A stretch of DNA of 64,000 nt from Nesterenkonia sp. PF2B19 (GTDB taxonomy: Bacteria > Actinomycetota > Actinomycetes > Actinomycetales > Micrococcaceae). Below are positions 1 through 64,000 of the stretch, piece by piece; the first letter of the stretch is position 1; each line of letters opens with the position of its first letter. Under the pieces are notes generated by a model. That model saw only the letters and a list, made by a program, of their open reading frames with translations. It had not been told where the DNA came from and did not search any database. Position numbers and translations under genes: made by a program. The stretch is from contig NZ_MDSS02000001.1 in assembly GCF_001758425.2 (NCBI RefSeq), positions 62,001-126,000 on the forward strand. The letters are read 5' to 3'.

Positions 1-24
1 GCACTGACGGCATGATCCTGGCAT

Positions 25-57
25 CCGGAGAAGTCCTGGAACCCGGAGAAGTCCTGG
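25..57. repeat. Short tandem repeat, two 15-bp copies at 18-bp spacing
   Basis: The unit CCGGAGAAGTCCTGG occurs at 25-39 and again at 43-57. It lies downstream of the stop of the minus-strand DUF4192 gene. No gene can be supported in bases 1-91, and the repeat may belong to a gene that lies mostly outside the window. Confidence 0.5.
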
Positions 58-91
58 GATCCGGCGGCGATCCCGCCTCAGCGCCGGTCCG

Positions 92-1565
92 TCATGACCA
101 GGAATGGGCCTTGACCATCGCCCAGGGGCAGATGATCGGCTCCTTCTGGCCGACGGCGAGACGCCGGGCCAGCGGATGATCGGCGACCAGCCGCAAGGAT
201 CGGTCCAGGAAGGCGCCGCTGACCGTCCCCCTCCCCCGGGTCCACTCGATCCAGGCCATCATGGCCAGCGACGTCGACGTCGCCTGCACGCCCAAGAACG
301 GCTGCAGCGATGAAGGACCGAGGCGAGAGCGTCGATGGACGCCCATCGCGGGCGAGTGCCGGTGGCGCCGGCCAGTACCTGCTGATATCGCCGGAGATGG
401 AGTCGCAGCAGGTTCTCGACCTCCGCCTCGTCTCCTTCGAACGGCTGGTCGGGCACGCGATCGCTCGCGGGCGCAGGCGCCACGAGCGCTTCGGCGCAGG
501 GCGGACCCCCGTGATCCATCAGGTGATCTGTCCACAGTCGAGCCAGGGACCTCCACATGCCGTGGGCGTCTTCGGGCTCCGGGCCGTTCCAGAGCCCCTC
601 CCGCTCCGCGAGACCGAGTGCCTCGACAGCGACCGCCACAGACTCCGGTCCGTCAGCGGCAAGCGCCAGCACGGCCTCGGCGAGATCCGGCGACTCCAGA
701 ACGGCCACGAGCGGGACCAGACGGTCGCAGTACCGTTCGGTCCAGGATGTGCCCGACGGAACGGCCCCCTCGGCCGCGCCGTCGTCTGTGAGGTGGGCCA
801 TGTCCGTCACTGCACCCTCGAGCGCCTGCTCCTGGATCACCTCGTCCCAGGTGAGGAGCGCCTGTGCGACGGCCGGCACGTCGGCGAGGCTCAGGCTCAT
901 GTCCATCGCCTCGAGGTCGACCTCGGCCACGTGGTCTCCCTCGGGAGGCGCTCCAGGCTCCAGGAAGTCCTCGACGAGCTGCGAGGGCTGACGCGGCACC
1001 CTGCCGCGCACGGCCATGTGGGCTGCGACGACGCTGCTCTCCGCCCGCTCGAGACGGATTCCGGGGAAGGGACAGCACCGCGGGTCGAGGCAGTCATAGT
1101 CCCGGACCCAGCCGCCGCCGATCCACCACGTCTGGACGATCTGGAGACAGTGGTCCTGGCGCAGAGCCGAGCAGAGGGAGGCATGCAGCGCGGCCCAGGG
1201 GCGCAGAGCCGGATCCTCCAGGTGGGAGGCGCCGGCTCCTCATCCGTGAACAGGAAGATGACGGCGCCGTCGGGCGCCGGCGTCACCTCGGAGCCCAGCA
1301 GATGCCTGCCGACCCAGTGGGCGAGCCTGTCAGGGTGGTCCACACCGGCGCTGAGGTCGATCCGCAGATGGGCGCCGGTCCGTCCTGCGTGCAGTCCCAT
1401 GACCACCAGGGAGTCCTCCGGCAGGAACCCTAAGGTGTGGTGGACCAGAGCGACGGCGTCCTCGGGACCCGAGACGGTGATGACCTGCTGCTCTGCCCCA
1501 TCCGTCGGAAGGGGGTGCGTGTCGGACGGTGTGTGATCGTCCTGGGGGATGCGTGGAGTGCTCAT
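92..1565 (-). CDS. DUF4192 family protein, frameshifted twice in this sequence
   Basis: Three minus-strand reading frames join into one DUF4192-like protein of about 490 residues. The N-terminal part starts with MSTPRIPQ at 1565 and has the family's typical GFLPEDSLVVMGL stretch. The middle part resumes in another frame near 1220 (DPALRPWAALHASL). The C-terminal part resumes near 300 in a third frame (LAMMAWIEWTRGRG, a typical DUF4192 ending). Each switch fits one missing base. The function of DUF4192 is not known. It is common in actinobacteria and here follows the PAC2 gene on the same strand, with about 160 bp between them. The start was chosen at the ATG directly before the conserved region; an in-frame ATG also exists at 1694. 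The breaks are more likely sequence errors than decay, because conservation continues on both sides. Confidence 0.7.
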
Positions 1566-1723
1566 GGCCCCAGTCTCGAAGGACGTGCGCGTGCCGGACA
1601 GGCCCCCGCCGGAGCTTGTGGACGGCCCCGCGTGTCGGGTTCGGACAGCGGGACCTGTGGAGGAGCGAACGCCATGAGGCCCGGCCCGGTGCACTCACTG
1701 CTGTGCACTCAGCCACGGGCGAA

Positions 1724-2890
1724 TCAGAACAGCGTCGACGGAGGGTCGTCCTGCTGATCGTCCGACCGCTCGTCTGTCGCCTGAACATCTGGCTGGCCCT
1801 CTGACGGGCCCACTGACGGTTCGCCGGATTCAGCGGGTCGGACGGCGTCGACTCCTCGGTCAGCCGCCGGTGACTGCGTGCGCAGGAAGGCCTCCACCGC
1901 GGCTCCCAGCTCCTCCGCGTCCGGGACGACGTCGTCCTCCTTGACCAGCAACGACCGCTGCTCCGTGGTGGCGTGCTGGTCGAACGTGCTCTCCAGGCGC
2001 TCCACCAGCGTCTGGATGTCGCTGTTGGCACTCACCTGACGCGAGATGTCCTGATCCACCATGCGCGCGGACTCTCGGAGCTCGTCCGTGGGCAGCATCA
2101 GCTCCATGGCGGCTCCGACGTACTCCAGTGCGGAGACCGCGACCTGGGGATACCGTCCGCCGGCCAGATAATGGGGCACATGCAGCGTGTAGCCGACCGT
2201 GTCATGCTCGTCGGCCTCGAGTCGCATCTCGAGGAATTGGCTCAGACCGGCCTCGATCTGGGCCGTGGGGCTCCATGTCGAGATTCCGGCCACGAGGTCC
2301 TGGCGGCTGCCGTGCGCCGTGACGCCGAGGGGGCGGGTGTGCGGCACCGGAAGCCCCAGCGCGTCGACGAGGACCACGAGAGTGACGTCGAGGCGCTTCA
2401 CCAGCGTCAGCACGGCGTCGGCCACCCCCTGCCACTGGAAGTCCGGCTCGTCTCCGGTCAGCAGGAGGAACGGTCGGCCGGAGGCATCGCGAACCTCATA
2501 GAGATCGAGCTCAGGACCTTCATAGTCGGCGAACCGGCTGTCCACGAAAGTCACCTTCGGGCGACGGGAACGGTAGTCGAAGAGCTCGTCGACGTCGAAG
2601 CTGGCCAGCAGCCGGTGCGGCAGCGCGCTGAGCAGCGCCTCCGCCAGTTGGCCGCTCAGGTCGCCGGCATCGGTATGACCGGCCAGAGAGACGAGCAGCC
2701 GAAGGCCGCCCGAGGGCCTGTCGCCCAGCGGGTCGCGCAGCACCAGGTCTCCGCCGACCGGACGGACCGTCGAGTCGGTCATGGGGACAGTGGGTCCGGT
2801 CCCGGCGAGACCGCTGTCCCCTTCTCCGTCAGGCTCGGCGGCGTCGGGGTCTGCTGGGTACACGTGGAGCAGGTCCAGGGGGTCCTTCAT
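1724..2890 (-). CDS. PAC2 family protein (proteasome assembly chaperone-like)
   Basis: A protein of about 388 residues resembling the actinobacterial PAC2 family (archaeal/eukaryotic proteasome assembly chaperone 2 fold). Its exact role in bacteria is unsettled. Visible features are an acidic N-terminal stretch, then the alpha/beta core (residues about 45-300) with LLVSLAGHTDAG, LLLTGDEPDFQW and LVVLVDALGLPVPHTRP, a conserved HVPHYLAGGRYP segment, and a low-complexity acidic/Ser-Pro tail ending in STLF. The ATG at 2890 is preceded by GAGAGGAG at a usable distance; the ATG at 2911 adds seven residues and has a poorer site. It is divergent from pepA and lies upstream of the DUF4192 gene on the same strand. 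Confidence 0.75.
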   Translation of the reverse strand: MKDPLDLLHVYPADPDAAEPDGEGDSGLAGTGPTVPMTDSTVRPVGGDLVLRDPLGDRPSGGLRLLVSLAGHTDAGDLSGQLAEALLSALPHRLLASFDVDELFDYRSRRPKVTFVDSRFADYEGPELDLYEVRDASGRPFLLLTGDEPDFQWQGVADAVLTLVKRLDVTLVVLVDALGLPVPHTRPLGVTAHGSRQDLVAGISTWSPTAQIEAGLSQFLEMRLEADEHDTVGYTLHVPHYLAGGRYPQVAVSALEYVGAAMELMLPTDELRESARMVDQDISRQVSANSDIQTLVERLESTFDQHATTEQRSLLVKEDDVVPDAEELGAAVEAFLRTQSPAADRGVDAVRPAESGEPSVGPSEGQPDVQATDERSDDQQDDPPSTLF

Positions 2891-3237
2891 CGAGCTGAGA
2901 CTCCTCTCCATGCCGTAGAACGTGCGTCACCGGGCTGGACGCGTCGGTCTGCGTGAGACGCGCGCCGTCAGGCGCTGCGGTGACCATAGAGGTAACGACC
3001 GCAACGGCTGGAGAAATTCCCGGCGCACCGCACAGAGCTTGACCGCACAGCGCCTGGCCGCCGGCGGCATGCGCGGAGGCTTCACATCGATGGCCCCGGG
3101 CACGCGGCGCGCTGGTCAGGATCTCGGATAGGATCGAGTCCTGAGGCCGCCGAGGGCTTCCACACGCGGCAGCGCGTCGGCGGATGCACACACATTCGAT
3201 GCGACGATCCCCGGACCGGGGATCAGACGGGATTGAC
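2891..3237. other. Intergenic region between divergent PAC2 and pepA genes
   Basis: About 350 bp without a convincing gene. It should hold the promoters of both neighbours. On the plus strand TAGGAT at 3129-3134 is a reasonable -10 hexamer for pepA. On the minus strand TATGGT (complement of 2983-2988) could serve the PAC2 gene. No clear matching -35 boxes or palindromes were found. Confidence 0.4.
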
Positions 3238-4827
3238 GTGATCAACGACTTCCAGCCCACCCTCTCCGCTGTCAGCACGGCCGTCGAGAAGACCCCCACC
3301 GACGCTCTCGTGCTGGGTGTCGCGAAGGGCCCCGAGGGGCCCATCCTCCTGCCGAACCCGCTGGCCGACGAAGCCGCTCGCGGCGTCGCCGACTCGCTCC
3401 AGGCCCTGGGAGCCACGGGGGCGGCTGACCAGCTCCTGCGCCTGCCCGGCGTGGACGGCTTCCGCAGCGAGACCCTCGTGCTGGTCGGCGTCGGCGAGCT
3501 CACCGGGGAGCCCACCGGCGGCGTCTCCCTCGAATCCCTCCGCCGCGCCGCGGGCTCGGCGGTCCGCCAGCTCAGCTCGCTCGACTCGGTCGCCCTCGCC
3601 CTGCCGGCCTCGAGCCCTGAAGAGGTCGCCGCCGTCGCCGAGGGTGCCGCGATCGGCGCCTACTCCTTCACCGCGTTCCGCAGCTCCCAGGAGGCGCGCG
3701 AGAAGCGTCCGGTCGAGGAGATCCTCATCCTGACCGACCTCAAGGACCGGCACACCCGACCGGTCCTGGACCGGGCCGCCGTCGTCGGCGCTGCGGTGCG
3801 TGCCACCCGCGACCTGGTGAACACTCCCCCGAGCCACCTGTACCCGGAGACGTTCGCGGAGATCGCCGCGGACCTCGCGGGCCGCACCAAGGCACCGGCT
3901 CAGGGAGGTTCGACCTCGAAGGCTCCCAAGCTCTCGGTGAAGGTCTGGGACGTCAAGGACCTGGAGAAGGAGGGCTTCGGCGGTCTCCTCGGCGTCGGCG
4001 GAGGCTCCTCCCGCGGCCCCCGCATGGTCAGGATCGAGCACGCTCCTTCGAAGCCCGCAGCGCATATCGCGCTGGTCGGCAAGGGCATCACCTTCGACTC
4101 CGGCGGCCTCTCACTGAAGCCTGCCGCCTCGATGACCACGATGAAGCTGGACATGGGCGGCGCTGCGACGGTCCTCGCCGTGGTGCGCGCCGCGGCCGAC
4201 CTCAACCTGCCGATCAAGGTGACCGGCTGGCTGTGTCTGGCCGAGAACATGCCCTCGGCCACGGCCCAGCGTCCTGAGGACGTCATCACGATCCGCGGCG
4301 GCAAGACGGTGGAGGTCCTCAACACCGACGCTGAGGGACGCCTCGTCATGGCCGACGGGCTCGTCGCCGCCTCGGAGGAGAACCCCGACGCACTGATCGA
4401 CGTGGCCACGCTGACCGGTGCGCAGATGATCGCGCTGGGCCTGCGGACCACGGGCGTCATGGGAGAGGAGCAGCTCCGCTCTGCCCTCGTGGACGCCGCT
4501 GAAGACTCAGGGGAGAAGCTCTGGCCGATGCCGATCCCGGAGGAGGCACGCTCCGGCTTCGACTCGGAGGTCGCCGACCTGACGAACCTGGGTGACCGCA
4601 ACGGCGGCATGCTGGGAGCCGCGGCGTTCCTGCGCGAGTTCGTGGGCGAGCGGGAGGGGGCCGACAGCGGCGCTCTCGACCCGGAGGCACGCAGGATCCC
4701 GTGGGCGCATCTCGACATCGCCGGCCCGGCGTTCAACGAGAAGTCGCCCTACGGCTACACCCCGAAGGCGGGGACCGGAGTGATGGTCCGCACGCTGGTC
4801 ACCTACCTCGAAGGACTCTCACGCTGA
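3238..4827 (+). CDS. pepA: Leucyl aminopeptidase, M17 family
   Basis: Cytosolic two-metal aminopeptidase that removes N-terminal residues from peptides in protein turnover. About 529 residues, the usual M17 length. An N-terminal macrodomain-like half (LSAVSTAVEKTPTDALVLGV onward) precedes the catalytic half. The latter carries the metal/catalytic motifs GKGITFDSGGLSLKP near residue 281 and NTDAEGRLVMADGL near residue 362, with K, D and E in the expected places. GTG at 3238 places the start just before the conserved N-terminus and has a weak GGGA upstream. An in-frame ATG at 3184 would add 18 residues of unlikely composition. A strong terminator follows at 4841-4881, so the gene is probably monocistronic. 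Confidence 0.93.
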   Translation: MINDFQPTLSAVSTAVEKTPTDALVLGVAKGPEGPILLPNPLADEAARGVADSLQALGATGAADQLLRLPGVDGFRSETLVLVGVGELTGEPTGGVSLESLRRAAGSAVRQLSSLDSVALALPASSPEEVAAVAEGAAIGAYSFTAFRSSQEAREKRPVEEILILTDLKDRHTRPVLDRAAVVGAAVRATRDLVNTPPSHLYPETFAEIAADLAGRTKAPAQGGSTSKAPKLSVKVWDVKDLEKEGFGGLLGVGGGSSRGPRMVRIEHAPSKPAAHIALVGKGITFDSGGLSLKPAASMTTMKLDMGGAATVLAVVRAAADLNLPIKVTGWLCLAENMPSATAQRPEDVITIRGGKTVEVLNTDAEGRLVMADGLVAASEENPDALIDVATLTGAQMIALGLRTTGVMGEEQLRSALVDAAEDSGEKLWPMPIPEEARSGFDSEVADLTNLGDRNGGMLGAAAFLREFVGEREGADSGALDPEARRIPWAHLDIAGPAFNEKSPYGYTPKAGTGVMVRTLVTYLEGLSR

Positions 4828-4840
4828 CCTGCGGACACCC

Positions 4841-4881
4841 CGTCGGCCCCGGAGCGCACGGATGGCGCTCCGGGGCCGACG
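4841..4881 (+). terminator. Hairpin terminator after pepA
   Basis: A perfect 17-bp stem: CGTCGGCCCCGGAGCGC (4841-4857) pairs with GCGCTCCGGGGCCGACG (4865-4881) around a 7-nt loop. It starts 13 bp after the pepA stop codon. There is no clear T-run, which is common in high-GC actinobacteria. Confidence 0.75.
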
Positions 4882-5065
4882 CCGTCACAGTCCGGGTCCT
4901 CGGATGCGGCAGTGGAAGCCGTGCGCGCTCAAGCGATAGGCTGACACCCGTGCACACGGGCGGCGTCCCGGACACTGGCACAGAGCTGTGCCCCGTCAGT
5001 CTTCTGACCGCCCGCCGACACCTTCACACCTTCACAGACTCACGCGACCCAAGGGAGCAACGACC

Positions 5066-6445
5066 GTGGCCGACCAGCCCCAGGCACAGGAATTCGACGT
5101 ACTCGTCCTCGGCGGAGGCAGCGCCGGCTACGCCGCGGCGCTGCGCTCGGTGCAGCACGGACTCACGGTCGGCCTGATCGAGAGGTCGAAGCTCGGCGGC
5201 ACCTGCCTGCACACCGGATGCATCCCCACCAAGGCTTACCTGCACGCCGCGGAGCTGGCCGATGAGGCCCGCTCGAGCGAGAAGTACGGCGTGAAGACGA
5301 CCTTCGAAGGCATCGACATGGCCAAGGTCCGCGAGTACAAGGACGGCATCGTCGCCGGCAAGCACAAGGGCCTCTCCGGGCTGCTGAAGATGCGCAAGGT
5401 CACTGTCATCGAGGGCGAAGGACGACTGGTCTCGCAGAACGAGATCGAGGTCGACGGCACTCGGTACAGCGGCCGCAACATCGTGCTGGCCACCGGATCC
5501 ACATCCAAGACTATGGGCCTGCCGATCGGTGAGCGCATCATCACCTCGACTGAGGCGCTGGAGCTCGACCACACCCCCGCGTCGGCCATCGTGCTCGGCG
5601 GCGGCGTCATCGGCTGCGAGTTCGCCTCCGCCTGGACCTCCTACGGCACGGACGTGACGATCATCGAGGGCCTGCCGTCGCTCGTCCCCAACGAGGACCC
5701 GTCGATCATCAAGAACCTTGAGCGTTCCTTCAAGAAGCGCGGCATCACGTTCAACACCGGGACGTTCTTCAAGGACGTCGAGGACACCGGTGACGGCGTC
5801 AAGGTGACCCTCGAGGACGGCAAGACGTTCGAAGCCGAGATCTGCCTGGTCGCGGTCGGACGTGGGCCCGTCACCGAGGGCTTCGGCTTCGAGGATCAGG
5901 GCATCACCCTGGACCGCGGGTTCGTGATCACCGACGAGCGGCTCCACACCGGTGTGGGGAACATCTACGCCGTCGGCGACATCGTCCCGGGCCTGCAGCT
6001 GGCGCACCGGGGCTACCAGCAGGGCATCTTCGTGGCCGAGGAGATCGTCGGCAACAACCCTGTCGTGGTCGAGGACATCAACATCCCCAAGGTCACCTTC
6101 TGCGAGCCCGAGATCATGTCGGTCGGCTACACCCAGCCCAAGGCTGAGGAGGAGTTCGGCAAGGAGAACGTCGAGATCACCGAGTACAATCTCGCCGGCA
6201 ACGGCAAGTCCTCGATCCTCGGCACCGGCGGCATCATCAAGATGGTCGGCGTCAAGGGCGGTCCGATCGTGGGAGTCCACGGCATCGGCACCCGCATCGG
6301 CGAACAGATCGGCGAGGCGCAGCTGATCGTGAACTGGGAGGCCTACCCGGAGGACGTGGCCACGCTGGTGCACGCCCACCCCACACAGAACGAGGCGCTC
6401 GGAGAGGCCGCGATGGCGCTCTTCGGCCACCCGCTCCACGGCTGA
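5066..6445 (+). CDS. lpdA: Dihydrolipoyl dehydrogenase (E3)
   Basis: FAD enzyme that reoxidises dihydrolipoyl groups on E2 of pyruvate/2-oxoglutarate dehydrogenase, with NAD as acceptor. 459 residues, normal length. It shows the FAD-binding GGGSAGYAAAL motif near the N-terminus and the redox disulfide LGGTCLHTGCIPTK (Cys47 and Cys52). The NAD-binding segment is VLGGGVIGCEFAS, the second FAD motif is IYAVGDIV, and the C-terminal catalytic pair lies in HAHPTQNEALGEA. GTG at 5066 follows AAGGGAG at good spacing and begins VADQPQAQEFDV. An ORF extension to 4988 lacks a site. It is followed by the E2 gene after a 94-bp gap with a small hairpin. Confidence 0.95.
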   Translation: MADQPQAQEFDVLVLGGGSAGYAAALRSVQHGLTVGLIERSKLGGTCLHTGCIPTKAYLHAAELADEARSSEKYGVKTTFEGIDMAKVREYKDGIVAGKHKGLSGLLKMRKVTVIEGEGRLVSQNEIEVDGTRYSGRNIVLATGSTSKTMGLPIGERIITSTEALELDHTPASAIVLGGGVIGCEFASAWTSYGTDVTIIEGLPSLVPNEDPSIIKNLERSFKKRGITFNTGTFFKDVEDTGDGVKVTLEDGKTFEAEICLVAVGRGPVTEGFGFEDQGITLDRGFVITDERLHTGVGNIYAVGDIVPGLQLAHRGYQQGIFVAEEIVGNNPVVVEDINIPKVTFCEPEIMSVGYTQPKAEEEFGKENVEITEYNLAGNGKSSILGTGGIIKMVGVKGGPIVGVHGIGTRIGEQIGEAQLIVNWEAYPEDVATLVHAHPTQNEALGEAAMALFGHPLHG

Positions 6446-6489
6446 GAGCCGCATCCAGACCACCCAGAGAATTCAACACACCTGTGAAC

Positions 6490-6512
6490 TCGCACCGCAC
6501 TGCCCGGTGCGA
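6490..6512 (+). other. Small hairpin in the lpdA-E2 gap
   Basis: TCGCACCG (6490-6497) pairs with CGGTGCGA (6505-6512) around a 7-nt loop. It could attenuate or protect the mRNA between lpdA and the E2 gene. It is too short to call a firm terminator. Confidence 0.4.
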
Positions 6513-6539
6513 CGCATTCAAGAGTAGGAGCCGGACATC

Positions 6540-8309
6540 ATGTCTGAGACCGTGAACCTTCCAGCCCTCGGTGAATCAGTCACCGAAGGCACTGTCACCC
6601 GATGGCTCGTGGAAGTCGGGGAGGAGGTCGAGGTCGACCAGCCGATCGTGGAGGTCTCCACCGACAAGGTCGACACCGAGGTCCCCTCCCCCGCCGCCGG
6701 CGTGATCGAGGAGCTCCTCGTGGACGAGGACGAGACCGTCGAGGTCGGCGCTCCTCTGGTGAAGATCGGAGACGGCTCCGGGGCCGGCACGGACTCCGGC
6801 GATGACTCGAGCACCGAGGAGCAGGCCGAGGCGGAGGACTCCGCCGACGACCAGGCTCCCCAGGAGACGCAGCCCGCGGCCGAGGCCGAGGGCGCCGAGG
6901 AGACCCCGGAAGAGGCCCCTGCCGAGGACTCCGGCGCCGCCGGCGCCGAGTCCCAGGAGGTGACGCTCCCCGCTCTGGGCGAGTCCGTGACCGAGGGCAC
7001 GGTGACCCGCTGGCTCGTCGAGGTCGGGGACGACGTCGAGGTCGACCAGCCGCTGCTGGAGGTCTCCACCGACAAGGTCGACACTGAGGTCCCCTCCCCT
7101 GTGGCCGGAACCGTCCAGGAGATCAAGGTCTCCGAAGATGAGACTGTCGAGGTTGGGGCCGTGTTGGCCCTGGTGGGTTCGGGCTCCTCGTCGCCGTCGG
7201 GGGCTGCTGAGGAGGCCGCATCGTCTGAGGACTCCGCTGCACAGGAGCCCGAGGAGGCCACCGCGGAGCCGACCGACGAGACTCCGAAGCCGGCAGAGAA
7301 GGCTCCTGAGGAGCCCGCCCCCGCGGCTGCGGAGTCGACTCAGGAGGCAGCTGGAGGTGCCGAGGGCTATGTGACGCCTCTTGTGCGTCGGCTGGCCAAG
7401 AAGGAAGGCATAGATCTCTCGACCGTCAAGGGCACCGGCGTCGGTGGGCGCATCCGCAAGCAGGACGTCCTCGACGCCGTGGAGTCCAAGAAGGCCGCGA
7501 CCGAGAAATCTGCGCCGGCACAGGCGGGGGCCCAGGCGCCCACCGCGGCTCCGGCGTCCGCGCCCGCCGTGGAAGTGGACACCACGCTCCGAGGGACCAC
7601 CGAGAAGGCCCCGCGCATCCGCCAGGTGATCGCTCAGCGGATGAACGAGTCTCTCGAGATCGGGGCTCAGCTGACCCAGGTCCACGAAGTCGACATGACG
7701 CGGATCGTCAACCTCCGCGCGAAGACCAAGGCTTCCTTCAAGCAGACCAACGGGGTCAACCTCACGTACCTGGCGTTCATCGCCGCCGCCGTCACCGAGG
7801 CCCTCAAGCAGCACCCCAAGCTCAACGCCGAGTACGACGAGAAGCAGCGGCAGATCACGTACCACGATGCCGAGCACCTCTCCTTCGCCGTCGACACCGA
7901 GAAGGGCCTGATGGTCCCGGTGATCTCGGATGCGGGCGACCTGAGCCTCGCCGGCATGGCCAAGAAGATCGCCGACGTGGCGGCCCGGACCCGCAGCAAC
8001 AAGATCGCTCCGGACGAGCTCTCGGGCGGCACCTTCACCATCACCAACCTGGGCTCCTTCGGGGCGCTGTTCGACACGCCGATCATCAACCAGCCCCAGG
8101 TGGCGATCCTGGGCCCCGGTGCGATCGTCAAGCGGCCCATGGTGGTCACCGATGCCGACGGCAACGAGAGCATCGCGATCCGTCACATGATGTACCTGTC
8201 GCTCACCTACGACCACCGTCTGGTCGACGGCGCCGACGCCGGCCGTTTCCTGCAGACGCTCAAGGCCCGCCTCGAGGAAGGCGCCTTCGAGTCGCAGCTG
8301 GGACTCTGA
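6540..8309 (+). CDS. sucB: Dihydrolipoamide acyltransferase E2 (2-oxoglutarate dehydrogenase type), two lipoyl domains
   Basis: E2 core enzyme of a 2-oxoacid dehydrogenase complex, 589 residues. Two near-identical N-terminal lipoyl domains each carry the lipoylation motif DKVDTE (Lys43 and Lys179). They are separated by acidic Ala/Glu/Pro linkers. A peripheral-subunit-binding domain follows ([17 protein letters not shown] to [14 protein letters not shown], about 278-315). The C-terminal catalytic domain ends with the acyltransferase motif [13 protein letters not shown] (His559, Asp563). AGGAG at 6526-6530 supports the ATG. Actinobacterial E2s of this type often serve both pyruvate and 2-oxoglutarate dehydrogenase, so dlaT is an alternative name. 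It lies next to lpdA and near lipB-lipA, which make its cofactor. Confidence 0.93.
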
Positions 8310-8364
8310 CCCTCATCGGCGTCGGTCGGCCGCTCTGACGGTCGCTCGATGCCCGCGAGGCCTC

Positions 8365-8415
8365 GACGCTCCCCGGGCGGGGTGATCCCCGTGATCATCC
8401 CGCCCGGGGAGCGTC
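8365..8415. terminator. Bidirectional terminator between the E2 gene and the kinase gene
   Basis: A perfect 17-bp stem: GACGCTCCCCGGGCGGG (8365-8381) pairs with CCCGCCCGGGGAGCGTC (8399-8415). It sits between two convergent genes. The right arm overlaps the last codons and lies against the stop codon of the minus-strand kinase gene (stop at 8395-8397), so the same hairpin can end both transcripts. Confidence 0.8.
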
Positions 8416-10179
8416 GTCGTCTGGGCGGATGTCCTCCCCTCCGCCGGCATCGTCGTGCCGGCCGGACGTGTTCGGGGTGCCGACGTCCTGGACCGTATGC
8501 AGCCGCCATCCCACCTCGGTGCGGTGCAGCACGAGCCGTACGGTCTGCTCCCGACCTGCTCCGTCGTCGAGGCCGTCGATCCGGATCTCAGCCGTGATGT
8601 GGGCAGTCTCCCCCTGCGCCGCCGATGCGCCCGGATCCGGCGCGTACTCCGCCTCGCCGACCGGGAGGATCTCCATCCTCGCGCTGTCATGGGCCTGCCC
8701 CCGGGAGTGCATCTGCTCCATGAGATGCTTCTCGGAGGCTTCAGCCGGTGAACCGGCGACCACGTAGCGCTGGACGTCAGGCTCCCCGGGGTTCTGCAGG
8801 GCAGACGTCCGCAGCATGGCCAGGCCGTCCAAGGCCATCAGCGGATCATCCTGCCGCAGCAGCCGCTCGGCCTCCGCGCCGGAGGGCTGCCCGCTCTCGG
8901 CCGCAGGGTCCGTTCTGCCGTCACCCGTTCTGCCGTCACTGGGCTCGCTGTCACCCGGTTCGCCGTCACCCGGCTCGCTGGTGTCATCCGGCACACGCTC
9001 GCCGAGGCCCGCTCCGAAGACATCCTCGTCATCGGGTGACAGACCGTCCTGGCGCGGTTCGCTCAGCGTTGCGGCGCCCAGTCCCAGCAGCAGGACCGCG
9101 GCGCTGATCCCTGCCACCAGACGTTGCCGACGTCGGCGCGTCACACCCCGTTCTCGGGCGCCCGGCCGGACCGTGGGAAGCTCGGGCAGCACATCGTCGT
9201 CGACATACGCCGCCAGGTCGAGCGGTTCCGGCGCGGCGCACCGATGCAGCTCCGCGGCGAAGGCCCGGGCATCGGGCCGTTCGTCCGCAGCTTCGGACAG
9301 AGCCTCTTCCAGCAGCCGGATGAGACGGCTCGGCGCCTCGGGACACAGCGTCCCCAAGGGAGGCCTCCTCCGTCCCACGGCCGGTGCCGAGCCGGTCAGC
9401 GAGCACCAGGCGACGGCCGCCAGCCCGTACACGTCAGCCTCCGGCGCGAGGCTTGCGTCCCATGCCCTCTGACGGCGCCCGTGCTCAGCAGACCGCAGGG
9501 CGGACGTGCGTTCCGGGGCCGCGAAACCCTGTGTCGCGGCCGGGATCGGCGATGCGCCCAGCAGCTGCGCATCGCCGAGGTCTCCCAACGCAGGGCGTCC
9601 GTCCGGCGCGAGCAGCACGTTGCCCGGCGAGACGTCCCCGTGGGCGACCCCCGCGGCGTGGAGATGCGCCAGGGCTTGGGCCACGGGCGACAGGACCGTC
9701 ACCGTCTCCCCGACGGAGAGCGTGCCGCGGGCGGCGAGGAGACGCCCCAGCGAACCCGCGGTGTATGGCTCAAGGATCAGGCCCGGCCCCGCCGAGGTGT
9801 CGGTCCAGCCGTACACGGTGACGAGATGCTCATGGTGCAGTCGACGCACGGCGTTCAGCTCGGCGGATCGCCAGGCGCCTGCTCCGCTCTCCAGGCTCTG
9901 CCCCATCCCGTGCGCCTCGCTGCGGATCTTCACGGCCACTGTGCGGTCCGCAGGCGCCGCGTCGGCCCAGTGCGGACCATCACCGGTCACCTCGGCCAGC
10001 CACACGGTGGAGGACCCTCCGAGGCCCAGCAGGCGCCGCAGACTCAGCCCCTCGGCCTCAGGGGGAGCTCCTCGCCGTGGGGCCGCCCGGGTGGGTGTCC
10101 GGGTGGGTGCCCTCCGGTGCCCCGCCGCAGCGTCGTCGTCACCGGCCATGTCCGGTCCGGATGTCGTGTTGCTGATCAT
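8395..10179 (-). CDS. Membrane-anchored Ser/Thr protein kinase (PknB-like, atypical HGD)
   Basis: About 594 residues. An N-terminal cytosolic kinase domain (about 45-310) is followed by basic RRRRQR and one transmembrane helix (LVAGISAAVLLLGLGAATL). After it come an acidic Gly/Asp/Pro/Ser repeat linker and an extracytoplasmic domain of about 150 residues that I do not recognise. Kinase landmarks are the glycine loop GLGGSS (52-57), VAVK (Lys84), a C-helix Glu near 107, HGD-VSPGN (Asp182, Asn187), DLGD (Asp200) and a GFAAPE segment. The catalytic residues are therefore kept, but the usual HRD is HGD and DFG is DLG. The start is uncertain: ATG at 10179 has a poor ribosome binding site, ATG at 10149 is the alternative. 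It is divergent from lipB and convergent with the E2 gene. Confidence 0.8.
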   Translation of the reverse strand: MISNTTSGPDMAGDDDAAAGHRRAPTRTPTRAAPRRGAPPEAEGLSLRRLLGLGGSSTVWLAEVTGDGPHWADAAPADRTVAVKIRSEAHGMGQSLESGAGAWRSAELNAVRRLHHEHLVTVYGWTDTSAGPGLILEPYTAGSLGRLLAARGTLSVGETVTVLSPVAQALAHLHAAGVAHGDVSPGNVLLAPDGRPALGDLGDAQLLGASPIPAATQGFAAPERTSALRSAEHGRRQRAWDASLAPEADVYGLAAVAWCSLTGSAPAVGRRRPPLGTLCPEAPSRLIRLLEEALSEAADERPDARAFAAELHRCAAPEPLDLAAYVDDDVLPELPTVRPGARERGVTRRRRQRLVAGISAAVLLLGLGAATLSEPRQDGLSPDDEDVFGAGLGERVPDDTSEPGDGEPGDSEPSDGRTGDGRTDPAAESGQPSGAEAERLLRQDDPLMALDGLAMLRTSALQNPGEPDVQRYVVAGSPAEASEKHLMEQMHSRGQAHDSARMEILPVGEAEYAPDPGASAAQGETAHITAEIRIDGLDDGAGREQTVRLVLHRTEVGWRLHTVQDVGTPNTSGRHDDAGGGEDIRPDDDAPRAG

Positions 10180-10271
10180 GACGACCAGCCTGCCGCAGTC
10201 GAGGACAGCCTGCAGGCGTTTTCCACAGGCTCCCGTCCCACGGTGCGCTCCGTTCGGACTAGGGTGGAGCC

Positions 10272-10955
10272 ATGGACCTCGCATTCCGGAGGCTCGGCTT
10301 CCGCCCTGACGTGGTGGACTACGCCGAGGCCCTCGACATCCAGAGGCGGCTGCACGCGGAGGTGCTCGCCGACGAGTCACCCTCGACCGTGCTGCTGCTC
10401 GAGCACGAAGACGTCTACACGGCCGGCCGTCGCACCGAGCCGGAGGATCGCCCCCGAGACGGCACACCCGTGGTCGACGTCGACCGCGGAGGGAAGATCA
10501 CCTGGCACGGCAGAGGACAGCTGGTCGGCTATCCGATCCTCAAGCTTGCCGAACGGGCGATGGTCAAGGGCTATGTGGCCGCCCTGGAGCAGATCATCAT
10601 CCGGGTGCTGGACCAGGAGTTCGGTCTCCGATCGACCACGGTGGAGGGCCGATCCGGGGTCTGGATGACCGACGGTCCGCTGGATCGGAAGATCGCGGCG
10701 ATCGGGCTGCGCGTGCACAGATCGGTGACGATGCACGGCTTCGCGCTTAACTGCTCGAACAGTCTCGCTCCGTTCGAGAACATCATCCCCTGCGGCATCG
10801 CCGACGCCGACACCACCACCATCAGCGCCGAGGTGGGCACCGAGGTCACACCGGCTGACATCGTCGATCCCATCGCCGCCCAGCTCGCCGCCGAGCTGCC
10901 GCGGTTCCTCAGTGTGACTGAGAACATCCCTGCTGCAGAAGGAGTCCTGTCGTGA
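10272..10955 (+). CDS. lipB: Octanoyl-[ACP]:protein N-octanoyltransferase
   Basis: Transfers octanoate from acyl carrier protein to lipoyl domains, the first step of lipoate synthesis. 227 residues, typical length. It shows the LipB signature [19 protein letters not shown] (about 76-94), the catalytic Lys140 in [11 protein letters not shown] and Cys174 in IIPCGI. The start ATG lies only 6 bp after a TAGGGT -10-like hexamer (10260-10265), so the mRNA may be leaderless. Its stop overlaps the lipA GTG start by 4 bp (GTGA), indicating translational coupling. Confidence 0.95.
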
Positions 10956-11959
10956 CCATCGCCCCCGAAGGCCGTCGCATGCTTCGTGTGGAGGCGCGAA
11001 ACTCCGAGGTGCCGGTCGAGCGGAAACCCGCCTGGATGCGGACCAAGGTCAAGATGGGTCCGGAGTTCGCGGAGATGAAGAAGCGGGTCGGCTCGAAGGG
11101 CCTCCACACGGTCTGCGAGGAGGCCGGCTGCCCGAACATCTTCGAATGCTGGGAGGACCGAGAGGCCACGTTCCTCATCGGTGGATCGGCCTGCACCCGC
11201 CGGTGCGACTTCTGCGAGATCGACACCGGGCGTCCGCAGCCTGTGGACGACGGAGAGCCGCTCCAGGTGGCCGAGTCGGTCCGAGAGATGAATCTGCGCT
11301 ACGCCACGGTGACTGGTGTGGCCCGTGACGACCTCCCGGACGAGGGCGTCTGGCTCTACGCGGAGACCATCCGCAAGATCCATGAGCTGAACCCGGGCAC
11401 GGGAGTCGAGATCCTCATCCCCGACTTCTCCGGCAAGGAGGAGAACATCGCGGCGATCTGCGAGGCCGCACCAGAGGTGTTCGCGCACAACGTGGAGACC
11501 GTGCCGCGCATCTTCCGGCGCATCCGCCCCGCGTTCCGTTACGAACGCTCCCTGGACGTCCTCACCCAGGGGCGTGGCCACGGCATGATCACTAAGTCCA
11601 ACCTCATCCTGGGCATGGGAGAGACCCGGGAGGAGATCACCGAAGCCCTCCAGGACCTCCACGACGCCGGCTGTGACCTGATCACCATCACCCAGTACCT
11701 GCGGCCCACACCCCGTCACCTGCCGGTGGACCGGTGGCTCAAGCCGCAGGAGTTCCTCGAGATCTCCGAGGAGGCCGAGGAGATCGGCTTCCTGGGCGTG
11801 ATGTCCGGCCCACTGGTCCGCTCCTCCTACCGCGCCGGTTCCCTCTGGGCCAAGGCCATGCACAAGAAGGGTCGGGAGATCCCGCCCGAGTTGGCCCACA
11901 TCCAGCCCTCGGGCACCACCCGACAGGAGGCCGCGACGTTGGTGGCCGCCGGGCACTGA
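10952..11959 (+). CDS. lipA: Lipoyl synthase (radical SAM)
   Basis: Inserts two sulfur atoms into octanoyl-lysine on E2/GcvH. 335 residues. The auxiliary cluster cysteines are seen in [12 protein letters not shown] (Cys55, Cys60, Cys66). The radical SAM cluster is CTRRCDFC (Cys81, Cys85, Cys88), and the C-terminal RSSYRAG motif is present. GTG at 10952 is preceded by AAGGAG inside the end of lipB. The operon with lipB and the close E2 gene give a complete lipoylation block. Confidence 0.96.
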
Positions 11960-12100
11960 CCTGGCGGGTCCTGGGCTCAGTTCTGGGCTCAGTCCGGGTT
12001 CGGATGCTCGTGCCCCACGTGGGTGGGCCCCTCGCCGGACGGACGTTCGCTCTCGATGGGGTACGGGCGCACCCCGGCCTGCCCACCTCCCGCAACACGG

Positions 12101-12106
12101 TAGACT
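12101..12106 (+). promoter_or_regulatory. -10 box of a probable leaderless promoter for the DUF4191 gene
   Basis: TAGACT ends 9 bp before the ATG at 12116, so transcription should begin at or next to the start codon. No Shine-Dalgarno sequence precedes the ATG. No convincing -35 box is visible. Confidence 0.6.
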
Positions 12107-12115
12107 GGACTCACT

Positions 12116-12916
12116 ATGGCACCAGCTGACTCCCCCACTCCCCAGGTCTCGTCGAAGGCAGAGGCGAAGGCCGAGCTGAAGAAGCTCAAGGCCCAGCAGA
12201 AGGCCGAGAAGCAGGAACGCAAGGCGCGGAAGAAGTCGAACAAGAAGGAAGGCTTCTTCGCCCGGATCAAGTCGGTCTTCGACATGACCCGGGCCCACGA
12301 CCCCAACATCGGGTGGTGGATGGCGCTGGCATTCCTGGTCGCCTTCGCCGTCTCCGCCGTGGTGGTGGGACTGCTCCTCAACTGGGTGACCGGTGTGCTC
12401 TTCGGCCTGCCGATGGGTCTTCTGGCCGCCATGATCGTCATGAACCGCCGTGCGGAGAAGGCGGCGTTCGCGCGGATCGAAGGGCGCCCAGGAGCGGCGG
12501 CGGCCGCGCTCGGCACGCTGCGCCGCGGCTGGATCGTCGTCGAAGAGCCTGTCGCCATGGACCCCAAGACACAGGCGGCGATCTTCCGGGTCGTCGGACG
12601 TCCCGGTCTGGTGCTCGTCACGGACGGCCCGGCCGGCCCCGTGCGCAAGATGGTGCCCAAGACACGCAAGCGGTTCAGCCCCATCCTTCGTGACACCGGC
12701 GTGCCGATCCACGTGATCGAGACCGGCAACGGCGAAGGCCAGGTCCCCCTTCCCAAGCTGACCAAACACATCAAGAAGCTGGACAAGGCGTTGACCAAGC
12801 ACGAGGTCAGCGCCCTGGAGCAGCGCCTGGCGGCCCTGCCGATCTCGCGCCCCCCGATTCCCAAGGGTGTGGACCCCTACCGACTCCGCCCCGACCGCAA
12901 GGCGATGCGCGGCTGA
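12116..12916 (+). CDS. DUF4191 family membrane protein
   Basis: 266 residues. A lysine-rich, probably coiled-coil N-terminus (KAEAKAELKKLKAQQKAEKQERKARKK, described in part) is followed by two hydrophobic segments (WMALAFLVAFAVSAVVVGLLL and VTGVLFGLPMGLLAAMIVM). A cytosolic domain with many basic residues and the family segment GWIVVEEPVAMDPKTQAAIFRVVGRPGLVLV follows. DUF4191 is an actinobacterial family often found next to lipA; its function is unknown. The context here (lipA upstream, terminator downstream) matches the family. ATG has no ribosome binding site, consistent with a leaderless mRNA. Confidence 0.85.
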   Translation: MAPADSPTPQVSSKAEAKAELKKLKAQQKAEKQERKARKKSNKKEGFFARIKSVFDMTRAHDPNIGWWMALAFLVAFAVSAVVVGLLLNWVTGVLFGLPMGLLAAMIVMNRRAEKAAFARIEGRPGAAAAALGTLRRGWIVVEEPVAMDPKTQAAIFRVVGRPGLVLVTDGPAGPVRKMVPKTRKRFSPILRDTGVPIHVIETGNGEGQVPLPKLTKHIKKLDKALTKHEVSALEQRLAALPISRPPIPKGVDPYRLRPDRKAMRG

Positions 12917-12942
12917 TCCGCATCTGTCGACCATGAACGACC

Positions 12943-12991
12943 ATGAGCTGGGGTCGGCCCGATCGTCATGTTCGGGCCGGCCCCAGCTCAT
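12943..12991 (+). terminator. Strong hairpin terminator after the DUF4191 gene
   Basis: A 20-bp stem with a single G-U wobble: ATGAGCTGGGGTCGGCCCGA (12943-12962) against TCGGGCCGGCCCCAGCTCAT (12972-12991), with a 9-nt loop. It begins 26 bp after the stop codon. The downstream rpsD promoter begins within the right arm. Confidence 0.8.
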
Positions 12992-12999
12992 GCTAGACT
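12971..12999 (+). promoter_or_regulatory. Candidate rpsD promoter
   Basis: TAGACT at 12994-12999 is a good actinobacterial -10 box. TTCGGG at 12971-12976 lies 17 bp upstream as a weak -35 box and overlaps the terminator arm. Transcription from here would give an rpsD leader of about 285 nt. Confidence 0.5.
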
Positions 13000-13062
13000 G
13001 GTCTGCTGTCTGGCAGGCGCCGTCAGCGCCCCGCTCCACGCGGGACGCACCTTGGAGATCCT

Positions 13063-13230
13063 CCACGTCGACTCCCTGAGCCCCGCGCCGCGTGCGCGAA
13101 CCGCCGCAGGGAGTCTTCACGTGTGGACGGCGCCGCAGTGAGCGAGCACTCGGCGACTCGCGCTCTCCGGTCTGGGATCCCGGAGGCCAGGTCATCGTCC
13201 GTTCTTCGGGCCGTCGCATGCGACGGCCCG
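13063..13230 (+). promoter_or_regulatory. Structured 5' leader of rpsD
   Basis: Two inverted repeats lie in the untranslated region. In the first, CCACGT (13063-13068) and GACTCCCTG (13070-13078) pair with CAGGGAGTC (13107-13115) and ACGTGTGG (13119-13126). The second is a perfect 24-nt palindrome at 13207-13230 centred on GCATGC. Ribosomal protein S4 represses its own mRNA in several bacteria, so an autoregulatory leader is a reasonable inference. I do not recognise a named RNA family. Confidence 0.5.
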
Positions 13231-13290
13231 GGGTGCCCCGGACGGTGGATCAACAGAACCTGCCGACTGATACGAGAGAGAGGCACCTCC

Positions 13291-13920
13291 ATGCCCACCA
13301 CCCCCCTGCGCGGTCGTCGCACCGTGAAGGCGTCGCGCGCCCTCGGAATCGCGCTGACCCCCAAGGCCCAGAAGTACCTGGACCGTCGCCCCTACGGCCC
13401 CGGCCAGCACGGCCGCACCCGCCGCAAGACCGACTCCGACTACGCGGTGCGTCTGCGCGAGAAGCAGCGTCTGCGCGCCCAGTACGGCATCCGTGAGGCC
13501 CAGATGGTGCGGTACTTCGAAGAGGCCAAGCGCCGCGACGGCCTGACCGGTGAGAACCTCATCGAGCTGCTCGAGTCCCGGCTCGACGCCCTGGTGCTGC
13601 GTGCCGGCTTCGCCCGCACGATCGCCCAGGCGCGGCAGTTCGTGGTGCACCGCCACATCACCGTCAACGGCAAGCGCGTGGACCGTCCGTCCTTCCGCGT
13701 GAAGCCCGGCCAGGTCATCCAGGTGCACGAGCGCTCGGAGAAGTTCGAGCCGTTCCAGGTGGCCGCCTCCGGTGCTCACCAGGACGTGCTGCCCGCGGTC
13801 CCCGGCTACCTGACCGTGGAGATCGACAAGCTCCAGGCGACCCTGTCCCGCGCACCCAAGCGTGAGGAAGTCCCGGTCACCTGCGAAGAGCAGCTCGTCG
13901 TCGAGTACTACGCCCGCTGA
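13291..13920 (+). CDS. rpsD: 30S ribosomal protein S4
   Basis: Primary 16S rRNA-binding protein that starts small-subunit assembly. 209 residues, normal length. It has the N-terminal rRNA-binding part (RRPYGPGQHGR, YGIREAQMVRYFEEA) and the S4 RNA-binding domain (LDALVLRAGFARTIAQARQFVVHRHITVNGKRVD). The ATG at 13291 follows GAGAGAGAGG at 7-8 bp. The N-terminus lacks the four-cysteine zinc motif of some S4 proteins, so this is a C-minus type S4. It sits alone between its leader and a terminator. Confidence 0.96.
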   Translation: MPTTPLRGRRTVKASRALGIALTPKAQKYLDRRPYGPGQHGRTRRKTDSDYAVRLREKQRLRAQYGIREAQMVRYFEEAKRRDGLTGENLIELLESRLDALVLRAGFARTIAQARQFVVHRHITVNGKRVDRPSFRVKPGQVIQVHERSEKFEPFQVAASGAHQDVLPAVPGYLTVEIDKLQATLSRAPKREEVPVTCEEQLVVEYYAR

Positions 13921-13960
13921 TCATCGGCGGACCCCTCAGGATGCCAGCATCCTGAACCGC

Positions 13961-14007
13961 AGAGCCCGTCGCGATTCCTCCTCTGGTGCGGAGTCGCGAC
14001 GGGCTCT
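13961..14007 (+). terminator. Hairpin terminator after rpsD
   Basis: A perfect 14-bp stem: AGAGCCCGTCGCGA (13961-13974) pairs with TCGCGACGGGCTCT (13994-14007), followed by TCGTCTCT. A smaller 7-bp hairpin, AGGATGC-CA-GCATCCT, precedes it at 13938-13953. Confidence 0.8.
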
Positions 14008-14032
14008 TCGTCTCTGGGTCGGCACGGCCGAC

Positions 14033-14060
14033 CTGATTGCGCCCCCATACCCTCTAGACT
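14033..14060 (+). promoter_or_regulatory. Candidate alaS promoter
   Basis: TAGACT at 14055-14060 is a consensus-like -10 box, with CTGATT at 14033-14038 as a weak -35 box 16 bp upstream. The alaS ATG is 60 bp downstream with AGGAGGA before it. Confidence 0.55.
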
Positions 14061-14120
14061 TGTTCCGGCGTCCTGGACGCCGCGCCGACCGCAACGCCCG
14101 CAGGAGGACCGCAGATTCTC

Positions 14121-16822
<2,702 letters not shown>

Positions 16823-16830
<8 letters not shown>

Positions 16831-17392
16831 GGCCTTCCCGGGGTCCGACTCCGCGCAGCGGGGCAGCGGGGAGACCGGACCCGGCGCCCGACCCCTACGG
16901 CCCGGTGTACGTCTGGCAGTCGACGTCGGTGACGCCCGCGTCGGTCTGGCCGCCTCGGACCCTGACGCCCTCGTGGCCACCCCGGTCATGACGTTGCGTC
17001 GGGACCACCGACGCCGCTCGGACATCCGCATGCTGGTCAAGATCGCCCGTGACCGCGACGCCCGGGTGATCTATGTCGGTCTGCCCCTCTCGCTCTCCGG
17101 CGGGGAGACGGCCTCGACCCAGAAGGCCCGCGACTATGCCGCGGCGTTGGTGCGCCGCCTGGATCAGGCGGAGCTGCCGATCCCCGTGCACCTGATCGAC
17201 GAGCGGCTCTCCACCGTCTCGGCGGCGGAGAAGATGCGGGCCTCCGGTGTGGAGGCCCGGCACCAGCGGGATCGGATCGACCAGGCGGCGGCCGTGGAGA
17301 TCCTCACGCAGGCGCTGGATATCCGCCGAGCCCAAGGACGCGAACCGGGCGAAGCGGTGATCGCGGCGCCGCCGGCCGACCCCGTCTCCTGA
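16823..17392 (+). CDS. ruvX: YqgF/RuvX family putative pre-16S rRNA nuclease
   Basis: RNase H-like fold protein (YqgF/RuvX), thought to process the 5' end of 16S rRNA; older names call it a Holliday junction resolvase. 189 residues from GTG at 16823. Family motifs are RLAVDVGDARVGLAASDPDALVATP, YVGLPLSLSGGE, LIDERLSTVSAAE and a final DRIDQAAAVEIL, with Asp and Glu in the nuclease positions. The GTG overlaps the alaS stop codon region by 8 bp, suggesting coupling. No good ribosome binding site is seen, so the exact start is uncertain; conserved sequence begins near 16908. Confidence 0.88.
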
Positions 17393-17500
17393 GACGACGC
17401 GGCGGTCCTCCAGACCAGCCGATCCTCCACAGGGGCCCCGTTGTCCACAGGCATGCGGATCAGAGTCCCACCGTCTCGGGAGATGAGGCAGGCTGGTGGC

Positions 17501-18271
17501 ATGGTCTTCCACGATGCCGGTCTCGCCGCACACTCAGCTGTTCCGGCAGCGCGCGCCCCGATCGCCACCTCGGCCTCACCGCGCCCCCTTCAGGAGCTCT
17601 ACCGGGCGGGTGCACCGTTCAGCGGCGCCGAGCTGCAGGCCCTGTCTGCGGAAGGGGCGGTGCAGCACCTCATCGCCGATGTCTACGCGGTGGCCTGGTT
17701 GCGCCAGTCGTCGGCCGTGCGGGCACGGGCGGCGATGATGCTGCTCCCCTGCCGGGCACAGGGCCGCGCCGTGCTCTGCGGGGAAACCGCCGCCTGGGTG
17801 CATCTCGGGGGCGCAGCGGGATCTCGCCTCACTCTGATCTCTCAGAGCCTGCGCCGACGAGGCGGGGACGCGGAGATGTGGCAGGTCCATCAGGTGGCGC
17901 TCTCCGACGAGGACGTGTCCGTGGTCTCTGGGGTCGGAGTGACCACACCGTTGCGCACGGCCGCAGACCTCTTCCTCGGGCTGGGCGCAGCAGACGGGCG
18001 GAGAGCGTTGGACGTGCTGGCCGCCGAATCGATCTACACCCGGCGGCCGGAGGTGGCCGCCGCGGCCGGGGTCCACGAGCCGGCCTGGCTGAGACGCTGG
18101 TGGCTGGTGGCAGATCTGCTGCACGCCCGGCGACGAGACGTCGATGCTGAGGCGCTCACGGAACGACTGCTGGCGCGGATGCGCGGTGGGCGGACCCACG
18201 AGCACCGTCTGGAGTTGATTCCCGACCTGGTGGCTCAGTGCGCGTCGCGACGCCGACCGACCGTGCGATAG
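17501..18271 (+). CDS. AbiEi antitoxin/transcriptional-regulator-like hypothetical protein
   Basis: About 256 residues. The N-terminal [34 protein letters not shown] resembles the winged-helix start of AbiEi-type antitoxin proteins of actinobacteria. The middle ([28 protein letters not shown]) resembles the DUF559/AbiEi_C-associated proteins common in Micrococcaceae. No toxin partner lies beside it, so a toxin-antitoxin role is not supported. ATG at 17501 was chosen; a TTG at 17441 would extend it. Its 3' end overlaps the convergent relA gene by 37 bp. Confidence 0.6.
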
Positions 18272-20604
18272 ACGTCGTAGACTCCGTCGATGCGTCGCAC
18301 GGAGTTGAGCACATGGTTCAGGTACCGGGGGTCCCCCATCTCGAACGAGAAGCGAGAGATCGCCACCCGGTCTCGGGAGGTCTGGACACTGGCGGAGAGG
18401 ATGTTGACCTGCGACTCGGCCAGCACCCGCGTGACGTCAGAGAGCAGGGACTTTCTGTCCAGCGCCTCCACCTGGATCTCCACCAGAAACACGGACGTCT
18501 TGGTGGGGGCCCATTCCACCTCCACCAGCCGCCCGGGCTGCTCCCGGAGCTGCTGGACGTTCCGGCAGTCGGCCCGGTGCACGGAGACACCCTGCCCCCG
18601 GGTCACGAAGCCCTCGATCTCATCGGGCGGCACTGGCGTGCAGCAGCGCGCGAGCTTCGCCAGCACATTGCCTGCGCCCTTGACGATGACACCGGCGTCC
18701 GAGTACTGGCTTGCCGGGGTCACCGGGGAGGTGATGGGCGTGGTGTCGTGCTCCTCGGAGTCCTCCTCCTCCGGCTCGACGAGGGCGGTGAGGTGCTCGA
18801 TGACGTTCTGCGTGGAGACATGGTTGTCCCCCACACCCGCATACAGGCCGGAGATGTCCGGATAGTGCAGCTGCTCGGCGACCTCGGCGAGGACGTCCGG
18901 ATTCATGACCTTCTGCAGCTGGAGATTGGACTTTCGGATGGCCTTGGTGAGATCGTCCTTGCCGCGTTCGATGGACTCCTCGCGGCGCTCCTTGGAGAAC
19001 CACTGGCGGATCTTGTTGCGCGCCCGCGCACTCTTGACGAACTGCTGCCAGTCGCTGCTGGGACCTGCGCCTTCGGCCTTCGAGGTGAAGATCTCCACCC
19101 AGTCGCCGTGCTGCAGCTCCGAGTTCAGCGGGACCAGCTTCCCGTTGACCCGGGCGCCGATGGTCTTGTGACCGACGTCCGTGTGGATGGCGTAGGCGAA
19201 GTCCACCGGAGTGGCGCCCGCGGGCAGGGCCATGACCTCGCCCTTCGGGGTGTAGACGAAGACCTCTTTGGCGTTGATCTCATAGCGCAGCGACTCGAGG
19301 AACTCGTCGGGGTCCTTGGTCTCCGACTGCCAGTCGACCAGGGAGCGCAGCCACCCGATGTCGGCCGTGGTCTGGCTCTGTTGGGTCGCCACGTCCGGAG
19401 TGCGGCCTCCGGCATCGCCGCCCTGTCCGGCCTCGGCCGCGGCGGATCTACCGGACTTCTGCTTGTACTTCCAGTGGGCCGCCACACCGTACTCGGCCCG
19501 TCGATGCATGTCATAGGTGCGGATCTGGATCTCCACCGGTTTGCCCTGTGGCCCGATCACCGTGGTGTGCAGCGACTGGTACATGTTGAACTTCGGCATC
19601 GCGATGTAGTCCTTGAACCGCCCCGGCAGGGGGTTCCAGCGCGCATGCAGCGCACCCAGGGCGCCGTAGCAGTCCCGGACGGAGTCCACCAGGACCCGTA
19701 CGCCCATCAGGTCGTGGATGTCGTCGAAGTCCTTCCCGCGGACGATCATCTTCTGATAGATGGAGTAGTAGTGCTTCGGGCGGCCCGTGATGGTGGCGGC
19801 GATGCTGGCCTCGTTGAGGTCGTCGGCGATCGTCTCGCGCACCTCCGAGAGGAATTTCTCACGTTGCGGGGTCCGGTCCCCGACCAAACGCACGATCTCC
19901 TCATAGACCTTGGGGTAGAGCGCCGCGAAGGAGAGGTCCTCCAACTCCCACTTGATGGTGTTCATGCCGAGCCGGTGCGCCAGCGGCGAGAAGATCTCCA
20001 GGGTCTCCTTGGCCTTGCGGGCGCTGGACTCGGCCGGCACATAGCGCCACGTGCGGGCGTTGTGCAGGCGGTCGGCGAGCTTGATCATGAGCACCCGGAT
20101 GTCCTTGGCCATCGCCAGGACCATCTTCCGGACCGTCTCTGCCTGGGCCGCGTCGCCGAACTTGAGCTTGTCCAGCTTGGTGACGCCGTCCACCAGCAGG
20201 GCGATCTCCTCGCCGAAGTCGGCGGTGAGCTGGTCGAGGCTGTAGTCGGTGTCCTCGACGGTGTCGTGGAGCAGCGCGGCCGCCAACGTGGAGCCGGTCA
20301 GCCCGAGCTCTGCCAGGATGGTCGCGACGGCGACGGGGTGCGTGATGTAGGGGTCGCCGCTCTTGCGCTTCTGGTCACGATGGTGGTGGTTCGCCACTTC
20401 GAAGGCGCGCTGGATCAGCGGGAGGTCCTGCTGCCCGCCATTGGCACGCATGGCGCGCAGCAGGGGCTCCAGAAGCGGCGAGGACCCGGAGTCGACGACG
20501 CCGACGGCGCGGGCGCGCCGGACGGCCGGTGCGGGCGGACTGGCCGCTGTCACCGACGTCGTGGCGTCGGTCTGGCCCCGGCGGGCGCCGTCGTCGTTCA
20601 CCAA
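18235..20604 (-). CDS. relA: Bifunctional (p)ppGpp synthetase/hydrolase
   Basis: Long RSH protein that makes and degrades the alarmone (p)ppGpp in the stringent response. 789 residues. Domains in order: HD hydrolase ([10 protein letters not shown], His113-Asp114; [11 protein letters not shown]), synthetase ([44 protein letters not shown]), TGS ([33 protein letters not shown]), a zinc-finger-like segment ([30 protein letters not shown]) and a C-terminal ACT domain ([23 protein letters not shown]). All key motifs are intact. It is last in the yebC-ruvCAB-yajC-secDF-relA run, 84 bp after secF. Confidence 0.96.
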
Positions 20605-20688
20605 CTTACGAACCTGCTCTCGGAGACGACATGATCAGGAGGTGTGTCGGCAATTGTACCCCTGGACGCCCCCTGCCATCGCAGCCCG

Positions 20689-21849
20689 TCATCGCCGTAC
20701 GTCATCACCTGCTGAGGCGTCACCGTCGGGCTCCATGCCGGTGATGACGATCTCGAAGGCCTCCTCGTCGACCTCGACCTCCTCCGGCTCGGGCTCAGGC
20801 AGCGGCGGGAACGGCGTGGGGCGACCATGCTCGTCCAGTGCCGTGCCGGAGAGGGTCACCGACAACACGCCACGTTCCTCGCGGAGCCGGAGGACTTCCT
20901 CGGTGTGCGCGACGATGTCGGCGTCGTTCCGGCGCATCCGGGCATAGAGGGGTGCCTGGACGAAGATCGTGGCGAACGTGCCGACGATGACGCCCACGAA
21001 GAGCGCCAGTGAGATGTCTCGCAGCGTGCCCGCACCCAGCAGCCATGCACCGATGAAGAGGATCGAGCCGACGGGAAGGATGCCCACCACAGAGGTGTTG
21101 ATGGAACGGACCAGGGTCTGGTTGACGGCCAGATTGACCCGCTCCGTGAAGGTCTGATCCTTCTGCTGCCGCAGGGGTTGGACGTTCTCCCGGATCTTGT
21201 CGAAGACCACCATGGTGTCGTAGAGCGCGTAGGACAGAATGGTGAGGAATCCGATGATCGCGCTGGGGGTCACTTCGAAGTTGGTCGCCGAGTAGATTCC
21301 GGCCGTGGTGATCACCACGAAGCCGAGGCCGAGGATGGCGGCCAACGACATCTTCCAGGTGCGGAAGTACAGGGCCATGTAGAGCGCGACGAGGATGATG
21401 AAGATCACCAGCCCCAGCATCATCTGCTCGGAGACCTGTTCGCCCCACGTGGGGCCGATGAACGTGGAGGTCACCTGGTCGGCACTGACGCCGTAGCCTT
21501 CCTGCAGGGCTTCGGCGACCTCGAGGGTCTCGTCATCGGTGAGCTCCTCGGTCTGCACCCTCACGGTGTTCGCCGCGATGTTCGTGACGGTGGCGTCCTG
21601 GCCGGAGACCTCGGCGACCGCGTCCTCGCCGACGGCGATGTCGGTCTCCTCGGTCTGGGAGATCGTGAACTGAGAGCCTCCCGTGAACTCGATGCCCAGG
21701 TTGAACCCGCCTCTGACGAACGGGATGGCGACCGAGACCAGCACCACGAGGGCGGCCAGGAGGAACCACAGGTTCGACTTCTGGATGAACGGGTAGGCCC
21801 GCTCACCCGTGTAGAGCTGGTTGCCGGCCTTGGCGAAACCTGCAGCCAT
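20689..21849 (-). CDS. secF: Protein translocase subunit SecF
   Basis: Partner of SecD in proton-driven protein export. 386 residues. The first transmembrane helix (FLLAALVVLVSVAIPFV) is followed by the periplasmic domain with FNLGIEFTGGSQFTI. The five-helix C-terminal bundle then includes FRTWKMSLAAILGLGFVVITTAGIYS and ALYDTMVVFDKIREN. A proline- and glutamate-rich cytosolic tail follows. ATG overlaps the secD stop (TGATG). Confidence 0.95.
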   Translation of the reverse strand: MAAGFAKAGNQLYTGERAYPFIQKSNLWFLLAALVVLVSVAIPFVRGGFNLGIEFTGGSQFTISQTEETDIAVGEDAVAEVSGQDATVTNIAANTVRVQTEELTDDETLEVAEALQEGYGVSADQVTSTFIGPTWGEQVSEQMMLGLVIFIILVALYMALYFRTWKMSLAAILGLGFVVITTAGIYSATNFEVTPSAIIGFLTILSYALYDTMVVFDKIRENVQPLRQQKDQTFTERVNLAVNQTLVRSINTSVVGILPVGSILFIGAWLLGAGTLRDISLALFVGVIVGTFATIFVQAPLYARMRRNDADIVAHTEEVLRLREERGVLSVTLSGTALDEHGRPTPFPPLPEPEPEEVEVDEEAFEIVITGMEPDGDASAGDDVRR

Positions 21850-23995
21850 CAGCGGTCCTCCTCGTCGGTCTCGGTGCGGGTGACGGTCTCAGGGTCCGTG
21901 ACATCCCCCGGCTCGCCGTCCTGCGGGGGATCCTCGGCCGCCCGGGAGGTACGGCGCGCGTGGAGCGCGCGGGCCCGCCGTCGCTCGGCGATGGTCAGCC
22001 CCGGGGCTTCGGGGTCGGCCCCCGCTGGTGGCTGGGAGGCGCCTGCTCCGGATGGTCGACGATGGCGTCGTCCTGCTCCGGATGGTCGACGATGGCGGCG
22101 TCCTGCCCCGGATCGACCCCGGTCCCCGGGCCCCCTTCGGTGTCGAGGGTCAGCGTGCTGGTCGCTGTGGCCTGGGAGACGCTGACCGCAGAGGTGCCTC
22201 CGGCGGATTCGTCCCCCGCGGCGTCCTGACCACGCGGCGTCGCCGCGGCACGGTCCGGTGAGACGGCACCGGTCGGTTCGGCCACTGCCGGAAGCACCGA
22301 CCGGCGGGCGAAACGCCCGGCGCCCCGATAGAGCATGTCCACCCCCAGCTCCTTCTCGGAGAGCCCGGAGAACCGGCGCCCGGAGGCGAAGAACCTCCGG
22401 CGGGCGATGATCTGCATCACCGGGTGGGTGAACAGGAAGACCAGGATGACGTCCAGGATCGCGGTGAGGCCCAGGGTGAAGGCGAAGCCGCGGACGTTGC
22501 CCACCGCCACCATGTAGAGGACGACGGCGGCGATGACGTTGACAGCCTTGGAGGCCAGGATCGTCCGGCGGGCACGGGCCCAGCCGTTCTCCACCGCCCC
22601 GGCCAGGGATCTGCCTTCGCGCAGCTCGTCCTTGATGCGTTCGAAGTAGACGATGAACGAGTCGGCAGTCAGACCGATCGAGACGATCAGACCCGCGATG
22701 CCGGCCAGCGAGAGGCGATACCCGTCGGACCAGCCGAGCAGCGCGATCGTCCACCAGGTGAGCACTCCGACGACTCCCAGGGAGGCGATCGTGACCAGAC
22801 CCAGCGCCCGGTACTGGAACAATGCGTACCCGGCGACCAGGATCAGACCGATGATGCCGGCGAGCAGGCCGTTGCGCAGCTGATCGGCGCCGAGCGTCGC
22901 CGAGATCTGTTCCTCGGACTGGATCTCGAAGCTGACCGGCAGAGAGCCGTACCGCAGCTGCTCGGACAGGTTGCGCGCCTCATCCTCGGTGAAGTTTCCG
23001 GTGATCTGGGCTCGGCCGTCAGTGATCGGCGAGTTCATCCTCGGAGCGGAGATGACGCGGCTGTCCAGCACGATCGCGAACTGGTTGCGGACGCCCTCGA
23101 GCCCGTAGAGACGGGTGGAGGAGTCGCGGAACTCGGCGGTGCCGTCGCTGTCGAGCACGATGTCGACGGCCCAGCGTCCGGTCTGGCCTCCCGTAGGCGT
23201 CTGCTCCATCCCGAAGCCGGCGTCGTGGATATGGGTGCCCGGGACCTCCACGGGGCCGAGCAGGTACTTCATCCCGGTCTCGGGGTCACAGGTCACCAGT
23301 GGCTGATCGGAGTCGGCGGCCTCCCGCTCCTCGATGCTGACCTCACGGCTGCAGGTGAAGTTCGCGAAGTCGGCGGCGACATCCTGGGTGATCCAGTTCA
23401 GGTCGGAGGGGTCCTGCGGCTCTGCGGTGGGCTCTGGGAAGTCCTCCGGCTGGGCCTCGGCCCCCTCGCCTCCGGCGTCCTCCTCACCGGCGACGTCCTC
23501 GTCCTCCGTGGCCTCCTCCTGGGCTTCGGCCGCCTCTTCGAGCTCCTCGGCCTCCTCCTCAGGCATGCCTTCTTCGATCAGCTGGTCGATGTAGTCAGGA
23601 TCCATCTCGGCCTGCAGCACCGGGCGGAACTCCATGTCGGCGGAGGCCTGGATGAGCTCGCGGGTCTCGGCATCCGGGGTGCCCGGCATGCCGACGACCA
23701 CGTTCTCCGCTCCCTGAGTGGCGATCTCAGCCTCAGCCACACCGGTGCCGTCCACGCGCTGGCGGATGATCTCCACGGCCTGCTCGAGCTGCTCGCTGTC
23801 GAGCTGGTCGTCACCGTCCACATGCGGGGACAGGACCATCTGAGTGCCGCCCGAGAGGTCGAGCGCCAGCAGCGGCGCCCACTGGGCCCGGTCCTGGGAG
23901 ACCCCGTAGGTCAGCAGTCCGCCCATCCCGAGGATGAGCACCAACAGTCCGATCAGGGCCGCGCGGGCGCGGGCCACCGGTGTGCTTGTCGCCAT
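21849..23995 (-). CDS. secD: Protein translocase subunit SecD, one frameshift near the C-terminus
   Basis: Integral membrane subunit that uses the proton gradient to finish protein export. About 716 residues when joined. It has an N-terminal membrane helix (ALIGLLVLILGMGGLLTYGV), the LALDLSGGTQMVL motif and an unusually long acidic Glu/Ala insert in the periplasmic part (PEEEAEELEEAAEAQEEATEDED, in part). The C-terminal six-helix domain includes LTADSFIVYFERIKDELREG. The first frame ends at 21995. The family tail LTIAERRRARALHARR continues in the next frame to 21849, so a base appears to be missing near 22025-22050. The joined stop overlaps the secF ATG, which supports the reconstruction. Confidence 0.9.
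22043..22102. repeat. 30-bp tandem repeat inside secD
   Basis: Two 30-bp units (22043-22072 and 22073-22102) differ at one base. They encode two copies of the decapeptide D(A/D)AIVDHPEQ in the cytosolic tail of SecD, just before the frameshift. Confidence 0.8.
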
Positions 23996-24119
23996 CAGGC
24001 TCTGGTCAACCTTCCGCTCGTCGGGTGCGTCGAGGGGCGCTGCGCGGTCACGCCGTCCCGCCCCGTCAACACCACAGCCCGCTCACCGGTGCGGTGGCGG
24101 GCTGTGAAAAGGGAACTGG

Positions 24120-24440
24120 TCAGCGTTCCTCTGACTCCGGAGACTCAGGGGACTCCGGAGCGGGGTCCTCCGGCGACGCCGCCGGAGTCACCACATGCTG
24201 GACGGCGGGGAGCTGGAAGTCCACGCGGTCTCCGCCGGAGAACTCCAGGGTCACCCGCTGCTTCTCCTCGTCGCGGGCGACGACGGTGCCGACGACTCCG
24301 CCGGCCGTCACGACCTCCGCGCCCGGCACAGCACCGCTGATCGCGGCGGACTGTGCATCACGCATCTTCTTCCCGCGGCGGAAGGTCATCAGCATGAAGA
24401 GCGCGAGGATCGCGATCATGATCAGAAGGAAGGGATCCAT
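24120..24440 (-). CDS. yajC: Preprotein translocase subunit YajC
   Basis: Small SecDF accessory protein, 106 residues. One N-terminal membrane helix (LLIMIAILALFMLMTF) is followed by basic RRGKKMRD and the conserved GAEVVTAGGVVGTVV segment. A Pro/Glu/Ser-rich tail ends the protein. It is co-directional with and upstream of secD, 124 bp away. Confidence 0.92.
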   Translation of the reverse strand: MDPFLLIMIAILALFMLMTFRRGKKMRDAQSAAISGAVPGAEVVTAGGVVGTVVARDEEKQRVTLEFSGGDRVDFQLPAVQHVVTPAASPEDPAPESPESPESEER

Positions 24441-24599
24441 CAGAGATCACCTCCTGCCGCGGCGTGAGCCTGCTGCACTGCCATGACGTGTGGTTCGTTC
24501 ACCTGTGGGCCAATCTGTTCGATCGATGGGCAGCTCCGCGAAGGCGCCGAGCCTGGTCAGCTCGACCGCCGCCGTGGAGTCGTTCAACGCGACAGACTA

Positions 24600-25673
24600 T
24601 CAGCTGTCGCCGAGGTCCCAGCGCGGATCCCCCGAGGACACGGCCTCCCGTCCGCTGTCAGCGGACTCGGGCGGCTTCAGGCCCAGGTGGCGCCAGGCTC
24701 CCTCCGTGGCGATGCGGCCCCGCGGCGTACGGGCGAGCAGCCCCTCCCGCACCAGGTACGGTTCGGCGACGGTCTCGACCGTCTCCGTCTCCTCCCCGAC
24801 GAGGATCGCCAGCGTGGACAGACCCACCGGACCGCCGCGGAACGTGGTGCACAGGGCATGGAGCACCGCGCGGTCCAGACGGTCCAGACCGCGCCGATCC
24901 ACCTCGTAGGTGTCCAGGGCCTGACCGGCGGCCTCACGGTCCACCAGGGGCACCCCGTGCACCAGAGCCCAGTCGCGCACCCGTCGCAGCAGTCGGTTCG
25001 CGATGCGCGGGGTCCCGCGTGATCGTGTGGCGATCTCCGCGAACCCGGCGTCGTCGACCTGCATGTCCAGCATCCCGGCCGAGCGCCGGAGAACCCGCTC
25101 CAACTCGTCGGCCGAGTAGTACTCGAGATGCCCCGTGAATCCGAAGCGATCCCGCAACGGGCCCGGCAGCAGCCCCGCGCGCGTGGTGGCGCCCACCAGG
25201 GTGAACGGCGGCAGCTCCAGCGGTATCGACGTGGCGCCGGCTCCCTTGCCGACGATGATGTCGACCCGGAAGTCCTCCATGGCCATGTAGAGCATCTCTT
25301 CGGCTGGTCGCGACATCCTGTGGATCTCGTCGATGAAGAGCACCTCCCCGTCGGTGAGCGAGGACAGGATGGCCGCGAGGTCGCCGGCATGCTGGATCGC
25401 CGGGCCGGAGGTGATGCGCAGTGCGGCATTCATCTCGCCGGCGATGATCATCGCCAGCGTGGTCTTCCCGAGCCCCGGTGGGCCGGACAGCAGCACATGG
25501 TCGGCCGCCGCTCCCCGCAGCCGCGAAGACTCCAGCACGAGTGAGAGCTGCCCGCGCACCGTGGACTGACCGACGAAGTCCTGCAGGGTCTTCGGCCGCA
25601 GCGCGGCCTCGAGCGCCTTCTCCTCGGCCGCAGGCGCCGTCCCGACCAGCTCGCGGGGATCCTCCGTGCTCAT
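24600..25673 (-). CDS. ruvB: Holliday junction branch migration helicase RuvB
   Basis: AAA+ motor that drives branch migration with RuvA. 357 residues. Walker A is GPPGLGKT (64-71) and Walker B is LFIDEIHR. Sensor and family motifs follow ([35 protein letters not shown]), then the winged-helix end ([23 protein letters not shown]). The ATG overlaps the ruvA stop (ATGA, 25670-25673). Confidence 0.96.
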
Positions 25674-26292
25674 CGGCCGCTCCCCCCGGCAGAACCGAGC
25701 ATCCGCAGGGTGTGCCGCAGGACCACCGGCACCTCGGCCTGCGCCAGCTCCGGCTCATCACGCAGCACCTGCTCGACGGCGCTTCGGGCGTCCTTCTCGG
25801 TCCAGCCGAGCGAGCTCAGCGCCTCCTGGACCTGCCCCGTGACCTCATCGGCTCCGGACGGTGCGGGGGTCGCAGGGTCGTCCGCCGGTTCGACGACGAG
25901 CTTGCCGGCGAGCTCGAGCAGGATCCGCTGAGCGGTCTTCTTCCCGATGCGGGAACCTTCGTGAAGGCGGCGGTGTCGGAGTCGGCGATCGCCTGACGCA
26001 CCGCGGCCGGACTGTGCACGCTCAGCACGGCCAGGGCCAGCCGAGGGCCGACCCCGGAGATCCCCAGCAGAGTGGTGAAGATCTCCCGCTCGCCGCCGTC
26101 GGCGAAGCCGAAGAGCAGCGGGGCGTCGTCCTGGCGCGGCACGAACGAGGTCTGCAGCCGGGTCTCCTGGCCCAGCCGCAGCTCTCCCAACGTCTGCGCG
26201 GTGGCCGTGACCTCGAGGCCGAACCCGGCCACCTCAACGATCGCATGATCGAGCCCCACGTGGAGCACCTCGCCCCGGATCGAAGAGATCAT
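25670..26292 (-). CDS. ruvA: Holliday junction protein RuvA, one frameshift
   Basis: Binds Holliday junctions and loads RuvB. About 208 residues when joined. Frame one gives [21 protein letters not shown] and the helix-hairpin-helix part ([17 protein letters not shown]). Near 25956 the expected [22 protein letters not shown] continues in the next frame; adding one G in the CCCGC context restores it. The C-terminal RuvB-binding domain ([21 protein letters not shown]) runs to the stop at 25670, which overlaps ruvB by 4 bp. Span length (623 bp) also fits one missing base. Confidence 0.9.
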
Positions 26293-26359
26293 CGCTCACC
26301 CGTCCTGTCCGCTGTTCTGTCCGCCGCCGCATCGACGTTCGTACACATCTTCGAACAGA

Positions 26360-27072
26360 CTACCGCCCCCGTCGCGCGCTGCCCGGGCCGACTCGCCCGG
26401 ACGCTCCGCCGCCGGCGCGCCTCTCGGCCTCCTGCCAGTCACGCTGGGCCGGTGTCATCCCCGAGGTGCCAGCGTCTGCAGCCCGCTGCAGAGCCGTCCG
26501 CGCCCCCTGGTGGGTCCGGTCCCGGCCGCCATGTCATGGCGCGTGCCGATGCCGGACCGCCAGGCATGGCAGATGGCCACCGCATAGGCGTCGGTCGCGT
26601 CGACGGGCTTCGGCAGGGCGGGGAGCCGCAGGATCCGCTGCACCATGCGAGCCACGGCGGCTTTGTCGGCGGAACCGTCGTCGGTCACCGCCGCTTTGAC
26701 CTCCGAGGGTGTATGCCAGGCCACCGGGATGCCCCGTGCGGCGGCGGCGGCGATGACCACCCCCGAGGCCTGCGCCGTGCCGACCACGGTGGGAGCGTTG
26801 TTCTGGGCGAACACCCGCTCGATGGCCAGCACGTCCGGAGCATAGGTGTCCAGCAGGGCCTCGGCGGCACGCTGGATCGCCAAGATGCGCTCCGCCAGAT
26901 CCTGGTCCGAGCGGGTTCCGGTGACCTCCACGTGCACGGACTCGCCGGTGCGGTCCCGGTGCATCTCCACCACGGCGAAGCCGCAGCGGGTCAGCCCGGG
27001 ATCGACGCCGAGGATCCGCTGGGCCACCCGTGAGGTCCCGGCCGTGCCCCTCACCGGCACCGTTGACGCCAT
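26360..27072 (-). CDS. ruvC: Holliday junction endonuclease RuvC, one frameshift near the C-terminus
   Basis: Resolves Holliday junctions. It shows RILGVDPGLTRCGFAVVE (catalytic Asp), LAIERVFAQNN (Glu), TPSEVKAAVTDDGSADKAAVARMV and DATDAYAVAICHAW (Asp pair). The uncorrected frame stops at 26455 with an unlikely tail. In the neighbouring frame, from about 26510, ALQRAADAGTSGMTPAQRDWQEAERR follows. That is the usual Micrococcaceae tail and runs to a TAG at 26360-26362. One missing base explains this. The start ATG at 27072 lies 10 bp after yebC; starts closer to VAQRILG are possible. Confidence 0.88.
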
Positions 27073-27082
27073 AGCCCGGCGA

Positions 27083-27841
27083 TCAGCTCTCGGCGTCGAG
27101 CGCGGCGAGCGTGTCCGCGCTGAGGTCCGCGTTGGTGTGGACGTTCTGGACGTCGTCGAGATCCTCGAGCGCATCATGCAGCCTGAGGAACTTCTTGGCG
27201 GCGTCGAGGTCGAGGTCCACCTTCACGTCAGAGACGAACTCGACCTCGTCCGACTCCACGGCGAGTCCTGCGTCTTCGAGCGCCTTGACGACCTCCTGCA
27301 GATCCTGCGGCTCAGACTGCACCTCGAACGTCTCCGCGTGCTCGATGACCTCCTCGACGCCTGCCTCCAGGACCGCGGCGAGCACGTCATCCTCGGTGAG
27401 CCCCTCCTTCGGCACGCTGACCACGCCCTTGCGCTGGAACATGTACGCCACCGACCCGGGATCCGCCACGGTGCCGCCCGAGCGTGTCACCGCCACACGC
27501 ACTTCCGAGGCAGCACGGTTGCGGTTGTCCGTGAGGCACTCCACGAGCAGCGCCGAGCCCTGCGGGCCACGCACCTCGTACATGATCTCCTCATACTCCA
27601 CCGCATCGCCCGTCAGACCTGCCCCGCGCTTGATCGCCCGGTCGATGTTGTCGTTGGGGACCGAGTTCTTCTTGGCCTTGGAGACGGCGAGATCCAGCGC
27701 CGGGTTGCCCGCCGGATCCGGCCCGCCGTTGCGCGCCGCGACCTCGATCTGCTTGATGTAGCGGGCGTTGATCTTGGCGCGCTTGGCGTCCACAGCAGCC
27801 TTGCGGTGCTTGGTGTTGGCCCATTTGGAGTGGCCGGCCAT
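27083..27841 (-). CDS. yebC: YebC/PmpR family DNA-binding protein
   Basis: Probable transcriptional regulator or translation-associated factor of the TACO1/YebC family. 252 residues. The N-terminal signature [23 protein letters not shown] is followed by [42 protein letters not shown] and the acidic C-terminal domains ending LAALDAES. It is the first gene of the (-) ruvC-ruvA-ruvB run, which is its usual position in actinobacteria. Confidence 0.95.
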
Positions 27842-27947
27842 AGTTCTCCGATCTCGTCAGTCAGGGTTCCGGAATGCACGCCACCATGACGTGCGGCACG
27901 TAGTGTGGACACCAGCCTACCGTCGCCACGAGAGGAAGGCCGAAGCC

Positions 27948-30089
27948 TTGACGCACGCCTCCCAGGTCACCCATCCGGACACCGGCCAGGTCCGAGTCCG
28001 CTCCCGGCCCGACGGCGCCGGCTCCCCCCACGATCCCTTCGGCGACGGCTTCCTGCTGGACCACCAGCACCCGGATCTGCGTCGTGTCTCCCCCGGCGAC
28101 TGGCTGCCGGCGCTGCGGGCGGGGGTGGCCGAGGAGAAGGCTGAGCTCGAGGAGATCGCCGCGCGGGGCGCTCCGGCCGACGTCGACGATCCCTGCGAGC
28201 CGTCGGGCGGGCCGGTGGGAGACTGCGGCGCGTTCAGCGCGCGTTCTCCTGCGTGTTCTCCGCGGACGCCGGCCCGGACCTGCAGGACGTCCAGGCACAC
28301 TGGGCCCCCGAGATGGCCGCCCACCGAGACTGGGTGCAGCTGCACCCCGGACTGCACCACCGACTGCGTGAGCTTGCCCAACGCATCGACGCCGGGGCGG
28401 TCTCCCCCACCGCGGAGCAGCGTCGGATGCTGCACCGTCTGCTCGCGGAGGCTGAGGCCGCCGGTGCGGGACTCTCCGGCACCGACCAGGAACGCCTGCG
28501 GGAGCTGAACCGGAAGATCGCCGCCGAGGAGACCGCCTATCAACGCCTGCAACGGGCTGAGGCCGCCGAGTCCGCCGTCTACGTCGCCTCCGCCGATGAG
28601 CTGGTGGGGCTCGACGACGCTGTGCTCTCCTCGGCACGAGAGGCCGCGCGCGCCGCCGGCCATGACGCCGGGCACCTGCTCCGGCTCGGGATGCCGGTGC
28701 AGCAGCCGGCGCTGGCGGTGCTGCGTGATCGTCAGACCCGGCGTCGTCTTCACCTCGCCTCCTTCGAACGCGGCGGCATGCCAGGCGACGACGGGCGCAC
28801 CACACGGCAGATCGGCGCGGATATCGCTGTGCTGCGGGCGCGGCGGGCACGGCTGCTGGGTCATGACCATCACCTGGACGCGGTGCTGACGCTGCGCACC
28901 GCGTCGGACGTCTCCGCCGTCCAGGACATGCTGCGGCCGCTCATCGCCGGGGCTACGGCGTCGGCTGGCCGAGGAGCTCGCGGTCGTGGAGGAGCATCTG
29001 CGCGCCGCCGGGGACGTCCTCGACGAGCCTGCGGCCCTGGGACCTCACCTATGGGATCGCCGCCGTAGAGCGGGCGGCCCGCGGTGCAGCCGAGGGACGC
29101 GACGACGCCCCGGGCCCGCCCGCGGACGCTCCCTGCCTCTGGAGGAGGCGCTCGGACGGGTGTTCGCCGCCGCCCGCCGGGTCTACGGCCTGCAGGTCCA
29201 CGAGCGGACGGACCTTCCGGGGTTCGTCGACGGGGCCCGCAGCTTCGAGGTCCGCGACGTCGACGGCGCCGTCCTGGGCCTGTTTTTGCTGGATCCGTTC
29301 GCTCGTCCCACCAAGGCCGGCGGCGCCTGGATGAACTCGTTCTCCGTGGCGTCCTCCTTGACCGGATCCCGTCCGGTGGTCATCAACTGCCTGAACCTGG
29401 CACGCCCAGCCGACGGCGAGGCGGCGCAGGTCACTCGTGCCGAGCAGAAGACCCTGTTCCACGAGTTCGGCCACGCGCTGCACGGGCTGCTCGCCGAGGC
29501 CGAGTTCGAGGCCCTCTCCGGCACTGCCGTGCCGCGCGATGCCGTGGAGTTCCCCTCTCAGGTCAACGAGGTCTTCGCCGACCTGTGGCGCCCGTCCCCG
29601 GCGTCAGGATCGCATCTCCACCCCGGGGCCGACCCCCACTGGGGCCGTGGAGCCTCGATGGTGGAGCATCTGGCCGCCGTCGTCCTGGACCTCGTCTGGC
29701 ACACTCTCAGTCCCGAGCAGGCCGAGGAGGCGGCCAGGGATCCGGAGGGGTTCGAAGACCAGGCGCTGGCCGCGTGGGGGCTGGACCATCCCCTGGTGCC
29801 GCCGCGCTACGGCACGGGCTGCTTCAAGCACATCTTCGCCGGATCCGGGTACGCGGCCGGCTACTACTCCTATCTCTGGGCGCAGGTCCTCGCCGCCGAC
29901 GCCGCCGAGTGGTTCCGCACGGTCATGGACGACGAGAGTGCGCTGCGGAAGGCCGGAGATCGATTCCGCGCCGAGCTGCTGCGCCGCGGCGATACCCGAG
30001 AGCTGGAGGAGTCATTCCGGCACGCGATCGGGCGGGAGCCCACGCTCGCCCCCTTGCTGCGCAGCCTCGGGATGACACCGCCCGCCTGA
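27948..30089 (+). pseudogene. M3 family metallopeptidase (peptidyl-dipeptidase), multiply frameshifted
   Basis: Zinc peptidase of the thimet oligopeptidase/Dcp family. The catalytic end is intact: LGLFLLDPFARPTKAGGAWM, the zinc motif LFHEFGHALHGLL, VEFPSQVNEVFADLW and the C-terminal GSGYAAGYYSYLWAQVLAADA. Upstream, conserved sequence moves between frames near 28190, 28953, 29025 and 29127 (for example RLRRVQRAFSCVFSADAG, then LRRRLAEELAVVEEHL, then LRPWDLTYGIAAVERAAR). The region after VNEVFADLW is also about 15 residues short of the family norm. Some breaks fit one lost base; two fit two lost or one extra base. It starts at TTG 27948 after AGAGGAAGG. It could be a true pseudogene or a badly sequenced intact gene. 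Confidence 0.75.
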
Positions 30090-30129
30090 CGTTCCCGACC
30101 CGGAGCCGGACCGACGGTGAGTCGAAGAG

Positions 30130-30744
30130 TCAGCGATTCTGCTGATCGGCCTGCCGTCGGACGGAGAGGATGCGCTGGACCACCGTGACGGCCGAGGCCG
30201 CCGCCAGCAGGGTCAGCACGACGAGCAGGACCGAGGAGTGCAGCCCCAGACCCGTGAAACCGGTGAACACCAGGGCCAGGACCATCCTCTCGGGACGTTC
30301 GGCGATGCCGACATCAGCGGTGTAGCCCATCGCCTCGGCTTTGGCGCGCACATATGGCACCAGGCCCCCCAGCAGCAGGCAGGCCGCGGCGGCGACACCG
30401 ATCCAGGGCTGGTCGCCTCCGGTGAAGAACCAGATGAGCAGACCCAGGAAGACAGCTCCGTCCTGCACCCGGTCCAGGGTGGAGTCCAGGAACCCGCCCA
30501 GGGGCGAGGACCGGCTGGACATGCGAGCCATGAGTCCGTCGATCAGGTCCGAGAAGATGAACAGCGTGATGAACACGGTGCCCCAGAACAGCTCCCCCAG
30601 GGGGTAGAGGACCAGGGCGCCGAGGGCCACCCCGACGGTGCCGATCACGGTGACCATGTTGGGCGTGAGCCCCACACGCATGAGCAGCTTCGCGACCGGG
30701 GTGAACAGGGCGCCGAAAAGGCCTCTCGCATACCTGTTGAGCAT
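30130..30744 (-). CDS. pgsA: Phosphatidylinositol phosphate synthase (CDP-alcohol phosphotransferase)
   Basis: Makes phosphatidylinositol phosphate from CDP-diacylglycerol and inositol phosphate in the membrane. 204 residues with several membrane helices. The CDP-alcohol phosphotransferase motif is complete: D66-x2-D69-G70-x2-A73-R74-x8-G83-x3-D87-x3-D91. ATG shares one base with the HIT gene stop (TGATG). The thrS-HIT-pgsA order marks this as the actinobacterial PI synthase rather than a PG-phosphate synthase. The acyltransferase and mannosyltransferase genes that usually follow are not here. Confidence 0.9.
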   Translation of the reverse strand: MLNRYARGLFGALFTPVAKLLMRVGLTPNMVTVIGTVGVALGALVLYPLGELFWGTVFITLFIFSDLIDGLMARMSSRSSPLGGFLDSTLDRVQDGAVFLGLLIWFFTGGDQPWIGVAAAACLLLGGLVPYVRAKAEAMGYTADVGIAERPERMVLALVFTGFTGLGLHSSVLLVVLTLLAAASAVTVVQRILSVRRQADQQNR

Positions 30745-31409
30745 CAGGCGTCCTGCTCCTGTCCGGCCTCACCGGACGTCCCTTCCGTCTGTGCCTGATC
30801 TGCGGCGAAGGCCCGGGCGGCCTCGTCCCAGACGTCGTGGAGCATGCGGTGGGTCTCCCCCAGCGTCTGGGCCATGTTCTTGGTCTGGGCGATGATCGGC
30901 AGGAAGTTGCCGTCGCCGCCCCACCGGGGCACCACATGCTGATGCAGGTGCGCGGCGATCCCGGCTCCACCGTCCTTGCCCTGGTTGAGCCCCAGGTTGA
31001 ACCCGCCGGGTGCCGCGACGGTCCGCAGCGCGACCATCGCCACCTGGGACAGTCGGGTGAACTCCTCGGACTCGGCGGCGCTGAGGTCCGTCAGGTCCGG
31101 CACATGCCGGTAGGGGCAGACCAGGAGGTGGCCGGGGTTGTAGGGGTACAGGTTGAGCAGCACGTAGCAGGTCGTGCCGCGGTGCACGATCAGGGAATCC
31201 TCGTCGGCGCGCCCCGGCGCGGTGCAGAAGGGGCAGTCGGAGGTCCCCGAGACCTGGTCCTGCCCGCGGCGCATGTACGCGATGCGGTGCGGGTTCCAGA
31301 GGCGCTGGAACGCGTCCGGCACCCCGGCCAGGGAGAAGTCGTCCTCCGCCGGGTCGGGCGTGGTGTCGGCGTCGTGCTCCTGGTCCACCACGGGCCGCTC
31401 AGGCCTCAC
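30744..31409 (-). CDS. HIT domain protein (AP4A phosphorylase/hydrolase-like)
   Basis: 221 residues. The HIT triad motif is [19 protein letters not shown] CxxC pair (CPFC) sits near the N-terminal third, with [20 protein letters not shown] after it. These match the actinobacterial HIT proteins that act on diadenosine tetraphosphate (Rv2613c type). GTG at 31409 lies inside the end of thrS (11-bp overlap) with GAGGACC before it, so it is probably translated by coupling with thrS. It is followed directly by pgsA. Confidence 0.88.
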
Positions 31410-33414
31410 GGTCCTCGATGGCCTTCAGGATGCGCGCCACGGCCTCGTCGACCGGCACCTGGTTGTCCTGGCTGCCGTCACGGAAGCGGAAGGACACCGC
31501 GCCCGCGTCGGCGTCCTCACCACCGGCGATGAGCACGAACGGGATCTTGTCCTTGGAGGCGGTGCGGATCTTCTTCGGGAACCGATCGGTGCCGTCCTCC
31601 AGCTCGGCGCGCACGCCGGCGGCCCTGAGCCTGTCGATGACCTCGCCGAGGTAGTCGTTGAACGGCTCGGCCACGGGGATGCCTCGGACCTGGACCGGCG
31701 CCAGCCACGCGGGGAAGGCTCCGGCGTAGTGCTCCAGCAGAATGGCGAAGAACCGCTCGATCGATCCGAACAGGGCCCGGTGGATCATGATGGGGCGCTG
31801 TCGGGTGCCGTCCTCCGCGGCGTACTCCAGCCCGAAGCGTTCCGGAAGGTTCGGGTCCACCTGCACCGTGGACAGCTGCCACTTCCGCCCGATCGCGTCG
31901 GTGACCTTCAGGTCGATCTTCGGGCCGTAGAAGGCCGCCTCCCCCGGAATTTCGGTCAGCTTCAGACCCGAGGTCACCGCCACATTGCGCAGCGCCTGGG
32001 TGGCGTCCTCCCAGAACTGGTCGGAGCCGACCCACTTGTCCTTCTCGTCGTCCCGCATGGACAGCTCCAGCTCGAAGTCGTCCAGGCCGAAGTCACGCAG
32101 CAGCGAGACGACGAACTCGACCACCTTGGTGACCTCGTCCTCCAGCTGATCCTGCCGGACGAAGAGATGCGCGTCGTCCTGGGTGAACCCCCGCACGCGG
32201 GTCAGGCCATGCAGGGCCCCCGAACGCTCATTGCGATAGACGGTGCCGTTCTCCGCGAACCGCAGCGGCAGGTCCCGATAGCTGCGCCCCCGCTCCTTGT
32301 AGATGAGGATGTGCATGGGGCAGTTCATGGGCTTCAGGTAGTAGTCCTGGCCCTGCTTGGTGATGGTGCCCTCGTCGTCACGCTCCTCGTCCATGTGGAT
32401 GGCGGGCCACATGTCGTCCTGGTAGTTGGCGAGGTGACCTGAGGTTGCGAAGAGATCGGCCTTGGAGATGTGAGGGGTGTAGACGTAGGTGTACCCGGAC
32501 TCCAGGTGCCGCGCACGGGCGTGCTGCTCCATGATCCCGCGCACCAGCCCTCCCTTGGGATGCCAGACGGAGAGGCCGGAGCCGATCTCCTCGGGGAAGC
32601 TGAACAGGTCCAGCTCACGACCGAGCCGACGGTGGTCCCGACGTTCGGCCTCGGCGAGGCGCTCCTGATAGGCCTTGAGGTCGTCCTTCGTCGGCCAGGC
32701 GGTGCCGTAGAGGCGCTGCAGCTGAGGGTTGGTCTCTTTGCCCCGCCAGTACGCGCCCGCGGCACGCATGACGGCGTACCCGTTGGCGATGAGCTTCGTG
32801 CTGGGCAGGTGAGGCCCCCGGCACAGATCCGCCCAGACCTTCTCCCCCTTGCGGTTCACGTTGTGATAGATCGTGATGACGTCGCCCCCGACCTCGACGT
32901 CGGCCCCGTCCGCGGACCCGCCTCCGTCGCCGCCGAGCAGCTCCAGCTTGTAGGGCTCCTCAGCCATCTGCCGCTTCGCCTCGGCGAGGTCGACCACTTC
33001 GCGTTCGAAGGTCTGCCCCGACTTCACGATCTTCTGCATCGCCTTCTCGATCTTCTTCAGATCCTCCGGCGTGAACGGCTCCTCGACGTCGAAGTCGAAG
33101 TAGAAGCCGTCCGTGATGTAGGGACCGATGCCCAGCTTGGCCCCGGGGAAGAGCTGCTGGACGGCCTGGGCCATGACGTGGGCGGTCGAGTGCCGCAGGA
33201 CGTCGAGCCCTTCCGGCTCGCTGATGTCCACCGGCTCGACCACGGCGCCGGCCGGGATCTCCCGCGACAGGTCCCAGACCTCTCCGTCGACACGCATCAC
33301 CACAGTCGTCGCCTGGTCCGCGAAGAGGGTGATCCCGGTGGTGCCCGGCGCGATGCCGGTGGCCTCGCCGTCGATCGTGATGGTGATCTTCTCGGACACT
33401 GCGTTCTCGGACAC
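31399..33414 (-). CDS. thrS: Threonyl-tRNA synthetase
   Basis: Charges tRNA-Thr. 671 residues, normal length. It has an N-terminal TGS domain ([20 protein letters not shown]) and the editing domain ([25 protein letters not shown], ending near [12 protein letters not shown]). The class II catalytic domain follows with zinc ligands ([24 protein letters not shown]) and [32 protein letters not shown]. The anticodon-binding domain ends LKAIEDREA. First gene of the thrS-HIT-pgsA operon, with overlapping coding ends. Confidence 0.96.
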
Positions 33415-33588
33415 GGGGAACGGTTCTCCTCACGGATCGGCCGACGTCGCCGGCCAGGGGCAGGACACAACAGACCCTTCGAGAGGGTCACCAGTGATTC
33501 TACGGGAATCGGCGACCGCCCACGCATTCGGCCCGGGCCTGCCGGAGCGCGCCGCCGCGCCTCGACTCCGCCCGCGCCCGCAGGCCGG

Positions 33589-34509
33589 TCACCGTTGGCA
33601 GCCAGGGCACCAATAGAGGGTGCGACCCTGGAGCTCTCGGGCGGCGATGGCCTCTCCGCACCGCAGGCAGGGGGTCCCGTGATGCCGGTAGACCCAGTGG
33701 CGACGTTCTGCCTCCGGATGCGAGGAGACCCGATAGTCATGCGTGGCCTCGGACGGCGGCGGATCCGGGGTCCGCACCGTGCGGATCACGCCCTCCCGGA
33801 CTCCGTCCCGCAGCTGGTCGGTGAGTCGGCGCCACAGCGCGGCGGCCTGCTCCGCCGGGAGCTGTCGTGCGGGCATGTCCGGGTCGAGGCGCTCCAGGAA
33901 AAGCGACTCCGCCCGATAGATGTTCCCGACCCCGGCGATCACACTCTGGTCCATCAGCGCGGCGGCCAGCGGGGTCCGACGTCGAGCCAGGCGTCCGGCG
34001 AAGCTCTCGATCATGTCATCGAGGGTCGCCCCCTCCGGCTGACGCAGCGGATCGGGACCGAGCCGGGCGATCACCTCGCGGTGCTCCTCGGCGGTGAGGA
34101 CCGCACACCTCGACGGTCCGCGGAGATCTGCCCATCCGTGAGGAGAGCGGATCCGGGCTCGGACCGCGCCCTCCGGAGCGGTGGGGACGATCCAGCCGTC
34201 GTCGTCGCGCCGAATGTCCCAGGCTTGCGCGGCGGCACGGGGTGCGCCCAGTGTGGCGGCGCCGTCGAAGGACTCGTCCCCCCGGAAGCTGAACGCCCCG
34301 TACAGGCCCAGGTGGACTTGCCAGACGTGGTGGCCGACGCGCACGAAGAGGTGCTTGCCCCAGGCCTCTGCCTGCTCCGGGGCACGTCCGTCCAGAAGGG
34401 CCGCGCCCGCGGCGAACCGGCCCTGCGGCGAGGTGACCTTCCACATCCTGCCCACGAACAGGTCGCCGATCTGCCGGGCGAGCCGGTGCAGCGTGTGTCC
34501 TTCAGGCAT
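33589..34509 (-). CDS. Fpg/Nei family DNA glycosylase (Nei2-like)
   Basis: Base-excision repair enzyme that removes oxidised bases and nicks the DNA. 306 residues. The N-terminal MPEGHTLHRLA provides the catalytic Pro2 and Glu3, and HTLHR marks the Nei2-like actinobacterial branch. H2TH motifs are seen in LAAALMDQSVIAGVGNIYRAESLFLERL. The C-terminal zinc finger has four cysteines (CLRCGEAI...YWCPGC). It lies 22 bp after rpiB on the same strand and is probably co-transcribed with it. Confidence 0.92.
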   Translation of the reverse strand: MPEGHTLHRLARQIGDLFVGRMWKVTSPQGRFAAGAALLDGRAPEQAEAWGKHLFVRVGHHVWQVHLGLYGAFSFRGDESFDGAATLGAPRAAAQAWDIRRDDDGWIVPTAPEGAVRARIRSPHGWADLRGPSRCAVLTAEEHREVIARLGPDPLRQPEGATLDDMIESFAGRLARRRTPLAAALMDQSVIAGVGNIYRAESLFLERLDPDMPARQLPAEQAAALWRRLTDQLRDGVREGVIRTVRTPDPPPSEATHDYRVSSHPEAERRHWVYRHHGTPCLRCGEAIAARELQGRTLYWCPGCQR

Positions 34510-34531
34510 AGCTCGTCTCAGTCGTCGGTGC

Positions 34532-35005
34532 TCAGTCGACGATCTCGCCGGACTCCTCGTAGCGGGTGATCTTGCCGATCCGGCGCGCGTGACGCTCCTC
34601 GTCGGTCCACTGGGCGGTCAGGAACGCCTCGACGATCTCGGTGGCTTCCGCGACGCTGTGCTGGCGGCCGCCGAGCCCCACGACGTTGGCATCGTTGTGC
34701 TCGCGGGCCAGCCGGGCCGTGTCCAGGTTCCAGGCCAGCGCGGCCCGGATGCCACGGACCTTGTTGGCGGCGATCTGCTCCCCATTGCCGGAGCCGCCCA
34801 AGACGATGCCCAGAGAGTCCATGCCCTGGCGACGGTCCTCGGCCACAGCCTCGGCGGCGCGCAGGCAGAACGCCGGGTAGTCGTCGAGCGCGTCATACTC
34901 CTGCGGACCGTGGTCGATCATCTCGTAGCCCTGGGCGCTGAGGTGCTTCACGAGGTGGGCGGAGAGCTCCATGCCGGCGTGGTCGGTGGCGATGTGGACG
35001 CGCAT
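34532..35005 (-). CDS. rpiB: Ribose-5-phosphate isomerase B
   Basis: Interconverts ribose-5-phosphate and ribulose-5-phosphate in the pentose phosphate pathway. 157 residues. MRVHIATDHAG is the substrate-binding start. GIVLGGSGNGEQIAANKV has Glu76 in the place used as catalytic base by the mycobacterial enzyme, where E. coli RpiB has a Cys. NDANVVGLGGRQHS is also conserved. It sits just upstream of the Nei-like gene. Confidence 0.95.
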   Translation of the reverse strand: MRVHIATDHAGMELSAHLVKHLSAQGYEMIDHGPQEYDALDDYPAFCLRAAEAVAEDRRQGMDSLGIVLGGSGNGEQIAANKVRGIRAALAWNLDTARLAREHNDANVVGLGGRQHSVAEATEIVEAFLTAQWTDEERHARRIGKITRYEESGEIVD

Positions 35006-35188
35006 GTCAGGCGGTGTTCCTCTCGAGGGACGTCAGGTGGCGGGCGACTCATCGACGCCACCTGGTGCTGTGGCGCCGATGACATCCTATGAGGAAATCG
35101 CGCTCGTCCTGGAACGCGTTGCGCCGCGAGGGGAGCCTGCCCGACGGACGGTATCGTGAGAGGCACAGGCACCACAGATGGGGAGAGC

Positions 35189-36403
35189 ATGCAGATCGAC
35201 CAGCACACCTTCCGGGTGGAGGTGGCCTGGAGTGACGACGGCGGAACGACCGGGCCCCGAGACTACCGACGCGAGCACACCGTCACAGCGGTGCTGAGCG
35301 AGCGGGAGTCCTCGCGCGGGCTGGAGTCCCCGCCTCCGCTGACGGGGTCCGCGGCCCGGGCCTTCCATGGCGACGCTGAACGGTGGAACCCGGAGCAGCT
35401 TCTGCTCGCCGCCCTGGCACAGTGCCATACCCTCTCCTATCTGCACGCGGCCGCCGCGGCGGGTGTGGTGGTGACCGCGATGACCGTGCACGGCACGGCC
35501 GAGCTTCGGGTCCACGGCGACGGTTCCGGGGAGATCACCGCGGCAGTCCTCCGCGCCGAGGTGACGCTGGCCGATGAGAGCCGGCGCGCACGGGCCGATC
35601 AGCTGCATGCCGAGGCCGCCGAGCGGTGCTTCATCGCCCGGAGCGTGAACTTCCCGGTCACCCATGAACCGGTGTCCCCGTTCCGGTCCACCGGCGCCTT
35701 CGACCGCGGCACCTCCCCCAGCAGATCCACTCCACCCGAGGCTTCCGCACCTCAGGGGTCCGCACGCGAGGGCTCGGAGGATCGGGCCCCTCGTCCCCAG
35801 TTCTCGCGCCGCCTCGGTGCTCCGATCGCCACAGTCCGTCCGGTGGGACGCCCCCCGTCGCAGGTGAGCGGCCTCCCGTCGACGGAACGGCCCACCACGG
35901 AGCCGCCCTCCGCCGAAGGAGAATCGTCCTCCGACCATGCGGCGACGGCGTCCTCCCGTCCCGCCAGTGCCGACATGGGATACCTGCCCGCACCCGGAGG
36001 ACTGCCGATGGGTGACCCTGCACCGTCCCCGGATCAGAAGTCCTTCTTCGAGGAGGTGGGCGGCCACGAGACCTTCCAGCGGATCGTCGACGTCTTCTAC
36101 GACCAGGTGGCCGAGGACCCCGATTTCCGCGCGATGTATCCCGAGGAGGACCTCGAGCCCGCCAAGCGCCGGCTGCTGATGTTCCTCGAGCAGTACTGGG
36201 GCGGGCCCCGGACCTACCAGGCCGAACGCGGCCATCCGCGACTGAGGATGCGCCACATGCCTTTCCGCGTCGATGCCCAGGCGCGAGACACCTGGCTGCG
36301 GTACATGCGACGAGCGGTGGAGGCCGCAGACCTGTCCCCGATGCATGAACAGATCCTCTGGGACTACCTGGAGCGGGCGGCCCACTCCATGGTCAACAGC
36401 TGA
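35189..36403 (+). CDS. OsmC family protein fused in frame to a truncated haemoglobin
   Basis: One open frame of 404 residues with two recognisable parts. Residues about 1-165 are OsmC-like (peroxide-detoxifying family; [24 protein letters not shown] with the reactive Cys, and [15 protein letters not shown]). Residues about 166-284 are a Pro/Ser/Arg-rich linker of low complexity. Residues about 285-404 are a group II truncated globin ([63 protein letters not shown] with the proximal His). In related genomes these are, to my knowledge, usually separate neighbours. An internal ATG at 36008 has an excellent ribosome binding site, so free globin may be the main product. ATG 35189 follows GGGGAGAGC; a GTG at 35156 is also open. 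Confidence 0.8.
35996..36010 (+). promoter_or_regulatory. Internal ribosome binding site and start for the globin part
   Basis: GGAGGA at 35996-36001, a 6-nt spacer, then ATG at 36008-36010 in the same frame as the upstream OsmC part. It would give a 131-residue globin beginning [11 protein letters not shown]. The match to the anti-Shine-Dalgarno sequence is stronger than that of most genes in the window. Confidence 0.7.
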
Positions 36404-36433
36404 ATCATGCCGCGGCGTGAACCGCGCCGCCGC

Positions 36434-36877
36434 TCAGATCCCGGTCCGGCGGCACAAGATATGACCACCGGCTGAGCTCAGGCGCAGCCAGCGACCCAGA
36501 CCGTGCACGGCGGTGCGCCCGCCGGAGGCCTCCGGGCTCAGGAAGTTCAGCGCGTGAGAACCGAACGCCGCACCGGCCGGAACCGCCTGCGCCGCTGCCG
36601 AGGCCGCCGTCCCCTCGGACGCAGCGGGGCCGTCAGCGGGATCCGCAGGTGCCGACTCGGCCTGCACATCGTCCGTGGAGGCGCCCGCGGTGGACTCAGC
36701 CGCAGTCTCAGCGAGGCTGCGGCCCCAGACCCGCTCACGGACCTGCTCCACGACCGCCGCGCCGGCCGTCTCCGGCACGGTCCGGGCGATCTCCGCGATG
36801 CCGTGCTCGGCTGCGGCACGCACGACGTCGTCCTCCAGCTCCCCCAGGGGCTGCCATCCCGTGCGCGGGGGCGTCAC
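36434..36877 (-). CDS. Hypothetical protein, coupled to the gene upstream
   Basis: 147 residues, GTG start. The N-terminal half is TGWQPLGELEDDVVRAAAEHGIAEIARTVPETAGAAVVEQVRERVWG. A variable Ala/Ser/Asp linker follows, then a C-terminal PAGAAFGSHALNFLSPE. I do not recognise a domain; it looks like an uncharacterised Micrococcaceae protein. The GTG overlaps the stop of the preceding gene as GTGA, a classic coupling arrangement. The adjacency could also be a single gene split by a frameshift, but the tight overlap favours two genes. Confidence 0.6.
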   Translation of the reverse strand: MTPPRTGWQPLGELEDDVVRAAAEHGIAEIARTVPETAGAAVVEQVRERVWGRSLAETAAESTAGASTDDVQAESAPADPADGPAASEGTAASAAAQAVPAGAAFGSHALNFLSPEASGGRTAVHGLGRWLRLSSAGGHILCRRTGI

Positions 36878-37260
36878 GGCGGCCCACGCACGCTCAGCCG
36901 GCTCGGCGGCAGCGGCAGCACGGTCTCCGCCGGGTTCATCCGGGCGAGACGCTCGGTGATCGCGCTCAGCTCCACGGTGACGTCGGCTCGGGACGACCGG
37001 GTCAGAGCCATGGTGCGCAGCCCCAGCACCGCAGGCAGTCGACCCACCAAGGAGCTGGGCGTCATCACCGGCACCCAGGCGGCCAGCACCGTGCCCACGG
37101 CCTGCAGCCGGACGCCCTGCTCCTGGATCCGGCGGGCACGCCGGATATAGGTGTGCAGGTCCTGCAGGGCCACGGCCTCCGCGAAGTGCAGCTCCCGCGG
37201 CTCCTCAGAGGCGCGCGCGGAGGAGGGGTCGGGCGAACGGGGTCCGGGGGTGCTCGTCAT
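36874..37260 (-). CDS. Hypothetical protein, first of a coupled pair
   Basis: 128 residues from ATG 37260, preceded by GGAAG at usable spacing; the ORF is open to 37323. The main segment is ELHFAEAVALQDLHTYIRRARRIQEQGVRLQAVGTVLAAWVPVMTPSSL, predicted mostly helical, then LPAVLGLRTMALTRSSRADVTVELSAITERLARM. No known domain is evident. It ends in a 4-bp overlap with the next gene and is divergent from the thioesterase gene. Confidence 0.6.
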   Translation of the reverse strand: MTSTPGPRSPDPSSARASEEPRELHFAEAVALQDLHTYIRRARRIQEQGVRLQAVGTVLAAWVPVMTPSSLVGRLPAVLGLRTMALTRSSRADVTVELSAITERLARMNPAETVLPLPPSRLSVRGPP

Positions 37261-37498
37261 GGCGGCCATTCTTCCATCTGCCGCTTCGGGGACCGGTCCC
37301 CGTGGAGGTCTGTGACGGGGCATGTCCGCACGGGGCGCTCACCGTCACCGACACACCGCAGCGGCTCACGGGGCCGCCCCGCAGAGCCTGCCGCTGACCA
37401 CGCGCTGCGCTCGGTAGAGTGGTGTTCAGTCCCGCCCCGTACCAGCCGGTACCATCCTGTGCCGCCCTCCCCACCAGCCCGCCCCCTCCGGAGGTCCC

Positions 37499-38524
37499 AT
37501 GTCTGAGCGTCCGTACCGCGTCCCCACCCCCGCAGAAGCCGTGGACCGTCTGGTGGGCATGCTGGACCTCGAGGATCTCGTCCCGGCCGACGGCGAGCCC
37601 GGCGCAGAGGATCTCTTCCTGGGACCGGTCTTCGACCAGGCCTTCTGGCGAGTCTTCGGGGGTCAGGTGCTCGCCCAGTCGGCGATCGCCGCGATGAGGA
37701 CCGTGGATCCGGAGCGAGTCATCCACTCCGTCCACGGATACTTCCTCCGCCCCGGTGATGCCACCAAACCGATCGAGATCGGCGTCGAGCGGCTCCGCGA
37801 CGGGGGCTCGTTCTCCGCCCGACGCAGCCACGCATATCAGGACGGGCGGCCGATCCTGTCGATGATCGCGTCCTTCCAGCGGCCGTCCCCGGGGCCGACG
37901 CATCAGCAGGACATGCCGCTGGACATCCCCGGACCGGAGGAGCTCGCCGCCCCGCATGAGCTCGTCGGGCACGTGAAGCACCCTGTCATGCAGGAGTGGG
38001 CCCACGGCAGGCCCTTCGAGATCCGTCATGTGGACCGCCCCATCTACTTGGAGGAGGACACGCTGCCCCGGGCCGCCAACGCGGTGTGGATGCGCACCCG
38101 CGGCCCGCTGCCGGACGATCCGAACGTCCACCGGGCGGCGATCCTCTATGCCTCCGACTACACGTTGTTGGAGCCGGTCCTGCGACGCCACGGGCTGTAC
38201 TGGGCCAAGCCGGGGATGAAGGTGGCCTCCTTGGACCACGCGATGTGGTGGCACCGGGAGGCGCGCGCTGACGAGTGGCTCCTCTACATCCAGCGCAGCC
38301 CGAGCGCCCAGAGCTCGCGCGGACTGGGTGCGGGCGCCATCTACACCCGTGACGGAGCCCTGGTGGCCACCGTGGCTCAGGAGGGCATGGTGCGTCGTCC
38401 CCACGGACTGAAGCCGCGCATCCAGGAGCGCGTCCAGCAGTCGATGGTGCGCAGTTCACGCACCCAACGTCGTCTTGAGCGGCAGTATGGCAGCACATGG
38501 GCCTCCCGCTATTTCACCCGATGA
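37499..38524 (+). CDS. tesB: Acyl-CoA thioesterase II
   Basis: Hydrolyses acyl-CoA thioesters; TesB-type double hotdog fold. 341 residues, slightly longer than E. coli TesB. Motifs: FWRVFGGQVLAQSAIAA near the start of hotdog one, VHSVHGYFLRPGD and SFSARRSHAYQDGRPILSMIASFQ. The second hotdog has LYASDYTLLEPVLRRHG, ASLDHAMWWHR and LGAGAIYTRDGALVATVAQEGMVR. The catalytic Asp of the second half is in the ASLDHAMW segment. ATG 37499 follows GGAGG at 37490-37494. Confidence 0.92.
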   Translation: MSERPYRVPTPAEAVDRLVGMLDLEDLVPADGEPGAEDLFLGPVFDQAFWRVFGGQVLAQSAIAAMRTVDPERVIHSVHGYFLRPGDATKPIEIGVERLRDGGSFSARRSHAYQDGRPILSMIASFQRPSPGPTHQQDMPLDIPGPEELAAPHELVGHVKHPVMQEWAHGRPFEIRHVDRPIYLEEDTLPRAANAVWMRTRGPLPDDPNVHRAAILYASDYTLLEPVLRRHGLYWAKPGMKVASLDHAMWWHREARADEWLLYIQRSPSAQSSRGLGAGAIYTRDGALVATVAQEGMVRRPHGLKPRIQERVQQSMVRSSRTQRRLERQYGSTWASRYFTR

Positions 38525-38572
38525 GCTGTCTCGCCCGCTTCTCCGGCGCGTCGCCTGGCATGATGCGCCGCC

Positions 38573-39823
38573 TCATCCGGTGAAGGCCGAGGCTGGGCTC
38601 AGACTGCGGTAGAGGCGCAGGCTCGCCGTCGCCGTCGCCGCCCAGGAGTATTCTTCGGCTCGCACGGCCGCCGTCGTGCTGTACCGCTCCCAGGCGCGCC
38701 GGTGGAGGACCAGCCAGCGCATCTGTTCCGCCCATGCCGCGGGGTCCAGCGACCTGATGAGCCGGCCGCTCCGGCGGTGGGTGACCAGTTCGGAGAGCCC
38801 ACCGACGTCATGAGCCAACACCGGGGTCCCACAGGCCATCGCCTCCAAGGCCACCAGCCCGAAGGACTCGCTGTAGGAGGGCATCAGCACAGCGTCGGAG
38901 TCGCGGAACAGGGATGCGAGCTCGGGGTGCGGCAGCGGGTCTGTGGTGCGCACCAGATCCGCCACTCCGTGGTCGGCGGCCAGTCGCCCGATGTCCAGGG
39001 CATCGTCGCCGCTCTGGCGACCCGCCACTGTGAGCTCCACCGGAGTGTCAGGCATCACCCTGCGGAACAGTCCCAGCGCCTCCACGGCGACCTGCGGGCC
39101 CTTATGGGGCTGCAGGCGTCCGGCGAAGGTCAGCCGCAGAGGTCGGCCCTCCAGGCTGAGGCGGGGGTCCTCGCCTTCGGGCGGGTGGAAGACGCTGAGG
39201 TCGACGCCGGGGCGCACCGAGGTCACGTCTTCCGCCTCCACGCCGAAGAGCCGCACCAGGTCGTCACGTTCGCGGGCGGTGTTCGCCGTCAGGGCGTCCG
39301 CTGAGCGTGCGATGGCCGCCTCGGCCGCGTCGCGACGGTGGTCCTCCGTCGCCGCCGGATCGCACTCCTGCTTCACCGCGCCGATCGTGTGCATGGTATG
39401 GACCAGCGGCACCTGCAGTCTGCGCGCCATCAGGGTGCCGGCCAGGCCGGAGATCCAGTAATGGGAGTGCACCGTGGTCACCTCGGTGCCGTCGACGGCG
39501 GCCAGGCTTCGCAGCGCGCGCCTGGCGAGGGACTCGACATCGTCGACGAGGCGATTCTTGCCGCCCGGTCCTCCCGCGCGCAGCTGGTGGACCCGCCTCC
39601 CGTCGTCGAGCAGGCGCACGTGGTCGTCGTCGTCACCGGTGGTGACCAGGTCGACGCAGACCCCGGCGGCCCTCAAGGCCCGGGACAGCGAGTTCACGTA
39701 GACGTTGAGTCCGCCGGCATCGCCCGCGCCGGCCTGGGCCAGCGGAGAGGTGTGCAGACTCACCATCACGATGCGGAGCGGCGAGGGCCCTCCGCAGGGG
39801 AGCGTGGTGGTGGCGGTGGCCAA
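38573..39823 (-). CDS. mshA: GT4 glycosyltransferase, D-inositol 3-phosphate glycosyltransferase-like (MshA)
   Basis: First enzyme of mycothiol synthesis if the assignment holds: it joins GlcNAc to inositol 3-phosphate. About 416 residues. The N-terminal RIVMVSLHTSPLAQAGAGDAGGLNVYVNSLSRAL carries the MshA-type HTSPLAQ-x-G-x-GDAGG-x-NVYV motif. VHSHYWISGLAG, VHTMHTIGAVK and VRPGVDLSVFHPP also match. The C-terminal donor-binding part has AGRLQPHKGPQVAVEAL and PSYSESFGLVALEAMACGTPVLAHDVGG. TTG at 39823 after GGAGGA is the likely start; the frame is open to 40090. Convergent with tesB. Confidence 0.85.
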   Translation of the reverse strand: MATATTTLPCGGPSPLRIVMVSLHTSPLAQAGAGDAGGLNVYVNSLSRALRAAGVCVDLVTTGDDDDHVRLLDDGRRVHQLRAGGPGGKNRLVDDVESLARRALRSLAAVDGTEVTTVHSHYWISGLAGTLMARRLQVPLVHTMHTIGAVKQECDPAATEDHRRDAAEAAIARSADALTANTARERDDLVRLFGVEAEDVTSVRPGVDLSVFHPPEGEDPRLSLEGRPLRLTFAGRLQPHKGPQVAVEALGLFRRVMPDTPVELTVAGRQSGDDALDIGRLAADHGVADLVRTTDPLPHPELASLFRDSDAVLMPSYSESFGLVALEAMACGTPVLAHDVGGLSELVTHRRSGRLIRSLDPAAWAEQMRWLVLHRRAWERYSTTAAVRAEEYSWAATATASLRLYRSLSPASAFTG

Positions 39824-40023
39824 GATGCTGGTCCTCCGTGGGCGGCTGATGCGGTGCAGGTGACCGGAGCTCCGGTCAGCCGTCCGACTCTGGTCACGAC
39901 GGCTCTCTCCATTGTGCCTGAGCCGCGGCCTTCCGCGCGCCCTGCGTCGCGCCAGTATCGGGAGACGGACCGCTCTCGGCCATCCGGACGGCAGGCTCGG
40001 AGCGCCGTGGCCCATCCTCCAGT

Positions 40024-41480
40024 TCAGCGCCGGAGATAGTCCGCACATCCGGCCGCAGCGTCCTCCCCCACCTCGCGGGTGAAGACCCACAGGCCCTCAT
40101 CGTCCTCGATCACCGGCTCGAAGCCGAGTCGGTCCGCCCGGGCGAAGGCCTCCTGAGGAGTCAGCGGGTCACTGCCGCCCAGCTCGTCGACACGGTCATC
40201 GATGATGAGCCACATCAGGCGATCCTCATCCGTGGTGCCGTTGAGCCCGACCCTCGTCCGGTCCACCAGATGGGGCACGGCGGTGTCCGCTGCCTCGACA
40301 CAGACACCGTCGGGGATCCGATCCACCGCACGGAGGTGGGCCTCGGCCCGGTCCGTCATGGTCCAGTTGTCCCCGGTGAGCGTCCGCTGGAAGGGGAACA
40401 CCTGGGGGAAGAGCAACGTGCCCACCAGGGTCACCGCCAGCACCGTCGACGGCAGGGCGACCGCGATCCGCCGTCCGGCGCGCGGACCGGTGCGGCCTGC
40501 GATCCGCCGGACGACGTCCAGGGCGGCGAGCAGGAACACCGGGGCGAGGATCGCGTCGTACTGGTAGACAGGGGCCCAGACGTTGAGCCTGTCGTTGAAC
40601 AGGCGTGACAGGAGGATGGGGGCCCCGATGATCACATACGGGGAGACGAAGGGCAGGAGCCAGAGCGGGAGGAAGTGGAGCAGCCACAGGCCCACCTTCA
40701 GGGGGTGGTCGAACAGGACTGCGACGGCGTGCCAGGCTGGGTGAGCATGAACACCACCGCGGCCCCCGCCGAGGCGCCCAGAGCGGTGTACTCCCAATAT
40801 CCGAACTCCCCCGCCGGAGAGAAGTGCGGGATGACGACCTCCGTGGCGAACCAGAATCCCAGTACGCCCAGGGCGGCGGTGACGGCCGCCGGGAGCCACA
40901 GACGACGGATCGCCAGCACGAGTGCGACCGCCAGCAGGGTCACGCCCAGATCCTCGCGGACCAGCAGCAGCGCGGCCGAGAGCCCGACCGCCAGCCATGG
41001 GCGGTGGCGTTCCATGGCCCAGATCACCCACGCGATGAGCGGCACACCGAACGCGATCTCGTGGAAGTCCCAGTTGACCATCGCCTGGAACGGCCAGAAG
41101 AGCAGCACCGCGGCCGCGCTGAGGATGGCCGGACCGTGACTGAACCAGGATCTGACCACCAGGTACACCGGGACCGCGGTGGAGACCAACAGCGCCGTCA
41201 TGGCGACGTTCAGCATGCGGGGGTCGCCCCAGATCCAGTACAGCGGGGCCAGGGAGGCGATGATCGGGTGGAAATGATCCCCGAGCAGGTGGAAGTCTTC
41301 GCCCTTGATCGGCACGATCGGCGCCTCGAACAGCGCATACTGACGCACCGCCTGGTCGAAGATGCCCAGGTCATAGCCCTTGGCCTCGAAGTTGCGGAAC
41401 CGCAGCAGCGAATGTGCCAGGTACAGCAAAGAGGCCGCCGTCATCACGGCGGCCAGCTGCCATCTCTGTGAACGCGTCAA
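40024..41480 (-). CDS. DUF2079 multi-pass membrane protein, one frameshift
   Basis: About 486 residues when joined. The N-terminal half is FRNFEAKGYDLGIFDQAVRQYALFEAPIVPIKGEDFHLLGDHFHPIIASLAPLYWIW, described in part. This DxGxxDQ and HFxP pattern is typical of DUF2079, a GT-C-like family of large polytopic proteins. Several transmembrane helices follow. Near 40735 the sequence continues in the next frame (WHAVAVLFDHPLKVGLWLLHFLPLWLLPF) to 40024; one missing base in the CAGCC/TGGCAC context explains it. The function is unknown; glycosyl transfer is inferred from fold relatives. The frame opens with TTG 41480, 2 bp from the tRNA; ATG 41444 is an alternative. Confidence 0.75.
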
Positions 41481-41481
41481 G

Positions 41482-41554
41482 CGCCCCGGGAGGGATTCGA
41501 ACCCCCGACCGGCGGATTAGAAGGCCGCTGCTCTATCCCCTGAGCTACCGAGGC
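41482..41554 (-). tRNA. tRNA-Arg (anticodon UCU)
   Basis: 73-nt cloverleaf. The acceptor stem GCCTCGG pairs with CCGGGGC (one G-U pair). The D-arm is GCTC...GAGC, and the T-arm GGGGG-TTCGAAT-CCCTC has one G-U pair. The anticodon loop is CTTCTAA, giving UCU, which reads AGA and AGG. The anticodon stem GCGGC/TCCGC has a C-U mismatch at positions 31-39. CCA is not encoded. A TAGACT -10 box lies upstream on the same strand. Confidence 0.93.
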
Positions 41555-41625
41555 TGGCACTGGTCGGTCACCACGGCACGTCCACGCGCGGTCGGTGCGG
41601 CGGTTCCCCTCCAGTCCGATGGACC

Positions 41626-41631
41626 AGTCTA
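41626..41631 (-). promoter_or_regulatory. Candidate -10 box upstream of tRNA-Arg
   Basis: The minus strand reads TAGACT here, about 72 bp before the tRNA 5' end. The remaining stretch from 41555 to the ssb start at 41854 shows no gene; it must also hold the ssb promoter. Confidence 0.4.
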
Positions 41632-41853
41632 CCGACTTCTCTCCTCCACAGGCGACCTGCCCCTGCGCTCGACACGCCGGGGTCTCCACAGGGCTCTTCG
41701 GTTCCCTCGCGGAGGCCGCTGCTCTCCGCGCAGACTGGCGTGACCGGGCACGACGACCCGGACACGGGTCCGTCACCGCGGACAGCCCGCCCCGCCAGCG
41801 GGGACCCCAGACGATCGGCCCGCAGGGTCAGCACACCATTCCAGGAGGACACC

Positions 41854-42384
41854 ATGACCGAGACCATCACCGTCCGAGGCTTCATCGGCAACGACATCCG
41901 ACACATCACCACGGACAAGGGCCTGCCGATCTCCACTTTCCGACTGGCCTCCACTCCTCGACGCTACGACCGGGAGCGCGGCGAATGGGTGGACGGCGAG
42001 ACCAACTGGTACACCGTCACCAGCTTCCGAGCCCTGGCCCAGAACGTCCACTCCACCCTGGCCAAGGGCGACCCGGTGCTCGTCACGGGGAGGTTGAAGG
42101 TGCGGCAGTGGTCCAACGACACCGGTCAGCGAGGCACCTCGGTGGAGATCGACGCCGACGGCGTGGGACACGACCTGACCTTCGGGACCAGCTCCTTCAC
42201 CCGACTGGGAGGACAACAGGCGGACTCCTCCGCCGGCTGGGGCGCTGCCAGCGGCCCGACCTCTCCGGCCGACCCGGAGCAGGACCTCCGAGCCCTGTCG
42301 GCCGCGGCGGAGGAGGTGGAGGGCAGTCCCTCCGCATGGGACGGCCACGACTCCGAGGAGGAGCCTGTCGCCGCCCCGTTCTGA
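41854..42384 (+). CDS. ssb: Single-stranded DNA-binding protein
   Basis: 176 residues. An OB-fold N-terminal domain (about 1-115) shows ITVRGFIGNDI, PISTFRLASTPRRYDRERGEW, NWYTVTSFRALAQNVHSTLAKGDPVLVTGRLKVRQW and SVEIDADGVGHDL. A variable acidic tail follows and ends EEEPVAAPF rather than the usual DDDIPF. That end and the divergent sequence suggest the accessory SSB type found away from rpsF-rpsR. ATG has GGAGGA at 41844-41849. ettA follows after 55 bp. Confidence 0.9.
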   Translation: MTETITVRGFIGNDIRHITTDKGLPISTFRLASTPRRYDRERGEWVDGETNWYTVTSFRALAQNVHSTLAKGDPVLVTGRLKVRQWSNDTGQRGTSVEIDADGVGHDLTFGTSSFTRLGGQQADSSAGWGAASGPTSPADPEQDLRALSAAAEEVEGSPSAWDGHDSEEEPVAAPF

Positions 42385-42439
42385 GCCGACTCCCCGAAGC
42401 ATTGGGCGAACAGGCCCCCGGCCGACTAGCCTGGAGGGC

Positions 42440-44122
<1,683 letters not shown>

Positions 44123-44157
44123 GCGCCGACTCAGCTGCGGCAGAGCACGGCCCGCGG

Positions 44158-44209
44158 CAGAGGCCCCGGCGGCAGGATCCAGGTCCGGATCCCGCCGCCG
44201 GGGCCTCTG
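44158..44209. terminator. Bidirectional terminator between ettA and gap
   Basis: CAGAGGCCCCGGCGGC (44158-44173) pairs with GCCGCCGGGGCCTCTG (44194-44209). Inside it, after a single mismatch, GGATCC pairs with GGATCC around a 6-nt loop. This gives about 22 paired bases between two convergent genes. Confidence 0.85.
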
Positions 44210-44297
44210 TCATACGGATGCCCTCCGACGTTCGGCGCCGCGTGCAGGGGCGCTGCAGGGGCGGTGCGGAACGGCGCGCGTCGCCGCGGAGCCGCGT

Positions 44298-45764
44298 TCA
44301 GGCCGGCGTGGCGGCCAGCTCTTCGACGCGGGGGTACTTCACCGGGGCGGCATCGGTCATCTGCTCGAGGGTGCGGATGACCTGAGCGGAGTAGCCGAAC
44401 TCGTTGTCGTACCAGACGTAGAGGATCGCCTGGCGACCGTTGACGATGGTGGCCAGGCCGTCCACGATGCCGGCCGCACGGGTTCCGACGAAGTCGGTCG
44501 ACACGACTTCGGCGGAGTCGATGTAGTCCACCTGCTTGTGCAGCGGCCCTTCCAGGGATTCCCGGCGCAGGAACCGGTTGAGCTCCTCCTTGGTGGTCTC
44601 CCGCTCCAGCTCCAGGTTGAGGATGGCCATGGACACGTCCGGGGTGGGCACGCGGATCGCGTTGCCGGAGAGTCTTCCGGAGAGCTCAGGAAGCGCCTTG
44701 GCGACCGCTTTGGCCGCGCCGGTCTCGGTCAGGACCATGTTGAGCGCTGCGGACCGACCGCGCCGTTCTCCCTTGTGGAAGTTGTCGATGAGGTTCTGGT
44801 CGTTGGTGTAGGAGTGGACCGTCTCGACGTGTCCATGGTCGATGCCATAGGCCTCGTGCATGAGCTTCGCCACCGGGGTGATGGCGTTGGTCGTGCAGGA
44901 CGCGGCGGAGAGGATGCGGTCCTCTTCGGCGATGTCACCGTGGTTGACGCCGAAGACGATGTTCTTGATGTCCCCCTTGCCAGGAGCGGTCAGCAGGACG
45001 CGGGAGACCCCTTCGGCCTGCAGGTGCTGGCTGAGCCCCTCCTCGTCACGCCAGCGGCCGGTGTTGTCCACCACCACGGCGTCCTGGATGCCATGGGCTG
45101 TGTAGTCCACGGCAGCCGGGTCGTTTGCGTAGATCACCTGGATGTAGGTGCCGTTGGCGATGATCGCCTGGTTCTCCTCGTCGAGACGGATGGAGCCGGC
45201 GAAGGGTCCGTGCACGGAATCCCGGCGCAGCAGGGAGGCACGCTTCGCGAGGTCGTTCTCCGAGCCGCGGCGGACCACGATCGCCCGAAGCCGCAGCCCG
45301 GAGGCGGAGGACGCGCGGCTGACGAGGATGCGGGCCAGCAGGCGCCCGATGCGACCGAAGCCGTAGAGCACGACGTCTCGCGGCTCGGAGCCGCCCTCGC
45401 CGCCGCGCCCCACCACCTCGGCCAGCTCCCGGCGCAGGAACTCGGTGAGGTCGGCGGAGCCCGAGGCCTTGAAGCGGGCGTTGAGCCGGGCGATGTCCAC
45501 GCTGGCGGCCCCGAGGTCCAGGGCCGTCAGGGCCTCCACCAGCGGGAGAGTCTCGGAGATCGGGAGCTCAGTCTCGTCCACCTGGCGGGCGAAACGGTGG
45601 GCTTTGAGGATGTCGATGGCGGACTGGTTGACGAGCTTCCGTCCGTGGATTCCGGTCACCACGTTGTTCTCGCGGTAGAGCCGTCCGATCAGCGGGATCA
45701 TGGCCTCGGCCATCGATTCCCGGTCGATCCACTGCTGGAGATGTTCGTCAGCGGGGTTCGGCAC
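44298..45764 (-). CDS. gap: Glyceraldehyde-3-phosphate dehydrogenase, long form (GapB-like)
   Basis: 488 residues, about 150 longer than standard GAPDH because of an N-terminal extension (ENNVVTGIHGRKLVNQSAIDILKAHRFARQ). That is typical of the long actinobacterial GAPDH (C. glutamicum GapB type), usually linked to gluconeogenic flux. The Rossmann motif is VVLYGFGRIGRLLARIL, the catalytic Cys lies in SAASCTTNAITPVAK, then HSYTNDQNLIDN, LSGNAIRVPTPDVS and YVWYDNEFGYSAQV. It is transcribed from a TAGACT promoter between it and rnpB. Confidence 0.93.
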   Translation of the reverse strand: MPNPADEHLQQWIDRESMAEAMIPLIGRLYRENNVVTGIHGRKLVNQSAIDILKAHRFARQVDETELPISETLPLVEALTALDLGAASVDIARLNARFKASGSADLTEFLRRELAEVVGRGGEGGSEPRDVVLYGFGRIGRLLARILVSRASSASGLRLRAIVVRRGSENDLAKRASLLRRDSVHGPFAGSIRLDEENQAIIANGTYIQVIYANDPAAVDYTAHGIQDAVVVDNTGRWRDEEGLSQHLQAEGVSRVLLTAPGKGDIKNIVFGVNHGDIAEEDRILSAASCTTNAITPVAKLMHEAYGIDHGHVETVHSYTNDQNLIDNFHKGERRGRSAALNMVLTETGAAKAVAKALPELSGRLSGNAIRVPTPDVSMAILNLELERETTKEELNRFLRRESLEGPLHKQVDYIDSAEVVSTDFVGTRAAGIVDGLATIVNGRQAILYVWYDNEFGYSAQVIRTLEQMTDAAPVKYPRVEELAATPA

Positions 45765-45860
45765 AGTCTGGTTCCTTCCGTGAAGACGTCATTGTCCTGG
45801 GCGGAGGCCTCGCGTCGGCGGTGTCGTCGCCGGGCGGGTGGTCGAAGCGTTCCTGGTTCC

Positions 45861-45866
45861 AGTCTA
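45861..45866 (-). promoter_or_regulatory. Candidate -10 box for gap
   Basis: The minus strand reads TAGACT about 95 bp before the gap start codon, between the 3' end of rnpB and gap. No good -35 box is visible at 16-18 bp. Confidence 0.5.
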
Positions 45867-45961
45867 GAGCGTCGTCACGGCGACGAATGCCGCAGGGTCC
45901 GCCGCAGCGGCCGGATGTGATGCAGCACACTCCCGCCAGCCGGGATCGGCGGGCGGGACGT

Positions 45962-46382
45962 GGTGGGACGGGCCGGCCTGTACGCCGGATTCTGTGCCGC
46001 ACCATGGTGCGGCGGCCATCATCCATCTGGGCACCGTGTCGCCACGGGCCTCGAGCGATCAACCCGGATGCTCGGGCGGGCCGCCCTGATGACGCATCCT
46101 GTTCGACCTTGCACCGGATGGGGTTTGCCGAGCCGCGGCAGTCACCTGCCGCGCTGGTGGTCTCTTACACCGCCGTTTCACCCTTGCCCGCATCGCACGC
46201 CTCAGGCGGCTCAGCGGGCGGTCTGTTCTCTGTGGCACTGGCCTGCGGGTCTCCCCGAGTGGGCGTTACCCACCATCCTGCCCTGTGGTGTCCGGACGTT
46301 CCTCGACGTCGCAGTTATCCGCCGCACACCCTGGTGCTGGCGGGGCCTTGCGGCGCCGCGATGGCCCGGCCGACCCGTCCCG
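45962..46382 (-). ncRNA. rnpB: RNase P RNA (bacterial type A)
   Basis: Catalytic RNA that matures tRNA 5' ends. On the minus strand the conserved blocks appear in order: GAGGAACGTCCGGAC, CCACAGGGCAGG then GGTGGGTAACGCCCAC, ACCCGCAGGCCAGTGCCACAGAG, GGGTGAAACGGCGG, AGAGACCACCAGCGC and the 3' AGAATCCGGCGTACAGGCC. The ends pair as helix P1 (GACGGGTCGGCC with GGCCGGCCCGTC). Length of about 421 nt is right for an actinobacterium. The ends are set from P1 to within a few bases. TACGAT on the minus strand (46390-46395) is a likely -10 box. Confidence 0.95.
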
Positions 46383-46546
46383 GAGGTCCATCGTACGCCA
46401 GTCTGGCGGCCCGCTCGCACCGCGGCCCCGCGGAGGTGACCCACCTCTCTTCCCGGAGATCGTCCCTCCGGTCCTGGCATCGGCGGCCTTCTCGACGTCG
46501 CACTCCGCCCCGGGGCGGCCGCCCGGTGCCGGCCAGCCGGAATCCT

Positions 46547-47048
46547 TCAGGGCCGAGCGCTCTGCCCCGTGACCCGGAGCCGAGTCGGCGACACGACCTC
46601 GGTGACCACCAGCTGGTCACCGTGGGAGACGTCATGCTCCGCCACCGCGGAGATCTTCAGGGGCTGCCCGCGGTGCGAGACCAGGAACTCGAAGGGGGCC
46701 CCGGCCGGGGCGCCGTCAGGGCGCGGCCCGTGCGGCCCACCACATCCTCGAGACGCTCCTGCGGGACTTCGCCACTCCTGACCACCTTCATCGTGGCGCC
46801 CGTGATGCCGAGGACGACGACGGCGCTGAGTCCGGCCACGATCAGCGCTCCCGCCGAACCGAGGTCGAGAGCTCCCCGTCCGATCCATCCGCCGTAGCCG
46901 CGCCGGCGACTGCGGCGCAGACCGAGGTGGAGGAGATCAGCCCGTCGGCGCCGAGATCAAGTATGACGGAGTCGAGCAGCCCGTCCAGGATGAAGGTCAG
47001 CGCCGTGAGCACGGTGAAGACCAGCGCCAGGACGACGAACCCGATCAT
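46547..47048 (-). CDS. NfeD-like membrane protein, frameshifted twice
   Basis: NfeD family proteins pair with flotillins/SPFH proteins. The start MIGFVVLALVFTVLTALTFILDGLL (two-helix region, ATG 47048, GGAGGG upstream) continues in a second frame near 46900 with GYGGWIGRGALDLGSAGALIVAGLSAVVVLG. A third frame near 46705 ends with an OB-fold-like GAPFEFLVSHRGQPLKISAVAEHDVSHGDQLVVTEVVSPTRLRV. Each change fits one lost base. The joined protein has about 168 residues, normal for a short NfeD. It begins 17 bp after the flotillin stop, so the two genes form an operon. Confidence 0.8.
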
Positions 47049-47064
47049 CGTCGTGGACCCTCCG

Positions 47065-48551
47065 TCAGTCGCGGTCGTCGACGGAGAGGCCGTCGACGGA
47101 GGAGACGTCGCCGTCGGCGGTCTGAGGGTCTGACGCCGACCCCTGAGGGCCGACGACGCCGGCATCGAACGTTTCTGAGGAGCTCGAGCCCGAGGTGAAG
47201 TCACGCAGCAGCGCCCGCACATCGATGCCGAATGCGGAACTCGCCAGCTCCACGGCCTGATTGACGTTGTCCACGCCGTTCTTGACGACCTTGTTCGCGC
47301 CGGCCGAGTCGATCACGGTCAGGGAGTCGATGTTATTCATGGGGGCTGCGGCCTCCCGGGCGATCTCCGGCAGCGCCTCGATGATCCGATCCATGATGGC
47401 CGCCTGCCCGAAGCTGCGGTAGGCCTCGGCCTTCTCACGCAGCGCAGAGGCCTCCGCCTCGCCCTTCTCGCGGATGGCCGCAGCCTCTGCCTCACCTTCG
47501 AGCCGGATGGCGCGGGCTTCCTTCTCGCGGCGCTCCAAGTCGGCCTGGGCGGCGAGGCGGACCCGCTCGGCCTGAGCCTGCCGCCTCGGCGAACTTCGGC
47601 GACGCGCCGGGCCTCGGCCTCCTGCTCGGCCCGGTAGCGGTCGGCGTCGGCCTGCTTGTGGACCTCGGCCACGAGCTCCTGCTCACGAAGCTCGGCCCGG
47701 CGCTCCGCCGTCTCACGCTGCTGGTCCACCACCGCGCGCTGAGCCTCCGCCTCGGCGCGCGGGCCGGCCGCAGCCGCCTTGGCCTTGGCCTGGTCGGTCT
47801 CCTCGCGAATGGTGGCGTCCCGCAGATCGAGCTCACGCTGTGATTCGAGGATCTCCTGCTCGGCGGCGATGCGGGCACGTTCCGACTCCCGCCGCGCGTT
47901 CTCCTCGGCGATGTCCGCGTCGCGCTTGACCTTGGCGGCCTCCGGACGGCCGAGGTCGACCAGGTAGTCGTTGTCGTCCCGGATTCCTTGGATCTGGAAG
48001 GCATCCAGCAGCAGGCCCTGATTGGTCAACGTGGACTCGGACTCGTCCAAGGCGCGGGAGGCGAAGGCCTCACGCTCCCGATTGACCTGCTCCACCGTCA
48101 TCGTGCCGAGGATGGAGCGCAGCGACGCCTCCAGGACGTCCTTGGTGAAACGCTCGATCTCCTGCTGCTGCCCCAGGAACCGCTGGGCGGCGGCGCGGAT
48201 CGAGTCCTCCTTGCCGTCGACCTTCACCAGTGCCACGGCCTCCACATGGAGGTTGATGCCGTTCTGGGTGATCGCCGACGTCTCCAGGAGCACCTTCCGG
48301 GACTCCAGGGAGATGGAATCGGCCTTCTGGACGAAGGGCAGGACGAAGACCCCACCGCCCTGGACGATCTTCTGACTGGCGGGAAGTTCGGAGTCCGGGC
48401 TCCGCTTGGACCCTGAACCGGAGACGATGATCGCCTCATTGGGCTTCGCGACGCGATAGCGGGCCACGACCGCCGCCGCCGCGATCACGACGACGAGAAT
48501 CAGGCCGATGATGGGGACGAGCAGACTCGCCCCGAGGAATGTCTCGAGCAT
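47065..48551 (-). CDS. floT: Flotillin-like SPFH domain protein, one frameshift
   Basis: Organises membrane microdomains with NfeD. About 496 residues when joined. An N-terminal membrane helix (LLVPIIGLILVVVIAAAAVVARYRVAKPNEAIIVSG) precedes the SPFH domain (VFVLPFVQKADSISLESRKVLLE, LRSILGTMTVEQVNREREAFASRALD, GIRDDNDYLVDLGRPEAAKVKRDADIAEENARRE). A long Ala/Glu/Arg coiled coil follows. Near 47580 the coil continues in another frame (QAQAERVRLAAQADLERREKEARAIRLEGEAEAAA) and ends with the flotillin tail IDSLTVIDSAGANKVV and an acidic end. One missing base explains the break. Divergent from the chlI-type gene. Confidence 0.85.
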
Positions 48552-48762
48552 CAGGTCAGTACCTCTCCAGCTGGAAGTCCGTCAGACGTGCCTCGGTGCA
48601 GGTCGGGAGGACGGGAGGCCGCGCGCACCGTCCGCCACCGCGGCGACCAGCCGTCTCCGCAGGTCAGAATCACCCAGATCCCTCACGCCTGTGTCCAGCG
48701 AGCGTATCAGTGAGCTCCAGCACACTGAAGCGCTGTGACGGCGCCGTCAGACGCACCTTTTA

Positions 48763-48791
48763 TTGCGAATATTTCGCATTTACCGTAGGGT
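48763..48791 (+). promoter_or_regulatory. Promoter with overlapping palindromic operator for the chelatase pair
   Basis: A -35 box TTGCGA (48763-48768) and a -10 box TAGGGT (48786-48791) are separated by 17 bp, and the GTG start is 9 bp further on. The inverted repeat TGCGAA-TAT-TTCGCA (48764-48778) covers the -35 box and spacer in an AT-rich patch unlike its surroundings. This is the expected place for a repressor site. The remaining part of the 48552-48799 intergenic region must hold the flotillin promoter. Confidence 0.6.
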
Positions 48792-48799
48792 CGTCGCCT

Positions 48800-49723
48800 G
48801 TGTTTCCCTTCACCGCTGTGCTCGGCCAGGACGAGCTGAAGAACTGTCTGATGCTGTGCGCCGTCGACCCGGAGATCTCCGGCGTGCTGGCTCTCGGCGA
48901 CCGCGGCACCGCCAAGACCACCACCATCCGAGCGCTGGGTCACCTGCTCTCGGCCCATGGAGTCGAGATGCCCGTGGCGGAACTCCCCCTGGGGGCCGCT
49001 GAGGATCGGGTCGTGGGCAGTCTGGACGTGGACAGGGCCCTTCGCGGAGAGATGGTCTTCGCCCCCGGGATCCTGGCCGAGGCGCACGGCGGCATCCTCT
49101 ACATCGACGAGGTCAATCTGCTCGATGACTTCCTGGTGGACCTGCTCCTCGACGTCTCCGCGTCAGGGGTGAACCGCGTGGAGCGGGACGGTCTCAGCCA
49201 CGTCCATCCCGCGCGATTCGTGCTGGTGGGCAGCGGAAACCCTGAAGAGGGCGAGCTGCGCCCCCAGCTGCAGGACAGATTCGGCCTCGCCACCGAGGTC
49301 CGCACCATCCGCGACCTGCGTCTGCGTCGAGAGATCGTCCAGCGTCGGCTGGAGCACGACGCCGACCCGGCGAGGTTCGCCGCGCTGCACCAGGACCGCG
49401 AGGCCCGGCTCGCCGAACGCATCCTCCGTGCGCGGGAGAGGCTCAGGCACGTCGAGGTCCCGGAGCGCGTGCTCGACCGTGTCGTCGACGTCTGCGTGGA
49501 GTCCGGCGCCGTGGGCCATCGCGCCGACCTCGTCCTGGCCAGGACCGCACGGGCGCTGGCAGCGATGGCCGGCCGTGACGCGGCGACGGAGACGGACGTC
49601 GCGCAGGCCGCCGCCCCAGCCGCTGCCGCACCGTACGCGGCCCGACCGGGTGAGAGCGCCACCGTCCAGGCGGCCCGGGTCAAGCTCACCGCGGCCCGCG
49701 TGCTGGGACTGCGCGCGGCATGA
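48800..49723 (+). CDS. ChlI/BchI-type AAA+ chelatase subunit
   Basis: 307 residues. VFPFTAVLGQDELKNCLMLCAVDPEISGVLALGDRGTAKTTTIRAL contains the Walker A (GDRGTAKTT, about 33-41). Walker B is GILYIDEVNLLDDFLVDLLLDV, then GVNRVERDGLSHVHPARFVLVGSGNPEEGELRPQLQDRFG with the ChlI signature and arginine region. Known members are the ATPase subunit of magnesium or cobalt chelatases. This window shows no chlorophyll genes and no large CobN/ChlH subunit, so metal and substrate are unknown. GTG 48800 gives a probably leaderless mRNA. It overlaps the next gene by 4 bp (ATGA). Confidence 0.88.
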   Translation: MFPFTAVLGQDELKNCLMLCAVDPEISGVLALGDRGTAKTTTIRALGHLLSAHGVEMPVAELPLGAAEDRVVGSLDVDRALRGEMVFAPGILAEAHGGILYIDEVNLLDDFLVDLLLDVSASGVNRVERDGLSHVHPARFVLVGSGNPEEGELRPQLQDRFGLATEVRTIRDLRLRREIVQRRLEHDADPARFAALHQDREARLAERILRARERLRHVEVPERVLDRVVDVCVESGAVGHRADLVLARTARALAAMAGRDAATETDVAQAAAPAAAAPYAARPGESATVQAARVKLTAARVLGLRAA

Positions 49724-51661
49724 GCTCCCGCCGCCGCCGGCTCGCCGAGGACCTGGCCGACACCAGGTCGAACGCGCCTGACGGTCCTTGGGAGCCGGTG
49801 ATGGAGGCCTGGACGGCTGGGGCTGAATGTGGCCTCCTGTGCACCGGCGACCCGGTGCTGGCCCAGACCGCCTTTCGGCGGCTGCAGGACCACGCCGACG
49901 TCGTAGTGGGCCACCCGGACCGGAGGGAGTCCGACCAGCTGGCCATGATCGACCGCTCCAGGGTCCTGGCGCTGGCGGAGACGATGGGCGAGGTCCCGGC
50001 TCCGCTGCTGCGACGGTGCACGGCGATCCTGCGGTTCGACCCGCCGGGGACGCGCTCTGCCCGGACGTCCCCGGACCAGTCCGAGCTGACGGGGACCGCG
50101 CTCGAGGGCGAGGACCTCCTCACCGCCGTCGTGATGATGCTCGACCGAGCCGGGTGCCAGGACCATGGCCTCGACGTGGCCGCCTCCCGGTTGGCCATCT
50201 CGCTGAGCGCCAGGATCGGCAGCGGACGTGCGGCGGACCTCGTGGCGCGCACCGTCGCGGTTCCTCGCGCAGCCTGCACCTCCGCGACGGAGGATCCGGG
50301 GATTCCGCCCCTCCAGGAACCGACCGGAGCTGACGATCCCTCTGACACAGAGCCACCATCTGGCCCGGACTCCCCCTCAGTCTCCGCAGTGTCCGGTCCC
50401 GCCCCGGACGATCCGAGCGATGGGCCAGATGCCGACGACGGGCCCGCTCAGGACGGACCGACCCCAGAGGACCGGACGGACACCGGCTCTCCCCCCGATG
50501 CGCCGACGCCCGAGACGACAGCCGGGGAGTCCTCGGATGCGCGGGAGGTCGGCTCGGAGGACGAACCTCAGGCTGGGGACCACGCCCCGGCCTGTGACGA
50601 CGGCCCCCTCGAGGGGATCGACGGCGCACAGCACGACGCCAGGGCGGAGAGCACCACAGCAGAGGGGCCCACCGCCCGGGAGACCACCGCCCAGGAGACC
50701 ACCGCCCAGGAAGGCGGCCCGCCCGGAGGTGCTGCGAGCCTGGACGACCCCGGCGCGCTCGAGCTCGCCCTGCCTGACGCGCCCGAGGGGCAGCTCGACG
50801 GCCCCACCGGGATCCACGCCACGCTGCCGAGCACGCTCAGCCAGCGCAGAGCCCTGGCCCGTCGGCACCTGGACGGCCGCGGCGGTTCCCGGAGCCGGTC
50901 CCAGCACCGGGGGGCCGCCTTCCGGGAGGTGGCCGTCGAGCGTGCGGCGGCATCATCGCGCTGCTCCCACTCTCCGCCGGGCGGCCCGCCGTCGGGGTCT
51001 CGGCCGCCGGAGCGAAGGGGACATGCCAGGCCGCCGGCCGCTGGAGTCGAGCTCCAGGCAGGATCCTGCCGAATCCCAGGCTCAGTCGCCCACCGCTTCC
51101 GCCGCCGACGTCGTGGTCCGACGTGAGGATCTGCGCGGAGTGCTGCGTCGACGCCTCGGAGGGACACACAGCGTGATCGTCATCGACGGCTCTTCCTCCC
51201 TGCGCAGCTCTGGCCTCTCGCAGGCCTCACGCACGCTGTCCGATCTGGTGAGCAGCACCGCGTCACGGCGCGGGACGGTTTCGGTGGTCCTGGCGGCCGG
51301 ATCCGTGCCACGGCTGCTCGTGGGACGCACCACCAGTGCCGCCCGAGCCCGACTGTCCCTGGACCGGGTCCCCGCCGGAGGCGGCACTCCCCTGGTGCCG
51401 GCGCTGGACCTCGCCGCCGAGCTCCTCGAGGCCGAGGAGCCCCAGCATCGGCGGGTGCTGTTGGTGACCGACGGTCTGCCGACCGTCGGCCGCGGCGGGA
51501 GGCACCTGCCTCCCCGGACAGCCCAGGAAGAGCTGCGGCTCCGCATCGGTGAGCTGGTCGTCGACGGCACGGACGTGGCCGTCATCCCGGTGGGGGCGAG
51601 GTCGACCAGCACACGTCAGGCGATGGACTCCCTGCGACGCGCCGGTGCGCGGGTGCTCTGA
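49720..51661 (+). CDS. ChlD/BchD-type chelatase subunit with VWA domain, frameshifted
   Basis: About 647 residues when joined. An AAA+-like N-terminal part (PWEPVMEAWTAGAECGLLCTGDPVLAQTAFRRL) lacks a Walker A. A helical lid follows (LEGEDLLTAVVMMLDRAGCQDHGLDVAASRLAISL), then a very long acidic Pro/Asp/Thr-rich linker (about 195-350). After about 50940-50990 the conserved sequence resumes in another frame (APTLRRAARRRGLGRRSEGD). The C-terminal von Willebrand factor A domain is next (VIVIDGSSSLRSSG as MIDAS-like DxSxS, PLVPALDLAAELL, VLLVTDGLPTVGRGG). The shift equals one extra or two lost bases. Its start overlaps the ChlI-like stop, so both subunits are coupled. Confidence 0.8.
50680..50709. 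repeat. 15-bp tandem repeat in the ChlD-like linker
   Basis: GAGACCACCGCCCAG occurs twice head to tail (50680-50694 and 50695-50709) and encodes ETTAQ twice in the acidic linker. Confidence 0.7.
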
Positions 51662-51734
51662 GGTCAGGCCAGAGCCCAGCACGGCGCCATGGGCCGGTCC
51701 GCGGCACCGAGCAGACCGCTGGTAGCCTGCTCCG

Positions 51735-52516
51735 GTGCTGATCTTTCTCCCTCCCTCCGAAGGCAAGACCGCTCCGGACCCTGACGGTACGGCGCGGCTG
51801 GACCTGGACTCGCTGATCCTGCCGGAGCTCGCCGAGCAGCGGCGCACCGCCGTGGACGCCTCATCCGGGTGAGCCGACAGTCCGACGCGCAGGAGATCCT
51901 CAAGGTCGGCGCGAAGGTCATGGGCGAGGTGGAGCGCAACCAGCAGCTCTGGGAGGCACCCGCCGCACCGGCCCATGACGTCTACACGGGGGTGCTCTTC
52001 GAGGCGCTCGGAGCGCCTGATCTGTCGGCCACTGCGCTGGGGCGCGCGGCGGAGAAGGTGCTGGTCTTCTCGGGCCTCTTCGGAGCCACGTCGTTCACGG
52101 ACCGGATCCCGGCCTACCGGCTGTCCATGGGTGTGGACCTCTCCCCCGCCGCCGGAGACGGACCGGGCCGACTCGGCGGGTACTGGCGAGGTGCCCTGGC
52201 GGAACCGCTGCGTGAACGGGTCGGCGACCAGCTGGTGCTGGACTGTCGCTCCTCCGGCTATGCGGCGGCCTACCGTCCGCACCCGGAGCAGACTCTGGTG
52301 GTCAACAGCTTCACCGAGCGTGAGGGCACGCGGAAGGTCGTGACCCATTTCGCCAAGCACGCCCGAGGCGAGCTCACCGGCATGGTGCTGCGCGCCGAGC
52401 AGATGCCCGAGACCGTGGATCAGGTGGCCGAGCTGGCGGCCGAACGCTGGGACGTCGAGGTCCGCCCGGCGGCTGGTCGCACGCCCCACCAGCTGGACCT
52501 CATCGCCGCAGGCTGA
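51735..52516 (+). CDS. yaaA: YaaA family protein (peroxide stress), one frameshift
   Basis: YaaA/DUF328 proteins limit free iron under peroxide stress in E. coli and bind DNA. The GTG start at 51735 opens LIFLPPSEGKTAPD, the family signature. The frame ends at a TGA near 51872. The next frame carries LIRVSRQSDAQEILKVGAKVMGEVERNQQL and the conserved core (PAHDVYTGVLFEALG, LVFSGLFGATSFTDRIPAYRLSMGVDL, GYWRGALAEPL, LVVNSFTE) to 52516. One missing base near 51862 restores about 260 residues. TAGCCT at 51723-51728 lies 6 bp before the start, suggesting a leaderless mRNA. Confidence 0.88.
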
Positions 52517-52528
52517 GCCTGCGCGCGG

Positions 52529-52549
52529 CCCGAGCCTCCGGCGCTCGGG
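52529..52549. terminator. Short hairpin between convergent yaaA and RNase HI genes
   Basis: CCCGAGC (52529-52535) pairs with GCTCGGG (52543-52549) around a 7-nt loop. Modest stem; position between convergent genes supports a terminator role. Confidence 0.5.
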
Positions 52550-52601
52550 TCCGGCCCTCGGAAGCGGGGCAGAGGATACGCCCCTGAGGATCCCGCCCTG
52601 C

Positions 52602-53054
52602 TCAGGCGCCGGGCCGCACGCGGCTCCTCGCCGGATCCCAGTCCTGGCCGGCGGCGGCGGCGTCCATGGCCTCATTGCTCAGCGCGTCGGCGTCGCCGTT
52701 CTGGGCACGCGGGATCCAGGTGAAGGTCACGTTCATCAGCGGCAGGATCTGGGAGGCCTCCTGGGCCAGCCGCTTCATGTCGGCGTGCTTGATCTTCCAT
52801 CGACCGCTCATCTGCTCGACCACGAGCTTGGAGTCCATACGCACCTCGACGGCGGCCTCGGGGTCGATCTCCCGCACCAGCTTCAGGCCGTCGATCAGTC
52901 CGGTGTACTCAGCCACGTTGTTGGACGCCTTCCCGATGGGCGTGGCCTTGGTGGCGAGGATGCGGCCGGCCTCGTCGCGGACGAGGGCCCCTGCACCGGC
53001 GATGCCCGGGTTGCCGCGGCTGCCGCCGTCGGCCTCGATGATCAGAGTGGTCAC
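52602..53054 (-). CDS. rnhA: Ribonuclease HI
   Basis: Cuts the RNA strand of RNA-DNA hybrids. 150 residues, a single RNase H domain with catalytic Asp9 (EADGGSRGNPG), Glu49 (NNVAEY), Asp74 (VRMDSKLVVEQM) and Asp123 (QNGDADALSNEAM). Many actinobacterial homologues carry a C-terminal acid phosphatase domain; this one ends shortly after the RNase H part. It lies 80 bp downstream of the NIF3 gene on the same strand. Confidence 0.93.
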   Translation of the reverse strand: MTTLIIEADGGSRGNPGIAGAGALVRDEAGRILATKATPIGKASNNVAEYTGLIDGLKLVREIDPEAAVEVRMDSKLVVEQMSGRWKIKHADMKRLAQEASQILPLMNVTFTWIPRAQNGDADALSNEAMDAAAAGQDWDPARSRVRPGA

Positions 53055-53134
53055 GTCTCTCCTGTCAGGTCCTGCAGCGGGTCGATGGCGTCGCCGGGCG
53101 CATCCTCACCGAGAGGAGGACGCTCTCCGCCGGT

Positions 53135-54058
53135 TCACCGGCCAGGAGTGATGACGAAGTCCCAGGGGTCGGTGTTGATGCCGCTGACGGCGACCTCCAC
53201 ATCGTAGCCGCGATCCGCCAGGGCACGGTCCAAGGCCTGGGCCGCGGCGGGCAGCCACAGCCATTCGCTGGCGAAGTGGGAGACGTCGATCAGGTAAGGG
53301 CGTCCGTCGCGCACCGCCTCCCGCGCCTCGGATGCCGGATGGTGTCGAAGGTCACCGGTGATGTACACATCGGCGTCTGCCTCACGGGCGGCACGCAGCA
53401 GACCGTCGCCGGCGCCGCCGCACAGTGCCACACGCCGGATGAAGGCATCCCGATCCCCGGCCACCCGCACCCCTCCGGCGACGGCAGGCAGGATCGAGAA
53501 GACCGTGGCGGCGAAGTCGCCCAGCGTAGTGCCCTGGGGAAGGGAGCCGATCCTGCCCAGCCCTTCCTCCGCGAGCCCGTCTTCGGCAGCCTGCAAGGGC
53601 TCCGCATCCTCGAGGCCGAGGATCTCCGCCAGCACGTCGTTGACCCCTCCGACCGCCGAGTCGCCGTTGGTGTGGGCGGTCAGCAGGGCACATCCGGACT
53701 CGATGAGCCGGTGCACGATCTCGCCTTTGAACGACCCCGCCTCGACGCTCTGCACCGGCCGCAGCAGCAGCGGATGATGGGTGATCAGCAGGTCCGCCTC
53801 GGCCGAGCACGCCTCCTCCACCACCGTGCGCACGGGATCGACGGCGAAATGGATCAGCTCCACGGGCCGATCCCGCCGGCCCGTCACGAGCCCGACGGCG
53901 TCCCAACTCTCCGCCAGCGAGGACGGCCACAGCTCCTCGATGATCTCGAGCACGTCCTGCAGCAGCGGCACACGGCGGCCTGCGGCCACAGGAGGCGCGG
54001 GGGCGACACCGGACGGAGCCGGTGAGGAGTGGGTTCCAGGGCCGGAATGGTCTGCCAT
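53135..54058 (-). CDS. NIF3-like dinuclear metal protein (GCH-I type 2 family)
   Basis: 307 residues. NIF3 motifs: LWPSSLAESWDAVGLVTGRRD near the start, ADLLITHHPLLLRP (metal-binding histidine pair), LTAHTNGDSAVGGVNDVLAEILGL and a C-terminal ADVYITGDLRHHPASEAREAVRDGRPYLIDVSHFASE with further metal ligands. The molecular role is not firmly known. In related genomes a zinc-ribbon coiled-coil gene usually sits between NIF3 and the RNase HI gene; here there is only 80 bp. Confidence 0.9.
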   Translation of the reverse strand: MADHSGPGTHSSPAPSGVAPAPPVAAGRRVPLLQDVLEIIEELWPSSLAESWDAVGLVTGRRDRPVELIHFAVDPVRTVVEEACSAEADLLITHHPLLLRPVQSVEAGSFKGEIVHRLIESGCALLTAHTNGDSAVGGVNDVLAEILGLEDAEPLQAAEDGLAEEGLGRIGSLPQGTTLGDFAATVFSILPAVAGGVRVAGDRDAFIRRVALCGGAGDGLLRAAREADADVYITGDLRHHPASEAREAVRDGRPYLIDVSHFASEWLWLPAAAQALDRALADRGYDVEVAVSGINTDPWDFVITPGR

Positions 54059-54169
54059 GCCACCAGTTCTACCCTCTCCGCGGGGATATCACCAGGGACG
54101 CACCGGGCGATGAAAGCGGTCGGCGCCGCGCCCCGGAATGACCGAAAGGCTCGGGGAGTTGTCTCAGGC

Positions 54170-54790
54170 ATGAGCCCAGCCAGCAGGACGAACACCCCGG
54201 GGGCCGGCGAGCGGCCCCCAGGCCAGCACGATGCCAGCCCGCACGGTCCACGCAGGTCCCGCACGGTGGTGCTGGCGGCCGGCTGCTTCTGGTGCTTGGA
54301 CTCCCTGGCCCGTCGCCTCGCCGGCGTCACCGCCGTGCGCAGCGTCTACACCGGGGGCACCGGACCGGCCGAGTACATCGCCGTCTGCAACGGGACGACC
54401 GGTCATGCCGAGGCCGTCGAGATCACCTATGAGCCCGACACCCTGCCCACGGAGGTCCTCCTGGACGTCTTCTTCAGCTGCCACGACCCGACCTCCCTCA
54501 ACCGCCAGGGGTACGACGTCGGCACGCAGTACCGGTCGGCGATGTTCTACGCCGACCGCACCGAGCGCGAAGAGTTCGCAGAGGCCGTGGCCCGCGTCCA
54601 GGCAGCCTACGACCGTCCGATCGTCACCACGCTGGAGCCCCTGGGGAGGGTCTTCGAGGCCGAGCCGGAGCACCAGGGCTTCCATCTGCGCCGCCCCGAC
54701 GTGGGCTACTGCCGCGTGATCATCGACCCCAAGGTCTCGGCGCTGCGCCAGCGTTACGCCCCGTGGCTCCGTGACGGAGCCCTCGTCTGA
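54170..54790 (+). CDS. msrA: Peptide-methionine (S)-S-oxide reductase
   Basis: Repairs oxidised methionine. 206 residues from ATG 54170. The active site is AAGCFWCLDSLARRLAGV (Cys39, GCFWC). Then VRSVYTGGTGPAEYIAVCNGTTGHAEAVEITYEP, SCHDPTSLNRQGYDVGTQYRSAMFY and a C-terminal FHLRRPDVGYCRVIIDPKV, with a resolving Cys in GYCR. GGGGAG lies 12 bp before the ATG. The first 30 residues are not conserved and the true start might be a little later. Confidence 0.93.
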   Translation: MSPASRTNTPGAGERPPGQHDASPHGPRRSRTVVLAAGCFWCLDSLARRLAGVTAVRSVYTGGTGPAEYIAVCNGTTGHAEAVEITYEPDTLPTEVLLDVFFSCHDPTSLNRQGYDVGTQYRSAMFYADRTEREEFAEAVARVQAAYDRPIVTTLEPLGRVFEAEPEHQGFHLRRPDVGYCRVIIDPKVSALRQRYAPWLRDGALV

Positions 54791-54893
54791 TCAGCAGATA
54801 GAGTCAGGATCGGGGCTGTCGTCGTCCCGCCGACGGCGTGCCGCCCTCCTGCGCGTCCGATCCCACCACCCTCACGGAAGAGGTTTCACCACC

Positions 54894-55829
54894 ATGGCCA
54901 AGATCCTGGACAACATCACCCAGGCCGTCGGCGGCACTCCGCTGGTGCGGCTCAATCGGCTCGACGCCGACCTGCCCGGCAATGTGGCGGTCAAGCTGGA
55001 GTTCTACTCGCCGGCGCATTCCGTCAAGGATCGCATCGGCACGGCCATCGTCGACGCCGCGGAGGCCGCCGGCGTCCTGAAGCCGGGTGGGACGATCGTG
55101 GAGGGCACCTCCGGCAATACCGGGATCGCCCTGGCCATGGTCGGCGCGGCGCGGGGCTACCGGGTGGTGCTCACGATGCCGGAGACCATGTCGACTGAGC
55201 GCCGGGTCATGCTGCGGGCCTTCGGCGCCGAGATCGTGCTGACCCCCGGCGCCGACGGGATGCGCGGCGCCGTGGAGAAGGCGAAAGCCATCGTCGAGCA
55301 GACCGAGAACTCCATCTGGGCCCGTCAGTTCGCCAATGAGGCCAACCCGCAGGTCCACTACAGCACCACCGGTCAGGAGATCTGGGAGGACACCGACGGC
55401 GCCGTCGACGTCCTCGTCTCCGGCATCGGCACCGGCGGGACCATCACCGGCGCGGGACGCCGGCTCCGCGAGCACAAGCCGGGCCTCCACATCGTCGCCG
55501 TCGAGCCTGAGGACTCCCCGATCCTCTCCGGCGGGACCCCAGGGCCGCATAAGATCCAGGGCATCGGTCCGAACTTCGTCCCTGACATCCTCGACCGCGA
55601 GATCTACGACGAGGTCATCACCGCCAACCTCGACAAGGCCCTGGAGACTGCGCGCCAGCTGGGCACGCAGGAGGGGATCCTCGGGGGCATCTCCACCGGG
55701 GCCAACGTGGCCGCCGCCCTGGACGTGGCGGCTCGCGAGGAGTTCCGGGACAAGCTCATCGTCACCGTCGCCTGTGACTTCGGCGAACGTTACATCTCCA
55801 CGCTCCTCTACGAGGACATCCGCGGCTGA
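54894..55829 (+). CDS. cysK: Cysteine synthase A (O-acetylserine sulfhydrylase)
   Basis: PLP enzyme that makes cysteine from O-acetylserine and sulfide. 311 residues. Lys45 in SPAHSVKDRIG binds PLP. TSGNTGIALAMVGAARGY is the substrate loop, and GIGTGGTITGAGR and GISTGANVAAAL bind the phosphate and ring. ATG 54894 has GAGG upstream; the frame is open to 54771 without a better start. cysE follows on the same strand after 155 bp, completing the two-step pathway from serine. Confidence 0.96.
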   Translation: MAKILDNITQAVGGTPLVRLNRLDADLPGNVAVKLEFYSPAHSVKDRIGTAIVDAAEAAGVLKPGGTIVEGTSGNTGIALAMVGAARGYRVVLTMPETMSTERRVMLRAFGAEIVLTPGADGMRGAVEKAKAIVEQTENSIWARQFANEANPQVHYSTTGQEIWEDTDGAVDVLVSGIGTGGTITGAGRRLREHKPGLHIVAVEPEDSPILSGGTPGPHKIQGIGPNFVPDILDREIYDEVITANLDKALETARQLGTQEGILGGISTGANVAAALDVAAREEFRDKLIVTVACDFGERYISTLLYEDIRG

Positions 55830-55984
55830 CCCATCGGCCGACGTCTGACCTGAGCCTGTCCCGCCTGAGCCCGCCCTGACCTGGGACTGCTCCACGTTCC
55901 GCGGCCAGGCCGACTGGCCGCGGACGGCACCGCGCCGATACCCTGCTGTGACCCGCCGTCGACGTCGAAAGGCACCGAACCACC

Positions 55985-56570
55985 TTGGGAATCATCAAGC
56001 GTCTGCGTGAGGACATCCGTTCCGCGCGCGAGCACGATCCGGCCGCCCGCAGCGACGTGGAGGTGGCCTTGGTCTACTCCGGTCTGCATGCCATCTGGTC
56101 CCACCGGGTAGCCCACCGGATGTGGCAGCACCGGCCCCTGAAGACCCCCGCCCGGGCTCTCTCTCAGGTGACCCGCAGCCTGACCGGAATCGAGATCCAC
56201 CCCGGGGCCCAGATCGGTCGTCGGTTCTTCATCGACCACGGCATGGGCGTGGTGATCGGCGAGACGACCGAGATCGGCGATGACTGCATGCTCTATCAGG
56301 CGTCACCCTCGGCGGCCGCTCGCTCGAGGCGGTGAAACGGCACCCGACCCTGCAGGACGGCGTGGTCGTCGGCGCCGGCGCAAGGTGCTCGGGCCCGTGG
56401 AGATCGGCAGCGGCTCCGCCATAGGAGCCAACGCCGTGGTCGTGAAGTCGGCGCCGAAGAACTCCATCCTCACCGGCATCCCGGCGAAGGACCGGAAGCG
56501 CCGTGACGAGGAGCGGCAGCCCGCCGTCGACCCCGCGGAGTATGCGCTCGACCCGGCACTGTTCATCTGA
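55985..56570 (+). CDS. cysE: Serine O-acetyltransferase, frameshifted twice
   Basis: Makes O-acetylserine for CysK. About 196 residues when joined, the short actinobacterial type. The first frame carries the N-terminal helices and the start of the left-handed beta helix ([38 protein letters not shown]). After about 56300 the expected [28 protein letters not shown] is in a second frame. After about 56380 [36 protein letters not shown] is in a third. One lost base at each site explains this, and the 586-bp span fits. TTG 55985 is the likely start, with AAAGG upstream. Confidence 0.88.
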
Positions 56571-56630
56571 GTCGCGGCGCTGCTCTTCTGAGGCGCTGAC
56601 CACCTCCTGACCACCTCAGGAGCCGACACG

Positions 56631-56675
56631 ACGGAGGCGGCGGCCCCGGTCCTCACCAGGTTCCGCCGCCTCCGT
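56631..56675. terminator. Bidirectional terminator between cysE and the M14 peptidase gene
   Basis: ACGGAGGCGGCGG (56631-56643) pairs with CCGCCGCCTCCGT (56663-56675), a perfect 13-bp stem between convergent genes. Confidence 0.8.
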
Positions 56676-56693
56676 GCCGTCTGCAGGGTGGCC

Positions 56694-57929
56694 TCACACG
56701 TCGTCGATCGGGATCACACCGCCCCAGTCCGTGAAGTAGTACTCGACCGGCGCGTGGGGGATCTCGTCCCAGGTCTGCGGGTCCAGGTCGACGGTGTCGC
56801 CGGTGGCCAGGCCTGCGAGCCAGGACTCCACACCCAGGATGTTCTGCTGGATGAAACGGCCCCGTCCCCGTTGTCCGAGGTCGCCGTCGCGAGTGTTGCC
56901 GGAGGTCTCGAAGAAGATCGCCGCGTTCGCGTGTCCGGCAGAGTTCAGCCCCTGCCAGTCCAGTCCCAGCATCATGGCGGAGACCACGCCCCCGCGGATG
57001 TCGATCACCTGACCGCCGCCGACGTCGTACCGATCGGTGGAGATGTGGCCGCGGTGGCGCGTGTCCAGCCAGACCTGGGAGGCCATCTGACGGGTGAGCA
57101 CATCGAACTCGCCGTCACGGATGTCCGGCAGCGTGGGGCCGCCCGGTGCCAAAGAGATGCCCAGCGAGAAGGTGATCGGTTCTCCCGTCTCCGGATCGCG
57201 CTTGCGCCCCTGATGGTGGATGTCCAGCGCGTAGCTGGGCCGGACCATGGTCCAGTACTCGTACCAGGCCCGGGATTCGCGCGCCAGGAAGCCCTCCAGC
57301 GTCCAGTCGCGGTTCAGATCCACCGTGAGCTCTCTGCCGTCGTCGTCGGTGCGCGGAGCGTCCGCCTCCGTGTCCCACAGCGTGGTGGTCCGGGTGTTCA
57401 TCTCCGAACCGTCAGGGTTGTACATCGGGATGATGTGCAGCGTGAACTCGTCCCGCAGCAGCTCAGCAGTCTGCTGGCCGCTGCTGCCCAGCTCCTTGAG
57501 CACGGCCAGGGTGGCCTCGACGCCGTAGGGCTCGTCCCCGTGGATCCGGCCCTGGATCCAGACGTGCCGGTCCCCCTGCCCCACCTGGGCGACGTAGAGG
57601 TCACGACCCTGCTCCGAGTGGGTCTCTGCGGTCCCCACCTCGGCGAGCGTGGTGACGGTGACCCGCCCCCGGGAGGTGTGTTCGATCTTCCGCAGCTCGC
57701 GGATCATGTCGTCGTAGCTGCGGATCGCCTGTGTCGGTGTCTCCGCCTGTGAGGAGTCCCCGGGATATGCTGCGGCGGCCTGCAGGCCGATCGGCAGCAG
57801 AGCGAGGGCACCGAGGCTTGCCAAGGCCGCCCGGCGCGAGACCCGGGAGTCGCCGAGACGGGCGGACGGGGTGGATCCTGGCGTCTGACCTGGGTCAGTT
57901 GGATGCGCGAACGATGAAGTGTGAGTCAT
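56694..57929 (-). CDS. M14 family zinc carboxypeptidase, Tat-exported
   Basis: 411 residues. The N-terminus has a twin-arginine signal (SRVSRRAALASLGALALLPIGLQAAAA) with probable cleavage after AAAA, so the enzyme acts outside the membrane. The mature part has M14 zinc ligands His130 and Glu133 (GRIHGDEPYG) and His238 (LDIHHQG). The substrate-binding DLNRDW segment and a late FFETSGNTRDG region contain the catalytic Glu. The role is probably peptide or cell-wall peptide trimming; the substrate cannot be told from sequence. It lies downstream of gnd on the same strand, but a terminator separates them. Confidence 0.85.
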   Translation of the reverse strand: MTHTSSFAHPTDPGQTPGSTPSARLGDSRVSRRAALASLGALALLPIGLQAAAAYPGDSSQAETPTQAIRSYDDMIRELRKIEHTSRGRVTVTTLAEVGTAETHSEQGRDLYVAQVGQGDRHVWIQGRIHGDEPYGVEATLAVLKELGSSGQQTAELLRDEFTLHIIPMYNPDGSEMNTRTTTLWDTEADAPRTDDDGRELTVDLNRDWTLEGFLARESRAWYEYWTMVRPSYALDIHHQGRKRDPETGEPITFSLGISLAPGGPTLPDIRDGEFDVLTRQMASQVWLDTRHRGHISTDRYDVGGGQVIDIRGGVVSAMMLGLDWQGLNSAGHANAAIFFETSGNTRDGDLGQRGRGRFIQQNILGVESWLAGLATGDTVDLDPQTWDEIPHAPVEYYFTDWGGVIPIDDV

Positions 57930-58014
57930 ATCACGTCATCCTAGAGCATCGTTCCGCCTGCCCGGGGCCCTGCACTCCGGCTCCGGCGTCGCCGAAAAGT
58001 GCATCCCACGCCGA

Positions 58015-58064
58015 AGGCCCGGTCTGCGACGCCCGCCATCATGGGCGCGCCGCAGACCGGGCCT
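58015..58064 (-). terminator. Hairpin terminator after gnd
   Basis: AGGCCCGGTCTGCG (58015-58028) pairs with CGCAGACCGGGCCT (58051-58064), a perfect 14-bp stem with a smaller GCCC/GGGC helix inside the loop. It starts about 95 bp past the gnd stop in the direction of transcription. Confidence 0.7.
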
Positions 58065-58158
58065 CCGTCACGTCTGACTCTGTGGGACCAGCCTCGGGCA
58101 GAAGACCTGCGACGTCGTCGGCAGGGACTGCACCGTCGGGGTCGCCGCCTGGGCCGAC

Positions 58159-59601
58159 TCAGGCCTCGATCTCGCTCCGATCGCCGGACCAGAGGGTGTG
58201 GAAGGTCCCGTCCTTGTCCACACGCTCATAGGTGTGCGCGCCGAAGTAGTCGCGCAGCCCCTGCGTCAGAGCGGCCGGGAGACGATCGCGGCGCAGGCTG
58301 TCGTAGTAGGCCAGCGAGGAAGCGAAGACCGGAGCGGGCACGCCGTGCTGCGCGGCGGCGGCGACCACACGACGCCAGGCCGGAAGGCACTCGTTGATGG
58401 CCTCGGTGAACTCCTCGGCCAGCAGGAGGTTCTTGGGGCGATCCTCGGCGTCGGCGTCGTAGGCCTTCATGATGGTGTCCAGCAGGTCGGCCCGGATGAT
58501 GCAGCCGGCGCGCCAGAGGGAGGCGATGGACTTCAGGTCAAGGTCCCATCCGTACTCCTGACCGGCGGCGACCAGCATGTCCAGACCCTGGGCATAGGCC
58601 ACCAGCTTGGAGGCGTAGAGGGCCTTGCGCACGTCCTCGACGAAGTCGGAGCCGAACTCTGCCGCCGGGGCATTCTCATCGATGCCCGAGCTGAAGGCCG
58701 CGTTGGTCTCGGCCCGCAGATCACGCTGCGAGGAGATGGAGCGGGCGAACACCGACTCCGCGATCGCGGTCACCGGGGACCCGACCTCCAGCCCGGAGAT
58801 GGCCGTCCAGCGGCCGGTGCCCTTCTGGCCCGCAGAGTCCACGACGACGTCGACCAGCGGACGGCCGGTCAGTTCGTCCTCCTGCTCCAGGACCTCCGAG
58901 GTGATCTCGATCAGATACGACGCCAGGTCCGTCGTGTTCCATTCCCGGAACACCTTGGCCTGTGCGGCGGGCTCGAGGCCTGCGAGGCTGCGCATCAGGT
59001 CGTAGGCCTCGCCGATGACCTGCATGTCGGCGTACTCGATGCCGTTGTGCACCATCTTCACGTAGTGGCCCGCGCCGTCGGTGCCGACCCAGGCGCAGCA
59101 GGGCTCATCGTGGTACTGGGCGGCGATCTTCTCCAGCATCGGGCCCAGCGTCTCATAGGACTCCTGGGATCCGCCGGGCATGATCGAGGGGCCGTTGAGC
59201 GCACCCTCCTCACCGCCGGAGACACCGACGCCGACGAAGTGCAGTCCCTTGGCCCGCAGCGCCTCCTCACGGCGACGCGTGTCCGGGTAGTGGGAGTTGC
59301 CGGCGTCGATGATGATGTCGCCCTCGTCCAGAAGAGGCACCAGATCCTCGATGACCGCGTCGACCGGAGCTCCGGCCTTGACCATGATGAGCACCCGCCG
59401 CGGGCGCTCCAGCGACTCGACGAGCTCGGCGAGGGTCTCGGTGCGGACGAAGCTGCCCTCGTCCCCGTGAGCCTCAAGCAGGGCATCGGTGCGGGCCACC
59501 GACCGGTTGTGCAGGGACACGGTGTAGCCGTTGCGGGCCAGGTTCCGTGCCAGGTTGGCCCCCATCACGGCCAGTCCGGTCACGCCGATATCGGCACTCA
59601 T
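58159..59601 (-). CDS. gnd: 6-phosphogluconate dehydrogenase (decarboxylating, NADP-type long form)
   Basis: Oxidative pentose phosphate pathway enzyme. 480 residues, the long form. The cofactor site is IGVTGLAVMGANLARNLARNGYTVSLHNRS. Then GDIIIDAGNSHYPDTRRR, VSGGEEGALNGPSIMPGG, GHYVKMVHNGIEYADMQ (catalytic Lys and His region) and GQKGTGRWTAISGLEVG. The C-terminal part has IWRAGCIIR-like SLWRAGCIIRADLL, and the end is YFGAHTYERVDKDGTFHTLW. The first ATG after a GGAGACTGC site was used. Confidence 0.96.
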   Translation of the reverse strand: MSADIGVTGLAVMGANLARNLARNGYTVSLHNRSVARTDALLEAHGDEGSFVRTETLAELVESLERPRRVLIMVKAGAPVDAVIEDLVPLLDEGDIIIDAGNSHYPDTRRREEALRAKGLHFVGVGVSGGEEGALNGPSIMPGGSQESYETLGPMLEKIAAQYHDEPCCAWVGTDGAGHYVKMVHNGIEYADMQVIGEAYDLMRSLAGLEPAAQAKVFREWNTTDLASYLIEITSEVLEQEDELTGRPLVDVVVDSAGQKGTGRWTAISGLEVGSPVTAIAESVFARSISSQRDLRAETNAAFSSGIDENAPAAEFGSDFVEDVRKALYASKLVAYAQGLDMLVAAGQEYGWDLDLKSIASLWRAGCIIRADLLDTIMKAYDADAEDRPKNLLLAEEFTEAINECLPAWRRVVAAAAQHGVPAPVFASSLAYYDSLRRDRLPAALTQGLRDYFGAHTYERVDKDGTFHTLWSGDRSEIEA

Positions 59602-59873
59602 GCAGTCTCCTTATCGAGGTCTGGTGATCGATCGAGTGCATCCTAATCCCGTGACGTTTCCGGGATGGCGCAGTCTCCTCATGCCGCCTCCACCCTGTGG
59701 TGAGGCCGCGGAAGGTGCTCAGATGACACGATGCTCGCCGTCGACGGTCGACGACGACCGAGGAGGCGAGCGTGTCCACTCTATCGCCTCAAGCCCCCGA
59801 ATGTGATGACCATTGCGTCCGGCGGCTGCGCAGGAGGTCTCGGAGAGACCGCCCGTGGGGTCCTGACGGGCCC
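59602..59873. other. Intergenic region between ppk2 and gnd
   Basis: About 270 bp on the minus strand between the ppk2 stop and the gnd start. It should carry the gnd promoter. There are several GTCGAC-type inverted repeats around 59750, but no gene or clear terminator that I can support. Confidence 0.35.
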
Positions 59874-60812
59874 TCAGTCGCCCACGGCGTCGCGGCCGCG
59901 GCGGACGATCAACGGATCGGGCTCCCCGACCACCTCGTGGTCCTTGCCCTCGTACTCGAACTGGCTGAGGAAGTAGCGCATGGCGTTGAGGCGTGCCCGC
60001 TTCTTGTCGTTGGACTTGATGGTGATCCAGGGCGCGTGGTCCGTGTCCGTCCGGCGGAACATCTCCTCCTTGGCGTCGGTGTAGGCCTCCCACCGGTCCA
60101 GCGACTCCAGGTCCATCGGGGAGAGCTTCCACTGCCGCACGGGGTCGATCTGACGGATCGCGAACCGGGTGCGCTGCTCCTTCTGGGTCACGGAGAACCA
60201 GAACTTCGTCAGGTGGATCCCTGCGTCGACGAGCATCTGCTCGAACTGCGGCGCCTGCCGCATGAAGACCTCGTACTCGTCGTCGGAGCAGAATCCCATG
60301 ACCCGTTCGACTCCGGCTCGGTTGTACCAGGAGCGGTCGAACAGGACCATCTCGCCGGCAGTGGGCAGATGGTCGACGTAGCGCTGGAAGTACCACTGTC
60401 CGCGCTCCCGGTCGGACGGCTTGTTCAGGGCCACCACCCGAGCGGTCCGGGGGTTGAGGTGCTCGGTGAAGCGCTTGATGGTGCCGCCCTTGCCGGCGGC
60501 GTCCCGTCCTTCGAAGACCAGCACGTGCTTGAGCCCGTAGTCCTCGGCCCAGTACTGGAACTTCAGCAGCTCCACCTGCAGGTGGTACTTCTCCAGCTCA
60601 TAGATGTCGCGCTCGAGCCGCTGCTCGTAGGGGTAGTTCTCCTGCCAGGTCTCGACCGCGTTGCCCTGCGGGTCGATGAGGTCGGGATCCGGAGTGTGAC
60701 CGTCCTGGACGGTGTAGCCGCCTTCACGGAGCCGGTCGATGAACTCGCGCAGGTTCTCCCGGGGGGCCTGGTTCAGATCTCCCACGATGTCCTGCACCTG
60801 GTCTCTGATCAT
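59874..60812 (-). CDS. ppk2: Polyphosphate kinase 2
   Basis: Transfers phosphate between polyphosphate and nucleotides. 312 residues, one PPK2 domain (class I-like length). Walker A is FEGRDAAGKGG (100-110), Walker B is LFDRSWYNRAGVERVMGF (Asp159), and the lid is NKPSDRERGQWYFQRYVDHLP. WFSVTQKEQRTRF and ...DHAPWITIKSNDKKRARLN complete the family pattern. Whether it prefers GDP or ADP cannot be read from sequence alone. The region up to zapE (60813-61089) holds no visible gene. Confidence 0.94.
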   Translation of the reverse strand: MIRDQVQDIVGDLNQAPRENLREFIDRLREGGYTVQDGHTPDPDLIDPQGNAVETWQENYPYEQRLERDIYELEKYHLQVELLKFQYWAEDYGLKHVLVFEGRDAAGKGGTIKRFTEHLNPRTARVVALNKPSDRERGQWYFQRYVDHLPTAGEMVLFDRSWYNRAGVERVMGFCSDDEYEVFMRQAPQFEQMLVDAGIHLTKFWFSVTQKEQRTRFAIRQIDPVRQWKLSPMDLESLDRWEAYTDAKEEMFRRTDTDHAPWITIKSNDKKRARLNAMRYFLSQFEYEGKDHEVVGEPDPLIVRRGRDAVGD

Positions 60813-61089
60813 GCTGACGCTCCCCTTCTCTGATCCGACGGCATCCAGCCAACCAGACGCCGGTGAACGCCCCGTTAACTGCCCGCGGGTGTGGCCGGAT
60901 GCGGCGACGGATCCTGGGACCGGGGCTCGGCGGACGGCCGATGGTGAGGATCGAGTCTACGCCTCTCGACTGCGCAACACATCCGGTGCCGCGCCGACGG
61001 CACGGCTCACGGACCGGCTTCGGGTGGTGCTGCCGCTGGTGCCGCCAGTGGTGCTGCCGAATGGGCAGGCGCTCTGAGCGGCACACCCC

Positions 61090-62175
61090 TCAGAGCGCCT
61101 GCTCCCCCATCTGCCCCGAGCGGGCCAGCGCCGTGAGACGCGAAACGGCGCGGTGGTACTTCTTCATGTATCCCCCGGACATCATCTCCTCGGTGAAGAG
61201 CTGGTCGAAGGGCACGCCCGAGGCGATGATCTTCACATCCTGGTCGTAGAGGCGGTCCGCCAGCACCACGAAGCGCAGAGCCAGTGACTGAGCGTCGATG
61301 GTGGTGACGTCCTTGAGCACCAGGACCTCCACTCCGCTGATGAGCTGGCGGTAGCGGCTCGGATGGACCTGGGTGAGATGCGCGGTCAGCGCGTCGAAGT
61401 CGTCGACGACGATCTCCGCCTCGCGGTGATGTCCGTGGGCGAACTCCTCGAGCTGCTCGGTCGCGAGCGGGGGCGGGGCCTCCGGCAGGCCTCGATGCCG
61501 GAAGTCCTCCCCGTCGACGCGCACCACGGAGAACTGATCGGCCAGGACCTGGATCTCCCGTTGGAAGTCGGACGCGGCGAAGCGCCCCTCCCCGAGCGAG
61601 CCCGGCAGCGTGTTCGAGGTCGCGGCGAGCTTGACGCCGGCATCGGTCAGCTCGCGCATCAGTCGGGACATCAGCACCGTGTCTCCGGGGTCGTCGAGCT
61701 CGAACTCGTCGATGCAGACCAAGCTGTAGTCGGAGAGCACGTCCACCGTGCGGCGGAAGGACAGGGCACCGACGAGATTGGTGTATTCCACGAAGGTTCC
61801 GAAGGCGCGCTGTCCCGGTGAGGCGTGGTAGAGAGATGCGAGCAGATGCGTCTTGCCGACCCCGAAGCCGCCGTCGAGATAGATCCCCCCGGCGCGCTTC
61901 GTGGCGGCCGCCCGCGATGATCTGCCGCTGAAGAGCCGAGACAGCAGTCCCCCGGAGCCCCGCGAGGACCCGACCGTTCCGGCGAATTCCCGCAGCGCCT
62001 CCACCGCCTCGGCCTGGGAGGGGTGTCCGGGGTCCGGGATGTAGGAGTCGAAGGAGACTTCGGAGAATCGGAAGGAGGGCTGCAGCCCCTCCAGGAGCTC
62101 CCCGACGCCGACCTGAGGGCTCCGGCGGCTCAGCGATGTGGCATCAGGTGTGGCATCAGTCGGCATGAGAGCCAT
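61090..62175 (-). CDS. zapE: Cell division protein ZapE (AFG1-like ATPase)
   Basis: About 361 residues. AFG1/ZapE ATPase: Walker A is GIYLDGGFGVGKTHLLASLYH, Walker B is LVCIDEFELDDPGDTVLMSRLM, and sensor one is KLAATSNTLPGSL. The family segment VRVDGEDFRHRG follows, and C-terminal DQLFTEEMMSGGYMKKYHRAVSRL. In E. coli ZapE affects Z-ring stability; in actinobacteria the role is less clear. ATG 62175 was chosen; 62205 and 62166 are other in-frame starts, none with a strong site. Divergent from the rhodanese gene. Confidence 0.88.
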   Translation of the reverse strand: MALMPTDATPDATSLSRRSPQVGVGELLEGLQPSFRFSEVSFDSYIPDPGHPSQAEAVEALREFAGTVGSSRGSGGLLSRLFSGRSSRAAATKRAGGIYLDGGFGVGKTHLLASLYHASPGQRAFGTFVEYTNLVGALSFRRTVDVLSDYSLVCIDEFELDDPGDTVLMSRLMRELTDAGVKLAATSNTLPGSLGEGRFAASDFQREIQVLADQFSVVRVDGEDFRHRGLPEAPPPLATEQLEEFAHGHHREAEIVVDDFDALTAHLTQVHPSRYRQLISGVEVLVLKDVTTIDAQSLALRFVVLADRLYDQDVKIIASGVPFDQLFTEEMMSGGYMKKYHRAVSRLTALARSGQMGEQAL

Positions 62176-62304
62176 GCTACCCACTGGCGTGCTCCCCCGG
62201 CGCATGACGGTTCATGACGTGCGATGGGAACAGAACCGGTGCCTCGATACGCTGAACACAGGTGAAGCGACGATCGTCAGCGACCCGAGAGAGAGGCTCT
62301 GCAG

Positions 62305-63192
62305 ATGAGCGAGAAGGACTTCAGCCAGTACGCCCACCCCGAGAAGCTCGTGTCCACGGACTGGGTGGCCGAGCACAAGGACGACGACGGCATCGTCCTC
62401 GTCGAGTCGAACGAGGACGTCCTGCTCTACGAGACGGGGCACATCCCCGGTGCCGTCAAGATCGACTGGCACACCGAGCTCAACGACCCGATCACCCGGG
62501 ACTTCCTCGACGGCGAGCATTTCGCGGAGTTCGCGGCGTCGAAGGGCATCAGCCGGGACACCACCGTGGTGTTCTACGGCGACAAGTCGAACTGGTGGGC
62601 CGCCTACGCCCTCTGGGTGTTCACCCTGTTCGGGCACGAGGACGTCCGACTGATGGACGGGGGCCGACAGAAGTGGATCGCTGAAGGTCGTGACGTCACC
62701 ACCGAGCGGACCGAACCGACCCGTGCCGACTATCCGGTGATCAGCCGTGACGACTCCACGTTCCGCGCGTTCCGTGAGGATGTCTTCGAGCACTTCGGCA
62801 AGCCCCTGGTCGACGTGCGCTCCCCGCTCGAGTACTCGGGTGAGCGCACCCACATGGAGGGCTACGAGGAGGAGGGCTCCCTGCGCGGTGGCCACATCCC
62901 CTCGGCCGCCTCCGTCCCGTGGGCCCGAGCCGCCGAGGAGGACGGCACCTTCAAGCCCCGCGAGGAGCTGGAGCGCATCTACCGTGAGGAGGCCGGCATC
63001 GGGGAGGCGGACGAGGTCATCGCCTACTGCCGGATCGGCGAGCGGTCCTCGCACACCTGGTTCGTCCTCCAGCACCTGCTCGGGCACCGCCACGTCCGCA
63101 ACTACGACGGCTCCTGGACGGAGTGGGGCAACTCGGTCCGTCTGCCCATCGCCGTCGGCGAGGAGCCGGGCGAGGCGCCCACAGGCCGCTGA
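62305..63192 (+). CDS. sseA: Sulfurtransferase with two rhodanese domains
   Basis: Thiosulfate or 3-mercaptopyruvate sulfurtransferase, 295 residues. The first rhodanese domain (about 10-130) lacks an active Cys. The second has the persulfide Cys242 in [16 protein letters not shown]. The CRIGERS loop matches the CysA/SseA actinobacterial group annotated as thiosulfate sulfurtransferase. [18 protein letters not shown] and [13 protein letters not shown] are typical. It lies 60 bp upstream of a SufE gene, an arrangement that suggests both act in sulfane-sulfur transfer. Confidence 0.93.
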
Positions 63193-63252
63193 GCCGTTGA
63201 GCGGGCGGGGCGCCGGACGACGCATCCCGCCCCGCTCTCCTATCCTGGAGAC

Positions 63253-63711
63253 ATGATGACCACCACCACCGCCGGCCTTCCCGAACCGCTGGCTGAGATC
63301 GTCGAGGAGTTCCAGGCGGTCCCGGACCAGCAGAAGCTGGAGCTGCTCCTGGAGCTCTCCCGCGAGCTGCCGGACGTGCCGGAGCAGTATCAGGACCGTG
63401 CCGACACCATGGAGCAGGTGGTGGAGTGCCAGACCCCGCTGTTCCTGGCCTTCGAGTTCGACGACGAGGCCCGCACCGCGGAGATCATCTTCGCCGCCCC
63501 GCCCGAGGCCCCGACGACCCGCGGCTTCGCCTCGATCCTGCATCAGGGACTCAGCGGGCTCAGCTACGACGAGATCCTGGCCACCCCGGACGACGTCCCG
63601 ACCCGGCTGGGCCTGGCGAAGGCCATCACACCGCTGCGCCTGCGTGGCATGTCAGCCATGCTCGGCCGCATCAAGCGCAATGTCACCGAGCACGTCGCGT
63701 CGTTGAGCTGA
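63253..63711 (+). CDS. sufE: SufE family sulfur acceptor protein
   Basis: 152 residues. SufE accepts sulfur from cysteine desulfurases as a persulfide. LPEPLAEIVEEFQAV at the start, MEQVVECQTPLFLAFEFDDE with the acceptor Cys59, and GFASILHQGLSGLSYDEILATPDD and GLAKAITPLRLRGMSAMLGRIKR match the family. A TATCCT box ends 6 bp before the ATG, with GGAG inside that space, so the leader is very short. Neighbour of the rhodanese gene, which may supply or use the same sulfur. Confidence 0.92.
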   Translation: MMTTTTAGLPEPLAEIVEEFQAVPDQQKLELLLELSRELPDVPEQYQDRADTMEQVVECQTPLFLAFEFDDEARTAEIIFAAPPEAPTTRGFASILHQGLSGLSYDEILATPDDVPTRLGLAKAITPLRLRGMSAMLGRIKRNVTEHVASLS

Positions 63712-64000
63712 GGTGGGCCGGGGCGTCACCGGTGAACAGCTCGGCGACCCACTGCTCCACGCTGCTCTCCCAGCGCTGGGGGTCGTGGTTCCACTCCTTG
63801 ACATGCCGCGCCTGGGTGAAGGGCACGAAGCTGACCTTCTCATTCCGCTCGGCAAGGTTCCGCGACGGAGCGTAGGGGACGACGTCGTCGTCGCTGCTGT
63901 GCAGGATCAGAGTCCGCACATGCAGCTGCTCGGCGCGGTCGATCCAGTTCATCGCCTTGAGATCCACCGGTGCGGCCAGTCCGGTGACCCGTCGGCCCGC
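63683..64000 (-). CDS. Alpha/beta hydrolase, C-terminal part (runs off the window)
   Basis: The minus-strand frame is open from the window edge to a stop at 63683. It shows LHVRTLILHSSDDDVVPYAPSRNLAER, the conserved Asp loop of the alpha/beta hydrolase fold, and FTQARHVKEWNHDPQRWESSVEQWV with the catalytic His (RHVKEWN). The nucleophile Ser region lies outside the window. The substrate is unknown. The 3' end overlaps the convergent sufE gene by 29 bp. Confidence 0.8.
   Translation of the reverse strand, partial: AGRRVTGLAAPVDLKAMNWIDRAEQLHVRTLILHSSDDDVVPYAPSRNLAERNEKVSFVPFTQARHVKEWNHDPQRWESSVEQWVAELFTGDAPAHLSSTTRRAR

Follow-up and report, generated by a model that had tools for sequence, protein, structure and literature searches.

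A single uninterrupted gene of Nesterenkonia sp. PF2B19 encodes, from N to C terminus, an OsmC-type thiol peroxidase domain, a linker of ~120 residues, and a group II truncated haemoglobin. The gene lies in a stretch of 64,000 nucleotides that was analysed as a whole (hereafter, the window), and its architecture recurs in several genera of the same bacterial family. Our best reading, to which we assign a probability of roughly 0.5, is that the product is a single-chain, tethered two-domain hydroperoxide-defence protein. The preliminary description of this DNA had proposed one frame joining OsmC, linker, and group II truncated globin, and had called it an unusual redox fusion. The open frame, the Pfam matches, and the group II globins found as closest structures bear out the first claim; as to the second, the fusion is real, retains its OsmC catalytic residues, occurs in several genera, and is neither a one-off nor an indel product.

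Architecture and surroundings of the fusion gene

The frame runs from ATG to TGA over 404 codons plus the stop, giving a protein of 404 residues (Table 1). Pfam placed OsmC at residues 61–159 (E 2.8e-16; 60.2 bits against a cut-off of 27.5) and Bac_globin at residues 285–403 (E 7.5e-35; 120.2 bits against a cut-off of 21). Both scores exceed the curated cut-offs, and these were the only matches at E up to 1; no reductase (FAD/NAD), sensor, or monooxygenase domain was found by Pfam at that threshold. The genome carries one Bac_globin gene and four OsmC-family genes according to Pfam.

Table 1 Features of the OsmC-globin fusion gene in the window.
Feature	Position	Strand	Basis
OsmC-linker-truncated globin fusion gene	35189..36403	+	Intact frame; architecture recurs in relatives
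-10-like hexamer TATCGT	35152..35157	+	Spotted by eye, upstream of fusion gene
Shine-Dalgarno-like stretch GGGGAGAGC	35180..35188	+	Directly before ATG of fusion gene
OsmC-type domain	35201..35668 (Pfam match 35369-35665)	+	Pfam, structure matches
R28, conserved Arg, taken as active-site Arg	35270..35272	+	Residue conservation
E69, taken as Ohr Glu51 equivalent from its spacing to Cys	35393..35395	+	Conservation; PMC5962072
C79, putative peroxidatic cysteine (by family)	35423..35425	+	Conservation
C147, putative resolving cysteine (by family)	35627..35629	+	Conservation
Linker, ~120 residues, mostly pLDDT <50	35669..36040	+	AlphaFold model
Conserved 27-residue linker motif	35792..35872	+	Alignment, pN/pS
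Second linker element, 15 residues, with counterparts in other Nesterenkonia globins	35969..36013	+	Sequence comparison; holds internal GGAGGA-ATG
Internal GGAGGA...ATG	35996..36010	+	Absent from L031, L154
Group II truncated haemoglobin domain	36041..36397	+	Pfam, sequence and fold matches to solved proteins
Y304 (taken as B10)	36098..36100	+	Alignment to 1ngk
Y317 (taken as CD1)	36137..36139	+	Alignment to 1ngk
Y343, equivalent of B. subtilis YjbI Tyr63 on our reading of the alignment	36215..36217	+	Alignment; PMC9536834
H356 (taken as F8, haem ligand)	36254..36256	+	Alignment to 1ngk
W369 (taken as G8)	36293..36295	+	Alignment to 1ngk

A consensus scan of positions 35000–36500 found no sigma-70 promoter or terminator. 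The Shine-Dalgarno (SD)-like GGGGAGAGC has GAGGAGAGC as its counterpart in two other Nesterenkonia loci (L031 and L032). Of 32 distinct fused genes, 27 have a TANNNT hexamer 6–7 nt upstream of an OsmC-part start codon; it is missing from those of the four Nesterenkonia and of Auritidibacter, five in all. Outside Nesterenkonia it is present in 27 of 28 (L058–L082 and others). At 5–10 nt, the hexamer precedes 19 of 50 OsmC genes that are unfused and near a globin gene, 9 of 32 other OsmC genes, and 3.5% of letter-shuffled upstream sequences. This spacing is compatible with leaderless transcripts and suggests that they may begin at the OsmC codon. The Nesterenkonia fusions have an SD-like leader in place of TANNNT.

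On the opposite strand upstream lie an rpiB-type gene (34532–35005) and a formamidopyrimidine-DNA glycosylase-type gene (33589–34509). Downstream are a frameshifted gene and then an acyl-CoA thioesterase gene at 37499 (+). The frameshifted gene (36434–37323, minus strand) consists of two overlapping frames that are halves of one frame in all seven congeners compared; neither half has a Pfam match. Judged from this comparison, the split is a frameshift in the window, genuine or a sequencing error. The concern about indels raised in the preliminary description suits this downstream gene and not the fusion itself.

Conserved catalytic and haem-pocket residues

Foldseek comparison of the OsmC part of the monomer model returned 2d7v, 1nye, 1qwi, and 2onf at E <0.001, with TM-to-target values of 0.5–0.65 and high rmsd. 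No NCBIfam subfamily could be given to this part, as all five matching models scored under their curated cut-offs, among them OsmC (TIGR03562, 28.1 bits against 85.8) and Ohr (TIGR03561, 20.6 against 88.85); since these scores are far under the cut-offs, we file the OsmC part at the superfamily level only. PMC5962072 presents Arg19 and Glu51 as the hallmark pair of the Ohr active site. R28, E69, C79, and C147 are retained in 125 of 126 OsmC rows (114 distinct), and the fusion protein has no cysteines other than C79 and C147.

Among solved globins, the C-terminal part came closest to two of group II, HbO of M. tuberculosis and the Thermobifida fusca protein (E between about 1e-42 and 1e-41), with HbN at 4e-4, and fold comparison likewise ranked group II over HbN. 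Residues Y304, Y317, H356, and W369 are retained in 121 of 121 globin rows and Y343 in 117 of 121. The locus L054 (G016, genome 62% complete), in which a stop codon and a change of frame interrupt the globin gene, was excluded from residue counts and trees. Phe occupies the Y343 position in four globin rows of the unfused-near class. The conserved OsmC quartet and haem pocket would imply two working active sites.

A conserved motif within the linker

The preliminary description had envisaged a Pro/Ser/Arg-rich linker of about 120 residues. The length holds; the linker is more than a mere spacer, containing a conserved 27-residue motif. The form LPxF(S/G)xRLGAPIAxLxPxxxKxPSxVTG is common to 16 aligned OsmC-motif rows, with RLGAP invariant. 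The motif also precedes the globin in the readable globin-only Nesterenkonia proteins (L034–L053, L055–L057), which have no neighbouring OsmC, and a looser form, IPSRFGxPLAxLxP, is found ahead of other globins (L089, L097, L099, and L103). Of the 31 distinct linkers with the motif, 14 have a Met immediately before it, and this residue may be a former globin start codon. The second linker element of the window is related to ADLGxxPGPDGxP of globin-only congeners. The motif gave 0 matches in solved proteins, and its core had one other DNA match in the rest of the genome (two in total, versus four for a reversed-pattern control).

The pN/pS ratios over nine pairs were 0.03–0.20 for the globin and 0.09–0.50 from the start codon to the motif (the OsmC part and the first part of the linker). 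The motif had values of 0–0.28 in the eight scorable pairs and no change at all in the ninth, and the post-motif linker 0.11–0.76. The motif value was the lower of the two in seven of the eight scorable pairs, the remaining one being L107/L072 (0.20 vs 0.18).

In AlphaFold models of two different fusions, most of the motif has pLDDT <50, and the linker as a whole is probably disordered. Because the motif is conserved yet apparently unstructured, we infer that it binds another molecule. Docking of the motif on either of its own domains was also considered; the low pLDDT of the models gives it no support and is no proof of its absence. The models contain no confident relative placement of the domains (pTM 0.50).

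Distribution of the fusion and of separate gene pairs

The search of related genomes suggested in the preliminary description found the same architecture repeatedly. OsmC and Bac_globin share one frame at 29 of 74 loci (the window and 28 of the 73 loci L031–L103), in a hand-picked sample enriched for candidates, so that the fractions are no population estimates. By genus group, the fused loci among the 73 number three in g1 (Nesterenkonia), eight in g4 (including Micrococcus terreus, G032), eight in g35 (including M. lylae, G154), seven in g42 (including Yaniella halotolerans, G098, and Enteractinococcus coprophilus, G156), one in g37 (Auritidibacter ignavus, G066), and one in g2; the fused genera include Nesterenkonia, Micrococcus, Yaniella, Enteractinococcus, and Auritidibacter. 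The 73 loci represent 27 of the 29 other g1 genomes (without G008, which had no match, and G025, with a partial one), 8 of 8 g4, 8 of 11 g35, and 7 of 9 g42 genomes, and single picks from other genera in which long open frames were favoured. Loci outside Nesterenkonia were chosen among the matches listed in 295 genomes of the family. In a named collection, 13 fused loci were found in the best 80 matches to a fused OsmC-motif query, a set enriched by that choice and sharing several genomes with the 74-locus sample.

Relatives with two separate genes, which the preliminary description would have taken as evidence against a fusion if no fused product occurred, exist alongside these fused ones. 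OsmC and globin genes are separate but near in 52 rows (17 picked loci and 35 named, some genomes counted twice). In every one of the 52, the genes share a strand with OsmC upstream, and the domains are separated by 37 to 2074 nt. An 8-nt overlap of the two genes is seen in L087, and, by coordinates, the OsmC stop codon overlaps the globin start codon in L090 and L121. In L096, an MscS-like gene (Pfam) intervenes, leaving 842 nt between the domains, which counts against a joint function; a similar intervening gene was recognized by eye in L085, L098, L101, and L103. No OsmC was present in the fetched stretch of L092, L093, or L097 nor in the short contig L084, and no globin lies within 3 kb of OsmC in L133 and L139 (Arthrobacter). 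The pairing is not universal even inside the family. The globins adjoining OsmC in nine loci of the Glutamicibacter type (L116, L117, L120, L122, L124, L125, L130, L134, and L149) form a long-branched group.

Outside the family, adjacency was found in none of 26 genomes with a match to each part. In 12 of these, a single contig carries both parts, separated by about 68 kb or more; in the other 14 they are on different contigs, where adjacency over contig ends could escape, and some of the OsmC matches are weak and may be paralogues. From these sequence comparisons, the OsmC-globin pairing looks family-specific. Within Nesterenkonia (the window and L031–L057), 4 of 28 loci are fused and 24 have a globin (broken in L054) without OsmC nearby. 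No match to OsmC elsewhere was listed for those 24 genomes in a search that excludes close copies only and that, in the genome of the window itself, picked up only one of the three further OsmC genes detected by Pfam.

Origin of the fusion

The 31 distinct fused domains with the motif fall into a single group of the OsmC tree (SH-aLRT 97). The Zhihengliuella metagenome-assembled genome (MAG) at L143 is fused through an 18-residue gap and lacks the motif, and the genes of its relative Z. salsuginis (L121) overlap yet are separate. The globin tree grouped L143 with 19 unfused globins (support 98). On these trees, L143 looks like a second fusion event, with the qualifications that a single origin for all 32 fused OsmC domains was not rejected by the OsmC data (p-AU 0.438) and that the MAG frame might contain an error. 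The globin tree (120 columns) neither recovered nor rejected (p-AU 0.163) the motif-bearing fusions and Nesterenkonia as one group, and the four fused Nesterenkonia as one clade were not rejected (p 0.578).

Proposed function and alternative explanations

In the proposed two-domain defence protein, the N-terminal OsmC domain would use its dithiol in Cys-based reduction of small organic or lipid hydroperoxides, and the C-terminal group II globin would serve as a haem peroxidase for different oxidised substrates, for instance protein hydroperoxides or H2O2. The flexible tether would hold both domains in one place and at equal number. OsmC proteins are dimers, and an OsmC dimer would accordingly bring two globins into each particle. 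The linker motif would probably dock the protein on a partner in the cell. We infer the two activities, their cooperation, and the partner; the frame, its recurrence, its conservation, and the gene order are the observations at hand.

Experiments on B. subtilis YjbI, a group II globin, are reported in PMC9536834: the protein removes protein hydroperoxides, needs Tyr63, and did not affect lipid hydroperoxides. Ohr enzymes, in turn, are described in PMC5962072 as acting on fatty-acid hydroperoxides and peroxynitrite. Joint hydroperoxide defence is the most economical reading because the substrates of YjbI and Ohr would be complementary.

A possible but rather doubtful alternative is that a tightly coupled gene pair lost a stop codon and that the fusion is neutral, the domains working independently with little gained and selection acting on the globin and the motif at its N-terminal side. 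Since OsmC is missing from most Nesterenkonia loci, we rank this alternative first among the rivals. It also agrees with the genes that already overlap in some unfused relatives, with the pre-motif Met as a possible relic of an old globin start, and with G028 (L033:5030–5947), in which the globin is intact and the motif kept. The in-frame OsmC part of G028 is shortened and without R28, E69, C79, and C147; by its sequence, it is a decaying domain, and it counts against a joint function, as does the OsmC-part pN/pS of 0.5 between the window and Nesterenkonia sp. F. Neutrality fits less well with the 25 fused loci outside Nesterenkonia, all of which keep the frame and the catalytic quartet intact (they were chosen partly for long frames), with start-to-motif pN/pS values of 0.09–0.36 in eight of nine pairs, or with the apparent second event in L143, for which one origin was not rejected.

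It is unlikely that the two domains form an electron relay, in which the OsmC dithiol would pass electrons to the globin haem and be recharged by lipoamide or a different thiol, making the protein a self-sufficient, thiol-driven haem peroxidase. Such a relay would suit the presence of C79 and C147 as sole cysteines. PMC9536834 leaves the electron donor of YjbI in vivo unsettled and considers the dithiol neighbour YjbH for this role; it also states that loss of yjbH had no effect on sensitivity to AAPH, and calls the donor role inconclusive. A further point against a relay is the persistence of the globin without neighbouring OsmC in most Nesterenkonia loci. A wider proposal, for which we see quite a small chance, would make the OsmC dithiol the natural donor of the group II globin, with the motif docking the pair on a specific partner and the unfused pairs of Arthrobacter and relatives as the two-chain form.

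The preliminary description had further suggested that an internal GGAGGA-ATG yields free globin, so that one gene would give two products, the full-length fusion and the globin alone. This is improbable. Neither of the two nearest fused relatives has the start at 36008: L031 (G003) carries CTG with an altered SD, and Nesterenkonia sp. F (L154) lacks both SD and ATG. GGAGGA can be explained as Gly-Gly codons, because the peptide element that contains it is matched by similar ones in other Nesterenkonia globins. In favour of an internal start, GGAGG stands 7 nt before ATG274 in the window, and raw matches place AGGAGG before the pre-motif Met in L061 and L063 and 5–7-base SD matches before post-motif starts in L032, L061, L068, L069, L071, L072, and L073. 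These SD-start pairs of other fusions, however, lie elsewhere in the linker at positions that are not shared; a weaker pre-motif SD is seen in L064 and L065, none was found before that Met in g35 and g42 loci, and the post-motif pairs of g35 overlap Glu-Val codons. The fused gene is the only Bac_globin gene in all 13 fusion genomes tested (the window's and 12 others), and these genomes have therefore no second gene for free globin.

That two genes were joined by faulty sequencing or assembly, for which only the frameshifted downstream gene of the window might speak, is ruled out by the same single frame in one-contig genomes (the congener G003, G170, G198, and G030), which gives no indication of the lost stop codon after OsmC that the preliminary description had feared, and chance joining is excluded because the fusion recurs across loci and genera.

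Comparison with known systems and implications

The globin part shares with group II truncated haemoglobins (trHbO/GlbO; 2bmm, 1ngk; YjbI) the Bac_globin domain, the fold, the presumed B10 Tyr, CD1 Tyr, F8 His, and G8 Trp, and the Tyr63 equivalent. The fusion differs in adding an N-terminal OsmC domain and a motif-bearing linker, whereas the matched solved globin chains have 123–193 residues. With the Cys-based hydroperoxide reductases of the OsmC/Ohr superfamily (2d7v, 1nye; XfOhr), it has in common the Pfam OsmC domain, two conserved Cys, a Glu ten residues before the first Cys, and an Arg; unlike them, it stays under all five matching NCBIfam cut-offs and is fused to a globin. A chimera of truncated haemoglobin and antibiotic monooxygenase occurs in Streptomyces. 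Other chimeric globins, as listed in PMC1457004, include flavohaemoglobins and globin-coupled sensors. All carry a globin and a second domain on one chain, but here the partner is OsmC-type. The yjbIH operon of B. subtilis, in the account given in PMC9536834, likewise ties a group II globin genetically to a dithiol protein, which is DsbA-like, and has a link to oxidative stress; its thiol protein is a different one, and its products are separate chains in another phylum.

In the open-licence literature, we found no description of OsmC together with truncated haemoglobin or GlbO, and a genomics paper on M. luteus (PMC7890812) has 0 mentions of osmC, hemoglobin, or globin. The one paper that came up for an OsmC-globin fusion is an unrelated haloarchaeal genome study, and nothing relevant was listed for globin fusions in general. 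Each domain is known on its own; in the open-licence literature searched, no account was found of the architecture, of how far it has spread, or of the motif. Database entries for the fusion proteins very likely exist.

The recurrent fusion links group II globins to thiol-based hydroperoxide reduction in bacteria including Micrococcus. The family offers a natural series of separate genes, overlapping genes, fused genes, a fused gene with a dead OsmC, and globin alone. PMC9536834 treats as open questions both what group II truncated haemoglobins do and what supplies them with electrons. If true, the reading of OsmC as donor would answer who reduces these globins, and the joined gene in several related groups provides a testable clue to the debated job of the haem protein.
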